A DNA stretch of 64,000 bases, taken from the NCBI RefSeq assembly GCF_003385185.1, contig NZ_PQHZ01000034.1, forward strand, positions 1-64,000, given 5' to 3'. The notes below the pieces were generated by a model. That model was not told where the DNA came from. It saw only the letters and a program-made list of their open reading frames with translations, and searched no databases. Of the stretch, positions 1-64,000 are shown piece by piece (position 1 is the stretch's first letter; the number at the start of each line of letters is the position of its first letter). This stretch comes from Amycolatopsis palatopharyngis. Lineage in GTDB: Bacteria > Actinomycetota > Actinomycetes > Mycobacteriales > Pseudonocardiaceae. A program made the position numbers and the translations under genes.

Positions 1-127
1 CGGCACCGACAACCCCCGCCGGACACCCTCCCAAAACAACACCCGCACACACCGAGCCCGCCCAGGCCGCTTCCCACCCATCACAACTCCTCATCACAAG
101 GCGTTGCAACCACCCACTGACCCCAAG

Positions 128-153
128 TCTTGCTTGGGCGTACTTGCAGACGC
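128..153 (-). repeat. 26-bp dispersed repeat, single arm
   Basis: Read on the minus strand this 26-mer is identical to positions 11709-11734, which form one arm of the large inverted repeat upstream of rpe. Here only one arm is present, in the non-coding DNA beyond the 3' end of whiA. Nothing else in positions 1-196 could be recognised apart from the palindrome at 168-189. Confidence 0.75.
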
Positions 154-167
154 ACCATCCCTGGACT

Positions 168-189
168 CGCACTTTCCCGGGAAAGTGCG
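168..189 (-). terminator. Palindrome after whiA, candidate terminator
   Basis: This is a perfect 22-bp palindrome (cgcactttccc and its reverse complement) starting 7 bp beyond the whiA stop codon. It can fold into a strong hairpin at the end of the uvrC-rapZ-yvcK-whiA transcript. No U-tract follows, as is common for terminators in high-GC actinobacteria, so the terminator role is inferred. Confidence 0.5.
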
Positions 190-196
190 GGGACGG

Positions 197-1183
197 CTAG
201 ACCTCTTCCTCCAGCATCTCGGCGGTGACGGCCGACTCCGTGTCCGGGATCCCCTGCTCCTTGGCCTTCTTGTCGGCCATCGCGAGCAGCCTGCGGATCC
301 GCCCCGCCACCGCGTCCTTCGTCATCTGCGGCTCGGAAAGCTGGCCGAGCTCCTCCAGCGAGGCCTGGCGATTGGCCAGGCGGAGCCGGCCCGCCGCGAG
401 CAGATGTTCGGGGGCGGACTCACCGAGAATGTTCAGTGCCCGTTCGACCCTGGCCGCGGCGGCCACCGCCGCCCTGGCCGAGCGGCGCAGGTTGGCGTCG
501 TCGAAGTTGGCCAGCCGGTTGGCGGTGGCCCGGACCTCCCGGCGCATCCGGCGCTCCTCCCACGCCAGCACGCTCGAATGCGCGCCGAGCCTGGTCAGCA
601 ACGCCCCGATGGCGTCACCGTCGCGAACCACGACCCGGTCCGCGCCGCGCACCTCGCGCGACTTCGCCTGGATGCCGAGTCTGCGGGCGGCCCCCACCAG
701 CGCCAGTGCGGCCTCCGGGCCAGGACAGGTGACCTCCAGCGACGAAGATCGTCCCGGCTCGGTCAGCGAACCGTGCGCGAGAAAAGCACCGCGCCATGCC
801 GCTTCGGCGTCGGCGATACCACCCGCGACCACGGCCGCGGGCAGGCCACGCACGGGCCTGCCCCGCTGGTCGATCAGACCGGTCTGGCGCGCGAGTCCCT
901 CGCCGTCCTTCACCACGCGCACGACGTAACGGGTGCCCTTGCGAAGCCCGCTCGAGGTGATCACGTGGACATCGGAGTGATGCCCGTAGAGCTCGTGGAT
1001 CTCCTTACGAAGCCTGCGTGCGACCGAACCGGTGTCCAGTTCGGCCTCGACCACCACCCGCCCGGCGACGATGTGCAGGCCCCCCGCGAACCGCAGCATC
1101 GAGGCGACCTCGGAACGGCGCGGGCCGATCTTGGTGAGTTCGAGACGGCTCAACTCGTCCTTGACCGCGGCGGTCATCGCCAT
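197..1183 (-). CDS. whiA: DNA-binding developmental regulator WhiA
   Basis: WhiA is a DNA-binding regulator that works with WhiB in streptomycete sporulation septation and is widespread in Gram-positive bacteria. The 328-residue protein has the family layout: an N-terminal LAGLIDADG-endonuclease-like domain (about 1-210, not expected to cut DNA) and a C-terminal helix-turn-helix part (about 220-320, containing [10 protein letters not shown] and SLEELGQL). The ATG at 1183 was chosen because GAGGAGG lies just upstream and [13 protein letters not shown] is the usual family N-terminus; the frame stays open 12 codons further up. It is the last gene of uvrC-rapZ-yvcK-whiA, but 144 bp separate it from yvcK, so it could have its own promoter. 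A strong palindrome follows the stop codon. Confidence 0.96.
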
Positions 1184-1327
1184 GACGGAACCTCCTCGAG
1201 CGCGCGCCCTGTGACCCACTCGCCTGGCGGCAGCCAGTTACGGGACATGCCCGTCTCCCCTCTACTCACGTCCGCACCACGCCACCCGGGCCAACCACCG
1301 GCCCTGCGTGCCCCTCGTCCGTACTTC

Positions 1328-2302
1328 CTACCCAATGCCACTCCCGGCGAGACCGAGAGCCTCTCGCACACATCGCGCCAGCGCATCCGGATCGTGCCGT
1401 TCCGGCATACCGACGGCGGCGACGTCCGCCAGATGTGCCCGCCCGCCGAGCCCGGCAGCCGCGCGTTGTAACCGCGCGGGTGTCGGCACGGAGCCACGAT
1501 CGGCGATCACCGCGTCGACCCGGAGTCTGGGGGCGTGCTCGAAGAGTACGTCCAGGTGTCGTTCCGGGGAGAAGCCAGCCGTCTCCCCGGGCTGCGGCAC
1601 GAGGTTGAGCACCACGACCCTGGTGGCCGCAGTGCGCACGAGTGCGTCGTGCAGCTCGGGCACGAGCAGGTGCGGCAGCACGCTGGTGAACCAGGAACCG
1701 GGACCGAGTAGTACCACGTCGGCCGAAAGCACGGCCTCCACCGCCTCCTGGCAGGCGACCGGCGGCTCGTCCGGCCTGCCCGGATTGTGCAGCGTGATGC
1801 GGCGCACCTGACCGGGAGTGCTGGCGACCGCGACCTGCCCGCGAATCCGGCTCACCTCACCGTTCTCCAGCCCGGTGACCTCGGCCTCGATCTCCAGCGG
1901 CTCCGCGGACATCGGCAGCACCCTGCCGGACACGCCGATCAGCCTGCGCGCCTCGTCCAGCGCAGCCACCGGATCCCCGAGCACCTCGAACAGCCCCGCC
2001 AGCAGCAGGTTTCCCACCGCATGCCCGGCGAGGGCGCCGGTGCCGCCGAACCGGTGCTGGAAGACCCCGGCCCAGAAGGTGCCCCCGTCCTCGGCTCCGG
2101 CCAGCGCGGCGAGCGCCTGCCGCAGATCACCCGGCGGGAGGAGGCCGAGTTCACGACGCAGCCTGCCGGAGGACCCACCGTCGTCGGCGACGGTGACGAC
2201 CGCGGTGACGTCCGGGGTGATCCGGCGCAGAGCGGTCAGGGTGGTGTGCAGGCCGTGCCCGCCACCGAGGGCGACGGCACGCAACGGCGCGCTGGAGGTC
2301 AC
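1328..2302 (-). CDS. yvcK: YvcK/CofD-like gluconeogenesis factor
   Basis: This 324-residue protein belongs to the YvcK/CofD family (Rv1422 in M. tuberculosis). Family members bind UDP-sugars and affect cell-wall precursor supply and gluconeogenic growth; they are not enzymes of F420 synthesis. The N-terminal ALGGGHGLHTTL is the glycine-rich nucleotide-sugar loop, followed by TVADDGGSSGRLR and PPGDLRQAL, both family signatures. The start is GTG at 2302, 16 bp after the rapZ stop, so it is co-transcribed with rapZ and uvrC. The order uvrC-rapZ-yvcK-whiA is strongly conserved in actinobacteria. Confidence 0.94.
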   Translation of the reverse strand: MTSSAPLRAVALGGGHGLHTTLTALRRITPDVTAVVTVADDGGSSGRLRRELGLLPPGDLRQALAALAGAEDGGTFWAGVFQHRFGGTGALAGHAVGNLLLAGLFEVLGDPVAALDEARRLIGVSGRVLPMSAEPLEIEAEVTGLENGEVSRIRGQVAVASTPGQVRRITLHNPGRPDEPPVACQEAVEAVLSADVVLLGPGSWFTSVLPHLLVPELHDALVRTAATRVVVLNLVPQPGETAGFSPERHLDVLFEHAPRLRVDAVIADRGSVPTPARLQRAAAGLGGRAHLADVAAVGMPERHDPDALARCVREALGLAGSGIG

Positions 2303-2318
2303 CGTCCTCGCCGCCCTC

Positions 2319-3254
2319 TCACTCGCGCCCCAGATCCCGGTGCACCACCTTCACCGCCATACCGTCCTCATTGGACAGACGACGGGCGAGCTCCTCGGAA
2401 AGGGCCACGCTGCGATGTTTTCCGCCGGTACACCCGACAGCGAGGGTCAGATATCGCTTGCCCTCGCGGCGGTACCCGGCGCCGATCAGCCGGAGCAGCT
2501 CGTGGTAACGCTCGAGGAACTCCTCCGCGCCCTCCTGGCTGAGCACGTAGTTGCGGACGTCCCCGTCAAGGCCGGTGTGGTCGCGCAGTTCCGGAATCCA
2601 GAAGGGGTTCGGCAGGAACCGCACATCCATCACCAGATCGGCGTCCATCGGCAGGCCGTACTTGTAGCCGAACGACAGCACCGTCACCCGGGTCTGAGTG
2701 CTGGCCTCCGACCCGAACGCGTCCTCGATCTTGGCCCGCAACTGGTGCACCGACAGTGCCGACGTGTCCAGGATCAGGTCCGCCTCGTCACGCAGCGGAG
2801 CGAGCAGGGCGCGCTCCGCGGTGATCCCGTCGGCCAGCCTGCCGTCACCCTGCATCGGGTGACCCCGCTTCACCTGCTCGAACCGCCGGACCAGAACCGC
2901 GTCGGTCGCCTCGAGGAACAGCACCCTCGGCTTGTACCCGTTCGCGTCCAGGTCCTTGATCACCGATGCCAGATCGTCGGTGAAGGCGCGCGAACGCACG
3001 TCCATCACCACGGCGACCTTGGTGATGGCACCGCGAGCCTGTGCGCCGAGTTCGACCATGGTCGAGATCAGCTCCGGCGGAAGGTTGTCGACGACGAACC
3101 AACCGAGGTCCTCAAGACATTTCGCCGCGGTGCTGCGCCCCGCTCCGGACAGGCCGCTGACCACCGCGACCTCCATGCCGGATCCCCTGCCCGAGCCCCC
3201 CTCGGAGTCAGTCTCCACCGTGTGCTCCCGCGTACCGCCACTGTCACCCGTCAC
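2319..3254 (-). CDS. rapZ: RNase adapter RapZ / YvcJ-family P-loop NTPase
   Basis: This 311-residue P-loop protein resembles M. tuberculosis Rv1421. The Walker A motif is GLSGAGRST, with Arg where enterobacterial RapZ has Lys; actinobacterial members commonly show this. Other signatures are VDNLPPELI, the Walker-B-like [20 protein letters not shown] and the C-terminal [10 protein letters not shown]. In E. coli RapZ guides RNase E to the GlmZ RNA, but that partner RNA is not known in actinobacteria, so only nucleotide binding and a regulatory role are safe. The GTG start overlaps the uvrC stop (GTGA). The first 26 residues are low-complexity, and an internal ATG at 3176 is a possible alternative start. 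Confidence 0.93.
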
Positions 3255-5215
3255 GTGCCTGTTTCCCTTTCCTTGCCGGAACCGGCTGCCAGCGCGCCGT
3301 ACACGGCTTCCGCCGTGCGCCGCCCTACTCCCGGCACCGCCGAGATCTCGTCCACGCTGGCCTGCCTGAGCTTCTTCACCGATCCGAAATGCTTGATCAA
3401 CGCCGTGCGGCGCGACTGGCCCAGTCCGGGCACGCCGTCCAAAGCGGACACTTGCAGCCGCTTGGACCGCTTCTCCCGGTGATACCGGATGGCGAAGCGA
3501 TGCGCTTCGTCCCGCACCCGCTGCAAAAGGTACAGCGCGTCCGAGGTCCTCGGCAGGATGACCGGGTCTGGGTCCGCGGGCAGCCAGACCTCCTCGAGGC
3601 GTTTGGCAAGCCCCACGACCGCGACGTCGGTGATGCCGAGTTCGGCGAGCACGTCCGCCGCCGCCGTCGCCTGCGGACCGGCACCGTCCACCACCAGCAG
3701 GTTCGGCGGATACGCGAACCTGCGTGGCCTACCGGTCTCCGGGTCGATCCCCGGTCGTGACTCGGTGACCTCTTCCGCCGTGTCCGCCGCGGTCTCCTTG
3801 AGGTAACGAGCGAACCGGCGGCGGACGACCTCCGCGATCGACGCGACGTCACCCTCCTCCGCGGCCTCCCGCAGGGCGAACCGGCGGTACTCCTGCTTAC
3901 GGGCGACCCCGTCCTCGAACACCACCAGCGAGGCCACGACATCGGTACCCGCGATATGACTGATGTCCACGCACTCGATCCGTAGCGGAGCGGTGTCCAG
4001 CCCCAGGTGTTCCTGCAGTTCGGCCAACGCGGCCGACCGGGCGGTGAGATCGCCTGCCCTGCGCAGTTTGTGCTGGGCGAACGCCTCGCCCGCGTTGCGC
4101 TCCACGGTATCGGCCAGTGCCCGCTTGTCCCCGCGCTGGGCGACCCGCAACCGGACCCGGGAGCCGCGCAGCCCGGACAACCATTCGGTCAGCGCCTCGG
4201 CGTCCGCGGGCAGCTGCGGCACCAGCACCTCCCTCGGCACCGGCGAACCGGTGTCGGCCACGGTGCCCGCCAGTTCGGCCTGCTCTCCGTAGAACTGCGC
4301 GAGGAACTGCTCCACCAGCGCGGGAACGTCCATCTCCTCGACCTTGTCGATCACCCAGCCCCGCTGTCCGCGAACCCGCCCGCCACGCACATGGAACACC
4401 TGCACCGCGGCCTCGAGCTCGTCGTGGGCGAAGGCGACCACGTCCGCGTCGGTGCCGTCGCCGAGCACCACGGCCTGTTTCTCCATCGCCCTGCGCAGGG
4501 CGCCGAGGTCGTCGCGCAGCCGGGCGGCACGTTCGAAGTCCAGCGTCTCGGAGGCTTCGGCCATCTCCCGCTCCAGCCTGCGCACCATCGTGTCGGTGCG
4601 GCCCGCGAGAAAGTCGCAGAAGTCCTCCACGATGTCCCTGTGCTGCTCGGCCGAGACGGTACCGACGCAGGGCGCGGAACACTTGTCGATATAGCCGAGC
4701 AGGCAGGGCCTGCCGATCTGCGCGTGCCTGCGGAAGACCCCGGTGGAGCAGGTCCTCGCCGGGAACACGCGCAGAAGCAGGTCGAGGGTCTCCCGGATGG
4801 CCCACGCGTGGGCGTAGGGGCCGAAGTAGCGCACCCCCTTCTTCCGGGGACCGCGGTAGACGTGCAGCCGCGGGTACTCCTCGTGCAGCGTCACGGCCAG
4901 CACGGGGTAGGTCTTGTCGTCGCGGTAGCGGACGTTGAACCGGGGGTCGAACTCCTTGATCCAGTTGTACTCCAGCTGCAGGGCCTCGACCTCGGTCGAG
5001 ACGACGGTCCACTCCACGCTCGCGGCGGTGGTGACCATCTGCCTGGTTCGTGGGTGCAGGCCGCTGAGGTCCGCGAAGTACGAGCTGAGCCTGCCGCGCA
5101 GACTCTTCGCCTTGCCGACGTAGATGACGCGTCGGGTACTGTCACGGAACTTGTAGACCCCGGGCGCGTCGGGAATGCTTCCCGGGGCGGGACGGTAGGT
5201 GGTCGGATCAGCCAC
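3251..5215 (-). CDS. uvrC: UvrABC excinuclease subunit C
   Basis: UvrC makes both incisions in nucleotide excision repair after UvrA and UvrB mark a lesion. The 654 residues show every expected part: an N-terminal GIY-YIG nuclease ([20 protein letters not shown]), a UVR motif for UvrB contact (about 200-240), and the RNase H-like second nuclease with its acidic and histidine positions in [15 protein letters not shown] and DEAHRFA. Two helix-hairpin-helix motifs close the protein ([20 protein letters not shown] and [12 protein letters not shown]). The start is GTG at 5215. It leads a tight operon with rapZ, overlapping it by 4 bp. Confidence 0.97.
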
Positions 5216-5328
5216 GTGTCCAGCCTATGGCTCTGGCCCGACAGTCCCGCGCACCCCCGCCCACCGGTCTCCGGCCATCAGCCGGAACCGGGGAACTCCA
5301 CGCCGCTGTGCCGCTGACACGAGCGCGC

Positions 5329-6027
5329 TCAGGCGGGCAGCGCCAGCAGGCCGGCCACGACCTCGTCCACGCCCGGCCCCGACACATGCGGCTGCTCGCC
5401 GATGTCGGGAACCCCGCCTTCCAGCCGGGTGGCGAGGCCGGTGAGCAGCCCGGCCCGCGCCGCACCGTTGGTGTCCCACGAGTGCACCGCGACAAGGGCG
5501 GTTCTCGCCGGCCGCGAGCCCACCCGCCCGCACGCCCAGTGATACACCGCGGGCGGCGGTTTGAACGATTGGACCTCCTCCGCGGAGAGCACCCCCGCGA
5601 ACGAACCCAGCAGCCCGGCCCGTTCGAGCGCCTTTGTCGCGTTCGTCGCCGAACCGTGGGTGAAGGCATAACAGGGCACACCCGCACCGGACAGCAACGC
5701 GACAGCGGGCGCGGCGTCCGGTTGCGCGGGTAGTTCGGCGAAGCCCGCGAGCACGTGCTCGATCTGCTCCGCGGTGAGCGTGTACCCCGAGGTGATCGCC
5801 AGCTGCGCGGCCGCCACCTCGCGAAACGGGGGCGCGTTGCCGGCCAGGGTGTAGGCCATACCGTCGCGCAGGGTGCGAGCGAAGAACAGTTCGAGTTCGT
5901 GCGCCGGCCTGCCTGCCTCGATCAGCCGGTCGCGCAGCGGTTCCAGCCGGATCAGGGTTTCGAACACGTCGAAGAGCACGACCTCGGGGCGCCGTGCTTC
6001 GGCTCTCTCGTCCATGCGCTCCAGCAT
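5329..6027 (-). CDS. HAD superfamily hydrolase, haloacid-dehalogenase type
   Basis: The 232-residue protein is a HAD hydrolase. Motif I is LFDVFETL: the nucleophile Asp is present, but the position two residues later is Phe rather than Asp, as in type II haloacid dehalogenases rather than phosphatases. Motif II is FTHGSATNATK, the conserved Lys lies in SFKPPP, and motif IV is VHSWDTNGA. The second acidic residue of motif IV seen in phosphatases is missing, which also favours dehalogenase-like chemistry. The substrate is unknown. An ATG at 6015 is a possible alternative start. It lies 113 bp upstream of uvrC on the same strand and is divergent from xth. Confidence 0.85.
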   Translation of the reverse strand: MLERMDERAEARRPEVVLFDVFETLIRLEPLRDRLIEAGRPAHELELFFARTLRDGMAYTLAGNAPPFREVAAAQLAITSGYTLTAEQIEHVLAGFAELPAQPDAAPAVALLSGAGVPCYAFTHGSATNATKALERAGLLGSFAGVLSAEEVQSFKPPPAVYHWACGRVGSRPARTALVAVHSWDTNGAARAGLLTGLATRLEGGVPDIGEQPHVSGPGVDEVVAGLLALPA

Positions 6028-6122
6028 CGCAGGAGCGCACCAGTACCGCCGGATACTGGGCGCGCCGGGAGCCGCGCCGTATAGGTCGTTATACGTCCTG
6101 CTGGGTGTGGGACTCTCGGCGT

Positions 6123-6908
6123 ATGCGGATCGCCACCTGGAACGTCAACTCCGTCGGGGCTCGGCTGGACCGGCTGAAAGGCTGGCTCGCCTCGGCTCAG
6201 CCGGATGTGCTGTGCCTGCAGGAGCTCAAATGCGCCACCGAGGCGTTCCCCGCCGACCAGGTGGCCGAACTCGGCTACGAGACCGCGGCGTACGGCCTTG
6301 GCCGCTGGAACGGTGTGGCCGTGCTGTCCAAGGTCGGGATGGCCGATGTGCGACGCGGGATCGACGGCGACCCCGGCTACGAGGACGCCGAGGAGGCACG
6401 CGCGATCGGCGCGACGTGTGGCGGGGTCCGTGTGTGGTCGGTCTACGTACCGAACGGACGCGAGCCGGGACATCCGCATTACCAGTACAAACTGCACTGG
6501 CTGGAGGCGTTGCACGGGACCGTCCTCGTGGAGACCGGCGCCGCGCCGCAACGGCCGTTCGCGATACTCGGCGACTTCAACATCGCCCCGGCCGACGACG
6601 ACGTGTGGGACATCTCGCGGTTCGCGGACTCGACCCACGTGACCGAACCCGAACGCAAGGCGCTCGCCGTGCTGCGCGACGGCGGGCTCACCGACGTCGT
6701 TCCCCGGCCGCTCAAGTACGACCACCCGTACACGTACTGGGACTACCGCGCCCTCGCGTTCCCGAAGAACCGCGGCATGCGGATCGATCTGGTGTACGGC
6801 AACGACTCGTTCGCGGGCGCGGTCAGCGACGCCTACGTCGACCGCGAGGAACGCAAGGGCAAGGGCGCCTCCGACCACGCACCGGTCGTGGTGGATCTGG
6901 AGCTCTAG
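6123..6908 (+). CDS. xth: Exodeoxyribonuclease III / AP endonuclease
   Basis: This 261-residue enzyme of the ExoIII (Xth) family removes 3' blocks and cuts at abasic sites in base excision repair. Family motifs are clear: RIATWNVNSV at the N-terminus, LQELK with the metal-binding Glu, YVPNGREPGHPHY, the catalytic GDFNIAP, and the C-terminal SDHAPVVVDL. The ATG at 6123 gives the normal ExoIII N-terminus; the reading frame is open further upstream, but that part does not resemble the family. The gene stands alone on the plus strand between divergent HAD and convergent PH-domain genes. Confidence 0.95.
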   Translation: MRIATWNVNSVGARLDRLKGWLASAQPDVLCLQELKCATEAFPADQVAELGYETAAYGLGRWNGVAVLSKVGMADVRRGIDGDPGYEDAEEARAIGATCGGVRVWSVYVPNGREPGHPHYQYKLHWLEALHGTVLVETGAAPQRPFAILGDFNIAPADDDVWDISRFADSTHVTEPERKALAVLRDGGLTDVVPRPLKYDHPYTYWDYRALAFPKNRGMRIDLVYGNDSFAGAVSDAYVDREERKGKGASDHAPVVVDLEL

Positions 6909-6926
6909 GCGGGCCTGCCGTCCGTG

Positions 6927-7376
6927 CTACTCGCCACGGGCGGCGCGGTGCAGGCGGCGCAGGGCGCGGACCGCCTCGACGGCACGCTCGCGGTCGACCG
7001 CCTGCACCGCCAGCACGGAGTAGTACTCGTCCTCCGGCAGCTCCAGACGCGCGAACGACGCGCCGTCGGGGAAGCTCACCGACAGCACCTCATCCCACCC
7101 GAACCGCTTACGGGTGAGCACGTTGCGCACCTCGATACCTTCGGCGTCGGCGTGCGCCCTCGGCATCGCGAACAGCATCGTGCCCGCGCCGAGCAGCAGA
7201 CCGATGCCGACCATCGCGACCTGGTCACTGACCTGGAAGATCACTCCGGTGTCGCTGCGGCGCAACAGCACGGCCACCGTGACGAACACAGCGACCAGCA
7301 GCAGGGCCAGCGAACCCGACATCCAGGCGGCACGGCGCGGACGGATCGTGACCCGGTTCTCCGCCTTCTCACTCAT
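6927..7376 (-). CDS. PH domain-containing membrane protein
   Basis: This protein of about 149 residues has two hydrophobic segments near the N-terminus (about 18-40 and 54-72) followed by a small bacterial PH-like domain (GIEVRNVLTRKRFGWDEVLSV). It matches the position and type of M. tuberculosis Rv1417, the membrane protein next to ribH. Its function is unknown; linkage to riboflavin genes is conserved but does not prove a role. The ATG at 7376 lies 5 bp after the ribH stop. A GTG at 7385 would overlap the ribH stop as GTGA and is equally possible. Confidence 0.82.
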   Translation of the reverse strand: MSEKAENRVTIRPRRAAWMSGSLALLLVAVFVTVAVLLRRSDTGVIFQVSDQVAMVGIGLLLGAGTMLFAMPRAHADAEGIEVRNVLTRKRFGWDEVLSVSFPDGASFARLELPEDEYYSVLAVQAVDRERAVEAVRALRRLHRAARGE

Positions 7377-7381
7377 CACGG

Positions 7382-9242
<1,861 letters not shown>

Positions 9243-9246
<4 letters not shown>

Positions 9247-9890
9247 GAGCTCTCCTCCGTACCGCTGCCGATGCCGCCATTGTCCCTTGCCGCACTCGTG
9301 CCGCTGTCGAGGTGTGGCGAAGCCAGCTTCTCGACGTACTTCGCCAGCACGTCGACCTCGAGGTTGACCGGGTCGCCCGGTTCGCGGCGGCCGAGTGTGG
9401 TCAGTTCGAGCGTGGTCGGGATCAGCGCGATGCTGAACTCCTCCTGGGACACCGCGGCCACGGTCAGCGACACACCGTCCACCGCGATCGAACCCTTCTC
9501 CACCACGTAACGAGCCAGCCCCGGGGGCAGCGCGAACCGGGTCAGCCCCTGGGGGTCGCGCGCGAGATAGGTGCCGGTGCCGTCGACGTGGCCCTGCATG
9601 ATGTGCCCGCCCAGCCGCGCGCCGAGCGGGGTGGCACGTTCCAGGTTGACCTCGTCGCCGACGGCGATCTTCGCCAGGCTGGAGCGTTCCAGCGTCTCGT
9701 GCACGACGTCGACGCTGAAATCCGACCCGGCGACGTCGACCACCGTCAGGCAGACGCCGTTCACCGCGATCGACTCACCGTGCCGTGCGTCGGAGGTCAC
9801 CAACGGGCCCCTGATCGTCACCCGCGCGGCGTTCGGGACCTGCTCGACCGCGACGATCTCGCCGAGCTCCTCGACAATGCCGGTGAACAC
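9243..9890 (-). CDS. ribE: Riboflavin synthase alpha subunit
   Basis: Riboflavin synthase dismutates two lumazine molecules to riboflavin. The 215-residue protein is an internal duplication of two lumazine-binding halves: [12 protein letters not shown] with [13 protein letters not shown] in the first, and [13 protein letters not shown] with [13 protein letters not shown] in the second. The start is GTG at 9890, 4 bp after the ribD stop; the end overlaps ribBA (ATGA). The last 25 residues are Ser/Gly-rich and outside the conserved fold. Confidence 0.96.
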
Positions 9891-9894
9891 CTGC

Positions 9895-10929
9895 CTACCT
9901 CCTCAGTACCCGCGCCGGTACGGCAGAGATCCGCACGTCGCCTCCACTCATGGTGACCCCTTCCACCGTCCAGCGGTGTGCCCCGGTGATGGTCGACACT
10001 CCCGCCTCGTCCAGCGCGGCCGGCCCGGAGCCCAGCAGCACCGGGGCGACGTAGGCCAGGATCCGGTCGATCCGGCCCGCCTCAGCGAACGCACCCGCCA
10101 GTCGCGGACCGCCCTCCAGCAGGATGTCCACCACACCACGAGCCGCCAGTGTGGCCAGCACCGTATCCGGATCATGGGACGGTATCCGCACGGTCTCCGC
10201 AGCGCCATCCAGTACCCGGGACGTGGCGGGAATCTCACTCGCGCCGACCACGACGCGCAGCGGCTGACGGCCGGCGAGACCGCCGTCGGGCGTGCGCGCG
10301 GTGAGCTGCGGATCGTCGGTGCGCACGGTGCCGGTGCCCGCGATGATCGCGTCGACGGCGGCGCGCAACTCGTGGACCTCGGCGCGCGACTGCTCCCCGG
10401 AGATCCACCGGCTGGTCCCGTCGGCGGCGGCGACCCTGCCGTCGAGGGTGGCCGCGTACTTCCAGGTGACATGGGGCCGGGCGGTCCTGGCGTAGTGCAG
10501 CCACGCACGCAACGGCCCGGTGGCGACCTGCTCGGCCAGCAGCCCGGATTCGACCCGCACACCCGCGGCGCGCAGGACGGCGGCACCGCCCGAGGCGGCC
10601 GGGTTCGGATCGGCGACGGCGAAGTGCACCTCGCTGATCCCGGCCCGCAGCAACGCGTCGGTACACGGTGGGGTGCGCCCTTCGTGCGCACAGGGTTCGA
10701 GGGTCACCAGCGCGGTGCCACCCCTGGCCCGGTCGCCTGCCGCGCGCAGCGCCAGCACCTCGGCGTGCGGCCCGCCCGGCGGCTGGGTGGCTCCCACCCC
10801 CGCGACGGCGCCCGCGACGTCCAGGACGACCGCACCGACCGGCGGGTTCGGGCTTGTCGTGCCCCGCACTCGCGCACTCGCCGAGATCGCGGCGAGCATC
10901 GCCTGCTCCAGCCGCGAATCGTTGTCCAC
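9895..10929 (-). CDS. ribD: Riboflavin deaminase/reductase RibD
   Basis: RibD performs the deamination and the side-chain reduction of the pyrimidine intermediate. The 344 residues contain a cytidine-deaminase-like zinc domain (GGPHAEVLAL and LEPCAHEGRTPPC, supplying His and two Cys zinc ligands and the catalytic Glu) and a DHFR-like NADPH reductase domain from about residue 150 (KYAATLDGRVAA, SRWISGEQSR, ILLEGGPRLAGAF). The GTG at 10929 is 5 bp after the rpe stop; the reading frame extends far upstream through rpe, but that part is only the rpe shadow. No FMN riboswitch was seen upstream of this operon. Confidence 0.95.
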   Translation of the reverse strand: MDNDSRLEQAMLAAISASARVRGTTSPNPPVGAVVLDVAGAVAGVGATQPPGGPHAEVLALRAAGDRARGGTALVTLEPCAHEGRTPPCTDALLRAGISEVHFAVADPNPAASGGAAVLRAAGVRVESGLLAEQVATGPLRAWLHYARTARPHVTWKYAATLDGRVAAADGTSRWISGEQSRAEVHELRAAVDAIIAGTGTVRTDDPQLTARTPDGGLAGRQPLRVVVGASEIPATSRVLDGAAETVRIPSHDPDTVLATLAARGVVDILLEGGPRLAGAFAEAGRIDRILAYVAPVLLGSGPAALDEAGVSTITGAHRWTVEGVTMSGGDVRISAVPARVLRR

Positions 10930-10934
10930 GTTGA

Positions 10935-11633
10935 TCAGTCTGCCGTGCCTGCCCCGGCCGCACTGGCCCGCAACGCCGCCACGGCCCGGCCGGGGTCGTC
11001 GGCGCCGTAGACCGCGGAACCCGCGACGAAGCAGTCCACCCCGGCCTCGGCCGCCTGCTCGATGGTGTCGGCGTTGATTCCGCCGTCGATCTCGACGAGC
11101 ACGTTCAGATGCCCGGTCCGCACCATGCGCTTGGCCGCCTTGACCTTGTCCAGCACCTCGGGCATGAACGACTGCCCGCCGAAGCCCGGCTCCACGGACA
11201 TGATCAGCAGGGTGTCGTAGTGCCGCAACGTGTCCAGGTGATCCTCGAGCCGGGTGCCCGGCTTCAGCGAGAGGCCCGCCTTGGCCCCCGCCGCGCGCAG
11301 GTCCTTGGCGATCTTCACCGGGTCCGCCGCTGCCTCGGCGTGCACGGTGACGTTGTACGCGCCGGCCTCGGCGTAACCGGGGGCCCACCGGTCCGGGTCC
11401 TCGATCATCAGGTGGCAGTCGATCGGCACGTCGGTCGAGTCGAGCAGCGACTGCACGACGGGGAGGCCGAGGGTCAGGTTGGGCACGAAGTGGGCGTCCA
11501 TGACGTCGACGTGCACCCAGTCGGCTCGCGTCTCCGGGTCACCGGAGGTACCGGCCACCGCCTGGATCTCCGCTCCGAGACGGGCGAAGTCGGCGGACAG
11601 GATGCTGGGGGCGATCAGAGGTCGAGGAGCCAC
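10935..11633 (-). CDS. rpe: Ribulose-phosphate 3-epimerase
   Basis: Rpe interconverts ribulose 5-phosphate and xylulose 5-phosphate in the pentose phosphate pathway. Ribulose 5-phosphate also feeds DHBP synthase, which fits its place at the head of the rib operon. The 232-residue TIM barrel shows [13 protein letters not shown], the metal-binding [36 protein letters not shown] and VEIDGGIN. The GTG at 11633 gives the family N-terminus; an ATG at 11657 is possible. A large inverted repeat lies upstream at 11703-11840. Confidence 0.95.
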
Positions 11634-11702
11634 GGGTCCGCAGTGTAGGAGCACCATGCGATGTGCGCTCCGACACCCGCCGTTCACCCCCGCGCGTACC
11701 GA

Positions 11703-11840
11703 GTTGGGGCGTCTGCAAGTACGCCCAAGCAAGATCCACATGTGCTTCAACCGCCACCAAGCGCCGGAATGTCCGCCATGGCTTGGTGGCGGTTCTACGC
11801 CGAAACGATCTTGCTTGGTGGTACTTGCAGACACTCCAAC
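11703..11840. repeat. 138-bp nested inverted repeat between rpe and the CGNR regulator
   Basis: The outer arms, 11703-11736 and 11807-11840, match as inverted repeats at 30 of 34 positions. Inside them a second pair, 11749-11762 and 11781-11794, is a perfect 14-bp inverted repeat around an 18-nt loop. Of the outer left arm, 11709-11734 is identical to the minus strand at 128-153, so the sequence is dispersed in the genome. It occupies much of the 347-bp gene-free stretch 11634-11980. No transposase is present; a non-autonomous or REP-like element is the likeliest reading. Confidence 0.7.
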
Positions 11841-11908
11841 CCGGGCCGCGCCCCCGCGAAAGGGCGCCTCACGTCGTCAGGCGGCTGTCACCCGGCGTGG
11901 ATGGGCTA

Positions 11909-11972
11909 TTACCGTCTTCACGGGTTTGACGGTAACAGGCAGGGTTACCTGCTTGTAGGTTTAGGCGGTAAC
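11909..11972. promoter_or_regulatory. Cluster of GGTAAC half-sites, candidate operator of the CGNR regulator
   Basis: Upstream of the regulator start at 11981 the hexamer GGTAAC (or its complement GTTACC) occurs at 11931, 11944 and 11967. A related inverted pair, TTACCGTC at 11909-11916 and GACGGTAA at 11928-11935, overlaps the first. GGTAAC and GTTACC at 11931-11949 form a further inverted pair with a 7-nt spacer. Such clustering just before a DNA-binding protein gene suggests autoregulation; this is inference. Confidence 0.45.
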
Positions 11973-11980
11973 GTGAGGTC

Positions 11981-12526
11981 ATGACCTACTCGCGTCCGCC
12001 CGCTCCGGACGAGCTGCTCCCGCTCGAGGTGTTCGGCAACTCCGCGCGCTTCCTCTACGACGAGGAGGCGCTTGCCGGTCCGGACGAGGCCGCGCGGTGG
12101 CTTCGGGAGCACGAGCTCCTGCCCGCGGGCAACATACTGACGGAAGGCGAAGTCGAACGACTGGTGCGCTTTCGGGAGACCCTGCGCGATCACCTCGGCG
12201 GTCGCACCGACGCGGAGACGATCACGGCCCTCAACGGCTACTGCCGGGCCACGCTGACCGGCGCGGGCTGGGCCCCGGACGGGGCGCCCACACTGTTCCC
12301 GGCCACCGGTCACGGAGCCGAGGGGCTCATCGCCCGGTTGCTCGCCCTCGTGCACCGCGCGGACACCACCGGCGAGCTCCGCCGCCTCAAGCCGTGCCGG
12401 GCACCGGAGTGCCGCTGGCTGTTCTACGACCGCTCGCCCGGCGGCAACAGCATCTGGTGCAGCATGGACATCTGCGGCGCTCGGCACAAGATGCGTGCAC
12501 ACCGGTCACGCAGGCACGAGGGCTGA
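11981..12526 (+). CDS. CGNR zinc-finger / ABATE domain regulator
   Basis: This 181-residue protein has an N-terminal ABATE (putative stress-induced regulator) domain and a C-terminal CGNR-type zinc finger (about 136-176). The finger supplies four cysteines, in RLKPCRAPECRWLF and then WCSMDICGARHKMRAHR. The hallmark CGNR is CGAR here, a tolerated variant. Members are transcription factors of unknown targets. The start ATG follows TGAGG closely, and repeated GGTAAC boxes lie just upstream. It is divergent from rpe and convergent with the flavoprotein gene, 7 bp away. Confidence 0.85.
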   Translation: MTYSRPPAPDELLPLEVFGNSARFLYDEEALAGPDEAARWLREHELLPAGNILTEGEVERLVRFRETLRDHLGGRTDAETITALNGYCRATLTGAGWAPDGAPTLFPATGHGAEGLIARLLALVHRADTTGELRRLKPCRAPECRWLFYDRSPGGNSIWCSMDICGARHKMRAHRSRRHEG

Positions 12527-12533
12527 CGGCCGC

Positions 12534-13040
12534 TCAGTCCGGGAGCTGGTCCAGCACCTCGGTCCAGGGCAGGCCGATCGACAGCCGGTGCGTGCGTACC
12601 CCGGCCGACGTCAGTGCGTCCAGATGCCCCTGCCACGCCGGGTGCCCGGCACGCGTGTCGCGCACCTGATAGCCGACCACCATCGACACCCCTGGCGCGC
12701 CGAGCGACTCCCCCAGCACCGTCGTCGCCTGGTTGTCGGCTATCCCCAGCGCCAGCTTCGCCACCGAACCGGCGGAGGCCGGCGCGAACAGGAACACGTC
12801 GGGATCCGGATGCGGCCTCGGCTGCCCAGGCAGCCGGGACTCACTGCGCACCTCGAGATCGGTCAGCGCCCGCAGCCGGTCGAGCTCGCCGGTGTGGGCG
12901 AGCCACACCGCGGCGGTCGGGGTGAGGGTGACCGCGAGCCGCCAGCCACGGCGTACGGCCGGGGCCGCGATCTCCGCGCACAGCCTGCTCTCCACCCCGC
13001 CGCACGAGCTCACCACGAGCCCGAGTAGACGCCGGTCCAT
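12534..13040 (-). CDS. Flavoprotein, PPC-decarboxylase-like
   Basis: This 168-residue protein has the flavoprotein fold (PF02441) of phosphopantothenoylcysteine decarboxylases and related FMN enzymes: LGLVVSSCGGVES at the N-terminus, VTLTPTAAVWL, and FAPASAGSVAKLALGIADN, the FMN-binding region. It lacks the C-terminal synthetase of CoaBC, and a complete coaBC is present at about 21-22 kb, so it is probably not the CoA enzyme. Its substrate is unknown. Its ATG at 13040 shares one base with the rsmB stop, so it belongs to the fmt-rsmB operon. Confidence 0.83.
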   Translation of the reverse strand: MDRRLLGLVVSSCGGVESRLCAEIAAPAVRRGWRLAVTLTPTAAVWLAHTGELDRLRALTDLEVRSESRLPGQPRPHPDPDVFLFAPASAGSVAKLALGIADNQATTVLGESLGAPGVSMVVGYQVRDTRAGHPAWQGHLDALTSAGVRTHRLSIGLPWTEVLDQLPD

Positions 13041-14488
13041 CAGGCAGCGGGCTCCCCGGATTTGCGCAGCACCGCGCAGAACATGGCATCCGTGCCGTGG
13101 CGGTGCGGCCACAGCTGCACGAACGGCCCTGATCCCAGCAGCGGCACATCGGGGAAGCACTCCCTGGCGTCCAGGATCTCCGCGCCCGCGCGGCGGGCGG
13201 CCTCGGACACCACGCCTTCGGTCTCACCGAGGTGCGGCGAGCACACGACGTAGGTGACCACGCCTCCCGGCCGGGTCAGTTCGAACGCGGCCGCGAGCAG
13301 CTGACTCTGCAACTTGGTCAGGTCCGCCACGTCGGCGGGCCGCCGCCGCCAGCGGGCCTCGGGCCGCCGCCGCAGGGCACCGAGACCACTGCACGGCGCA
13401 TCCAGCAGCACCCGGTCGTAGCCGCCTTCGAGGCCGGACTCCCGGCCGTCGGCGACATGCACCGTCACCGGGAGCCCCTCGGTGACCCGTTCGATCAGCT
13501 TGGCCCGATGCGGGGCCACCTCGACGGCATCGACCGTCGCACCCGACAGCCCGGCCAGCGCACCCATCAGTGCGGCCTTACCGCCCGGTCCCGCGCAGAG
13601 GTCGAGCCACCGCTCGTCGGTGCCCCGCACCGGCGCCTTCGTCGCGGCGAGCGCACACAGCTGGCTGCCCTCGTCCTGTACCGCGGCCAGGTGCTCGCGG
13701 ATCGGTTCGGACTCGGTGAGGTCCCCGCTTCCCGTGGGCAGGTGCACGCCGTACGGCGAGTACGGGGCCACGTCGCCACCGGTGATCGCGGCCAGTTCGT
13801 CCGCGGTGATCTCACCGGGACGCGCCACCAGGTGCACCGCGGGACGGGCGTCGTCGGCCTCGAGCGCGGCCATCAACTCGGTCCCTTTGTCGCCCAGCGC
13901 CTCGGCGAACGAACGGGCGACCCAGCGGGGATGCGACGTGCGCATCGCGGCGCTGCCGATCGGATCCTTCTCGGCGTCCGGCGCCAGCTGGTCCAGCCAC
14001 GCGTCCTCGTCCTTCTCCGAGACGGTCCGCAGCACGGCGTTCACGAAGCCAGCGACGTGCGAGCCCGCATCCGCGCGGACGAGGTCGACGGTCGAGGTGA
14101 CCGCCGCGTGCTGCGGGATCCGAGTGCGCAGCAGCTGGTAGGCCCCCAGGCGCAGGCCGTCGAGGACCACCGCGTCCACCTTCGCCAGCGGCCGGTCCAG
14201 GCATGCGGCGATGATCTCGTCGAGCAGTCCCTGCGCCCGCGCGGTGCCGTAGGTGAGCTCGGTGGCCAGTGCGGCGTCCCGGCCGGTGATCCGCCGGTTC
14301 CGCAGCATCTCCGGCAACGCCAGGTTGGCATAGGCGTCCCGTTCACGAACGGCGCGCAGCACGTCGAGGGCGACCCGGCGGGCCGGATCCTCCGGCGAGG
14401 GCTTTCGCGGTCCTTCCTTGCGCGGCCCGGGCCTGCCGTGCCCTGGCCGGGACGGCCTGCGTTCCCTGTTGCCTTCTCGCTGGTTCAT
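13040..14488 (-). CDS. rsmB: 16S rRNA m5C methyltransferase RsmB family
   Basis: RsmB methylates a cytosine of 16S rRNA (C967 in E. coli). The 482-residue protein has a basic N-terminal tail (about 1-35), a NusB-like RNA-binding domain (about 36-165) and a SAM-dependent methyltransferase domain. The latter shows [16 protein letters not shown] for SAM, the catalytic motif [14 protein letters not shown] and motif [14 protein letters not shown], so both cysteines of the m5C mechanism are present. The stop touches the flavoprotein start, and the start overlaps the fmt stop (ATGA). Confidence 0.94.
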
Positions 14489-15426
14489 GACAGGCGCTCT
14501 CCCTGATCGATTCTCGTACCGCGCGCCCAGTCGGTGGCCGCCATCCGTTTCTTTCCCTGCGCCTGCACGTCCCCGAGACGCACCGCGGTGGTCGCCGTTC
14601 CGGCGAGTACCCGCTTGCGCTGTACCAGCAACTCGCCCGGCGCCAGCGGCTCGAAGTCCACTTCGGATTCGGATACGCGAGCGACGGGACCGAGTTTCAG
14701 CCGTTCACCACGAAACTCCGCCCACGCGCCCGGCTCCGGGGTCACGGCCCTGATCAAGCGGTCCACCGCGGTGGCGGGCGCGGTGAACGAAACGCGCGCG
14801 TCCTCGACGGTGATCTTGGGCGCGTAGCTCACGTCCTCACCGGCCTGTTCGACCGGCCGCAGCGTCCCGTCCTCGATACCGTCCATCGTGGACACGAGCA
14901 GGTCCGCGCCGGATCCCGCCAGCCGTTCCAGCAGTGAACCCGCGGTGTCGGTGTCGGCGACGCGCTCGGTGACCACACCGAAGACGGGACCCGCGTCCAG
15001 CTCGCGGACGATACGGAAGGTCGACGCGCCGGTGAACTCGTCGCCCGCGCGCAGCGCCGCCTGCACCGGTGCCGCGCCCCGCCAGGCGGGCAGCAGCGAG
15101 AAGTGCAGGTTCACCCACCCGAACCGCGGAACATCGAGAGCGGTCTGCGGGAGCAGCGCGCCGTAGGCGACTACGGGGCAGGCGTCCGGGGCGATCTCGG
15201 TCAGCCGCTCCAGGAACACGGGGTCACCGGCCTTCTCCGGGGTGAGTACCTCGATCCCGTGCTCGTCGGCGAGCGCGCCGACCGGCGAGCGAACCACCCG
15301 TCTGCCCCGGCCTGCGGGTGCGTCGGGGCGGGTGATCACCGCGACCACCTCGTGGCGATCGGCGGCGAGCAACGCCCGCAGTGAGGGCACGGCCGGCTCG
15401 GGCGTGCCTGCGAAGACCAGCCGCAT
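14485..15426 (-). CDS. fmt: Methionyl-tRNA formyltransferase
   Basis: Fmt formylates initiator Met-tRNA using 10-formyltetrahydrofolate. The 313 residues show [16 protein letters not shown] at the N-terminus, then [16 protein letters not shown] with the catalytic Asn and His, and the Asp in [11 protein letters not shown]-terminal OB-like tRNA-binding domain spans about 205-310. The start is the ATG at 15426. Peptide deformylase, often a neighbour, is not in this window. The 91 bp up to the ggt stop contain nothing recognisable. Confidence 0.96.
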
Positions 15427-15517
15427 CAGGTCACCTCGGGCGGCAGGACGGCGCACCGCGGAGCACACGGTTCAGGATCGGGAAAGGAGATCATCCCGTC
15501 CAGTCTAGAACCCGCGG

Positions 15518-17344
15518 TCAGCGGTCCCAGGGCAGGCGCACCGGCAGCACGACAGCGGCCGAACCACCACTCCTGCGCTCCGGTTCCGCGGCGGCCAGCC
15601 ACCTGCCGCCGCGCAGCCGCTCGACCCCGGTTACCGCGCCGATCTCGCTCGGTGTGCCGGAGAAGCGCTGCCCCCGTTCGAGCAGGCCGGCCATCGCGGG
15701 CAGCTCCAGGAACGCGGGCTCCACCTGAGCCGTGGCCGAGTTCCGCTGCGACGCCCTCGGCGCGGCGATCGCCTCGGGCAGGGACAGGTTCCGGTCGAAC
15801 CGGCCGAGGAGTACCTGCAGCACGGTGGTGATGATGGACGCGCCGCCCGGGGACCCGGTGGCCAGCACCGCCTTACCGTGGCGGAGCACGATCGTCGGTG
15901 CCATCGAGGACCGGGGACGTTTACCGGCGTCAGGCAGGTTCGGGTCGGCGACATCCGGGTCGGCCTGGGCGAAGGAGAAGTCCGTGAGCTCGTTGTTGAG
16001 CAGGAACCCGCGACCGGGCACGACCATCCCGCTGCCGCCTTCCTGTTCGATGGTCAGGGTGTAGGCGACGACGTTGCCCCACTTGTCGGCCGTGGTGAGG
16101 TGCGTGGTGTGCTCACCTTCGTACGGTGTCGGCACGGCCGCGCCGGACTGCGCACACGGCTGCGGTGAACGCGGGTCGCCAGGGGCCACCGGGCTGGTCA
16201 GTGCCCGGTCCGGATCGATGAGGCAGGCCCTGCTGTCGGCGAACTCCTGGCTCAGCAGTTCGGCGCTGGGTACGTCGGAATAGGCCGGGTCGCCGATCCA
16301 GCGGTTGCGGTCGGCGAAGGCGATCCTGGTGGATTCCAGGAAGTGATGCAGGTAGGCGTCCTCCGCCATCCCCGCGAGATCCTTCGACTCCAGCATGTTC
16401 AGCGCCTGCCCCACGGTGAGTCCGCCGGAGGAGGGCGCGGGCATGCCGTACACGTCCAGCCCGCGGTACCGGACGTGGGTCGGTTCGCGCTCGACCGTGC
16501 GGTACCCGGCCAGATCCTCGACGGTCAGCTCGCCCGGCCGGACCGTGAGCCCGGCATCGGGATCCACCGGCGGGTTCTGCACGGTCCTGGCGATGTCGGC
16601 GGCCACCTCGCCGCTGTACAGATCGGCGGTGCCGGTCGCGGCGAGACGGGCGTAGGTGTCGGCCAGTTCGGGATTGGTGAAGGTGGACCCGACCTCCGGT
16701 GGCGCTCCTTCCGGGAGGAACAGCTGCCTGCTCGCCGGGAACGCGGAGAACCGCTCGGCATTGCGCGCGACCTGTTCGTGGAAGGTCTCGTCCACGGTGA
16801 ACCCGGACCGGGCGAGTTGCTCCGCGGGGCGCATCAGCGCGTCCAGCGGGCGGCTGCCCCAGGACTTCAGTGCGTCGCGCCAGGTGGCAGGTGTTCCCGG
16901 CACACCGACGGACAGGCCACTGGTGACCGCCTCCCAGAACGGCAATGGACTGCCGTTCTCGAGGAACAGGGACTCGTCGGCGGCGGCCGGCGCCGTCTCC
17001 CTGCCGTCGAGGGTGTGCACGGTGCGCGACCTGGCGTCGTAGTACACGAAGAAGCCACCGCCGCCGACGCCCGCCGAGAACGGGTCGGTCACGCCCAGCG
17101 CGGCCGCCGTCGCCACGGCGGCGTCCACCGCGTTGCCGCCCTTGCGCAGTACGGCGGTGCCGATCGCCGTCGCGTCGGGGTCGATGCTGGAGACGGCACC
17201 GAGGTAGCCCCGCGCCACGGACTGGCGGTCCGGTTGTGGATCGGACATGGCGCCGGCCGTGGCCGGAGCCATCGGCACGAGCAGGGCCGCGGGCAGCATG
17301 GCGGCCAGTGCACGGGTCAGCAATCGCGCGCGTGAGACTCGCAT
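15518..17344 (-). CDS. ggt: Secreted gamma-glutamyltransferase
   Basis: Gamma-glutamyltransferase cleaves glutathione and other gamma-glutamyl compounds outside the cell. The 608-residue precursor starts with a Sec signal peptide (about 1-32, ending ATAGA). The catalytic Thr is about residue 413 in EHTTHLTTADKWGN, where the chain should self-cleave into large and small subunits. Substrate-site motifs GNAVDAAVA, SAGVGGGGFF and GSPGGAS are present. The ATG at 17344 was chosen because it places the signal peptide at the N-terminus. It appears to be a single-gene unit; upstream lies a tandem repeat. Confidence 0.95.
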   Translation of the reverse strand: MRVSRARLLTRALAAMLPAALLVPMAPATAGAMSDPQPDRQSVARGYLGAVSSIDPDATAIGTAVLRKGGNAVDAAVATAAALGVTDPFSAGVGGGGFFVYYDARSRTVHTLDGRETAPAAADESLFLENGSPLPFWEAVTSGLSVGVPGTPATWRDALKSWGSRPLDALMRPAEQLARSGFTVDETFHEQVARNAERFSAFPASRQLFLPEGAPPEVGSTFTNPELADTYARLAATGTADLYSGEVAADIARTVQNPPVDPDAGLTVRPGELTVEDLAGYRTVEREPTHVRYRGLDVYGMPAPSSGGLTVGQALNMLESKDLAGMAEDAYLHHFLESTRIAFADRNRWIGDPAYSDVPSAELLSQEFADSRACLIDPDRALTSPVAPGDPRSPQPCAQSGAAVPTPYEGEHTTHLTTADKWGNVVAYTLTIEQEGGSGMVVPGRGFLLNNELTDFSFAQADPDVADPNLPDAGKRPRSSMAPTIVLRHGKAVLATGSPGGASIITTVLQVLLGRFDRNLSLPEAIAAPRASQRNSATAQVEPAFLELPAMAGLLERGQRFSGTPSEIGAVTGVERLRGGRWLAAAEPERRSGGSAAVVLPVRLPWDR

Positions 17345-17407
17345 CACGGCAGTGTGCCAAATTCGGGCGCGCAGCGGGACCACCAATTGTGCTCACTCTT
17401 GGCCGCC

Positions 17408-17507
17408 GGAACCGCAAACTCAGGCCCCGGAACTGCAAGGTCGAGCCCGGGAACTGCAAACTCGAGCCCCGGATCTGCGAAGTCGGGCCCCGGAACTGCG
17501 AAGTCGG
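17408..17507. repeat. 21-bp tandem repeat, 4.8 copies
   Basis: Four complete 21-bp units start at 17408, 17429, 17450 and 17471, and a fifth of 16 bp starts at 17492, ending at the priA stop codon. The consensus is roughly GGAACTGCAAACTCGAGCCCC, with a few substitutions per unit. The repeat fills most of the 163-bp gap between priA and ggt. There is no spacer variation, so it is not a CRISPR array. The units contain no strong hairpin; the function is unknown. Confidence 0.85.
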
Positions 17508-19613
17508 CTAGATGAGGTCTTGGGGGTCGAGTTGGGTGCGGATGGGGTCGGGGTCCTTGCGGGTGCTGCGCAGGGAGCTGGCCGTGTGTGCGGCGGCGGC
17601 GAGTGCGCGGCCATCGGCACGGGGGACCCGGACGAGGGCGCGCTCCTTGTCGGTGCGGCCGTCCTCGTCCGGCTCGCCGAGTGGGACCGGGCCGAGCACC
17701 TCCGCCGACTCGGGCAGCGGTATCTCCGCCAGCAGTGTGGCGACCGCTTCCGGGGTGCCTTCGAAACTCGCCATCCGCACGGCGGGCGGGAAGCCCAGTT
17801 CGGTGCGCTCGGCGAGTTCGAGGCCGGCGTGCCATCCCGGATCCCACCGGATCAGCGCCTGTACCGGGGTCAGCGAGGCGTCCGCGCCGACGACGACCCT
17901 GCCACCTTCGGGACCTGGCCGGACCAGTGCGGCCGCCCCCATCCAGCGACGCAGGGCCTCCTCCGCCGCACGCAGGTCCTGCCTGCCGAGCAGGGCCCAG
18001 CCATCGAGCAGCAGCGCGGCCCCGTATCCCGACTCGGCGACCGGTTCGGCGCCCGGCGTGCACACGACGAGCGCGGGCTCCGCGGCGACCGTGGCCAGCA
18101 CCTCATGCGCGCCGGACGTGCGCACCGGCACCCCGGGAAATGCCCTGCCCAGTTCCTCGGCCGTACGGCGGGCGCCGATCACCACGGCACGCAGCCGCCG
18201 TGAACCGCAGGCCGCGCACCGGTACGCGGTGTCCGGCACCCCGCACCACCGGCAGCTCGGCGGACGGGCCACTCCGCCCTCGGTTCCTCCACCCAGCAGC
18301 AGCGGACCCGCGCAATGCCTGCACCTGGCCGGACTGCGGCAGTGATCGCAAGCCAGGCCCGGGACGTATCCCCTGCGGGGAACCTGGACCAGTACCGGCG
18401 CCCCGGCCTTCAGCCCGGCCCTGGCCGCCTCGAATGCGACAGCGGGCAACCGGGCCGCCCGCGCCGCCTCGTCCCTGGCGACATCGAAGTCCTCCCCGAA
18501 CGGCGTCACCCTCGGCGCGCGGGCGCGCAACTCCTCCCTGGACGCGACGACCGGATGGGCCCAGCCGGACTCCAGTAACAACTGCGCCTCGGCGGTACGG
18601 GTGAACCCGGCGACGACCAGTGAGGCCTTGTCCGCGTGCGCGCGCAGCATCAGCACGTCCCGCACCTGCGGATAGGGCATATGCGGGTCGACGTGCAGAT
18701 CGTCGCCGTCGTCCCAGACCACGAAGAGTCCGGGGTCGGCGACCGGGGCGAACATCGCGGCCCTGGTTCCGACCACCACCCGCGCAGAACCGCGCTGGAC
18801 CGCGAGCCAGCGCCGGTAGCGCTCCGCTGGCCCGAGCCCGGCGGACAACGAGATCGTGGCGTCCGCGCCGATCCGCTCCACGCAGGCCTCGTGCAGCCGG
18901 TTCAGGTCGCGGTGGTCGGGTACGACCAGCACCACTCCCCTGCCCGCCGCGGCGACGGTGGCGGCCAGTTCGGCGAGCCGAGCGGGCCAGTCCTCACCCG
19001 GCAGCGCCTGCCAGACCGCGTGCGCGGGCCGTCCGACGCGCAGCGCCTCGGCCAGTGCGGGGCCACGCGGATACCGCTGCCAGCCGGTGACCTCGGGGTG
19101 ATCCGGGCGAGGCGCGGGCTCGCGCGCGGGCTCGCCCTCCGCCTTCGCGTGCCGTGGCGGGATCGCCAGCCGGAGCACGTCGATGAGCGTGCCGCCGTAG
19201 CGGTCGGCCACGGCACGGGCCAGCGCGGCCAGCGCCGGGGTCAGCACGGGCTCACTGGAGGTGACCCGCTCCAGATACGCGAGGTTGCCCTTGTGTTCGG
19301 TGGTGTCGGCCCGTTCCAGCAGGAAACCGTCGACCAACTGCCCCGCGAACCGCACCCGCACCCGGCATCCTGCGACCGCGGCGGCGTCGAGGTCGGCGGG
19401 CACCTGGTAGTCGAACGTGCGGTCCAGGTGCGCCAGCGGGACGTCGACGACGATCCTGGCGATCGGCGCCGATCCGGCGGGCACGCGCTGCCCCTTACCC
19501 CTGCCAGTGGGCCTGCCGGTGGACTTACGCGTCGATGTCTTGCGCGCCGGTTTCGTTACCGGGGCGCGCCGCTGGGGCAGATCCCACAGCGGCGCCGTCT
19601 CCGATTCAGGCAC
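17508..19613 (-). CDS. priA: PriA-like primosomal protein N', helicase-inactive type
   Basis: PriA recognises stalled forks and reloads the replisome. This 701-residue protein keeps the 3'-DNA-binding domain ([20 protein letters not shown]) and the zinc module with four CxxC pairs (CDHC, CRHC, CRWC, CAAC). The helicase motifs are lost: no GxGKT Walker A is present where expected near [10 protein letters not shown], and the DEEH box reads WDDGDD. This is typical of actinobacterial PriA, which is probably a loader without ATP-driven unwinding. The GTG at 19613 overlaps the end of metK by 8 bp; the open frame continues upstream within metK but is a shadow. Confidence 0.9.
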
Positions 19614-20820
19614 CCGCCGCCGACCGGAGCGCGTCGGCCCGGTCGGTGCGCTCCCACGGCAGGTCCAGGTCCGGCCGCCCGAAGTGACCGTAGGCCGAGG
19701 TGGGCGCGTAGATAGGCCGCAGCAGGTCGAGATCGCGGATGATCGCGGCGGGACGCAGATCGAAGACCTCGCCGATGGCCGCCTGGATCTTCGCCGGGTC
19801 CACCGTCTCGGTGCCGAAGGTCTCCACGAACAGCCCGACCGGCGACGCCTTGCCGATCGCGTAGGCGACCTGAACCTCCACCCGGGAGGCGAGTCCCGCG
19901 GCAACGACGTTCTTCGCGACCCAGCGCATCGCGTAGGTGGCGGAGCGGTCGACCTTGGAGGGGTCCTTGCCGGAGAACGCGCCGCCACCATGGCGGGCCA
20001 TACCGCCGTAGGTGTCGACGATGATCTTGCGGCCGGTGAGTCCCGCATCGCCCATCGGGCCACCGATGACGAATCGGCCCGTCGGGTTGACCAGCAGGCG
20101 GAGATCGCCGCTGTCCAGGTCGAGACCGTCGATCACCGGCGCGACGACCTGTTCGCGGATGTCGACGCCCAGCATCGCGTCCAGGTCGATACCGTCGGCG
20201 TGCTGACTGGACACGACCACGGTGTCCAGCCGGACGGCCTGCTCCCCGGCGTATTCGATGGTGACCTGCGTCTTGCCGTCCGGGCGCAGGTACGGCAGCA
20301 CGCCCTCCTTGCGGACGGCGGTCAGGCGCTGAGACAGCCGGTGCGCCAGCGCGATCGGCAGCGGCATCAGCTCGGGGGTGTCGCTGCAGGCGTAGCCGAA
20401 CATCAGGCCCTGGTCGCCGGCACCCTGTCGCTCGATCTCGTCGGCGATCTCCTGGGTGGCGCTTTCCAGCCTGGTCTCGTACGCGGTGTCCACACCCTGC
20501 GCGATGTCCGGCGACTGCGAGCCGATGGCGACGTTCACTCCGCAGGAGTTGCCGTCGAAACCTTTGGCGGAGGAGTCGTAGCCGATCTGCAGGATCACAT
20601 CGCGGACGATGGTCGGGATATCGGCGTAGGCCTCGGTGGTCACCTCGCCGGCGACGTGTACCTGACCGGTGGTGATCAGGGTTTCGACCGCCACGCGACT
20701 GCGCGGGTCCTTGGTCAGCAACGCGTCCAGGACGGAGTCGCTGATGGCGTCACAGATCTTGTCCGGATGACCCTCGGTCACCGATTCCGACGTGAACAGC
20801 CTGCGATTCGACGCGGTCAA
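19606..20820 (-). CDS. metK: S-adenosylmethionine synthetase
   Basis: MetK makes S-adenosylmethionine from methionine and ATP. The 404-residue protein contains [28 protein letters not shown], the [13 protein letters not shown] loop and the P-loop-like [16 protein letters not shown]. The start is an unusual TTG at 20820; AGAGGGAAG lies upstream at a workable distance, and the N-terminus aligns with the family. No SAM riboswitch was recognised in the 121 bp upstream, so it is probably transcribed from coaBC or a promoter in that gap. Confidence 0.96.
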
Positions 20821-20941
20821 CGCTCGTCACTTCCCTCTTCCGACAGTGTGTCGTATCAATAGTCGGGTGCCACGGCGCGGGCCGTGTGGTTCGCTGCGTC
20901 GGCAGCCTACTGAAGCCTACTGACTCCGGCACCGGACAGCC

Positions 20942-22171
20942 TCAGTGCGCGGTCAGCTCACTCACCGCGTCCCACACAGCGGACGCCAGTTGTGACTTCG
21001 AACCGAGTGGTATCGGCCGCTCCGCGCCACCGAGCGCGGGTGCGGTGAGCAGCCAGCCCCCGTTGTCCTCGACCTCGAAGGCCTTACCGTCCCCGACGGC
21101 GTTCACCACCAGCAGGTCGCAGCCCTTGCGCTTCAGCTTGGCTCGTGCGTGCTCGAGCACCCCGCCCGCCTCGTCACCGGTCTCCGCCGCGAATCCCACG
21201 ATGATCTGCCCTTCCCGGCGGTTCTTCACCAACTCGGCGAGAATGTCCGGGTTTCGGACCAGCGTGATCGTGGGGTCCGGCTGGTCGTCCGATTTCTTGA
21301 TCTTGTGATCGGCACGCTCGGCGGGGCGGAAGTCCGCCACGGCGGCGGCCATGACCACGACGTCGGCGTCGGCCGAGGCGGCGTGTACGGCCTCGCCGAG
21401 CTCCCGGGCACTGGAAACGTGCCGGACCTCGACCCCCGCGGGCTGGGGCAGCGCGACGGTATGCGCCGCGATCAGGGTGACGTCGGCGCCCCGCTGCGCG
21501 GCGACCCTGGCCAGTGCGTAGCCCTGCTTACCGGAGGAGCGGTTCCCGAGGTAGCGCACGGGATCGAGCGCCTCCCTGGTGCCACCGGCGGAGATGGCCA
21601 CCCGGATACCGGTCAGGTCCCTGGGCAGCGCGGCGGGCTCGGCCAGCAGCAGGCGGGCGAGATCGACGATCTCCCTGGGATCCGCCAGCCTGCCTTTGCC
21701 GTTGTCGACCCCGGTCAGCCTGCCGGAGTCCGGCTCGGCCACCAGGAGACCCCGTGCGCGCAGCAGCGCCACGTTGTCCCTTGTCGCCGGGTGCTCCCAC
21801 ATCTCGGTGTGCATGGCCGGGAAGAACGCGACCGGGCAGCGCGCGGTCAACAGGGTGTTGGTGAGCAGGTCGTCGGCGAGTCCGTGGGCGGCCCTGGCGA
21901 GCAGGTCCGCCGTGGCGGGTACGACCATCACCAGATCGGCGTCCTTACCGACCCGGACGTGCTGGACGTCGGGAACCTCGGTGAAGACGCCCGTGTGCAC
22001 CGGATGACCGGACAATGCCTCGAAGGTGGCCGCGCCGACGAAGTTCAGCGCGGCGTCCGTCGGCACGACACGAACGTCGTGCCCGGACTCGGTCAGCCCG
22101 CGCAGCACCTCACATGCCTTGTACGCGGCGATCCCGCCGCCGACGCCGAGGACGACGCGTGGCTTGTCCAT
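20942..22171 (-). CDS. coaBC: Bifunctional PPC decarboxylase / PPC synthetase
   Basis: CoaBC performs two coenzyme A steps, joining cysteine to 4'-phosphopantothenate and decarboxylating the product. The 409 residues show the flavoprotein CoaC domain (GVGGGIAAYKACEVLRGL, VPATADLLARAAHGLADD, PAMHTEMW) and the C-terminal CoaB synthetase (ISAGGTREALDPVRYLGN followed by SSGKQGYALA). PAMH, with His instead of Asn, also occurs in mycobacterial enzymes. The ATG at 22171 was preferred; an in-frame TTG at 22180 is possible. It follows rpoZ by 30 bp. Confidence 0.95.
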   Translation of the reverse strand: MDKPRVVLGVGGGIAAYKACEVLRGLTESGHDVRVVPTDAALNFVGAATFEALSGHPVHTGVFTEVPDVQHVRVGKDADLVMVVPATADLLARAAHGLADDLLTNTLLTARCPVAFFPAMHTEMWEHPATRDNVALLRARGLLVAEPDSGRLTGVDNGKGRLADPREIVDLARLLLAEPAALPRDLTGIRVAISAGGTREALDPVRYLGNRSSGKQGYALARVAAQRGADVTLIAAHTVALPQPAGVEVRHVSSARELGEAVHAASADADVVVMAAAVADFRPAERADHKIKKSDDQPDPTITLVRNPDILAELVKNRREGQIIVGFAAETGDEAGGVLEHARAKLKRKGCDLLVVNAVGDGKAFEVEDNGGWLLTAPALGGAERPIPLGSKSQLASAVWDAVSELTAH

Positions 22172-22201
22172 GTTGTTCAACCGGTGGCCCGCGCCGTGGG
22201 G

Positions 22202-22477
22202 CTACTCGCCCTCGGTGTGCTCGAGCAGGCCGGCGTGGATCTCGCGCAGCGCGATCGACAGCGGCTTCTCCCGCGGACCCGGCTCGACCAGCGGCCCCAC
22301 GTACTCCAGCAGGCCCTCGCCGAGCTGGGCGTAGTAGTCGTTGATCTGCCGAGCACGCTTCGCCGAGTAGATCACCAGCGCGTACTTCGAGCTGACCTTC
22401 TCAAGCAGGTCGTCGATCGGCGGGTTGGTAATGCCTTCCAACGCCTCGCCCTGGGCACCCAGCGTAATCGCGGTCAC
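22202..22477 (-). CDS. rpoZ: RNA polymerase omega subunit
   Basis: The 91-residue omega subunit stabilises RNA polymerase assembly. The conserved [20 protein letters not shown] and the [13 protein letters not shown] segment identify it. The GTG start overlaps the gmk stop codon (GTGA), so translation is coupled to gmk. The gmk-rpoZ-coaBC-metK order is the standard actinobacterial arrangement. Confidence 0.96.
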
Positions 22478-23157
22478 TCGTCGTGCTCCGAATCGTCGGT
22501 GTGGTCGTCCTGAATTATGGACTCGTCCGTCATCAAGGTTAGCAACTGCCTCGCGGCGGTCCGCACGTCGGCATTGACAATGCGTTCGTCGAACTCACCG
22601 GAGGCCGCCAGTTCCCGTTCCGCCTCGGCGAGACGGGCCCGTACGGCGGCGTCCTCCTCGGTGCCCCTGCCGGTCAACCTGCCGACGAGTTCGCCCCAGG
22701 ACGGCGGCAGCAGCATTACCAGCCGCGCGTCCGGCATGGCCTCACGAACCTGGCGCGCGCCCTGCAGTTCGATCTCGAGAACGGCGGGCCGCCCGGACCG
22801 CAACGCGGCCTCGACGGGCGCCCTTGGGGTGCCGTAGCAGTTCCCGGCGAACTCGGCGTACTCCAGCAGTTCGCCGCCGGCGGCCATCGCGTCGAAGGCG
22901 GACCTGTCGACGAAGTGATAGTGCACCCCGTCCACCTCGCCAGGGCGGGGTTCGCGCGTGGTGACCGAGACGCTGAAGTAGATCCGCGGGTCGAGCCGCC
23001 GCAACTCCCCGACCACACTCGACTTACCGACGCCCGATGGTCCCGAGACGACGGTGAGCCGGTGCCGGGAGACGTTCCCCGGCACCGGCTCATCGTGGGA
23101 CTTGCTGCCGGCGACCCGGCCGGCTTCGGTTGGGGCGTCGTGAACCCCGTCGCTCAC
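22474..23157 (-). CDS. gmk: Guanylate kinase
   Basis: Gmk phosphorylates GMP to GDP. The 227-residue protein has Walker [12 protein letters not shown], the GMP-binding segment [20 protein letters not shown], and the [16 protein letters not shown] and [12 protein letters not shown] motifs. About 30 extra residues precede the P-loop core, and the C-terminal tail is acidic ([11 protein letters not shown]). The GTG start overlaps the mihF stop (GTGA), which favours the long N-terminus; a later start would break that coupling. Confidence 0.95.
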
Positions 23158-23471
23158 TGACCGCTGAACTCGGCCAGCAGCGCCTTACGCTGCCGGTCTC
23201 CGAGACCGCGCAGCCTGCGGCTGGGGGCGATCTCGAGACGCTCCATCGTCTGCTGCGCACGCACCTTGCCGACGCCGGGAAGGGCTTCCAGCAGAGCGGA
23301 CACCTTCATCTTGCCGAGGACCTCGTCCTCGTCGGCCTGCTTCAGCACCTCGGCCAGGGTGGTGCCGCCCCGCTTGAGCCGCTCCTTGAGCTCCGCGCGG
23401 GCGCGACGGGCGGCAGCGGCCTTCTCCAGCGCCGCAGCACGCTGTTCCTCGGTGAGCTGGGGAAGTGCCAC
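23154..23471 (-). CDS. mihF: Actinobacterial integration host factor MihF
   Basis: MihF (sIHF) is the nucleoid-associated protein of actinobacteria, unrelated to E. coli IHF, and is needed for normal growth and DNA topology. The 105-residue protein has a helical basic N-terminus ([14 protein letters not shown]) and a helix-two-turn-helix DNA-binding region with [20 protein letters not shown]. The GTG start has an excellent GGAGG six bases upstream. It heads a translationally coupled run with gmk and rpoZ. A promoter is expected in the 301-bp gap upstream, which also carries a dispersed repeat. Confidence 0.95.
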
Positions 23472-23605
23472 GTTTTCCTCCGGTAGTACTCAAATTCTGG
23501 GTGGGTGTCGCGACCGTACCGACACGCCAGTACCGACCACAATGCGGGGTGGCCCGATCACAGCCGTTTCCGGGCCTGGTAGTGCGATTCGACGCCGCAT
23601 GATCC

Positions 23606-23624
23606 CCGAATGTCCGCCATTCGG
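23606..23624. repeat. Short hairpin in the mihF-pyrF gap
   Basis: CCGAATG and CATTCGG form a perfect 7-bp inverted repeat around a 5-nt loop. It sits in the gene-free stretch 23472-23772, about 20 bp from the MITE-like element. It might stop read-through from the pyr genes or be an operator for mihF; the sequence does not decide. Confidence 0.35.
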
Positions 23625-23642
23625 CCCAATATCCGGCTTTCC

Positions 23643-23763
23643 GCGATCCGTGGAACTCGGCCGACGAAGTCCCGCTATCGGGGCGGCAGGGCGTCACACG
23701 CAGCAGAACTGGACAGTCCCTGGGAGTCAGAGCCCTGGCGACTCGATCGCGGCCCCGAGTTCA
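23643..23763 (+). mobile_element. MITE-like dispersed element, copy A
   Basis: This stretch of about 120 bp matches 29161-29279 (opposite orientation) at roughly four of five positions, with one 3-base gap. The cores gacgaagtcccgctatcg and gtcagagccctggcgactcg match perfectly. Copy A has short terminal inverted repeats, GAACTCGG at 23652-23659 and CCGAGTTC at 23755-23762. There is no coding capacity and no clear target-site duplication. It lies just beyond the 3' end of pyrF, between the pyr genes and mihF. Confidence 0.72.
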
Positions 23764-23772
23764 GAGTCAAGC

Positions 23773-24642
23773 TCAGCCCCGCAACGAGTCCTGTACGTGC
23801 CGGAGTGCGGCACGCAGGGCCGCCGGGTCGGGGCCGTGGCGCAGGATGTCCCGCGCGGAAGCGGGCAGTACGCCGGTCAACCGCGAGCCGAATACGCGGC
23901 GCAGATCGGCCACCGTGGCGCCCTGTGCGCCGAAACCGGGCGCCAGTACCGGACCGTTCAGCGCACTCAGGTCGAGTTCGTCCGCACCGATGGTCGCCCC
24001 GACCACGACCCCGACGTCCCCACCGCGCCGCGCGGTCGCGTTCCGCCGCGCGGCCGCGTCGACGATCGACTGCGCCAGCGTCCTGCCGCCAGCACTGTCG
24101 GCACCGCCAGCGCCGTCAGCGCCGTCAGCGACCCGTGCCTGCTGTCCCCGCGCACTCTCCGGATTGGAGGTTCGGGCCAGTACGAACACTCCCCTGCCCT
24201 GTTCCCTGGCCAGTTCCAGGGTCGGGAGCAGGGAGTCGAAGCCGAGGTAGGGCGACACCGTGATGGCGTCGGCGGCCAGTGGTGCGCCTTCGGTCAGGTA
24301 CGCGGCCGCGTAGGCGGCCATGGTGGAGCCGATGTCGCCGCGTTTGACGTCGAGGAGCACCAGTGCGCCCGCCTCGCGTGCGAGGAGGAGGACCCGCTCC
24401 AGCACGGCGATACCGGCCGAGCCGTACGCCTCGAAGAACGCCGACTGCGGCTTGAGTACCGACACCTCCCCCGCGAGCGCCTCGGTCGCGGTCAGCGCGA
24501 ACCGCTCCAGCCCGCCCGCGTCGGCGGTGAGGCCCCATTCCCGGAGTAGCGCGGGGTGCGGGTCGACGCCGGCGCACAGCGGGCCCCGTTCGGCGACGGC
24601 GGCGGACAGCCTGGCGCCGAACGGGACCTGCGCCTCGGTCAC
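23773..24642 (-). CDS. pyrF: Orotidine 5'-phosphate decarboxylase
   Basis: PyrF decarboxylates OMP to UMP, the last de novo step. The 289-residue protein is the long type-2 form found in actinobacteria, with CAGVDPHP, the catalytic [13 protein letters not shown] (Asp-Lys-Asp) and PGFGAQGA for phosphate. A low-complexity Gly/Ala insert, [13 protein letters not shown], lies near residue 180 and looks like an expanded loop. The GTG start overlaps the carB stop (GTGA). A MITE-like repeat follows the stop. Confidence 0.95.
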
Positions 24643-27600
24643 GGCTGTGCCCGCAGCGCCGCCTGCAGATCCTGCAGGGAGCGCACGCCGATGTCCCCGC
24701 GAATGAGCGCCTCGATGCCGTGCACGGCGGCCGCGGCGCCCTGGATCGTGGTGATGCAGGGGATGTCCCTGGACACCGCCGCCGTCCGGATCTCGTAGCC
24801 GTCCACTCGCGGACCACTGTTGCCGTACGGAGTGTTGATCACCATCACGACCTCGCCCGCCAGGATGACCTCGACGATGTCGCGTTCGGACTGTGCCGAA
24901 CTGGTGGGAGTTTCGTAGTGCTTGCGCACCACGGAGCAGTCGATTCCGTTGCGGCGCAACACCTCCGCCGTCCCGGACGTGGCCAGGATCTCGAAGCCGA
25001 GATCGGCGAGGCGCTTGACCGGGAACACCAGCGAACGCTTGTCCCGGTTGGCCACCGAGACGAACACCTTGCCCGAGGTCGGCAGGGAACCGTAGGCGCC
25101 CGCCTGTGATTTGGCGAACGCCTTGCCGAAGGAGACGTCCACGCCCATCACCTCACCGGTGGACTTCATCTCCGGCCCCAGCAGCGAGTCGACCCCGTGC
25201 CCCTCGGGCGTGCGGAAGCGGTGGAAGGGCAGCACGGCCTCCTTCACCGACACCGGCGAGTGCGCGGGCAGATCCCCGCCGTCACCCGTGGCTGGCAGGA
25301 CGCCGTCGCGGCGCAGCTGCGCGATCGTGGACCCGGTCATCACCAGCGAGGCGGCCTTCGCCAGCGGAACCGCGGTCGCCTTGGACACGAACGGCACCGT
25401 CCGCGACGCCCTCGGGTTCGCCTCCAGCACGTACAGCACGTCGTCCTTGAGCGCGTACTGCACGTTCAGCAGGCCGCGCACACCGACGCCCTTGGCGATC
25501 GCCTCCGTGGAGCGGCGAACGGCCTCCAGGTCGGTGCGGCCGAGCGTGATCGGCGGCAGGGCACACGAGGAGTCGCCGGAGTGGATACCGGCCTCCTCGA
25601 TGTGCTCCATCACGCCGCCGAGGTAGAGCTCCACACCGTCGTAGACGGCGTCCACGTCGATCTCGATCGCGTCGTCGAGGAACCGGTCGACGAGCACCGG
25701 ATGCTCCGGGGTCACCTCGGTGGCGCGCTGGATGTACCCGGCGAGGTGGGCCTCGTCGTAGACGATCTCCATGCCCCGCCCGCCGAGTACGTAGGAGGGC
25801 CGCACGAGCACCGGATAGCCGATCTCGTCGGCGATCCGCTTCGCGCCCTCGAACGAGGTCGCCGTTCCGTAACGCGGGGCGGGCAGCCCCGCGTCGACCA
25901 GCACCTGCCCGAACGAGCCGCGGTCCTCCGCGAGGTGGATCGCCTCCGGCGGTGTCCCCACGATGGGCACGCCCGCGTCGGCCAGCCGCTGCGCCAGGCT
26001 CAGCGGGGTCTGCCCGCCCAGCTGCACGATGACCCCGGCGACGGTGCCCGACTCCTGCTCGGCGTGCACCACCTCGAGCACGTCCTCGAAGGTCAGCGGC
26101 TCGAAGTAGAGACGGTCGGAGGTGTCGTAGTCGGTGGAGACGGTCTCCGGGTTGCAGTTGACCATCACGGCCTCGAACCCGGCCTCGCGCAGCGCGATCG
26201 CGGCGTGCACGCAGGAGTAGTCGAACTCGATACCCTGCCCGATCCGGTTGGGCCCGGAGCCCAGGATCAGCACCTTGTCCCGCTCGGTCTGGGCCGTGAC
26301 CTCGGACTCCGCGCCGCGATCGAGCTCGTAGGCCGAGTAGTGGTACGGCGTCTTCGCCGCGAACTCGGCTGCGCAGGTGTCCACGGTCTTGAAGACCGGC
26401 CGCACACCGAGGCGGTGGCGCAGCGCGCGGACACCGTCCTCCCCGGCCAGTTCCGGCCGCAGCGCCGCGATCTGCTGGTCGGAGAGGCCGGTGCGCTTGG
26501 CGCGCAGCAGCAGCGTTCCGTCCAGTACCGGAGCGTCGCGCACCTGCGCGCCGATCTCGCCGATCAGGGCGATCTGGTCGATAAACCACGGGTCGATGCC
26601 ACTGGCCTCGTGCACCTGAGCCACGGTCGCGCCGAACCGCAGTGCCCGCTCGACGACGTAGAGCCTGGCGTCATGCGGGGTGCGCAGCTGCTCGAGGAGC
26701 GAGTCGACGGTCACGCCGGCGGGATCGGGCTCGGTCCAGAAACCGCCTGCCTTCGTGTCGATCGAGCGCAGTGCCTTGCCCAGCGCCTCGGGGAAGCTGC
26801 GGCCCATCGACATTGCCTCGCCGACGCTCTTCATCGTGGTCGTCAGTGTCGGGTCCGCGCCGGGGAACTTCTCGAACGCGAACCGGGGCACCTTCACCAC
26901 CACGTAGTCGAGCGTGGGCTCGAACGAGGCCGGGGTCTCACCGGTGATGTCGTTGCGGATCTCGTCGAGGGTGTAGCCGACCGCGAGCCGGGCGGCGATC
27001 TTGGCGATCGGGAAACCCGTCGCCTTCGACGCCAGCGCCGAGGACCGGGACACCCGGGGGTTCATCTCGATGACGACCATCCGCCCGTCGCGGGGGTTGA
27101 TCGCGAACTGGATGTTGCAGCCGCCGGTCTCCACCCCCACCGCGCGCAGGACGTCGATGCCGACGTCGCGCATGTGCTGGTACTCGCGGTCGGTCAGCGT
27201 CATCGCGGGCGCGACGGTCACGGAGTCGCCCGTGTGCACACCCATGGCGTCGATGTTCTCGATCGAGCAGATGACCACGACGTTGTCGTTCTTGTCGCGC
27301 ATCAGCTCGAGCTCGTACTCCTTCCAGCCGAGCACGCTCTCCTCGATGAGCACCTCGGTGACCGGGCTCTCCTCCAGCCCGAGCGAGGCCATCCGCTCCA
27401 GCTCGTCCTCGGTGTGCACCATCCCGGAGCCGAGGCCGCCCATCGTGTACGACGGCCGGATGACCACGGGCAGGCCGAGATCGTCGACCGTCTTGCGCAC
27501 CTCGTCCATCGAATGGCAGACGGCGCTGCGCGGTACCTCGGCACCGATCGAGCGGACGATGTCCTTGAACTTCTGCCGGTCCTCACCGCGCTGGATGGCG

Positions 27601-27977
27601 TCGATGTCCGCGCCGATCAGCTCGACGCCGTATTTCTCCAGCACCCCGCGCTCGTGCAGGGCGACGGCGGCGTTGAGCGCGGTCTGGCCGCCGAGGGTGG
27701 CCAGGAGCGCGTCGATCGGGCGCCCCTGCTCCTTCTCGTTGGCGATGACCTTCTCCACGAAGTCCGGGGTGACCGGCTCGATGTAGGTCGCGTCGGCGAA
27801 CTCGGGGTCGGTCATGATCGTGGCGGGGTTGGAGTTCACCAGGCTGACCCGGATGCCCTCCTCGCGCAGCACCCGGCATGCCTGGGTGCCCGAGTAGTCG
27901 AACTCGGCGGCCTGCCCGATCACGATCGGCCCGGAGCCGATCACCAGGACGTGCTCGATGTCTGTACGTTTCGGCAT
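24639..27977 (-). CDS. carB: Carbamoyl-phosphate synthase large subunit
   Basis: CarB makes carbamoyl phosphate from bicarbonate, ATP and ammonia channelled from CarA, supplying pyrimidine and arginine synthesis. The 1112 residues contain two homologous ATP-grasp halves ([18 protein letters not shown] near residue 14 and [17 protein letters not shown] near residue 568) and a C-terminal methylglyoxal-synthase-like allosteric domain (about 940-1100), where UMP normally acts. Both halves look complete. The ATG overlaps the carA stop by one base. Confidence 0.97.
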
Positions 27978-29137
27978 CAGTGGCCGCCCTTTCCTTCGAC
28001 CCGCTCCATCAGGCCGACGAACTCGTCGAACAGCGGCGCCGCGTCGTGCGGTCCCGCGGCGGCCTCGGGGTGGTACTGCACGGAGAACGCGGGGACGTCG
28101 GCGCAGCGGACTCCCTCGACCGTGTCGTCGTTCGGGCAGTAATGGCTGATCTGCGCCGCCCCGAAGTCGGACTCGAAGCGCTGGCCCGGCTCACCCTCGA
28201 GCGCGAAGCCGTGGTTCTGTGCGGTGATCGCCACCGTTCCGGTCGCCACGTCGATCACCGGGATGTTGATGCCGCGGTGGCCGTAGCGCATCTTGTAGGT
28301 CCCGAGGCCGAGCGCGCGGCCGAGGATCTGGTTGCCGAAGCAGATGCCGAACAGCGGGAGCTCGCGCCCGAGTACCTGCTTGGTGAGTGCGGTGGCGTGT
28401 TCGGTGGTCGCCGGGTCACCAGGGCCGTTGGAGAGGAACACGCCGTCCGGCTCGACGGCGAGGAGATCGTCCAGGCTGCTGGTCGCGGGCAGCACGTGCA
28501 CCTCGATCCCGCGCTTGCTCAGCTGTCGCGGAGTGTTGGACTTGATCCCGAGGTCCAGCGCGGCCACCCGGAACCGGGTCTCGCCCTGTGCGGCCACGAC
28601 GTACGGCGAGCGGGTGGTCACCTCGCCCGCGAGATCCGCGCCCTGCATTCCGGGACTGGCCCGCACCTCGTTGAGCAGGTCGGCGTCGGAGCGGGCGGAT
28701 CCGCCCGCCAGCAGCGCTTCGCCGGAGAAGACCCCGGCACGCATAGCGCCGTGCTCCCGGATGTGGCGGGTGAGCGTCCTGGTGTCGACCTCGGCGATAC
28801 CGACCACGCCCTGCTCGGCCAGTTCGTGATCGAGGGTGCGGCGGGAGCGCCAGTTGGACGGGGTCCGTGCCGGGTCGCGGACGACATATCCCGCCACCCA
28901 GATCCGCGCTGACTCGTCGTCCTCGTCGTTCCATCCGGTGTTACCGATCTGCGGCGCGGTCTGCACCACGATCTGCCGGTGGTAGGACGGATCGGTCAAC
29001 GTCTCCTGGTATCCGGTCATGCCCGTGCTGAACACGACCTCACCCAGACTCGTCCCTCGCGCGCCGTAGGCGCTGCCGCGGAACACGCGGCCGTCCTCGA
29101 GTACCAGCGTCGCCGGTGTCTGTGTACTGCCCGTCAT
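27977..29137 (-). CDS. carA: Carbamoyl-phosphate synthase small subunit
   Basis: CarA is the glutamine amidotransferase subunit that feeds ammonia to CarB. The 386 residues show the N-terminal CarA domain ([31 protein letters not shown]) and a class I GATase domain with the nucleophile Cys in [11 protein letters not shown] and the His/Glu pair in YHPEAAAGP. The start overlaps the end of the upstream membrane protein gene (ATGA at 29134-29137). It is part of the pyr operon. Confidence 0.97.
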
Positions 29138-29817
29138 CGCTGGGCCCCTCCTTTGGTCTGAGAACTCGGTTCCGCAATCGAGTCGCCAGGGCTCTGACGC
29201 CCAGCGACCGACCAGTCCTGCTGCCCGGCGCCCTGCCGCCTCGATAGCGGGACTTCGTCGGCCGAGTCCTGCGGATCACCACGACCTCGCAACTCCCCGT
29301 TCTCAGTCCCTGCCTTGGTCTGCGGGCCGGTCGCGCCGTCACCGAGCGCGTCGATCCACTTCGGATAGACATCGACGTCATCGCCACGGAACCCCGTGTC
29401 CACGTTCTCCTCGCCGACGCGCCAGGTGATCACCAGCAGACTGTCGGTGCCCATCACCTTGCCCGCCATACCCTTTCCGGTCGCGATGTCCACAACGGAC
29501 TCTCGTGGTATCCAGAAGCCGGGCGCTCCGACGCGCTCCACCTCGATCCCGCCGGGGTAGCAGCGCAGGGTCGCGCTCGTGCGCAGGCCCGCTCCCCTGG
29601 TGACGATCCGCTCCTGCCAGCGCCCGGCCCTCGTCGTGCAGACGTACAGTCCGTATGCCTCGAGTTCCGGCTCGCCCGGCTGTGCGGGGACCTCCGGAAA
29701 CGGCGGGAACTCGACGCTCTGCGCCCGCCCCTGGCGTCGCCAGCCTCGCCACATCCCGTACACGCACAGGCCGAAGAAGGCGGCGACCAGCAACGAAAGC
29801 AACAACCTGTCCATCAC
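29134..29817 (-). CDS. PH-like membrane protein of the pyr operon
   Basis: This 227-residue protein sits between pyrC and carA, as Rv1382 does in M. tuberculosis. It has one N-terminal membrane helix ([19 protein letters not shown]) and a conserved PH-like domain (about 50-165) with [29 protein letters not shown] and [18 protein letters not shown]. Its role is unknown. From about residue 180 onward the protein is encoded by the MITE-like element at 29161-29279 and is Gln/Ser/Arg-rich, so the C-terminus looks acquired. The start overlaps the pyrC stop and the stop overlaps the carA start. Confidence 0.82.
29161..29279 (-). mobile_element. MITE-like dispersed element, copy B
   Basis: This is copy B of the element at 23643-23763, in inverse orientation. 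It lies inside the coding frame of the membrane protein gene and supplies about its last 40-50 codons, apart from a final stretch before the stop. The termini are AGGACTCGG and CCGAGTTCT. The frame stays open through it, and the overlap of the host gene's stop with the carA start is preserved. Confidence 0.72.
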
Positions 29818-31157
29818 GAGGTCCCATCAAGCATATTTACGATTTTCCCTTCACGGGAGGTGATTCGCCCGCGCAACAGCGTGGCGCTCACCACGCCGGG
29901 CAGCCGCATCCCCTCGTACGGGGTGTTCTCCGCGATGCTCGCCAGTTCGGCGCCGTGGACCGTCCACTCGGTATCGGGATCGACGAGTGTCAGGTTGGCC
30001 GGCTCACCGACGGCGATCGGCCTGCCCTGGTCGGGCAGCCCGGCGATCTCCGCGGGCCGCTCGCTCATGACCCTGGCGACACCGCGCCAGTCCAGCAGCC
30101 CCGGGCGGACCATGGTCTCGGTCACGATCGACAGCGCCGTCTGCAGCCCGAGCATGCCCGGCTTGGCCGCGGCCCACTCACAGTCCTTGTCCTGCACGGC
30201 ATGCGGGGCGTGATCGGTCGCGACGCAGTCGATGATCCCCTCGGCCAGCGCCGCCCGCAGCCGCTCGGCGTCGCTCCCGGTACGCAGCGGCGGGTTGACC
30301 TTGTTGACCGGGTCATAGGTCGCCAGCCGCTCGTCGGTGAGCAACAGGTGGTGCGGGGTCACCTCGGCCGAGACCCGCGTACCCCTGGCCTTCGCCCAGC
30401 CCAGCACGTCGGCGGTACCCGTGGTCGAGACGTGGCAGATGTGCAGCCTGGCTTCGGCATGCAGTGCGAGCAGGCAGTCCCGCGCCACGATCGACTCCTC
30501 GGCCGAGGCGGGCCAGCCGGGGTATCCGAGCCGCGCGGCCCGTTCTCCCTCGTGTGCCTGCGCACCGACCGTGAGCCGGGGCTCCTCCGCGTGCTGGGCG
30601 ACGACCACGTCGAGTGCGGTGGAGTACTCCAGTGCCCTGCGCATGATCAACGGGTCCGCGACGCAGTGCCCGTCGTCGGAGAAGACCCGCACGCCGGCCA
30701 CCGAGGTCGCCATCGTGCCCAGTTCGGCCAGCCGCTTCCCGGCGAGGCCGACGGTGACGGCGCCGACCGGGTGCACGTCAACCAGCCCGGCCGCTTGGCC
30801 CAGCCGCCACACGTGCTCGACGACGACCGCGTTGTCGGCCACCGGATCGGTGTTGGCCATGGCGAACACCGCGGTGAAACCACCGAGCGCGGCCGCGGCC
30901 GATCCGGTGGCGATGGTCTCGGTGTCCTCACGGCCCGGCTCGCGCAGGTGTGTGTGCAGGTCCACGAAACCGGGCAGCAGCACCTGACCACCCGCGTCGA
31001 TCACGGTGGTCTCGGTGCTGTCCGCGTTGCCGGTCTCGCGCTCCGGCGCCGCGCTGCCCGCGGGATCGATCCGCACGATGACGCCGTCGGCGATCACCAG
31101 GTCGACCGGTTCTCCTTCGCCGTAGGGTCGTGCGCCCCTGATGACGACGTCGTTCAC
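29814..31157 (-). CDS. pyrC: Dihydroorotase
   Basis: PyrC cyclises carbamoyl aspartate to dihydroorotate. The 447-residue amidohydrolase is of class I, with the zinc-binding [10 protein letters not shown], the [10 protein letters not shown] His and the catalytic Asp in [23 protein letters not shown] is the substrate loop. Start GTG overlaps the pyrB stop (GTGA); the stop overlaps the downstream membrane protein gene (ATGA). Dihydroorotate dehydrogenase (pyrD) and pyrE are not in this window. Confidence 0.96.
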
Positions 31158-32107
31158 GATGTCGGTTCTTCCTCTCCGGCCAGCAGGTGATAGAGGACCG
31201 CCATGCGCACGTGCACACCATTGCGGACCTGTTCGGTGATCGCCGAGCGCGGTGAGTCCGCGACCGCGGAGCCGATCTCCATCCCGCGCAGCATCGGTCC
31301 CGGATGCAGCACGACGGCATGCTCCGGCAGCAGGCCCAGCCTGCGCTCGTTCAAGCCGTAGGCGATCGAGTACTCACGCGCGGAGGGAAAGAAGTTGCCA
31401 CCCGGGGTGTCGCCCCCGTTCATCCGCTCCGCCTGGACCCGCAGCATCATCACCGCGTCGACCGCGGGCAGCTCGGCGTCCAGGTGGTGGGAAACGGTCA
31501 CGGGCAGACTGCGGACACCTGGCGGCAGCAACGTCGGCGGCGCGACGAGCACCACCTCGGCGCCGAGGGTGGTCAGCAGGTGCACGTTGGACCGGGCCAC
31601 CCTGCTGTGCAGAACGTCACCGACGATCGCGATCCGCCTGCCGGACAGCGAGCCGAGCCGCTCGCGCAGGGTCGCCGCGTCCAGCAGCGCCTGCGTCGGG
31701 TGCTCGTGCATCCCGTCGCCCGCGTTCACCACGGCGGTACCCGCCTCGGCCAGCCAGCCGGACAGCCGATGGGCGGCGCCGGAGGCCGGATGCCGGACGA
31801 TCACGCAGTCCGCGCCCGCCGCGGCCAGGGTCAGCGCGGTGTCGCGCAGCGACTCGCCCTTGCCCACCGAGGAGCTCGCGGCGGAGACGTTGATCACGTC
31901 AGCGCTCATCCACTTGCCTGCGATCTCGAAGGAGACCCTGGTCCTGGTGGAGTTCTCGTAGAACATCGTGACCACCGTGCGGCCCCGCAGCGTCGGCAGC
32001 TTCTTCACCTCGCGCCCGAGCAGTGTGCGCTTGAGCTCGTCGGCCGTGTCGAGCACCGCGGTGGCCGTCGCGGCGTCGAGGCCGTCGGTGGCGAGCAGGT
32101 GCTTCAC
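31154..32107 (-). CDS. pyrB: Aspartate carbamoyltransferase catalytic subunit
   Basis: PyrB joins carbamoyl phosphate to aspartate, the committed pyrimidine step. The 317 residues contain the carbamoyl-phosphate loop [34 protein letters not shown] and [12 protein letters not shown]. No pyrI regulatory subunit is present. The start overlaps the pyrR stop by 4 bp, so PyrR-dependent control of pyrR translation would extend to pyrB by coupling. Confidence 0.96.
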
Positions 32108-32703
32108 CGTTCCCCCTCCTGACCGCGCAGCAGTACCGCGTCCCGGCCGTCCGTTTCGGAAAGCAGCACCGACACGTCCTCGGCGCGGGAGGTCGGGACG
32201 TTCTTGCCCACGTAGTCCGCCCGGATCGGCAGCTCGCGGTGTCCCCGGTCCACCAGCACCGCGAGCTGGACCGCGCGGGGACGACCGTGGTCGCGCAGGG
32301 CGTCGAGGGCGGCGCGAATGGTTCGTCCGGAGAAAAGCACGTCATCGACCAGCAGAACGGTCCGGCCGTCGATCCCACCGTCCGGGAGAGCGGTCTCCTC
32401 GAGCGGCCGCGGTGGCTTATGCCGCAGGTCGTCCCGGTAGAGGGTGACGTCGAGGGCTCCGACGGGAACCTCGACGCCGGAGAACTCGGCGATCCGGCCG
32501 GCGAGCCTGCGGGCCAGCGGCGTTCCCCTGGTGGGAATCCCGAGTAGCACCGGTGGGGCCGCACTGCCTCCGGCTCCAGCACCCAGTGCTGTTTTCTCGA
32601 TGACCTGATGGGCCATTCGAGCGATGGTGCGCGCGACGTCGCCGGCCGAGAGGAGCTCGCGCTCCATGGCCGGTTCCGTCGCACCACGTGGACGTGGCGC
32701 CAC
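32104..32703 (-). CDS. pyrR: Pyrimidine operon regulator PyrR / uracil phosphoribosyltransferase
   Basis: PyrR binds pyr mRNA in response to UMP and has weak uracil phosphoribosyltransferase activity. The 199-residue protein shows [16 protein letters not shown], the PRPP loop [20 protein letters not shown] and the C-terminal [11 protein letters not shown]. The start is GTG at 32703, chosen for AAGGAGG ending 6 bases upstream; an internal ATG at MERELLSAG is also possible. The leader carries a PyrR-type binding hairpin that can mask this ribosome binding site. It heads pyrR-pyrB-pyrC-(membrane protein)-carA-carB-pyrF. Confidence 0.95.
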
Positions 32704-32706
32704 GGT

Positions 32707-32738
32707 GGACCTCCTTCCCCGCCTCACTGGACGGGTCC
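32707..32738 (-). promoter_or_regulatory. PyrR-binding RNA hairpin overlapping the pyrR ribosome binding site
   Basis: On the minus-strand transcript CCCG (32735-32732) and CGGG (32721-32718) can pair around the 10-nt loop UCCAGUGAGG, which fits the PyrR binding-loop consensus UCCnGnGAGG. Just outside, GGACC (32738-32734) is complementary to GGUCC (32711-32707), which abuts the Shine-Dalgarno sequence AAGGAGG. A PyrR-stabilised hairpin would therefore hide the ribosome binding site. Translational repression of this sort is described for M. smegmatis pyr. The element is read from sequence; its use here is inferred. Confidence 0.75.
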
Positions 32739-32855
32739 TTAAAGGACGTCAATGTGCCTGGTTGGCATGGAAATCGGACTGAGACTAGCAGGACAGCGCA
32801 CTCAGCCTTCCGGGTGGTGTCCCCCCGCGGTCACAGCTGTCCCACGATGATCTGC

Positions 32856-32883
32856 TTGACCTGGTGACGACAACGCGTAACCA
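32856..32883 (+). promoter_or_regulatory. Candidate distal bldD promoter
   Basis: TTGACC (32856-32861) and TAACCA (32878-32883) are separated by 16 bp on the plus strand and could serve as -35 and -10 boxes. This would give a leader of nearly 200 nt for bldD. The gene-free stretch 32704-33087 otherwise holds the pyrR leader, a GTCACC/GGTGAC palindrome and a second possible promoter. Confidence 0.35.
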
Positions 32884-32970
32884 TTACTCTCAGTATTCGA
32901 CTCAGAGAGGGTTTAATCAGGACCGATCCAGCGACCACGGGCCGCAGACCCGTGCGAGCGACCGGTCCAC

Positions 32971-32988
32971 GTCACCACATCTGGTGAC
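32971..32988. promoter_or_regulatory. Palindrome upstream of bldD, candidate BldD operator
   Basis: GTCACCA and TGGTGAC form a perfect 7-bp inverted repeat around CATC. The TCACC/GGTGA half-sites resemble those reported for Streptomyces BldD targets, and BldD represses its own gene there. The right arm overlaps a weak -35 (TGGTGA, 32982-32987) placed 17 bp from CATAAC (33005-33010), so binding could block that promoter. The spacing differs from the tight 13-bp BldD box, so the assignment is tentative. Confidence 0.45.
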
Positions 32989-33087
32989 AAGACGGTGGGG
33001 TCTGCATAACCCGGCCGTTGACTAGGACACAGAGGTCCCCCGGCGGTCATCCCGGCCGAACGGGGCGAAGAAACGGAGAACCACCAG

Positions 33088-33576
33088 ATGGGCGATTACG
33101 CCAAGGCGCTCGGGGCCAAGCTCCGCGGGATCCGCCAGCAGCAGGGCCTGTCCCTGCACGGAGTAGAGCAGAAGTCCGGAGGGCGCTGGAAGGCGGTCGT
33201 GGTCGGTTCCTACGAGCGCGGGGACCGCGCCGTCACCGTCCAGAAGCTGGCCGAACTGGCCGACTTCTACGGCGTCCCGGTGGTCGAGTTGTTGCCGGAG
33301 GGCCGGGTTCCGTCCGGCGCCGAGCCCGCCACCAAGATCGTGATCAACCTGGAACGTCTGCAGCAGCTGCCCGCGGAGAAGGTGGGGCCGCTCGCCCGCT
33401 ACGCCGCCACCATCCAGAGTCAGCGCGGCGACTACAACGGCAAGGTCCTCTCGATCCGCACCGAGGACCTGCGCTCGTTGGCGATCATCTACGACATGAC
33501 CCCTGGCGAGCTGACCGAGCAGCTCATCGACTGGGGTGTCCTTCCTCCGGAGGCCCGCCCGGCCAAAGAGGAGTGA
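33088..33576 (+). CDS. bldD: Developmental regulator BldD
   Basis: BldD represses sporulation genes during vegetative growth when dimerised by cyclic di-GMP. The 162-residue protein has an N-terminal helix-turn-helix (about 5-70: LGAKLRGIRQQQGLSLHGVE, SYERGDRAVTVQKLAEL) and a C-terminal ligand domain. The c-di-GMP signature RxD-X8-RxxD is intact: RGD, eight residues, then RTED (about residues 112-126). The start ATG follows GGAGAACCACC. It is divergent from pyrR, and a long hairpin separates it from convergent nusB. Confidence 0.95.
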   Translation: MGDYAKALGAKLRGIRQQQGLSLHGVEQKSGGRWKAVVVGSYERGDRAVTVQKLAELADFYGVPVVELLPEGRVPSGAEPATKIVINLERLQQLPAEKVGPLARYAATIQSQRGDYNGKVLSIRTEDLRSLAIIYDMTPGELTEQLIDWGVLPPEARPAKEE

Positions 33577-33589
33577 GTGACGCGGGACA

Positions 33590-33663
33590 GCGCAGGCGGT
33601 AGTTCGTCGACGAGTTCGCAGACCGAGTGGTGTGGGAACTCGTCGACGAACTACCGCCTGCGC
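33590..33663. terminator. 28-bp perfect inverted repeat between bldD and nusB
   Basis: Positions 33590-33617 and 33636-33663 are exact reverse complements, separated by an 18-nt loop. The arm contains GTTCGTCGACGA, itself near-palindromic. Lying between the convergent ends of bldD and nusB, it could stop transcription in both directions. The length and perfection of the stem exceed ordinary terminators, so it may also be a copy of a repeated genomic element. Confidence 0.65.
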
Positions 33664-33702
33664 CGCCGCGCCGGAGTGGATCGCGCTTTCCCGGGCTCCG
33701 GC

Positions 33703-34155
33703 CTAGAGAATCGCCCGCAGGCGGTCGGCGATGTTGCCGATCCGCCCGAGCACCCCGTTGACGAACCGTGGCGAGTCGTCGGTGGACAGTTCCTTCACGA
33801 TGCCGACGGCCTCGTCGATCGCGACCGCGTCGGGCACGTCGGCCGCCCACAGCAGCTCGTAGACGCCCACTCGCAGCACCGCGAGATCCACCACCGGCAT
33901 TCGCTCCAGTGACCAGCCCTGTGCGTGCTCGGCGAGTAGTTCGTCAATGCGCTCTCGCTGCGCTGTCACCCCCTCGACCAGGGTGATCGTGTAGTCGGCG
34001 ACCATGTCGACCTGAACCTCGCCGACCCGGTCCGACAGCAGCGTCACCGCGTCGGTCTGCCGTTGTGCGGCTTCGTACAGGATTTCGACCGCCCGCTTGC
34101 GGGCGGCGCGGCGGCCGATCGGGCCGCCACGATGGGGTGGATTTCGAGTCGTCAT
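33703..34155 (-). CDS. nusB: Transcription antitermination factor NusB
   Basis: NusB, with NusE (S10), binds boxA RNA and supports rRNA antitermination. The 150-residue protein has the all-helical NusB fold, with RRAARKRAVEILYEAAQR, RMPVVDLAVLRVGVYELL and AIDEAVGIVKELSTDDSP then RFVNGVLGRI. The ATG at 34155 was chosen over longer frames that run through efp because the family begins here. It follows efp by 7 bp. Confidence 0.95.
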   Translation of the reverse strand: MTTRNPPHRGGPIGRRAARKRAVEILYEAAQRQTDAVTLLSDRVGEVQVDMVADYTITLVEGVTAQRERIDELLAEHAQGWSLERMPVVDLAVLRVGVYELLWAADVPDAVAIDEAVGIVKELSTDDSPRFVNGVLGRIGNIADRLRAIL

Positions 34156-34162
34156 CCGCTCG

Positions 34163-34726
34163 TCAGCTCGAGACACGGCCGAGGTAGCGGCCGTCGCGGG
34201 TGTCGACCTTGACCTTCTCACCGGTGGTGAGGAACAGCGGCACCTGGATCTCGGCTCCGGTCTCCAGCGTGGCCGGCTTGGTACCGCCGGTGGAACGGTC
34301 TCCCTGCAGGCCGGGGTCGGTGTGCTGAACGACGAGTTCCACCGAGGTGGGCAGCTCGACGTACAGCGGCGCCTCCTCGTGCACGGCAACCTGGACCTCG
34401 GTGTTCTCCAGGAGGAAACCGGCCGCGTTACCGACGATCTCGCTCGGCACGGTGATCTGGTCGAACGTGTCCGAGTCCATGAACACGAAGTCGGTGCCGT
34501 CGTTGTAGAGGTAGGTCATCGTCCGCCGGTCCACCGTCGCGGTGTCGACCTTCGTGCCTGCGTTGAACGTCTTGTCCACGACCTTGCCGGAGAGCACGTG
34601 CTTCAGCGTGGTGCGGACGAACGCGCCCCCCTTACCCGGCTTTACGTGCTGGAAGTTCACGACGGACCAGAGCTGGCCGTCCAGGTTGAGGACAAGGCCG
34701 TTCTTGAGGTCGTTGGTGGTGGCCAC
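34163..34726 (-). CDS. efp: Translation elongation factor P
   Basis: EF-P relieves ribosome stalling at polyproline stretches; the proline-rich MltG encoded at 52-54 kb is an obvious local client. The 187 residues form the three-domain EF-P fold: KOW-like N-terminus with the tip loop [10 protein letters not shown] carrying the exposed Lys, then two OB domains ending [13 protein letters not shown]. No modification enzyme lies nearby. The start is GTG at 34726, 42 bp after pepQ. Confidence 0.97.
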
Positions 34727-34768
34727 GGGTGTGAGATCTCCTGTATGTATTCCGGGGCGGGCCGCGTT

Positions 34769-35869
34769 CTAGACGACCACGAGTTCCTTGGTGCTCAGGG
34801 TGAGGATTTCGGGCCTACCGTCCCGCACGACGAGCGTGTCCTCTATGCGCACGCCACCACGCCCGGCGAGATACACGCCAGGTTCGACGGTGACCGCCAT
34901 ACCGGCGGTCAGTGTACCGGCGCCGGTCGTGGCCAGACTCGGTGCCTCATGGACCTGCAGCCCGACACCGTGGCCGAGGCCGTGAATGAAGTGCTCGCCG
35001 TGGCCCGCGTCCTCGATCACACCGCGGGCGGCGCGGTCCACATCGGCCACCGCCACGCCGGGACGCACCGCGTCGCAGCCCGCGGCCTGGGCGCGGTGGA
35101 CCAGGTCGTAGAGATCGCGCTGCCACGGTGCGGGCTCGCCGAGCACCACCGTGCGGGTCATATCCGAGTGGTAGCCGTTCACCGTCGCGCCGAAGTCGAG
35201 TTTCACCAGGTCACCTGTGGTCAGCACGGCGCCGGTCGGCCGATGGTGCGGGATCGCGGAGTTGGCCCCGGCGGCCACGATCGACTCGAACGACACTCCG
35301 GCGGAACCGTGATCGAGCATCCGGCCTTCCAGTTCCCGCGCCACTTCCAGCTCGGTCCGGCCCGCGCGCAGGCCGCCGTACTGGATCAGGTCGGCGAGCG
35401 CCTTGTCGGCGGCGGTGCAGGCCGAGCGCAGGGCCGCGATCTCGTCGGAGTCCTTGACCAGGCGCAGCCGCTCCACGAAACCGGGGGCGCGCACCAGTTC
35501 CACCCCTTCGGCGAGACCGGCGAAGGCGTCGTGCTGCTCGACCGAGACGTGCTGGCTCTCGAAGCCCGTTCGGGCGAACCGGTCGCGGCGCTGGCTCGCG
35601 CGGCCGACGAGGGCGTCCGCGCTCGGGCGCTGGATCACGCGTTCCAGGTCCGGGAGTTCGGCCTCTGCCTGGGCGATGTACCTGCCGTCGGTACAGAAGA
35701 CGGTTTCCGTCTCGCTGCCTGCGTGCACCAAGAGGGCAGCGTTGGATCCGGTGAAGCCGGTCAGGTAGCGGATGTTGAGCAGGTCGGTGACGAGCAGGGC
35801 GTCCAACTCGGCATCCCGCAGCAGCTCGCGCAGTGCGGTTCGCCGGATCGCGTGAAGATGAGGCACCAC
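34769..35869 (-). CDS. pepQ: Xaa-Pro peptidase (M24)
   Basis: This 366-residue M24 metallopeptidase cleaves peptides at proline. The creatinase-like N-terminal domain covers about 1-125 (NIRYLTGFTGSNAALLV). The dimetal site is complete: Asp in KLDFGA, Asp in YHSDMTR, His in GLGHGVGL, Glu in VTVEPGVY and Glu in VRIEDT. Aminopeptidase P or prolidase activity cannot be told apart from sequence alone. Start GTG at 35869. It leads the pepQ-efp-nusB operon. Confidence 0.92.
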   Translation of the reverse strand: MVPHLHAIRRTALRELLRDAELDALLVTDLLNIRYLTGFTGSNAALLVHAGSETETVFCTDGRYIAQAEAELPDLERVIQRPSADALVGRASQRRDRFARTGFESQHVSVEQHDAFAGLAEGVELVRAPGFVERLRLVKDSDEIAALRSACTAADKALADLIQYGGLRAGRTELEVARELEGRMLDHGSAGVSFESIVAAGANSAIPHHRPTGAVLTTGDLVKLDFGATVNGYHSDMTRTVVLGEPAPWQRDLYDLVHRAQAAGCDAVRPGVAVADVDRAARGVIEDAGHGEHFIHGLGHGVGLQVHEAPSLATTGAGTLTAGMAVTVEPGVYLAGRGGVRIEDTLVVRDGRPEILTLSTKELVVV

Positions 35870-36008
35870 GCCAGCCTAGAGGTTGTGTGCGCGGTTTCGG
35901 CCACGACCGCACCAGCCCTACCTACTCGCGGGTCACAAAAACGGCGCGATTCGCGGGAGCGGAGTCAGGTGCCGCCGCACTCGGCCCGGCAACGCCTACA
36001 GTGGGGCG

Positions 36009-36458
36009 ATGCCGTCCTGGTTGATCCGCGGCCTCGGCATGGCCGTGCTGCATGCCGTCGCCGCCGTCGTCCTTGCCAAGGTCACCGTGTTCCGGCCGAC
36101 CGAGGTCGATCTCGTCACCGTGGCCGTGGTCGCGGTGCTGGTCGGCGCCGCCGCGCTGTGGAGTGCACTCGATGCCTGGCTTCGGGTGCCCGACCACGCC
36201 AGGGCATGGTTCATCGGCGCGCTCGTGGCGGGCCCGGTCGCCGGGGTGCTGTCCGTTATCGGCAGATCGCTGTTCGTCGACCAGACCGGGCTGAGCGCGC
36301 TCGGCGGAGCGCTGACCGGCGGAGCGGCGTTCACGGCCCTGCTGATCCTGATCCCCGCCGGACTCGGGATGCTGGTCGGCGGCAGGCTGGCCAAACCGGA
36401 TGGCGACACCGAGGGTGAGCTCCAGGATCAGGAGCCGAGGACGACCCCGGCCGGGTAG
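36009..36458 (+). CDS. Small multi-pass membrane protein (B-4DMT family)
   Basis: The 149-residue protein has four hydrophobic segments (about 8-25, 35-52, 67-90, 100-125) and a charged C-terminal tail, matching the B-4DMT membrane proteins such as M. tuberculosis Rv2536, which also lies next to pepQ-efp-nusB. A transport role has been suggested for the family but no substrate is known. The ATG at 36009 follows GTGGGG. Its 3' end overlaps the convergent lipoprotein gene by 31 bp. Confidence 0.8.
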   Translation: MPSWLIRGLGMAVLHAVAAVVLAKVTVFRPTEVDLVTVAVVAVLVGAAALWSALDAWLRVPDHARAWFIGALVAGPVAGVLSVIGRSLFVDQTGLSALGGALTGGAAFTALLILIPAGLGMLVGGRLAKPDGDTEGELQDQEPRTTPAG

Positions 36459-37966
36459 CTCTTCCACTCCCGCTCGCCGACCTGCTCCACGGTCGAGTCG
36501 TTGGCCTCCGGTACGCGGCCCGCGGCGCTGCCCGTCACCGGCCACAGTGCACCGTCGTCGAGCAGCAGCCCGAGACCAGCGCCCTCGACCCGCAGCGCAG
36601 GGGCGCCTGGCGCGAGCCGAGCGGCCACCGGTAGCCCCCCGATCGCGGCCAACCGCCGGTCCAGCACCGTGCCGGCCAGTTCCACCGCCACCGAACGCCG
36701 GTCCACCCGCACGATCCGGCCGTCGACGATGAGGTCCATGGTCCGCACGGGCGAGGGCATGGCGACACCGTCGAGCACTCCCAGCGCACGCGCCGGATCG
36801 GCGCATCCGTCGAGGCCGTGCAGGTCCGCACCGAAGTGCCGCAGATCCGTCGGTGCCTTCGCCTCACCGATGACGGTGGCTCGGACCACGTCCAGCGGCA
36901 CCCTGCCGCAGGGTTCCCGGAGCGACAACGGCGCGTGCCCGTCCGGGCGGCGGAACAGGCCGGGGCCTTCCTGCCACGGGCCGTTGATCAGCACCTGCGT
37001 GTACGGGTGCGCCGTGAACTCACGGTTCCAGAAGGTGAGCGTGGTGCCCTGCTCTGTCTCGTGGGCGATGGCGAAGGCATCCAGCGCGTCGACGAACATC
37101 AGGTCGGCGCTGAAGGCGTCCACCAGTGACGTGCGCCGGGCGGACGAGGTGTCCGCCACCGGCTCGAACCCGTCGGGCCCCAGCGCCTCCACCCGGGCGG
37201 CGAACGCGGGATCCGGGGAGCGCAACAGGAACTGCCCCGCTCCGTTCCAACCCGCGGCCGCGCCACTGGTGTCGGTGAACATGAGGTAGAACCAGCCGTC
37301 CAGGTGGACAACCGCGGGCTGACCCGCGCCGTAGTCGTTGTCCCTGGTGACATCGTGGGCCGGCGTGAGGATGGGGCCCGGCCCGGCCCGCGTCCAGTTG
37401 CGGCCGTCCTTGCTGGTGGCGAGCCCGATCGAGTTGCCGTGCGCGCGGTCGCCCGCGGAGCCGGTGTAGTAGAGGTAGTACGTGCCCCCGACCCGCAGGA
37501 CCGAGGGATCGCAGGTGTGCACGCCGTCGAAGCCGCCGGGCCTGCCGGAGAAGACAGCGGGCGCCTTGCCGCCGTCCGGGCCGGTGAACGTCAGGTCTTC
37601 CTGTGCCCCCTGCGCGGCAGGCGCCTCCGCGTAGAGGATGTCGTCCCCCGCCGGCTTCGCACTGCCGTACTGACTGCACCACCACATCCGCGTACGGTCA
37701 CCGTCCACCATCACGGTCGGCCCGTAGTTGTAGACCGCGTCGGCTCCCCCCGCCGCGACGGTGCCCGGACTTTTTCTGGCCGAGTCCACGGCGAGCGACC
37801 TCGGTTCGGGCACGTCAGCCGGAGCCTCGAGGCCACCGGCACCACCGGGCTCGACGCCGCCCGCCCGGGGCTGGGCATCACTCGGGCTACAGGCAGTGAG
37901 CGCACCGGCGGTGAGAACGACGAGGACCGCCGCGGCCGGGCGTATTCGTCGGCGAGCAGAGCGCAT
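36428..37966 (-). CDS. Secreted lipoprotein with glycosidase-like beta-propeller
   Basis: The 512-residue precursor has a lipoprotein signal (about 1-26, lipobox LTAC). The body resembles GH43/GH32-like five-bladed propellers, with repeated blades such as CDPSVLRVGGTYYLYYTGS, GLATSKDGRNWTRAG and GQPAVVHLDGWFYLMFTDT. Database names such as beta-xylosidase are common for this fold, but I cannot identify a full catalytic triad, so substrate and activity are open. The last 150 residues form a separate part. It overlaps the convergent membrane protein gene at its 3' end. Confidence 0.75.
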   Translation of the reverse strand: MRSARRRIRPAAAVLVVLTAGALTACSPSDAQPRAGGVEPGGAGGLEAPADVPEPRSLAVDSARKSPGTVAAGGADAVYNYGPTVMVDGDRTRMWWCSQYGSAKPAGDDILYAEAPAAQGAQEDLTFTGPDGGKAPAVFSGRPGGFDGVHTCDPSVLRVGGTYYLYYTGSAGDRAHGNSIGLATSKDGRNWTRAGPGPILTPAHDVTRDNDYGAGQPAVVHLDGWFYLMFTDTSGAAAGWNGAGQFLLRSPDPAFAARVEALGPDGFEPVADTSSARRTSLVDAFSADLMFVDALDAFAIAHETEQGTTLTFWNREFTAHPYTQVLINGPWQEGPGLFRRPDGHAPLSLREPCGRVPLDVVRATVIGEAKAPTDLRHFGADLHGLDGCADPARALGVLDGVAMPSPVRTMDLIVDGRIVRVDRRSVAVELAGTVLDRRLAAIGGLPVAARLAPGAPALRVEGAGLGLLLDDGALWPVTGSAAGRVPEANDSTVEQVGEREWKSYPAGVVLGS

Positions 37967-38046
37967 CCTGCCGCAGAACCTCCGTTCGCTCCCCCACGCC
38001 CGTCGAATCAGGGCTCCGCGTCCAGTGTAAAGGGAATATCACTCGA

Positions 38047-38972
38047 TCAGCGGGTGTGTGCCGGAACCGGCGGAGCGACGATCTCGACCTCGAACCCCTG
38101 CTCGTCCTCGAGGAAGGCCGCGTAGTGCTCAGGGCCGCCCGCATGCGGATGCCGGTCCGCGAACATCAGCTTCCAGCCGTGCCCCGGCGCGGCCGAGACC
38201 AGGGAGTCCACCTCTGCCCGGCTCGCGGCGTGCAGGGCGAGGTGGTTCAGCCCTGGCCTGCGGCGCTCGTGCGTGCCGGCGGTCAGCGCGGGTGAGCATT
38301 CCGCGACGACGTACACGTCACCCAGCCGCCAGCTCACCCCGTCACGCCAGCGGTTGTGCTCCCGCCAGCCGAGCGCACCGAGAAGCCAGCCGAGACTGCG
38401 CTCGGTGGCGGCGAGGTCGGCGACCCACAGTTCGACGTGGTGCAGCGCAGGTGGTGCCGCGGGCGCCAGTGCGACCAGTACCCGGTGGGTGGCGCCGTAG
38501 TGCGGACCGCTGCCGACCTCGACGAAACCCGATCTGCGAGCCAGTGCCAGGCTGGCCGTGTTGTCCTCGTGGACCAGTGCCCACACCGCGGGCAGGCCCA
38601 GTGTGCGCAGGCCGTGCTGGAGCAGGACGGTGGCCGCCTCGGTGGCGAGGCCGCGCCCGGAGTACCGCGGGTCCAGGTACCAGCCGATCTCCGCGACCTC
38701 GCCGGGCAATTCCCAGGACGGGCACAGATGCACGAGTCCGACGAGTGTTCCGTCGACATCGATCGCCCAGTGTCCCGTGCCCGGCGGTCCGGTGTAGGCG
38801 AGCCTGCGCTCGACCATGGCCCTGCCCTGCTCGGCGTCGGCGAGGTCGTCCGGTAGGTACTCGATGATCTCCGGATCGGCGAACACGCGAAGCACAGCGG
38901 CGGCGTCGTCGGCCCGCAGACCGCGCAGCCGCACGCGCGCCCCCCGCAGTTCGGGAACGGCACCCACCGGCA

Positions 38973-38973
<1 letters not shown>
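38047..38973 (-). CDS. GNAT acetyltransferase fused to a VOC (glyoxalase-like) domain
   Basis: This 308-residue protein joins two domains. Residues about 8-170 are a GNAT acetyltransferase (RLRGLRADDAAAVLR, EIGWYLDPRYSGRGLATEAA with the acetyl-CoA loop, and EDNTASLALARRSGF). Residues about 180-305 are a vicinal-oxygen-chelate domain (LHHVELWVADLAATERS, GLNHLALHA, FLEDEQGFEVEIVAPP). Each domain is common; the fusion is less so. The ATG at 38973 shares a base with the aroQ stop (TAATG), so it is the distal gene of the aro operon. Its substrate is unknown. Confidence 0.88.
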
Positions 38974-41045
<2,072 letters not shown>

Positions 41046-41049
<4 letters not shown>

Positions 41050-42233
41050 CAGCGCTCCTCCAGCGCACGCAGGTAACCGTCGGCGTTGCGCTTGCTCTCG
41101 ATCAGCGAGTCCCCGCCGAACTTCTCCAGTGCGGCATCGGCGAGTACGAGTGCCACGACCGACTCGAGCACGACACCGGCACGCGGCACCGCGCACACGT
41201 CGGAACGCTGATGGATGGCGACCGCGGGCTCACCGGTGGCTACGTCCACTGTGGCCAGAGCGCGCGGCACCGTGGAGATCGGCTTCATCGCGACCCTGAC
41301 GCGCACCGGCTCACCATTGGTGATGCCGCCTTCGAGACCACCCGCCCGATTGGACCGGCGGGTGACCCCGGCCGGACCCGTGCCGCGGTCGATCTCGTCG
41401 TGGGCCTTGCTGCCCCACCGGCGAGCCGTGGTGAAGCCGTCACCGACCTCGACCCCCTTCATCGCCTGCACACCCATCAACGCGCCCGCGAGCCGTGCGT
41501 CGAGCCTGCGGTCCCAGTGCACATGCGAGCCGAGCCCCGGTGGCAGTCCGTAGGCGATCACCTCGATCACCCCGCCGACCGTGTCCCCGGCCTTCCGCAC
41601 GGCGTCGACCTCGTCGACCATCGACTCGGTCGCGGCGTCGCCGAACGCGCGCACCGGGCTCTCGTCGATCGCCGTCAGGTCGTCCGGCCCCGGCAGCGGC
41701 CCCTCCGGCGCTTCGGCGGCACCGATCGACACCACGTGGCTGATGATCTCCACGCCCAGCAGCTGCCGCAGGTAGGCCCGGGCGACGGTGCCGAGCGCGG
41801 TACGCGAAGCCGTCTCCCTAGCGCTGGCCCGCTCCAGAACCGGCCGTGCCTCGTCGAAGCCGTACTTCTGCATACCCGGCAGGTCGGCGTGCCCCGGCCG
41901 GGGCCGGGTGAGCGGTTCGTTGCGGGCGAGCCCGGCCAGTTCCTCGGGCGGAACGGGGTCCGCCGCCATGACCTTCTCCCACTTCGGCCACTCGGCGTTC
42001 TCGATCTGCACGGCGACCGGGCCACCCTGGGTGCGACCGTGCCGTACCCCGCCGACGAACTCGATCCGGTCGGTCTCGAAGCCCATCCTGGGGCTGCGGC
42101 CGAAACCGAGCCGCCTGCGAGCGAGCTGCTCACTCACCTCAGTGGTGGTGACCTCGACCCCGGCCACCATGCCTTCGAGCACGGCGGCCAGTGCGGGCCC
42201 GTGCGATTCACCTGCGGTTATCCAGCGCAACAC
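41046..42233 (-). CDS. aroC: Chorismate synthase
   Basis: AroC makes chorismate from EPSP and needs reduced FMN. The 395 residues include [65 protein letters not shown] and [18 protein letters not shown]. Start GTG at 42233. It leads aroC-aroK-aroB-aroQ-(GNAT-VOC). The shikimate dehydrogenase aroE is separate, at 51-52 kb. Confidence 0.97.
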
Positions 42234-42298
42234 AGCGACGATCCTGTCACGGGCGCAACGGCGGCCGTGCAGCTACCCGGTCCAGCAACCCGGCCCGG

Positions 42299-42988
42299 CT
42301 ACCCGTCCGGGACCCCGGCGTACCGCGCTCCGGACACGGCGACCAGGGTGACGGCCAGCAGTAGCCCTGGTCCGTGCGGTACCCCCGTGCGCGGGCGAGC
42401 GCCAGCGGGCAGCGTCGTGAACGCCGCCCACGCCGCGAACATCGACGTCACCACGGCCGCGAGGAAAGCCGCGACCACGGCGGCGGCCCAGCCGCAGGCG
42501 CCGAGAACACCGCCGAGGCTGCCCGCGAGCTTCACGTCACCCGCCCCGAGCGCGGCAGGGGCGAGCGCGTGCACCACAGCGTGGGCGCCGCCGAACAGGA
42601 CGGCCACGGCGAGCGCCCGCCAGAGCAGGCCGGGTGCCGCTCCGGTGGCCGCCGCGACCGTCAGCACCGCGGCGAGAACCGGGTACGCGGACAGGGTGAG
42701 CACGTCCGGCAGCCGCCGGCACCGCAGGTCCGTGTACACCAGCGGGACACCGATCGCGGTGACCGCCAGCGGGACCGGCAGCCACCAGCCGGGAACCGCG
42801 CCCGCCATCCAGAGCCACACCAGCAGGGCCCAGCACAGCGCGGTTCCGGCCGCACACGGCGCGGCCCTGAGCCGGACGGGGTTCGCGGACCTGGCAAGCA
42901 CCCAGCGCGCGAACAGACCGGAACCGGCCCCCGCGAGGATGATCGCAGAGCCCGCTGTCACAGCTGTTGTCCAGTTCACGGACTCCAC
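42299..42988 (-). CDS. A24 family prepilin peptidase
   Basis: This membrane protein of about 229 residues is a type IV prepilin peptidase-like aspartic protease. Both catalytic Asp motifs are visible: LVYTDLRCRRLPD in the first and LGAGDVKLAGSLGG (GxGDxKL) in the second. About six to seven membrane helices are predicted by eye. It lacks the N-terminal methylase domain of classical PilD. M. tuberculosis Rv2551c is the comparable gene near aroC. No pilin or Tad genes are in the window. The start is uncertain (GTG at 42988 or 42979). Confidence 0.83.
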   Translation of the reverse strand: MESVNWTTAVTAGSAIILAGAGSGLFARWVLARSANPVRLRAAPCAAGTALCWALLVWLWMAGAVPGWWLPVPLAVTAIGVPLVYTDLRCRRLPDVLTLSAYPVLAAVLTVAAATGAAPGLLWRALAVAVLFGGAHAVVHALAPAALGAGDVKLAGSLGGVLGACGWAAAVVAAFLAAVVTSMFAAWAAFTTLPAGARPRTGVPHGPGLLLAVTLVAVSGARYAGVPDG

Positions 42989-43082
42989 ATTCGACCGGGC
43001 TTCGGCGGCAGGCAAGCACGGGTGGGTACGAGAGTTCCGTTGGCTCCCGAAGCGGGCGAAAACCACTCGGCCGGGCGATGGC

Positions 43083-43838
43083 TCAGGGTGTGACGAGCGA
43101 TCTCAGCACCGGCATACCGGAGCCGGTGCGGATCTCGAGGGCAGCGATGTTCGCGCGGCGCAACTCGGTGCCGACCGACATTCGCGCCGTGTCCTCCGGC
43201 ACCGCGTGCCACCACGCCAGCTGATCGCGTACGCGCCCGTCGGGGCCGATGGCGACGAGTACGTAGTCCCCCGCGGACTCGCCCCCGTAGCTGCAGGACA
43301 TATCGACCTTGGTCCCCCAGCGAGTCTCCGTCACACCGAGACTCGCCTCGACCGGATAGGGACCCAGGGGGGACATCGGGGCCATCGGGGCCGCCCCGGC
43401 GGGCACGGTCAGCGGAGTCTCCTGGGCCATCGCGGCCCCATCCGGTGCTCCCGCCTCCCCTGGTGCCGCTGGGCCGGCCAGCAGCAGTACGGCGACGCAC
43501 GCCGCCACCGCGACCGCGGCGAAACCGGCGAGACCGAGCCTGCGCATCTTCCGCGACCTGCGCACCCGCGCCGCGAGCGAATTCAGGGACTCCGCCGAGA
43601 CGGGGTCGTGCGGTTCACCCGCGCCATCGGCCGCGAGCGGTGCGGGCGGTTCCGTGGAGCCGGAGTGTGCCAGCAGGCCCGGGAGTCCGGCGAGTTCGCG
43701 TACCGAACGTGAACATTCAGCACAATCGGCCAGGTGCTGCTCGTACGCGCAGCGGTCCTCCGGGGAGAGCGCACCGAGCAGGTAAGCGGCGTCGAACTCG
43801 GCGAAGGGGTCGGGTCGTTCGCGCATCGCCTCGTTCAC
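43083..43838 (-). CDS. Zinc-dependent transmembrane anti-sigma factor (RslA-like)
   Basis: This 251-residue protein is the cognate anti-sigma factor of the adjacent ECF sigma. The cytoplasmic part carries the zinc anti-sigma motif HxxxCxxC (His35, Cys39, Cys42, in EQHLADCAECSRS), preceded by FDAAYLLGALSPEDR. A single membrane helix follows (about 108-128, GFAAVAVAACVAVLLLAG), then an extracytoplasmic domain ending LEIRTGSGMPVL. The size and layout match M. tuberculosis RslA. The GTG start overlaps the sigma stop (GTGA). Release of the sigma probably depends on redox change at the cysteines or on proteolysis; this is family knowledge. Confidence 0.88.
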   Translation of the reverse strand: MNEAMRERPDPFAEFDAAYLLGALSPEDRCAYEQHLADCAECSRSVRELAGLPGLLAHSGSTEPPAPLAADGAGEPHDPVSAESLNSLAARVRRSRKMRRLGLAGFAAVAVAACVAVLLLAGPAAPGEAGAPDGAAMAQETPLTVPAGAAPMAPMSPLGPYPVEASLGVTETRWGTKVDMSCSYGGESAGDYVLVAIGPDGRVRDQLAWWHAVPEDTARMSVGTELRRANIAALEIRTGSGMPVLRSLVTP

Positions 43839-44347
43839 CGGGTCACCCCCTTCTCCTCGAGAACCAGCCGCAGCGCCCGCAGTGCGTAGTGCGTCCTGGA
43901 TTTGACGGTGCCCTCCGCGACTCCGAGCCGAACCGCCGCGTCGGCCACCGAGAGTCCCTGGAAGAAGCAGAGGCCGAGCACCTCGCGGTGGCGCGCGGAG
44001 AGTTCGTCCAGCGCATCGGCCACCAGCCAGCCCTGGACGGCACGCTCGGTCCCGTCCGGTTCGGACAGTTCGGGCGGGATATCGGTGGGAACCTCCGACC
44101 TGGCCGCGGCCGAGCGCCACCCATCGATGGCGATCCGTCTCGCGACGGTGAACAGCCACGCACGCGCCGATCCGTCACGCTGGTCGAGCACCCTGGGATG
44201 GCGCCAGGCTCTGAGTAACGTCTCCTGCACGACGTCCTCGGCGCGCGCCCGATCTCCGTTGGTGAGCCGCAGGGCGTAGAACGAAAGGGCCGGGGCGTGC
44301 TCATCGTGCAGCGCCCGCATCAGCCGGTCCTCCGCCCCGCCTTTCAT
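43835..44347 (-). CDS. sigL: ECF RNA polymerase sigma factor, SigL-like
   Basis: The 170-residue ECF sigma has region 2 (LSFYALRLTNGDRARAEDVV, LLRAWRHP, ARAWLFTVARRIAID) and region 4 (ELSARHREVLGLCFFQGLS, AEGTVKSRTHYALRAL). Length, the zinc anti-sigma partner and the promoter in front of the operon (TGAACC-N16-CGTGTA) all point to the SigL group of M. tuberculosis; the exact subgroup is inferred. The ATG at 44347 overlaps the stop of the small membrane protein gene (ATGA), so the three genes form one unit. Confidence 0.88.
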   Translation of the reverse strand: MKGGAEDRLMRALHDEHAPALSFYALRLTNGDRARAEDVVQETLLRAWRHPRVLDQRDGSARAWLFTVARRIAIDGWRSAAARSEVPTDIPPELSEPDGTERAVQGWLVADALDELSARHREVLGLCFFQGLSVADAAVRLGVAEGTVKSRTHYALRALRLVLEEKGVTR

Positions 44348-44712
44348 TCGCGCCGCGCCTGCGGCAGCAGCAGCAACACGCCGCCGACGACGCAGACCAC
44401 CTCGGTCAGCACGCCCCAGACCTCGGCGGAGGTGCGGAACTGTTCCTGGACGCCGAGAAACCCGACGGTCAGCGAAAGCAGATAGGCGCCGAGCGTGGCG
44501 GCGCCGAATCCGGCCGCCGCCAGCGGGGGCAGCCAGTGCCGCCGCCACACGGCGAGCGCGATGGCGATCAGGACCCCCGCCACGACGTTGACCAGGAAGA
44601 GCGGACCGACGATGGCCACGTCCCCCGCCCAGTCCAGCCACACCACAAGATGCACCCAGGCCGAACCGAGCAGACCGGCGATCACCAGTAACCGCAGTGC
44701 CCCGAAGATCAT
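44344..44712 (-). CDS. Four-helix membrane protein, first gene of the sigma operon
   Basis: I do not recognise a named family. The protein of about 122 residues has four hydrophobic helices (about 5-22, 32-55, 64-82, 95-115) and short loops, with Trp-rich segments such as SAWVHLVVWLDWAG. It precedes and overlaps the ECF sigma gene (ATGA) and lies directly behind an ECF-type promoter, so it is probably a regulon member or signal-sensing partner. The ATG at 44712 has GGGAG upstream; ATG at 44724 is an alternative. Confidence 0.75.
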   Translation of the reverse strand: MIFGALRLLVIAGLLGSAWVHLVVWLDWAGDVAIVGPLFLVNVVAGVLIAIALAVWRRHWLPPLAAAGFGAATLGAYLLSLTVGFLGVQEQFRTSAEVWGVLTEVVCVVGGVLLLLPQARRE

Positions 44713-44757
44713 GCCCGCTCCCATGTCCTGTCCGCGTGGTCTCGTCCCTCGACGGAG

Positions 44758-44785
44758 TACACGAGACACTCCCCCTTCCGGTTCA
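44758..44785 (-). promoter_or_regulatory. ECF sigma promoter for the sigma operon
   Basis: On the minus strand TGAACC (44785-44780) is followed after exactly 16 bp by CGTGTA (44763-44758). This fits the published SigL promoter pattern TGAACC-N16-18-CGTgt. Transcription would begin near 44750, giving a short leader to the membrane protein-sigma-anti-sigma genes and hence autoregulation. The -35 box is one arm of the palindrome at 44772-44813. Confidence 0.75.
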
Positions 44786-44813
44786 ATTCTCAACCGAATT
44801 GAACCGGAAGGGG
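44772..44813. repeat. 18-bp perfect palindrome joining two divergent promoters
   Basis: Positions 44772-44789 and 44796-44813 are exact reverse complements with a 6-nt centre. Each arm contains TTGAACCGG, so the palindrome supplies the -35 box of a promoter in each direction. It may simply duplicate the promoter, or also be an operator. Confidence 0.8.
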
Positions 44814-44827
44814 AACTCCGTCGTGGT
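44800..44827 (+). promoter_or_regulatory. ECF sigma promoter for the Rieske gene
   Basis: TGAACC (44800-44805) is followed after 16 bp by CGTGGT (44822-44827), the same spacing as the opposite promoter. The ATG at 44835 lies 8 bp beyond the -10 box, about where transcription should start, so the Rieske mRNA may be leaderless. This places the Rieske gene in the regulon of the neighbouring sigma. Confidence 0.7.
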
Positions 44828-44834
44828 AGCGGAT

Positions 44835-45293
44835 ATGACTGCCGAACCGAACTCCGGACTCCACTCCCGCCGTTCCGCGATCACCGTCGGCGCTGTCGGC
44901 GCCGTCGCGGCCGGCACCATCCTCACCGTCTCGGCCTGCGCACCGGGTGAGGAGGGCGGCGACTCCGCGCAGCCCGGCTCCACCCCGACACCGTCCGCGG
45001 GCGCATCCCTGGCCGTGCTCGCGGACATCCCCGTCGGGGAAGCCACCGCCGTCACCACCCCGGACGACCAGGAGATCATCGTCTCCCGGCCGACCGAGAC
45101 CACGGCCGCGGCGTTCAGCGCCATCTGCACCCACCAGAGCTGCAAGGTAAAGCCGGAGGGAAGCGAGCTGCGCTGCCCTTGCCATGGCTCGGTGTTCGAC
45201 GCGCTGACCGGCGAGGTGCGCAACGGACCGGCGGATCGGCCGCTGCCGTCCGTCCCGGTTTCGGTCGAGGGCGGCAACGTGGTCGCGGGCTGA
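44835..45293 (+). CDS. Rieske [2Fe-2S] Tat-exported lipoprotein
   Basis: The 152-residue protein has a twin-arginine signal (SRRSAIT, Arg12-Arg13), a hydrophobic core and a lipobox ending at Cys35 (VSAC). The mature part is a small Rieske domain, with CTHQSC and CPCHGSVFD supplying two Cys and two His cluster ligands and the disulfide pair. Folded export with its cofactor through Tat is typical. The redox partner is unknown. ATG at 44835 was chosen because it suits leaderless transcription from the ECF promoter; GTG codons at 44820-44826 are alternatives. It ends 7 bp from the convergent EIIA gene. Confidence 0.88.
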   Translation: MTAEPNSGLHSRRSAITVGAVGAVAAGTILTVSACAPGEEGGDSAQPGSTPTPSAGASLAVLADIPVGEATAVTTPDDQEIIVSRPTETTAAAFSAICTHQSCKVKPEGSELRCPCHGSVFDALTGEVRNGPADRPLPSVPVSVEGGNVVAG

Positions 45294-45300
45294 ACGACGG

Positions 45301-45783
45301 TCAGTCGGTCCAGCTGAACAACCGGTCGCCTGCCGCGACGGTCGTCCCGATGACCGGCGTGCCGACCGCGTCCTGGCCTGCGTCGAGCGCGACCACCGGC
45401 ACGATCGGCGAGTAGCCGGCCGCGGTGACGGCGTCCGGGTTCCAGCTGATCATCGGCTGGCCAGCCCTGACCGTCTCGCCCTTCACCACGTGCAGGGTGA
45501 ACCCCTCACCCTTCTGCTTCACCGTGTCGATGCCCAGGTGTACGAGCACCGCCCTGCCGTCCTCGGTCGCGACGACGAACGCGTGCGGGTGCAGCGTCAC
45601 GACGGTGCCGTCGACCGGAGCGACCGCGTCGGCGGCACCGCCACCGGGCTGTACCGCGATACCCGGGCCGACCATGGCGTCGGCGAACACCGGATCGGGC
45701 ACCTCGGTCATCGCGACGACGGCACCGGAGACCGGGCTCCGTACGACGAGACCGGAACCCGCTACCTCCGGCGCCGCTGTCAC
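45301..45783 (-). CDS. crr: PTS glucose-type EIIA component
   Basis: EIIA passes phosphate from HPr to EIIB of a sugar phosphotransferase system. The 160-residue protein has the EIIA-Glc fold, with VRSPVSGAVVAM, TLHPHAFVVATEDG and the phospho-acceptor His in VHLGIDTVKQKGEGF. Start GTG overlaps the EIIB stop (GTGA). It works with the EIIB gene just upstream and the EIIC on the other side of the regulator. Confidence 0.93.
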   Translation of the reverse strand: MTAAPEVAGSGLVVRSPVSGAVVAMTEVPDPVFADAMVGPGIAVQPGGGAADAVAPVDGTVVTLHPHAFVVATEDGRAVLVHLGIDTVKQKGEGFTLHVVKGETVRAGQPMISWNPDAVTAAGYSPIVPVVALDAGQDAVGTPVIGTTVAAGDRLFSWTD

Positions 45784-46016
45784 AGCAGGTCCTGAATGTC
45801 GCTGGCGATCGTGTCGGCCTCGGGCCCGACGATCACCTGCACCACCGAACCGGCCTTCATCACGCCGTGCGCGCCGAGCTTCTTCAGCGCGGCCTCGTCC
45901 ACGACCGAGCCGTCCTCCAGCTCGCACCGAAGCCGCGTGATGCAGCCCTCGACCTCGATCACGTTGTCGGCGCCACCGAGCGCAGCAAGAATTTTCTCCG
46001 GCCTTTCGTCCGCCAC
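45780..46016 (-). CDS. PTS EIIB component (GlcNAc/glucose type)
   Basis: The 78-residue EIIB carries the phospho-acceptor Cys25 in VEGCITRLRCEL. It is the single-domain form used by Streptomyces for N-acetylglucosamine (NagF type). GTG start at 46016. It is co-translated with EIIA and divergent from the DasR-like gene, with the dre operator between them. Confidence 0.92.
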   Translation of the reverse strand: MADERPEKILAALGGADNVIEVEGCITRLRCELEDGSVVDEAALKKLGAHGVMKAGSVVQVIVGPEADTIASDIQDLL

Positions 46017-46122
46017 AGCGGCCTCCCTGGTCTGATCGTCGGCATCTCTGCCCTCGCGTGAGCATTACTACGCCGTTCGCCGCCGCGCACGCCACCGGCG
46101 CCTCACGAACCCGTAACGGTGG

Positions 46123-46151
46123 TTGACACCTTCCGAGTGACGGAGCATTCT
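46123..46151 (+). promoter_or_regulatory. Candidate promoter of the DasR-like gene and EIIC
   Basis: TTGACA (46123-46128), identical to the -35 consensus, is followed after 17 bp by CATTCT (46146-46151) as a -10. The dre operator begins 12 bp further on, overlapping the expected transcription start. Confidence 0.55.
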
Positions 46152-46163
46152 GCCCCATCAGCG

Positions 46164-46179
46164 AATGGTCTAGACCGGA
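46164..46179. promoter_or_regulatory. dre operator for DasR-type repressor
   Basis: AATGGTCTAGACCGGA matches 13 of 16 positions of the DasR responsive element ACTGGTCTAGACCAGT, with the TGGTCTAGACC core intact. It lies between EIIB and the regulator gene, so one site could control both directions. In Streptomyces glucosamine-6-phosphate releases DasR from such sites. Confidence 0.8.
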
Positions 46180-46244
46180 ACGTACCAATCAACGGGAGCG
46201 CGTGTCGAGCGTGACCCCGCCGAGCCAGGAACGGAGGTGCCGGG

Positions 46245-47027
46245 ATGGGATCCGACACCGGTGCCGCCGAGCGTGTCGTTGACGGTCCGACGCCGAAACA
46301 CGCGCAGCTACGGGAAATCCTGCGCCGCACGATCGAGAGGGAACTTCCCCCCGGCTCGCCCATCCCGTCCGAACGAGAGCTTGCAGAACGCTATGACGTC
46401 TCGCGGCTGACCGTCCGTTCGGCGATCGGGAAACTGGTCGACGAGGGCCTGCTCAACCGGGCGCGCGGCAAGGGCACCTTCACCGCGACCAGGCGGATGG
46501 AGCTGCAGCTGTACCTGATGTCGTTCACCGACGACATGCGCCGCCGCGGGCTCACGCCGGCCACCGAGCTGCTCGGCATCACCCTCGAGGTCCCGCCCGC
46601 GCCGACGCTGAGCGCATTGGGCCTGCACGAGGGGGAGAGTGCGTACCGCCTGCGCAGGCTGCGCAGGGCCGACGGCGTTCCGCTGGCGGTGGAACGGGGC
46701 TGGTATCACCCGGGCCGGGTGGCCCGGATGCCCGAGCTGGACCTCACGCAGTCGCTCTACGCCCAGCTCGCCGCCACGCACGGCATCCGTCTCGACCACG
46801 CCAGGCAGACGGTCTGGGCGGAATCGGCGGATGCCGAAACCGCACGACTGCTCGGTATTCGTACCGGCAGTTCGTTGCTCGTCTTCCGCAGGGTCTCCAG
46901 CATGCGCGGGGAGCCCGTGGAGGACATGACGTCCTGGTACCGGGGTGATCACTACCAGGTGACCATGCAGTTGGATCGGAATGACCCGGATTCCGGCCGC
47001 CCTGCACGATATGGAGGTACCCGATGA
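46245..47027 (+). CDS. dasR: GntR/HutC-family regulator, DasR-like
   Basis: The 260-residue regulator has an N-terminal winged helix-turn-helix (about 15-85: PIPSERELAERYDVSRLTVR, GLLNRARGKGTFTA) and a C-terminal UTRA effector domain (YLMSFTDDMRRRGLTPATE, PLAVERGWYHP). With a dre operator upstream and GlcNAc-type PTS genes on both sides, it is very probably the DasR orthologue. Start ATG at 46245 follows GGAGGTGCCGGG. The stop overlaps the EIIC start (ATGA), so regulator and transporter are co-translated. Confidence 0.88.
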   Translation: MGSDTGAAERVVDGPTPKHAQLREILRRTIERELPPGSPIPSERELAERYDVSRLTVRSAIGKLVDEGLLNRARGKGTFTATRRMELQLYLMSFTDDMRRRGLTPATELLGITLEVPPAPTLSALGLHEGESAYRLRRLRRADGVPLAVERGWYHPGRVARMPELDLTQSLYAQLAATHGIRLDHARQTVWAESADAETARLLGIRTGSSLLVFRRVSSMRGEPVEDMTSWYRGDHYQVTMQLDRNDPDSGRPARYGGTR

Positions 47028-48322
47028 GCGCCACCCAAACAACGGGGGCGAAGGGTAAGCGCAAGGGAATGGCCGGGCTGCAACGCTTCGGTCGCAGCCT
47101 GATGCTGCCCATCGCCACCCTGCCCGCAGCAGGCTTGCTGGCTCGCCTTGGCTCGGAAGACATGCTCGGCGAGAAGGGCCTCGGCTGGAACAAGGTCGCC
47201 GAGGTGATCGCCGCGGCTGGTGGTGGGCTCTTCGACTTCCTGCCGCTGCTGTTCGCCGTCGGTATCGCCGTCGGCTTCGCCCGCAAGGGCGACGGCTCCA
47301 CCGGTGTGGCCGCGGTCGTCGGCTTCGTGGTGTTCAGCAAGGTGGTGCAGGTCTTCGCGCCGATCGACTCGCTCGAGGGTTTCGGTGAGGGCTGGTACCT
47401 GCAACCGATCAAATGGCCGTATTCGGTGCTCGGCGGTGTGGTCGTCGGCCTGGTGACCGCGGTGCTGTGGCAGCGATTCCACCGCATCAAGCTTCCGCCG
47501 TACCTGGCGTTCTTCGGCGGCCGCCGGTTCGTGCCGATCATCAACTCGGTCGTACTGATCTTCGTCGGCGTGCTCTTCGGCCTGATCTTCCCGGTGATCG
47601 ACGCGGGAATGCAGAACCTCGGCGAGGCGGTCACCAGCGACCCGGTCATCGGTGGCGGCATCTACGGCATGCTGAACCGGCTGCTCATCCCGATCGGCCT
47701 GCACCAACTGCTGAACGTGCCGGTCTGGTTCATCTTCGACGGCGGCGACATCAACAACTTCTTCGACGGCGATCCGAACGCCGGTGCGTTCATGACCGGC
47801 TTCTTCCCGATCTTCATGTTCGCCCTGCCCGCGGCGGCGCTGGCGATCTGGCAGACCGCGAAGCCGGGTCAGAAGAAGATCGTCGGCGGCATCATGATCT
47901 CCGCCGCGCTGACCTCGTTCCTGACCGGTGTCACCGAGCCGCTCGAGTTCGCGTTCATGTTCGTCGCGTTCCCGCTCTACATCCTGCACGCGGTGCTGAC
48001 CGGTATCTCCCTTGCGCTGGTGAACGCGCTCGACATCCACCTCGGGTTCTCGTTCTCGGCGGGCGCGATCGACTTCGCACTGAACGCGGGTGCGCCCGCG
48101 GCCAGCAAGGCGTGGCTGCTCATCCCGATCGGCCTGGTCTACGCGGCTATCTACTACTTCCTCTTCCGGTTCGTGATCACCAAGTGGAATCTGCGCACGC
48201 CGGGCCGGGAAGACGACGAGGAGATCGTCGCCGCGGAGACCCCCCGTGATCCCGAGACCGGGAAATCCTCGGTCGGCGGTACGGCGACCGACGCCGAATC
48301 CGGCAGTAGCACCAAGTCCTAG
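47024..48322 (+). CDS. nagE: PTS EIIC permease, N-acetylglucosamine type
   Basis: EIIC is the membrane channel that imports and phosphorylates the sugar. The 432 residues have the glucose-family EIIC pattern: FGRSLMLPIATLPAAGLL near the N-terminus, FLPLLFAVGIAVGFARK, GLHQLLNVPVWF, and the substrate-site ITGVTEPLEF-like SFLTGVTEPLEFAFM. The C-terminal tail (about 390-432) is cytoplasmic and acidic. Unlike E. coli NagE, A and B domains are separate genes. GlcNAc as substrate is inferred from the DasR context. Confidence 0.9.
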   Translation: MSATQTTGAKGKRKGMAGLQRFGRSLMLPIATLPAAGLLARLGSEDMLGEKGLGWNKVAEVIAAAGGGLFDFLPLLFAVGIAVGFARKGDGSTGVAAVVGFVVFSKVVQVFAPIDSLEGFGEGWYLQPIKWPYSVLGGVVVGLVTAVLWQRFHRIKLPPYLAFFGGRRFVPIINSVVLIFVGVLFGLIFPVIDAGMQNLGEAVTSDPVIGGGIYGMLNRLLIPIGLHQLLNVPVWFIFDGGDINNFFDGDPNAGAFMTGFFPIFMFALPAAALAIWQTAKPGQKKIVGGIMISAALTSFLTGVTEPLEFAFMFVAFPLYILHAVLTGISLALVNALDIHLGFSFSAGAIDFALNAGAPAASKAWLLIPIGLVYAAIYYFLFRFVITKWNLRTPGREDDEEIVAAETPRDPETGKSSVGGTATDAESGSSTKS

Positions 48323-48359
48323 CGGCATCGCCGCGCAGTACCGATTCGAAAGGAACACC

Positions 48360-48626
48360 ATGCCCGAGAGGCGAGTGACGGTCGCGAGCAAGGTAGGCCT
48401 GCACGCCAGGCCGGCCGCACTGGTCGCCAAGGCGGCCGCCGCACAATCGGTGGCGGTGAGCATCGCCAAGGACGGTGGAACGCCGGTAGCGGCGGGCAGC
48501 GTGCTCAACCTGATGACCCTCGCCGCCGGTCACGGCGACGAGGTGCTCATCAGCGCCGACGGCGAAGGCGCCGACGAAGCGATCAATGCCGTCGCCGAAC
48601 TGGTGGCGACCGACCTCGACGGCTAG
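48360..48626 (+). CDS. ptsH: Phosphocarrier protein HPr
   Basis: The 88-residue HPr has the phospho-acceptor His15 in KVGLHARPA and a Ser-containing AGSVLNLM region in the place of the regulatory Ser46 site. ATG at 48360 follows AAAGGAACACC. It is 37 bp after EIIC on the same strand, so HPr, EIIC and DasR probably share a transcript. Enzyme I (ptsI) is not in this window. Confidence 0.94.
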   Translation: MPERRVTVASKVGLHARPAALVAKAAAAQSVAVSIAKDGGTPVAAGSVLNLMTLAAGHGDEVLISADGEGADEAINAVAELVATDLDG

Positions 48627-48645
48627 CACGAGCACGTCGTCGGAT

Positions 48646-48698
48646 GTCCCCAATGTGGCTTTCGGGAACTTGAACGTCCCGAATGCCACATTGGGGAC
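48646..48698 (+). terminator. Nested long hairpin after ptsH
   Basis: GTCCCCAATGTGGC (48646-48659) pairs with 48685-48698 and TTCGGGA (48661-48667) with 48677-48683. Apart from one T-T mismatch this gives a 22-bp stem with a 9-nt loop, starting 20 bp after the ptsH stop. The terminator function is inferred. Confidence 0.65.
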
Positions 48699-48703
48699 GC
48701 CTG

Positions 48704-48730
48704 AGTTCCCCAATGTGGCATTGGGGAACT
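48704..48730. repeat. Second CCCCAATG hairpin
   Basis: AGTTCCCCAATG and CATTGGGGAACT are perfect 12-bp inverted repeats with a 3-nt loop. The core CCCCAATGTGGC is the third appearance of the sequence that builds the adjacent hairpin, so the region is a small array of one palindromic motif. Confidence 0.7.
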
Positions 48731-48781
48731 TCTCCAACCCCGGCCCCGCACTCACGGGACCGGGGTTCGTAGGGTGGGTCC

Positions 48782-49609
48782 ATGGACAGTGTGCGGTTGA
48801 TCGAGCAGTGGCCGGTGGACAACGCCTCGACGGCGGTCGTGGGCGCCGACGGCCGGGTGCTGGCCACCCACGGTGATACCAGCCGTGTCTATCCCCTCGC
48901 TTCGGTCACGAAACTGCTCACGGCCTATACCGCCCTCATCGCCATCGAGGAGGGCGTGGTCGAACTGGACACGCCGGCCGGACCGGAAAGCTCCACGATC
49001 CGGCACCTGCTCGCGCACACCTCCGGCCTCGGTTTCGACGCACACAAGGTGATGGCGCCGCCGGGCACCCGCAGGCTGTACTCGAACGCCGGCTTCGAGC
49101 AACTCACCGCCGCGCTCGAGCAACACTCGACCATTCCGTTCCGGGACTATCAGTCGGAGGCCCTGTTCGGCCCGCTCGCGATGCGCGACACCGTCCTCGA
49201 CGGCTCCCCCGCCGCGGGCGCCAAGTCCACCGTGGACGACCTCGCGGTGTTCGCGGCCGAGCTACAGCGGCCCACCCTCATCGACCCCCGCACCCTCGCG
49301 CAGGCCACCAGCGTGGTCTTTCCGGGGCTCAGTGGTGTGCTGCCGGGGTTCGGTCACCAGAAGCCCAACGACTGGGGCCTGGGTTTCTCCATCAGGGACC
49401 ACAAGAGTCCACACTGGACGGGCGAGAACAGCTCACCGGCAACGTTCGGCCACTTCGGACAGTCAGGCACGTTCCTCTGGGTGGATCCCGAAGCGGGTGC
49501 GGCCTGCGTCGCCCTGACCGACCGCACCTTCGGCCCCTGGTCCATCGAGGTATGGCCACCGTTCACCGATGCGGTACTGGCCGAACTGCGCGGACAGGAC
49601 CTCCGCTAG
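48782..49609 (+). CDS. Serine hydrolase, class C beta-lactamase/DD-peptidase fold
   Basis: The 275-residue protein belongs to the beta-lactamase-related hydrolases. The catalytic Ser-x-x-Lys is ASVTK (Ser41, Lys44), the Tyr-x-Asn is LYSNAG (about 100), and the third motif is GHFGQSG (about 222). There is no signal peptide, so a cytoplasmic esterase or peptidase is more likely than a beta-lactamase. The substrate is unknown. Its stop codon overlaps that of the convergent dehydrogenase (shared CTAG). Confidence 0.87.
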   Translation: MDSVRLIEQWPVDNASTAVVGADGRVLATHGDTSRVYPLASVTKLLTAYTALIAIEEGVVELDTPAGPESSTIRHLLAHTSGLGFDAHKVMAPPGTRRLYSNAGFEQLTAALEQHSTIPFRDYQSEALFGPLAMRDTVLDGSPAAGAKSTVDDLAVFAAELQRPTLIDPRTLAQATSVVFPGLSGVLPGFGHQKPNDWGLGFSIRDHKSPHWTGENSSPATFGHFGQSGTFLWVDPEAGAACVALTDRTFGPWSIEVWPPFTDAVLAELRGQDLR

Positions 49610-50550
49610 GGAGTCATCACCCGGGTCGGCTCACCGGCGAGGTACCCGGCGATGTTCTCCACGGCGTCGGAGTAGAACACCGAGTACAGGTTGTCGGTGA
49701 CATAGCCGATGTGCGGCGTGAGGATCGTGTTCGGTGCCGTCCGGAGTGGATGGTCCGCGGGCAGCGGCTCGACGTCGTACACGTCGAGGGCAGCACACTT
49801 GATCCGGTTGTCCCGCAAGGTGTCCAGCAGCGCACGCTCGTCCACGATCGGCCCGCGCGAGGTGTTCACCAGGATCGCCCCCTGCCGCATGGCGCCCAGT
49901 TCCGCCGCTCCGACGAGACCACGGGTGCGGTCGCTGAGCACGAGGTGCACCGAGAGCACGTCGGAGCCGCGGAACAGCTCGTCCTTCGACACCGCGGTGA
50001 CACCGTGCTCGGCCGCCTTTTCCTCGGTGAGGTTCTGGCTCCAGGCGATCGTCGTCATGCCGAACGCCTGCCCGATCGCCGCCACCCGCGCGCCGAGCCT
50101 GCCGAGTCCGAGCAGCCCGAGGGTGCGTCCGGCCAGGCCGGTGCCGACCGCCTGCTGCCACCCGCCTGCCCGCACCGACCGCTCCTCGGCGGGCAGGTTG
50201 CGGGCCGCGGCCAGGATCAGCGCCCAGGTGTGCTCCACCGTGGGTTCCGCGCGATAACCGGTGCCACAGACGACGATGCCCTGTTCGCCCGCCGCGGCGA
50301 GGTCGATGGCCGCGTTGCGCCTTCCGGTGCTGACCAGCAGGCGCAATGCGGGCAGCCTGCGCAGCAGGCCCGCATCGAACCGGGTGCGCTCGCGCATCGC
50401 CACCACGACCTCGCATCCGTCCAGCCGGCGGACCAGGTCGTCCTGGTCCTCGATGTGTTCGGTGAACACCTCGATCTCCGCGCCGAGGCTGTCCCAGTCG
50501 GCGAAGCCGAGTGCGACGTTCTGGTAGTCGTCGAGAATGGCGATCTTCAT
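49606..50550 (-). CDS. D-isomer 2-hydroxyacid dehydrogenase
   Basis: The 314-residue protein is an NAD-dependent 2-hydroxyacid dehydrogenase, with the nucleotide loop GLLGLGRLGARVAAIG and the catalytic Arg/Glu/His in VNTSRGPIVDE, YDVEPLP and LTPHIGYV. The N-terminal MKIAILDDYQNVAL is typical of a group annotated as phosphoglycerate dehydrogenase-like, but it lacks the ACT domain of SerA. The substrate cannot be told. ATG at 50550 follows GGTGGGGTG; a GTG at 50559 is possible. Confidence 0.88.
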   Translation of the reverse strand: MKIAILDDYQNVALGFADWDSLGAEIEVFTEHIEDQDDLVRRLDGCEVVVAMRERTRFDAGLLRRLPALRLLVSTGRRNAAIDLAAAGEQGIVVCGTGYRAEPTVEHTWALILAAARNLPAEERSVRAGGWQQAVGTGLAGRTLGLLGLGRLGARVAAIGQAFGMTTIAWSQNLTEEKAAEHGVTAVSKDELFRGSDVLSVHLVLSDRTRGLVGAAELGAMRQGAILVNTSRGPIVDERALLDTLRDNRIKCAALDVYDVEPLPADHPLRTAPNTILTPHIGYVTDNLYSVFYSDAVENIAGYLAGEPTRVMTP

Positions 50551-50585
50551 ACACCCCACCCTAGGGTCTCCGGTAGCGCACCGGC

Positions 50586-51182
50586 TCAGCCCCGATGCTC
50601 CGGCAGTTCCCGTCGAGCCGTGGCCCGCCGCAGGATCTCGTCCACGACGTCGTTCTTCGCGTCGGCGTAGTGCTGGATGTAGGCCCAGGTACGCGCGGCC
50701 AGCTCCCGCTTCGTGTTCGCGTAGAGGTCCCGGTCCGCGGCATCGGCCCTGAGGTGGTCCCGGAAGGTCAGGTAACGCTCGATCTCACCGCTGTCCGGCG
50801 AGTACACGTGCAGATTGACGTCGGTGTCCGGGCCCTTGAGCGCACGGTGACCGTCCCCCGGTTCGCGGATCACCAGGTAGTAGCCCGCGTCCTCCAGTTC
50901 GGGCAGATACGCGTCCTCGTCGTCGCTGTCGGGTACGACCAGCAGAATGTCGATTCGCGGTTTCGCGCACAGGCCGGGTACGGCGGTCGAGCCGACGTGC
51001 TCCAGCACGCGCACCCGCTCCCCCAGTGCGCGACGAATCCTGTCCGCCTCCCGTTCGTACAGTGCGGGCCAGGCCGGGTCGTAGTCGGCCAGGGTGACCG
51101 TGGAGTTCAGGACTGGTGCGCCGCCGACCCAGATCGATTCGATCTCGTCGTCGGAGTACGTGGAGCGACCGCGTGGGACCAT
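50586..51182 (-). CDS. GrpB family protein (UPF0157)
   Basis: This 198-residue protein is a GrpB/UPF0157 nucleotidyltransferase-fold member: LADYDPAWPALYEREADRIR, VLEHVGSTAVPGLCAKPRID and LTFRDHLRADAADRDLYAN. Family members are often fused to or placed near CoaE, but no coaE is here. Function unknown. ATG at 51182 follows AGAGGA at 8 bases. The N-terminus has an extra 30 residues before the core. Confidence 0.86.
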   Translation of the reverse strand: MVPRGRSTYSDDEIESIWVGGAPVLNSTVTLADYDPAWPALYEREADRIRRALGERVRVLEHVGSTAVPGLCAKPRIDILLVVPDSDDEDAYLPELEDAGYYLVIREPGDGHRALKGPDTDVNLHVYSPDSGEIERYLTFRDHLRADAADRDLYANTKRELAARTWAYIQHYADAKNDVVDEILRRATARRELPEHRG

Positions 51183-51368
51183 GACTGTGTCCTCTGTCCA
51201 AGTGAGCGTTATGCACAATCGCAAGCTCGGCCACAGCACGCGCCTCACCTGCACCCGGTCGCCGCGAGCTGCCCTCCGCAAGCTCCGGCCAGCCCCCGTC
51301 GGCCGGGTTGTGCATACCCCTCACTGACTTGTTCCTTCCTCAGGGCAGTCGGTCAACGTAACAGCGGC

Positions 51369-52244
51369 TCACTCCAGCGGCAACGGAATTGTCCCTCCGG
51401 TGGCCGCCCGCAGCGCGTCGCGCATCGCCTCCCGCGGCGCCGGCTGCCCGGTGAACTGCTCCACCTGCCCGAAGGCCTGGTGCAGCAACATGTCCAGACC
51501 GGTCGCGAGCCTGCCGCCCCGCTGCGCTACCGCACGGGCCAACGGAGTGGGCCACGGGTCGTAGATGACGTCCAGCAGGCAACGGGCACCTGCCAGATCC
51601 TCGAGGTGCGGCTCGACCGCGGCCGAAGGGACGGTGCTCACCAACACCGGAGCCAGCGCCAGTTCGGCGAACTCCACTTCGGACCACCGCAACACCTCGA
51701 CGGCTAGGCCCACTTCGGCAGCCGCGGCCGAGGTCTCCTCCGCTCGCGCCGGATCGCGTACCACCAACCGGACGCCGGTCAGGCCCAGTTCCGCGAACGC
51801 GACGGCGGCGGCAGCGGCCGTACCGCCCGCCCCCAGCACCACTCCGGCCGCGTCCGGATCCGTACCGCGAAATCCACCCGCCGAACGCAGGGCGCCCACC
51901 ACCCCGTCCACATCGGTGCAGTCCGCCCGCCAGCCGGAGTCGCATGGGACGAGCGTGTTCGCCGCGCCTACCGCCGCCGCCCTCGGCGTCACCTCCGCCG
52001 CCACGGCGAGGGCCGCACGTTTGCCGGGCATCGTCACCGACAGTCCCGCCCACTCCGGTCCGAGTCCCCGCACGAACCCGGGTAGCCCCGCCGCGTCCAT
52101 CTCGATCCGGTCATAGGTCCAGCCGGTCAGCCCGAGTGCCTGGTAGGCCGCACCGTGCAGCACCGGCGAGAGCGAATGCTCGACCGGCTTCCCGAGGACG
52201 GCGGCGCGGCCCGGCGCCTCTGCGTGCGATGGCTCAGTAGGCAC
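51369..52244 (-). CDS. aroE: Shikimate dehydrogenase
   Basis: AroE reduces 3-dehydroshikimate to shikimate. The 291-residue enzyme shows the substrate site LGKPVEHSLSPVLHGAAY, VTMPGKRAAL with the catalytic Lys, GAANTLV, the nucleotide loop VLGAGGTAAAAAVAF and DMLLHQAFGQVEQF. The GTG at 52244 overlaps the mltG end by 11 bp. It completes the shikimate enzymes aroQ, aroB, aroK and aroC found 10 kb away. Confidence 0.94.
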   Translation of the reverse strand: MPTEPSHAEAPGRAAVLGKPVEHSLSPVLHGAAYQALGLTGWTYDRIEMDAAGLPGFVRGLGPEWAGLSVTMPGKRAALAVAAEVTPRAAAVGAANTLVPCDSGWRADCTDVDGVVGALRSAGGFRGTDPDAAGVVLGAGGTAAAAAVAFAELGLTGVRLVVRDPARAEETSAAAAEVGLAVEVLRWSEVEFAELALAPVLVSTVPSAAVEPHLEDLAGARCLLDVIYDPWPTPLARAVAQRGGRLATGLDMLLHQAFGQVEQFTGQPAPREAMRDALRAATGGTIPLPLE

Positions 52245-54000
52245 CGCGGGCCTGTGCTTCGCGCCGGTTCTGGTTGTGTTCCTCGTTGGTCTCGGCGAAG
52301 CAGGACAGCCCGTTCTTCTCGCACTTGACGAAGAAGAGGATGTCGCCGTCCGCGGGTTCGAGCGCGGCCTTGATGGCCTCCGGGCTGGGCGCGGAGATCG
52401 GCGTGGGCGGCAGGCCCGTGTTGCGGTAGGTGTTGTACGGACCGGCCCGCTCACGATCCTCGGGCTTGGTCCGCACCACCGGCCGGTCCAGCGCGTAGTT
52501 GACGGTCGAGTCCAGTTCGAGGCGCATGTCCTTGTCGAGGCGGTTGTAGATCACCCGGGACACCTTCTCGAAGTCCTGCTTGACGGCCTCCCGCTCGATC
52601 AGGGACGCGATCACCAGGATCTCGTACGGCGTCTTTCCGGTGCCCTCCGCGGCATCCGGCAGTCCCGTGGCCTCCAGCCGGGTGGCCGAGGCGGTCAGCA
52701 CCGCCGAAAGCAACTTCTCCGCGGTCTGCCCGGGACGCACGTCGTACACGCCGGGCGCGACGAGTCCCTCGATCCTGCGTGCGCCCTCGGCCTTCGACGC
52801 GTCCCGCACAGCCCACTGCGGTGCACCCATCGCCGCGAGGTCCGCCTCCGCGGCGACCGAGCGGAGTTCCTCGACCGGGATACAGGTGCTCGTGCCGTTG
52901 AGTTCGGCGCAGGACGCGTCGGACAGCAGTTTCAGCACACCAGGGGCGGCCGAGCCATCCGGCAGTGTGACGTCCTCCAGTTGGGTACCCGCGCGGATCT
53001 GCAGTTCGCCGACCCGCGCGGCAGGCTCGATCATCCGGCTGACCGCGGCCGCGCCGGACATCTTGGTCTTGAGCACGTAGTACCCGGGCTGCACGCTGCG
53101 GATCTGTTCCTCGTCCGCGCCTGCCTTCACGAACGCCTTCGCACTCGCGACCACGTCCTTCTCCTGCAGGGTGGCGGCGATGGCGTTGGTCGAGTCCCCC
53201 TTCTCGACCTGGATCAGGACGTCGGTCTCACCCGCGCCCTCGTAGTCGTCGTAGCCGAAGATCTCGGTGATGCCGTACCAGGCACCGCCCGCGAGCAACA
53301 CGATGACCGCGATGGCCGCGAGCCAGCCGAACGACCGCTTCGTCCGGCCGCCACGGCGACCGCGCCCCAGGTCGTCGCGATCGTCGTCGAAGTACTCCGG
53401 TTCGGCGCGGTCCTCGTCCTCGAAGTCCCCGTACTCGTCCTCGGCGTCGTCCAGGTACTCGTCCTCGGCGTCGTCCCGGCCGTCGTAGTCCGCGTAGTCG
53501 TCCTCGTCCGCGTAGTCCTCCGCGTACTCATCGGCAGGATCGGCCGGCGCGAGCTGTTCCGGGTCGAGCCGGAGCAGCTCGGTCGGCCGCTCATCCGGTG
53601 GTGGTCCCGCCGGCCGGAGCCTGCGCCGCCCGCTGGAATGAGACGGGGGCGCCGCCGTGAGATCGCCGGTGTGCCCACCGTCGTCCGGCCTTACCGCCGG
53701 TCGCCGAGGCGGCAGGGGACGGCCCGGTGGAGGTGGTCCGCCCTGGGGGACTCCGGGGGGCGGTGGTCCCGGACGCCGTGGCGGTCGCGGCGGTGGCGCA
53801 CCGGGAGGTGGCGGTTGCTGCCCCGTGGGAGCTGGCGGGACCGGGGGCCCAGAAGGAGGCGGCTGGATGGGGGGTGGCGGTACCGGTGCGTGTGCCTGGT
53901 GCGCCGGCCCCGGAGGGCCCGTGGGACCTGGTGGACCTGGCGGGCGTGGTGGCCGCAACCTGCGCCTGCCCCCGGTGCCATCGCTCGGTGGAGTGGTCAT
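52234..54000 (-). CDS. mltG: Endolytic murein transglycosylase MltG
   Basis: MltG cuts nascent glycan strands and limits their length. The 588-residue protein is far longer than E. coli MltG (340): a proline-rich, collagen-like tail (about 15-105), an acidic Asp/Glu/Tyr stretch (155-211), a basic stop (212-222), one membrane helix (224-243), then the extracellular LysM-like and YceG domain. The catalytic Glu is about 469 in [10 protein letters not shown], with [15 protein letters not shown] further on. ATG at 54000 overlaps the ruvX stop (ATGA). Confidence 0.94.
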
Positions 54001-54494
54001 CGGCCCTCCCCCTCGACACGACGCAGGTGCGACGCACGTGCGTCGAGCCAGCCCTGCAGGATCTCGACCGCGGCCGCTTGGTCCACCACCGCCCGCTGCT
54101 TCCTGCCCTTCACCCCGCGCTGGGACAGCATTCGCGCCGCGCTCACCGTGGTGAGGCGTTCGTCGGCGAGGCGGACGGGAACCGGGTCGACCAGCCCGGA
54201 CAGCCGCTCGGCGTAGGTCACGGCGATCTCGGCCGCCGAACCGTGGCGGTCGGCCAATGTTCTCGGCAGTCCGACGATCACCTCGACCACCTCGTGTTCG
54301 ACGACGAGCTGGACGATCTGGTCGAGGTCGCTGTCCTTGTCCGCATCACGAGACAGGGTAACGAGGGGGCTCGCGAGAAACGGCGTGGGATCACTGAGTG
54401 CGACGCCGACCCGGACAGAGCCGACGTCGATGCCCAGTCGCCTGCCTGCCCCCGCGTCGTGCTCTCCAGGACGATCAGGACGGCGATTGCTCAC
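53997..54494 (-). CDS. ruvX: RuvX/YqgF Holliday junction resolvase-like protein
   Basis: This 165-residue YqgF-family RNase H-fold nuclease acts in pre-16S rRNA 5' processing or junction resolution. [16 protein letters not shown] supplies the first Asp, [11 protein letters not shown] the middle strand with Gly-Leu-Pro, and [17 protein letters not shown] the last Asp. GTG start overlaps the alaS stop (GTGA). It links alaS to mltG and aroE in one chain of overlapping genes. Confidence 0.94.
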
Positions 54495-57151
54495 CCGCGC
54501 GCCACCGCGTCACCCAGCAAACTGATCGCCCTGTCGATCCCATCCGGGTTCGTGCCGCCACCCTGGGCCATGTCTGCCTTGCCGCCGCCCCGGCCACCGA
54601 CCGCCTCCGCGAAAGCGGGAACCAGCTTGCCTGCCGCGAAACCCTTGTCTCGTGCGGTGGACGTCGTACCCACAACGAAACTGACCTTGCCCTCGGCTGG
54701 CGCGAACAGCGCCACGACTCCCGGCCTGGAACCGAGCCGGTTGCGCACCTCGCCTGCCAGCGCACGCAGTCCGGCAGCGTCGATCCCCTCGGCGATCTTC
54801 TCCGCCACCAGCGCCACGCCGCCGATGTCCTTCGCCGAGTCGGCGAGCGCACCGGCCGAACCGAGCACCTGCTGCGTGCGCAGCTGCTCGATCTCCTTCT
54901 CCGCGTTGCGCAGGCGGGTGAGAACGTCCTCGATCCGGCCTGGCAGCTGGTCGGTCGGCACCTTCAACGAGCCCGCCAGCTGCGAGACCAGTAACTGCTC
55001 CTTGCGCACGTGCCGCAGCGCGTCCTGCCCGACGAGGGCCTCCACCCGATGCACTCCGGACCCGATGGAGGAGTCGCCGACCAGCTTGACGAGGCCGAGC
55101 TGGCCGATTCGCCCGACGTGGGTACCGCCGCAGAGTTCCCGCGAGTACTCACCCATGTCGACGACGCGAACGTCGTTGCCGTACTTCTCCCCGAACAGGG
55201 CGACCGCGCCCAGTTCCAGCGCCTTGTCCTTCGTCGTGACGTAGGACTGCACCTCGACGTCGGTCTGCAGGTAGTCGTTGACCTCTTCCTCGACCTCGGT
55301 CAGAACGTCGGCCGACACACCACCGGACGAGGTGAAGTCGAACCGCATCCGCCCCGGCGCGTTGAGCGAGCCCGCCTGCGCGGCGCGCTTGCCGTAGGCC
55401 CCGCGCACCGCCGCGTGCACGAGGTGCGTGGCCGAATGTGAGCGGGCGATCGAGGCGCGCCGATCGGCATCCACCGAACCGGTGACCTCGGTGCCGAGAC
55501 CGAGTTCGCCGTCGACGACCTCGACCCGGTGCACGAACAGCCCGGGCACGATCTTCTGGACGTCGAGCACCTTCAGCTCGACCCCGGACCCGAGGAGAAC
55601 CCCGGTGTCCGCGACCTGGCCACCACTCTCGGCGTAGAACGGCGTGCGGTTCAGCACCACCTCCGCCTTCGTGCCCGCACCCGCACTACGGACGGGCGCA
55701 CCGTCGACCAGCAGTCCGAGCACTGTGGCGGTGGCCTGCAGGTCGGTGTAGCCGAGGAACTCGGTCTCGCCGCCGTCCTCGAGCAGCTGCCGGTACACCG
55801 AGAGGTCGCCGTGGCCGCTCTTGCGCGAGGCCGCGTCGGCCTTCGCCCGCTGCCGCTGCTCCTCCATCAGTGCGCGGAAGCCCTGCTCGTCCACCGTGAG
55901 CCCCTGCTCGGCGGCCATCTCCAGGGTCAGGTCGATCGGGAAGCCGTAGGTGTCGTGCAGCTGGAACGCCTTGTCGCCGGCGAGGATGCCTCCGCCGGAG
56001 GACTTGGTCTGCTCCGCGGCGAGATCGAAGATGCGCGAGCCGCTGGTGAGGGTGGCCAGGAAGGCTTCCTCCTCGCCGCGCATGATGTCGGAGATGCGGT
56101 CGAAGTCGCTGACCAGTTCCGGATAGGACGGGCCCATCGCGTCCCGGACGACGGTCGCGAACTCGGGCAGCACCGGCTCGTGTACGCCGAGCAGCCGCAT
56201 CGAGCGCACGATTCGGCGCAGCAGCCTGCGCAGCACGTAACCCCGGCCGTCGTTACCCGGGGTCACCCCGTCGCCGATCAGCATCATCCCGGAGCGCGCA
56301 TGGTCGGCCACCACCCGGAACCGCACGTCGTCGGTGTGGTCGGCGCCGTACCGGTGCCCGGAGATCTCCTCGGCCCTGGTGATCACCGGTCGGACGAGGT
56401 CGGTCTCGTAGACGTTCTCGACTCCCTGCAGCAAGGTGGCGACCCGCTCGACGCCCATGCCGGTGTCGATGTTCTTGGCGGGCAGCTCGCCGAGGATCGG
56501 GAAGTCCTTCTTGCCGCTGCCCTCACCCCGGATGTTCTGCATGAACACGAGGTTCCAGATCTCGATGTAGCGGTCCTCGTCGACGACCGGCCCGCCTTCG
56601 CGGCCGTACTCCGGGCCGCGGTCGTAGTAGATCTCCGAACACGGACCACACGGTCCGGGGACACCCATCGACCAGAAGTTGTCCACCATGTCGCGAGCCT
56701 GGATCCGGTCACTGGGCAGACCGGCGACCTTCTTCCACAACGCGGCCGCTTCCGCGTCGTCCTCGTACACCGTGGCCCAGATCCGCTCCGGGTCGAACCC
56801 GAAACCGCCCTGGTCCTGCGGCGAGGTGATCAGCTCCCAGGCGAGCTTGATCGCGCCCTCCTTGAAGTAGTCACCGAAGGAGAAGTTGCCGGCCATCTGG
56901 AAGAAGGTGTTGTGCCTTGTGGTCTTGCCGACCTCGTCGATGTCCCCGGTACGGACACACTTCTGCACGCTGGTCGCCCTCGGGTACGGCGGCGGGACCT
57001 CGCCGAGGAAGTACGGCTTGAACTGCACCATTCCCGCGTTGACGAAAAGCAGGTTCGGGTCGTCCAGGATCAGCGAGGCGCTGGGCACCTTGCTGTGTCC
57101 ATGCTGTTCGAAGTGTCGGAGGAACCGGCTGGCGATCTCGTGTGTTTCCAC
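54491..57151 (-). CDS. alaS: Alanyl-tRNA synthetase
   Basis: AlaRS charges tRNA-Ala. The 886 residues include class II motifs ([19 protein letters not shown]), the tRNA-recognition domain, the editing domain with [11 protein letters not shown] and [11 protein letters not shown] zinc ligands, and the C-terminal DHHA1 oligomer domain ([17 protein letters not shown]). GTG start at 57151 gives [19 protein letters not shown], typical of the family. All sites look intact. Confidence 0.98.
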
Positions 57152-57268
57152 TGGCTTTCCTTGGTCGTACGGGCCGGCGCGCGAGAGGGTTCACGCGTAC
57201 CGGGCCGGGATGGCTGTGCGGGCCGGTCGAGGCGGAGGGAACCGCATCCCGGTCGAGGAGCGGTGCTG

Positions 57269-57595
57269 TCAGCCCTCCGCCCGGCGCGCTCGCCGGGGGC
57301 GCGGCGCCGGGGCCGCGTGCCTGCCGTTGACCGGCGAGGGCAGCGGCGACCGGCGCTCGACGGGCGTCACCCGGGACCGCTCCTCCACGACGTCGCTCAA
57401 CTCCTGCTCCCGCTCACTCATCCCGGCGCGCACGTCGGCACCGAACGTCCCGACGGCACCGGCGAGCTCCCGTATCGCTTCCCCCACATTCGAGGCTAAC
57501 CCCGCTGGGCTGGCCTGACGAGCGGTTTCCGTGGCCTTCCGGGACAGCGCGACACCGGTCACGACACCGACGCCTAGCCAGAACAGGCGCCTCAT
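57269..57595 (-). CDS. DUF6167-like small membrane protein upstream of alaS
   Basis: The 108-residue protein has an N-terminal membrane helix (LFWLGVGVVTGVALS) and a charged coiled region, then an Arg/Pro-rich tail. Such proteins sit directly before alaS in many actinobacteria. Function unknown. Its ATG overlaps the DUF948 gene's stop (ATGA), so the two are a pair; a gap of 117 bp separates it from alaS. Confidence 0.78.
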   Translation of the reverse strand: MRRLFWLGVGVVTGVALSRKATETARQASPAGLASNVGEAIRELAGAVGTFGADVRAGMSEREQELSDVVEERSRVTPVERRSPLPSPVNGRHAAPAPRPRRARRAEG

Positions 57596-57996
57596 CGCTT
57601 GGCACCCTTCCGCCTGCGGGAGTGCTTGCCCGGGTCGACGGCCTTGGCGTTGCGGCGGGCCTTCACCGCCTTGCTGATGCCGTAGGACAACGCCGCCGTC
57701 TTCACCAGCGGTCCGCCCAGTGTCGCGGTGAAGACCGACGACAGTGCCGAGACGTTGCCGGAGACCGCCTGCGCGTTGGCCGTGATGCCGTCAACCCGCT
57801 CGAGCTGGGTGTTGACATGGGTGATGGTGTCGTTGGCTCCGTGCAGCAGCGGATCCGTGTTCTCGTGCGCCTTGCGGATCGCGATCGTCGCCTCGTCCAG
57901 CGTGCGGCCGAGCTTGATCAACGGGATCGCCAGCAACAACACCAGCAGCACGAACGCGCCCGCGGCGACCAGTGCGGCGACCTGCCCTGCCGACAC
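57592..57996 (-). CDS. DUF948 domain-containing protein
   Basis: The 134-residue protein has an N-terminal membrane helix (about 8-28, AAGAFVLLVLLLAIPLIKL) and a helical coiled part (THVNTQLERVDGITANAQAV), followed by a very basic C-terminus (KHSRRRKGAKR). DUF948 is found in Firmicutes and actinobacteria, often in envelope or stress loci; no activity is known. GTG start at 57996; translation coupled to the DUF6167-like gene. Confidence 0.85.
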   Translation of the reverse strand: MSAGQVAALVAAGAFVLLVLLLAIPLIKLGRTLDEATIAIRKAHENTDPLLHGANDTITHVNTQLERVDGITANAQAVSGNVSALSSVFTATLGGPLVKTAALSYGISKAVKARRNAKAVDPGKHSRRRKGAKR

Positions 57997-58109
57997 GTGC
58001 CCTCCTCGAAATATCGGTGGCTGTGATCTCTTGAAGCGTTCTCTTGAAGCTCGTGGAATTGCCGGTCAGGCTACCGCGCGCGCCCGCGCCCGGCCGGGCG
58101 GCCCGCCGA

Positions 58110-59516
58110 TCACCCGCCCTTGGATCCGCCGCGAACGCTCCGCCGTAATTTCGGTACCCGCTCGGCGAGCGTACGTTCCGCACCGTGCTGGGTCGGGTTG
58201 TAGTAGTCCGCACCCACCAGCCCGTCCGGCGGATACTGCTGCGCCAGTACCCCTTCCGGGGCATCGTGCGGATACCGGTAACCCTGGGCGTTGCCCAGCT
58301 TCGCCGCCCCCGCGTAGTGGCCGTCACGCAGGTGTGGCGGGACGGTACCGATCCGGCCCGCGCGGACGTCGGCCAGCGCGGCGTCGATACCGGCGATGAC
58401 GGCGTTCGACTTCGGGGCCGTAGCCAGGTGCACAGTGGCCTGTGCGAGCGCGAGTCTGCCCTCGGGCATCCCGATGAACTGCACGGCGTGCGCGGCCGCC
58501 ACCGCCGACTGCAACGCGGTGGGGTCGGCCATGCCGATGTCCTCGCTCGCGTGCACGACGAGCCTGCGGGCCAGGAACCGCGGGTCCTCGCCCGCCTCGA
58601 TCATCCGGGCCAGGTAGTGCAGCGCGGCGTCCACGTCCGAACCGCGAATCGACTTGATGAACGCGCTGATGACGTCGTAGTGCTGGTCGCCGTCGCGGTC
58701 GTAGCGAACCGCGGCCTTGTCCACGGTCGACTCCACGGTGGCGAGGTCGATCGTGCGATGTTCGGTGGCACTCGCCGCGTCCGCCGCGGCCTCCAGTGCG
58801 GTCAGCGCGCGCCGCGCGTCCCCGGACGCCAGCCGCACCAGATGGTTCTCCGCGTCCTCGGTCAGCTCCAGACCGCCGCCGAGACCGCGTTCGTCGGCCA
58901 TCGCGCGCGCGATCAGCCCACGGACGTCGTCGTCGGTCAGCGGCCGCAGCTGCAACACCAGCGACCGCGACAGCAGCGGGGAAACGACGGAGAACGAGGG
59001 GTTCTCCGTCGTGGCCGCGACCAGCAGCACGGTCCGGTCCTCCACCGCGCCGAGCAACGCGTCCTGCTGCGTCTTGGAGAACCGATGTACCTCGTCGATG
59101 AACAGCACGGTGTTCTCGGCGTTGTAGTTGCGCCTGCGACGAGCCTCCTCGATGACGCCGCGGACCTCCTTGACGCCCGCGGACAGGGCCGACAGCGCCA
59201 CGAACCGGCGGCCGGTGGCGGTGGAGACCAGGTTGGCCAATGTGGTCTTTCCTGTTCCCGGTGGCCCGTAGAGCAGCACCGAGGCCGGAGCGGCGCCCTC
59301 GACGAGCCTGCGCAGCGGCGCACCCTCACCCAGCAGGTGCTGCTGCCCGACCACCTCGTCGAGCGAACGCGGGCGCATCCGCACGGCGAGCGGCGCCCCT
59401 GCGGGCACGGCAGCCGCACTTCGCCGCGCGGTGGCCGCTGGTGCGTCCGGCGGCTCCGGCGGCTCCGGCGGGGTGGCCAGGCCGGGGTTCACCGTGAACA
59501 GTTCGTCTTGTTCCAC
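58110..59516 (-). CDS. rarA: Replication-associated AAA ATPase RarA/MgsA
   Basis: RarA is a clamp-loader-like ATPase that acts at stalled forks, related to Mgs1/WRNIP1. The 468 residues show [18 protein letters not shown], Walker [15 protein letters not shown], Walker [21 protein letters not shown], sensor 1 AATTENPSF, and the C-terminal tetramer domain with [20 protein letters not shown] and [13 protein letters not shown] at 59516 gives the family length. A Pro/Ala-rich lead of about 40 residues precedes the core. Confidence 0.95.
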
Positions 59517-59559
59517 GTATCGACGGTATCCCCCGCCGCCGACAGCGGTTGAGCCGACG

Positions 59560-60268
59560 GTGAACACCGTGGCCGTGGTCCACCGCGGCCGACCTGATCG
59601 TGCTCACCGGCGACATCGCCGCGGGCCCCCAACCGGTGGCGACGCTGGATCGGCTCATCGCGCTGGGCGAGCGGGTGCGGTGGGTCAGCGGCAACGCCGA
59701 TCGCGAGCTCGTCCAGTTGGCGCGGGGCGGCGAGACGACGATCCCCGACCCCATCGCGCCCTGGGCGGCGGCGGAGCTGACCAGCGCACACGTCGACCTG
59801 CTTGCGTCGCTTCCCGCGACCGGACGGATCCCGGTTCGCGGGCTCGGCACGGTGCTGTTCTGCCACGCGACTCCGCGCGGCGACGAGGAACTCGTGCTGG
59901 TCGACAGCTCGTACGAACGCTGGAGCGAGGTGCTGGGCGGGCTCGGCGCCGAGGTCTCCACCATTGTCTACGGGCACACCCACATGCCGTTCACCCGTGT
60001 GGTGAACCGCAGGCTCGCCGTGAATCCGGGCAGCGTCGGGATGCCGTACGGCTCCACGGGAGCGCACTGGGCGTTGCTCGGTGGTGCTTCCGGGCCGTCG
60101 GTCCAACTGCGCCGCACCCTGTTCGACGCCGAGGCCGCGTGCGAGTCCATTTCGGAGTCATCGGGCTACCCCGGTGTCGAGGCGTGGGCCGACTTCTTCG
60201 TCCGCTCCCCCGCTTCCGACAGCGAGGCACATCAGGCGTTCGCGCCGGGAGACGGCCGCAGGGCCTAG
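59560..60268 (+). pseudogene. Metallophosphoesterase with missing, frameshifted N-terminus
   Basis: From 59600 onward 222 residues encode a calcineurin-like phosphoesterase: [30 protein letters not shown] and YGHTHMPF are metal-site motifs II to V. Motif I (DxHGN) and the first helix are absent, and an in-frame TGA at 59561 closes the frame upstream. A GTG at 59560 in the next frame encodes VNTVAVV, which looks like the normal start of such proteins just before motif I. A short out-of-frame deletion is the simplest explanation. Without motif I the enzyme should be inactive. GTG at 59600 could still give a truncated protein. Confidence 0.65.
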
Positions 60269-60290
60269 TCGGCGCCCGCGACGACCGGTA

Positions 60291-61076
60291 TCACGGCTCG
60301 CGAAAGCCGAGCGCTGCCGAGATGCCCTGTGCCGCCCTGCTCACCACCGGCACCAGGCCACGCATCCGGGCGGCAGGCATGTACGGGCGGGTGGCGGACA
60401 CGCTGATCGCCCCGGCGATCGCGCCGCCCGCGTCCCGGATCGGCGCCGCGACGCAGCGGATTCCGGGTTCGTTGTCCTCGAGGTCCATGGTCGCCCCACG
60501 CTCGGCATAGTCCCGCATCCGGTCGAGGAACGACTCCAGGTCCTGCCGTTCCGCCCGCCGCGGGGCCACGGGTGTCTCGTCGCGGTAGAGCGGTTCCCAT
60601 TCGTCGGGTGCGTCCAGCAACAGGGCCATCCCCACGCCGGTGCGGGTCAACGGCATGCGATGACCGATGCGCGACCGCATCTCGGCCCCGCGTGATCCGG
60701 GCAGTTTGTCCAGGTAGAGCACGGACGACCCCTCCCGGACGGCGAGGTGCACGGTGTCGCGCAACTGTTCCGACAGCTCCTCGAGGACCGGCCTGGCCAC
60801 CACCGGCAGCGGGTTGCCGTGCAGCGCTTGGAAGCCGAGCTCGATCAGGGTCGGCCCCAGCGAGTAGCCGTCGCGTCCGGTACGGAGATATCCCTCCCGC
60901 ACCAACAGCTGGACCAGCCGATGTGCGGTGCTACGGCCCAGGCCGGTGCGCTCCGTCAGTGCCCGTAGGTCGGTGGCACCGCTGGCGACGGCACGAATCA
61001 CCGCCAGTCCACGAGCCAGCGTCTGGGTGCCCGGTGGCGGCGCTTCCGGCACGGGAGAAGCAGGATCGGACGTCAC
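60291..61076 (-). CDS. IclR family regulator of the galactonate genes
   Basis: The 261-residue regulator has a winged helix-turn-helix (about 18-78: TQTLARGLAVIRAVAS, LGRSTAHRLVQLLVREGYLR) and an IclR ligand domain (YLDKLPGSRGAEMRSRIGHR, PGIRCVAAPIRDAGGAIAGA). Being divergent from dgoK-dgoA-dgoD, 65 bp apart, it is the likely local regulator responding to galactonate or a breakdown product. GTG start at 61076. A GGAAC-GGA-GTTCC palindrome lies in the shared promoter region. Confidence 0.88.
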   Translation of the reverse strand: MTSDPASPVPEAPPPGTQTLARGLAVIRAVASGATDLRALTERTGLGRSTAHRLVQLLVREGYLRTGRDGYSLGPTLIELGFQALHGNPLPVVARPVLEELSEQLRDTVHLAVREGSSVLYLDKLPGSRGAEMRSRIGHRMPLTRTGVGMALLLDAPDEWEPLYRDETPVAPRRAERQDLESFLDRMRDYAERGATMDLEDNEPGIRCVAAPIRDAGGAIAGAISVSATRPYMPAARMRGLVPVVSRAAQGISAALGFREP

Positions 61077-61115
61077 GTTCTGATCCTACATATAGGGACC
61101 GTGTTCGCATTATTG

Positions 61116-61128
61116 GGAACGGAGTTCC
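61116..61128. promoter_or_regulatory. Candidate IclR operator of the dgo genes
   Basis: GGAAC and GTTCC flank a 3-nt centre, a short palindrome of the size bound by IclR regulators, in the 65-bp gap between the regulator and dgoK. The assignment rests on position and symmetry only. Confidence 0.4.
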
Positions 61129-61141
61129 ACAGTATCCGCTC

Positions 61142-62137
61142 GTGAGCGACGACAGTGGTAGTCCGAGCCTGATCGCACTGGACTGGGGATCCTCCACCCA
61201 GCGCGCCTGGCTGCTCGACGACGACGGACGGATCCTCGCGGCCCGCAGGCCAGGACAAGGCCTGTTCGCCACCACGGCCGAGATCGATCCGGGTGACCCG
61301 CGGGCCAGGGCACAGGCCTACGAGGACGCCTTCCATGCCGTCTGCGGCGACTGGCTCGCCGCGGATCCGGATGTGCCGGTGATCGCCTGCGGCATGGTCG
61401 GCAGCGCGCACGGCTGGGCCGAGGCCGGTTATCTGACCGTGCCCACCGCGCTGCGGTTCGGGCGCGAGGCGCTGGTGCCGGTGACCCACCGGCGAGGTGT
61501 CGTACACCTCGTGCCCGGCCTGCGGATCCCTTCCGCTGACATGCTGCCCGGCGACGTCATCCGGGGTGAGGAAACTCAGGTTGTCGGTGCACTGGACATG
61601 ATCGGCGGACTCTCTGGCGCGGTCACCGTGATTCTGCCCGGCACCCACAGCAAGTGGGTTCGGGTGGGCGACGGGACGGTCTGTTCGTTCGAGACCGCGC
61701 TGTCCGGTGAACTGTTCGGGCTACTCACCCGGCAGGGCATTCTCGCCCGTACCGCGGCCGATCCGGTGCGCGACGACGCCGCGTTCGCCCGCGGGCTCGC
61801 TGCCGGGTCGCCCGGGGTGTCCAGGGGGTTGTCCACCGAACTGTTCGGTGCACGGCCGCTCGTTCTGGACGGTGCGCTCGCCCCGGCTTCGGTGCCGGAC
61901 TACATCTCCGGCGTGGTGATCGCCGACGAGGTCGGCCACCTCATGTCCGAATCGGACCGCCGGCACCGGGTGGTGCTGTGTGGCACCGCTGATCTGTGCC
62001 GGCGGTACTCGTCGGCGCTGGCCGGGTACGACATCGAGCCCATCGTGCTGACCGAGGAGGTCGCGGCACGCGGTCTGTGGCGTATCGCGGTGGCGACAGA
62101 ACTGGTGAGCGACAGGGAAAGGACACCGAACACATGA
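61142..62137 (+). CDS. dgoK: 2-dehydro-3-deoxygalactonokinase
   Basis: DgoK phosphorylates 2-keto-3-deoxygalactonate in the De Ley-Doudoroff pathway. The 331 residues contain the ATP/sugar motif LIALDWGSSTQRAWLLDDDG, GMVGSAHGWAEAGYLTVP, LPGTHSKWVRV with substrate contacts, and the C-terminal VLCGTADLCRRYSSAL. GTG at 61142 is chosen; the reading frame above it is a shadow of the IclR gene. The stop overlaps dgoA (ATGA). Confidence 0.93.
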   Translation: MSDDSGSPSLIALDWGSSTQRAWLLDDDGRILAARRPGQGLFATTAEIDPGDPRARAQAYEDAFHAVCGDWLAADPDVPVIACGMVGSAHGWAEAGYLTVPTALRFGREALVPVTHRRGVVHLVPGLRIPSADMLPGDVIRGEETQVVGALDMIGGLSGAVTVILPGTHSKWVRVGDGTVCSFETALSGELFGLLTRQGILARTAADPVRDDAAFARGLAAGSPGVSRGLSTELFGARPLVLDGALAPASVPDYISGVVIADEVGHLMSESDRRHRVVLCGTADLCRRYSSALAGYDIEPIVLTEEVAARGLWRIAVATELVSDRERTPNT

Positions 62138-62742
62138 GTACGACCGGACTGATCGCGATCCTGCGCGGGATCACCCCGCACGACTGCGAGGCCGTCGGTC
62201 GTGCCTTGGCAGAGGCGGGGTTTCCGGTGATCGAGGTACCACTGAACTCGCCGAGCGCGCTCGACTCGATCGAGCGGCTGTCTCGCGCACTCGGTCAGGA
62301 CTGCGTCATCGGCGCGGGCACCGTCCTGTCCACTGAGGACGTTCGACTGGCCGCTGAAGCGGGCGCCCGAATCGTGGTCTCCCCCAACACCGACGCGGCT
62401 GTCATCACGGGCGCCGCCGAGGCCGGGCTGCGTCCCTATCCGGGGGTGGCCACGCCGACCGAGGCGTTCACGGCTGTCGCGGCCGGTGCGCGGCAGCTCA
62501 AGCTGTTCCCCTGCGATGCCGTCGGAATCTCCGGGATGCGGGCGTGGCGAGCCGTTCTTCCCAGCGACGTGGAACTCCTGCCGGTCGGCGGGATCGACGA
62601 GACCAACCTGGCCGCCTGGGTCGCGGCCGGTGCGGGTGGAGCCGGCCTCGGCAGCCGGCTCTACCGGCCGGGCGACCCGGCCGAACTTGTCGGCTCAAGG
62701 GCCCGTGAATTGCGCAGGCTCTGGGACGAGGCCACCGGCTGA
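62134..62742 (+). CDS. dgoA: 2-dehydro-3-deoxy-6-phosphogalactonate aldolase
   Basis: This class I aldolase splits KDPGal to pyruvate and glyceraldehyde 3-phosphate. The 202-residue barrel shows [28 protein letters not shown] and the Schiff-base Lys in [11 protein letters not shown]. The ATG overlaps the dgoK stop. Together with dgoK and dgoD it gives the whole galactonate route. Confidence 0.93.
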
Positions 62743-62810
62743 GCACGAATGTCAGCACCGCCCGTGTGATCACGGCCCGAACCGGGTCGCGGACGAAAAG
62801 GAAACCCACC

Positions 62811-63959
62811 ATGAAGATCACGTCAATGACGACATATCAGGTGCCGCCGCGCTGGCTGTTCCTGAAGATCGAGACCGACGAGGGGATCGTCGGCTGGGGC
62901 GAGCCGGTACTGGAGGGCCGGGCGGCATCGGTGGCCGCGGTGGTCGACGAACTCTCCGACTATCTGCTCGGTCAGGACCCAGGGCGCATCGAGGACCTGT
63001 GGACGGTGATGTATCGCGGGGGCTTCTACCGCGGTGGTGGCATCCACATGAGTGCCCTCGCCGGAATCGACCAGGCGTTGTGGGACATCAAGGGCAAGGC
63101 CCACGGCGTCGCGGTGCACGACCTGCTCGGTGGCCGGGTGCGTGATCGCATCAAGGTGTACTCGTGGATCGGCGGGGACCGCCCCGCCGACACCGCGCGC
63201 GCCGCCCGCGCCGTTGTGGACCGTGGCTTCAGCGCGGTCAAGATGAACGGCACCGAGGAGCTGCAGTACCTCGACACCTGGGACAAAGTGGACCGTTGCA
63301 TCGCCAACGTGGCCGCCGTGCGCGAGGCCGTCGGGCCCGAGATCGGCATCGGGGTGGACTTCCACGGACGGGTGCACAGGCCGATGGCCAAGGTGCTGCT
63401 GCGGGAACTCGAGGCCTACCGGCTGATGTTCGTCGAGGAGCCGGTGCTGTCCGAGCACGTGGACGGCTTCGCCGACGTCCTGCGGTCCTCACCGATCCCC
63501 ATCGCCTTGGGCGAACGGCTGTACTCGCGCTGGGACTTCAAGACGCTGCTGGCCTCCGGAGCCGTGGACATCGTGCAGCCCGACCCTTCACACTGCGGCG
63601 GAATCACCGAGGCACGCAAGATCGCGCATATGGCCGAGGCCTACGACGTGGCCCTGGCGTTGCACTGCCCGCTGGGCCCGATCGCGTTGGCCGCCTGCCT
63701 GCAGATCGACGCGGGCTGCTACAACGCGGTGATCCAGGAACAGAGTCTGGGAATCCACTACAACACCGCCAACGACCTGCTCGACTACGTGGCCGACCCG
63801 GCGGTGTTCACCTACCGCGACGGCCAGGTCGAGATACCGGAAGGCCCCGGTCTTGGCATCGAGATCAACGAGGACTACGTCGCCGAACGGGCCGCGGCAG
63901 GACACCGCTGGCGCAATCCGGTCTGGCGCCATGGCGACGGCTCCGTGGCGGAGTGGTGA
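62811..63959 (+). CDS. dgoD: D-galactonate dehydratase
   Basis: DgoD dehydrates galactonate to 2-keto-3-deoxygalactonate. The 382-residue enolase-superfamily protein contains [34 protein letters not shown], the metal Asp in GVDFHGRVH and Glu in [15 protein letters not shown] and [19 protein letters not shown] at 62811 follows AAAAGGAAACCC. It is 68 bp after dgoA on the same strand. Confidence 0.95.
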
Positions 63960-63964
63960 GCGCC

Positions 63965-64000
63965 ATGACCAACACCACGTCCGCGGGCGCGCCCACCCGT
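63965..64000 (+). CDS. Start of a further gene, cut by the window end
   Basis: An ATG 5 bp after the dgoD stop opens twelve codons (MTNTTSAGAPTR) to the window edge. The close spacing suggests it belongs to the dgo operon. A sugar-acid transporter is typical at this place, but too little is visible to say. Confidence 0.5.
   Translation, partial: MTNTTSAGAPTR

Follow-up and report, generated by a model that had tools for sequence, protein, structure and literature searches.

In the 64,000-nucleotide stretch of Amycolatopsis palatopharyngis DNA analyzed here (the window), a gene for a Rieske protein and an operon for a SigL-type ECF sigma factor diverge from a short intergenic region that contains a long palindrome. 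The locus raises the question of whether this palindrome is a regulatory element in its own right or arises from two promoters facing each other and, in the latter case, which sigma factor reads them. SigL is a less-studied sigma factor (available portion of PMC13002591), and its named targets share no single physiological theme. The occurrence of shared start signals before the genes for a stress-response sigma factor and an exported iron-sulfur protein, together with their retention in related soil bacteria, suggests control of electron carriers at the cell surface by this sigma factor.

Gene organization of the locus

The gene to the right of the intergenic region (44835..45293, plus strand) encodes a Rieske [2Fe-2S] protein of 152 aa (PF00355, E = 4.7e-13). 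Its sequence contains a twin-arginine signal, a lipobox-like cysteine and the C-x-H and C-x2-H ligands of the cluster, present as CTHQ and CPCH; the RR, AC, CTHQ and CPCH residues were invariant in 30 sequences from the genus. Judging by these motifs, the protein would be exported and lipidated.

The left operon, on the minus strand, begins with a gene for a small protein (44344..44724; 126 aa when counted from the chosen ATG) that appears hydrophobic by eye. No Pfam match was obtained for this membrane-type protein. A tblastn match was found at all 30 genus loci, and the sequences GSA.VH, HWLP and GFG were retained at a level of at least 95% in the 30 alignments. The stop codon of its gene overlaps the start of the sigma factor gene as ATGA (44344-44347). 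The sigma factor (43835..44347, minus strand, 170 aa) contains the Sigma70_r2 and Sigma70_r4 domains and scored 228.9 bits against the NCBIfam model NF007227 (cut-off, 202), which we take to be the SigL model (PRK09645). Its best PDB match was Mycobacterium tuberculosis SigL (6dv9_F, E = 1.2e-49), followed by the sigma4 domain of SigL (3hug_A, E = 4.4e-21), with other sigma factors matching at 1.4e-12 or weaker. The third gene (43083..43838, minus strand), for which a GTG start overlapping the sigma factor stop codon was chosen, encodes an anti-sigma factor with a zf-HC2 domain and the sequence HLADCAEC (HXXXCXXC); the best PDB match was chain B of 3hug (E = 5e-11). The 3HUG entry is the SigL-RslA complex, and the HXXXCXXC motif of RslA binds zinc there and forms a disulfide (available portion of PMC2877774). 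The left operon had been described in an earlier note on this DNA as encoding a membrane protein, a sigma factor and an anti-sigma factor of a SigL-like kind, and the sigma and anti-sigma factors are indeed closest to SigL and RslA.

A pair of predicted divergent ECF-type promoters

A TGAACC box was found on each strand between the divergent genes. The candidate right promoter (44800..44825, plus strand) consists of TGAACC as the -35 element (44800-44805), a 16-nt spacer and CGTG (44822-44825), with the Rieske ATG downstream at 44835. The candidate left promoter (44760..44785, minus strand) consists of TGAACC (44785-44780), a 16-nt spacer and CGTG (44763-44760), this last site reading CGTGTA at 44763-44758. 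A TGAACC -35 element with a 16-nt spacer was reportedly described by Hahn in 2005 for the M. tuberculosis SigL regulon.

The -10 preference of M. tuberculosis SigL is CG followed by T-G-N-C/A-A-G, and is strongest for G at -11 (available portion of PMC6372665). The right -10 element (CG TGGTAG) has four of the five specified bases and the left one (CG TGTACT) three, TG being included in both cases. In an alignment with SigL, His54 is conserved and Asp60 faces Q, with D one residue off; both are -10 specificity residues of SigL. If the T of the right -10 element is taken as -12, the predicted transcription start falls beside the first base of the Rieske ATG. The pattern TGAACC-N16-CGT occurs four times in the window against a mean of 0.42 in shuffled sequences, with none of 100 shuffles reaching four, and there are 64 sites in the 7.0-Mb genome versus 10 for the pattern read backwards. 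At the genome rate, the chance of a pair of such sites within 110 bp is ∼2.5e-7, a post hoc value from which orientation and ATG spacing are left out.

A Rieske match of the window type was obtained in 35 of 36 genus genomes, the other (G029) giving a weak match only, and both promoters were found at 31 of these 35 loci, window included. At the 30 best-scoring loci, again including the window, both divergent promoters were present without exception; TGAACC and CGT were invariant on both sides, and the spacers varied. The further five loci had the left promoter in every case and the right promoter in one (L334). At all 30 loci read first, the Rieske gene was linked to the membrane-type gene, and at 27 of them the sigma factor gene lay beside these two. 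In the nearest named relative, Amycolatopsis marina, the Rieske protein of which is 87% identical, the gap from gene start to gene start is 265 nt compared with 107 nt in the window, and both promoters are kept. The distance from the T of TGAACC to the Rieske ATG was 35 nt at 29 of the 30 loci and 34 nt at the remaining one. Given that this spacing is fixed at 34-35 nt, a leaderless Rieske mRNA is predicted, in line with the earlier proposal that the Rieske ATG sits near the expected transcription start.

At three of the 30 loci (L016, L019 and L028), an ATG at +35 of the left promoter opens a 12-codon frame that ends in an ATGA overlap with the start of the membrane-type protein; close relatives have ATA. 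This frame possibly encodes a leaderless coupling peptide.

Candidate readers of the promoters

An orthologue of the sigma factor (E < 1e-79) was present in 31 of 40 genus genomes and absent from nine, eight of which keep the Rieske gene. The left promoter was intact in all eight. The Rieske promoter was intact in four of them (G001, G009, G034 and G035) and had lost its -35 box in the others (G010, G012, G024 and G026); two genomes of the former group, G009 and G035, also retain the ferric reductase promoter described below. Overall, the Rieske promoter was intact at 27 of 27 loci with the adjacent sigma factor versus 4 of 8 without it (Fisher p = 0.0013, a value that ignores kinship). The four losses are alike in sequence and perhaps reflect a single event. 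Co-loss of sigma factor and promoter was set aside as a proof of recognition, since half of the eight sigma-less genomes have an intact Rieske promoter and all have the left one. In Amycolatopsis antarctica (L325), the sigma match was just 39% and CGAACC replaces TGAACC, and in a MAG that may be incomplete (L326) neither a sigma match at 1e-25 nor a recognizable promoter was found. Both keep the Rieske gene, with no match to the membrane-type protein, the sigma factor or the anti-sigma factor within 3 kb on each side.

Retention of the promoters in the absence of the sigma factor implies either another reader or a recent loss of the sigma factor, and another sigma factor can probably read them in the sigma-less genomes. 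The earlier assignment of both promoters to the adjacent sigma factor thus holds in part: all 27 loci that have this sigma factor have both promoters, but eight genomes that lack it keep at least one. These are presumably genuine ECF promoters under either assignment, and their main reader might be a paralogue of the adjacent sigma factor or another ECF sigma factor with similar -35 and -10 preferences, the adjacent one being one of several or a minor one. This we consider unlikely, albeit deserving of weight. The four sigma-less genomes with both promoters intact are consistent with it, as are the sigma relatives of 45-55% identity that are common in the genus. Of nine paralogous SigL-like sigma loci fetched, three (L341, L342 and L346) have TGAACC-N16-CGT within 400 nt upstream, suggesting that paralogous sigma factors overlap in promoter preference. 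The sites of SigL, SigE and SigH are, moreover, alike in M. tuberculosis (available portion of PMC4821874), which widens the field of possible readers. Against a second reader stand the unbroken retention of both promoters at loci with the adjacent sigma factor, the loss of the Rieske -35 box in half of the sigma-less genomes and the content of the window genome, where one match to the sigma factor was found at E 1e-36 (all 71 candidates scored) and one at 1e-30 (24 of the 71 scored). Given the single match at E 1e-36, the adjacent sigma factor is the likely reader in the window genome.

Origin of the palindrome

The two TGAACC boxes fall within a palindrome at 44772..44813, the 18-nt arms of which (44772-44789, CCCCTTCCGGTTCAATTC; 44796-44813, GAATTGAACCGGAAGGGG) are perfectly complementary, flank a 6-nt loop and are nested within a longer 30-nt pair of 83% complementarity. 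Each arm, read outward, gives TGAACC, 16 nt and then CGTG, and direct reading therefore confirmed the palindrome as it had originally been described. A dyad of this length and perfection could form a hairpin or be the operator bound by a dimeric regulator, whether repressor or activator, and any promoter likeness would then be secondary. Comparison of the 30 genus loci makes such a role very improbable: perfect arms range from 6 to 18 nt, the 18-nt length being confined to the window and the remaining 29 loci having 6-12 nt, and the TGAACC boxes are separated by 8 to 45 nt, yet both promoters are still intact. The position of the dyad between divergent genes likewise argues against this role. 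A palindromic operator was rejected on the grounds that the dyad is constant in neither length nor position.

The expectation that the same palindrome would precede orthologous operons was borne out for the promoters (31 of 35 genus loci) but not for the palindrome itself. Because the palindrome is not conserved across the 30 loci while the promoters are constrained, these alignments indicate that it is incidental, a by-product of two facing promoters.

Related sigma factor loci in other families

At E 1e-30, 92 of the 150 order genomes and 59 of the 148 class genomes contained relatives of the sigma factor, some genomes being in both sets. From among the matches listed, 118 sigma loci were drawn, and removal of 8 duplicates left 110 that span 46-100% sigma identity and may include some paralogues. 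The pattern TGAAC[CT]-N16-CGT precedes the sigma operon at 93 of the 110 loci, in the TGAACC form at 88. It was missing from 17, among them two with too little upstream DNA (L163 and L179, <100 nt), which were retained in the 110. A divergent copy was found at 38 loci and both promoters at 35. Of the 38 divergent promoters, 22 are followed by an ATG or GTG at +33 to +37, 13 of these being outside the family of the window (L123-L131 being counted as inside).

A divergent Rieske gene was identified at 28 loci (L197 being counted by hand), 26 of which have the divergent promoter, compared with 12 of 82 elsewhere, a comparison that ignores kinship. In other families the Rieske slot is occupied by the gene for a cupredoxin lipoprotein at L132, L133 and L140 and for a DUF2231 membrane protein at L178, L210 and L233, each above the Pfam cut-off and each with the same promoter and an ATG 34-36 nt on. 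The same slot thus holds different candidate carriers in different families. Less regular arrangements comprised an exported-looking protein without clear family that starts 59-62 nt past the promoter (L154 and L155), a Lipoprotein_15 gene preceded by a TGAACG variant (L156), weak cupredoxin matches below cut-offs (L153 and L230), and DUF2231 and Rieske motifs that are co-directional with the sigma factor gene and just before it (L174 and L223). At 66 of the 110 loci, there was no divergent promoter and no member of the five partner families looked for.

Rieske genes away from the sigma factor were represented by nine stretches, with the Rieske motif in four and the promoter upstream in two, which give weak support: L285 from G048, a fragmented genome in which Rieske-sigma adjacency is possible, and L291 from G047, in which the best sigma match reached just E 5.6e-36. 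The pair pattern GGTTCA..TGAACC-N16-CGT matched in 183 of 297 family genomes and 45 of 60 relatives, counts that may include coding matches and are not evidence.

Two features of the window, a sigma operon preceded by the promoter and a Rieske gene as its candidate neighboring output, are found again at related loci outside the family. That both motifs are chance matches is scarcely credible, for although many of the 62 other sites in the genome fall in long open frames, the probability of the pair is very low (see above), it is kept at 31 of 35 loci despite diverged spacers and it recurs in other families.

Further genes with the same promoter

A search for the leaderless pattern gave matches in all 30 genus genomes, many of which look like coding sequence; only sites recurring before the same gene start were accepted as leaderless targets. 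Such a promoter precedes the gene for a ferric-reductase-like membrane protein in 17 of the 30 genomes, at positions consistent with those of the ferric reductase matches. When ferric reductase loci were compared, TGAACC-N16-CGT with an ATG 34 nt on was found at 26 of 30 and was missing from L320-L323; two of these four genomes, G004 and G028, lack the promoter although the sigma factor is present. Genes for FMN_bind and then ApbE proteins follow the ferric reductase at L278, and the same FMN_bind protein was recognized by eye at L276. These ferric reductase-FMN_bind-ApbE sets of other Amycolatopsis resemble the window Rieske gene in having the same leaderless promoter. The window genome gave no match to the Amycolatopsis ferric reductase at E 1e-20.

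A DUF2252 gene with a leaderless promoter was observed at L246, L262 and L280. Sites of this type occur in nine of the 30 genus genomes, L246 and L262 having been read and the other seven assigned by likeness of the site.

Within the window genome, the 62 sites beyond the pair were read, and most lie in long open frames. One extra candidate (L031, C1:71556-71580) is a TGAACC-N16-CGT site before the gene for an exported-looking protein that shares 58% identity with the L154 protein across 131 residues. The frame ends early (178 aa versus 227 for L154) and may be broken. Its product gave a match in 3 of 60 genomes, the G041 copy lying ∼0.8 kb past the sigma match of that genome. In the window itself, a further TGAACC-N16-CGT site (57169-57193, minus strand) ends 17 nt before a GTG of a reading frame that resembles alanyl-tRNA synthetase. 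On these comparisons, the regulon is likely broader than the Rieske gene and the sigma operon.

Discussion

Our interpretation, which we consider quite probable, is that the locus belongs to a SigL-type autoregulated regulon, in which back-to-back promoters would be read by the adjacent sigma factor and the right one would give a leaderless Rieske mRNA. The left promoter would drive expression of the membrane protein, sigma factor and anti-sigma factor, and thereby autoregulation, and the right promoter would start transcription at, or 1-2 bases from, the Rieske ATG. The zinc-type anti-sigma factor would hold the sigma factor, and on its release both operons would rise together. The product would be a Tat-exported, lipid-anchored Rieske protein serving as an extracytoplasmic one-electron carrier, to which the same promoter would add other redox proteins in relatives. 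Here, we infer from sequence both the start sites and the reading of these promoters by the sigma factor, as well as its redox-dependent release. The conserved promoters, the homology to SigL and RslA and the fixed spacing lend support to the autoregulated redox module, with the Rieske protein as a direct output, that was put forward in the earlier note.

We read the direct outputs of the SigL-type regulon as including exported electron carriers. Comparison of promoters suggests a theme for SigL, namely small exported or membrane electron carriers that are often leaderless, and from the nature of the targets we infer that this theme is extracytoplasmic electron transfer; such a role is putative for the DUF2231, DUF2252 and Lipoprotein_15 proteins. 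A bolder proposal, offered tentatively and considered less likely than not, is that actinobacterial SigL-type sigma factors run an extracytoplasmic electron-transfer regulon, often leaderless, in which the carriers are interchangeable: a Rieske protein, a cupredoxin, a DUF2231 membrane protein or an FMN-bound carrier supplied by a membrane protein of the ferric reductase type. The zinc-thiol of the anti-sigma factor or the small membrane protein might then sense the redox state of this pathway and close the feedback loop. The comparison of promoters offers a testable idea of the function of SigL-type sigma factors, along with a set of candidate carriers from which a search for partners can start.

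Among the matches listed from the open-licence literature, no paper linked a SigL-type sigma factor with Rieske or cupredoxin genes; the available portion of PMC2799521 mentions Rieske, SigL and anti-sigma factor in separate places. Both SigL and Rip1 are linked with growth under iron limitation (available portion of PMC10449499), which may bear on the inducing signal. Related literature, likewise available in part, includes PMC8103513 and PMC7509140.

The window Rieske protein shares the C-x-H and C-x2-H ligands and the twin-arginine signal with the QcrA and PetC Rieske subunits of quinol oxidoreductases. It scored far below the NCBIfam cut-offs for QcrA and PetC (45.5-47.9 bits versus 154-275) and differs from these subunits in its length of 152 aa and its lipobox-like cysteine. 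The targets of M. tuberculosis SigL include pks10/pks7, Rv1139c-Rv1138c and recN, among others (available portions of PMC13002591 and PMC6372665), and a Rieske protein is not named as a SigL target in the portions of the cited literature that were available. The M. tuberculosis SigL-RslA system and the window have in common the order of sigma and anti-sigma factor genes, the HXXXCXXC motif of the anti-sigma factor, a -10 element with CG and TG, and a sigma-dependent promoter, predicted in the case of the window, before the sigma factor gene. By contrast with SigL-RslA, a membrane-type gene heads the operon in the window and a Rieske gene lies divergent to it.
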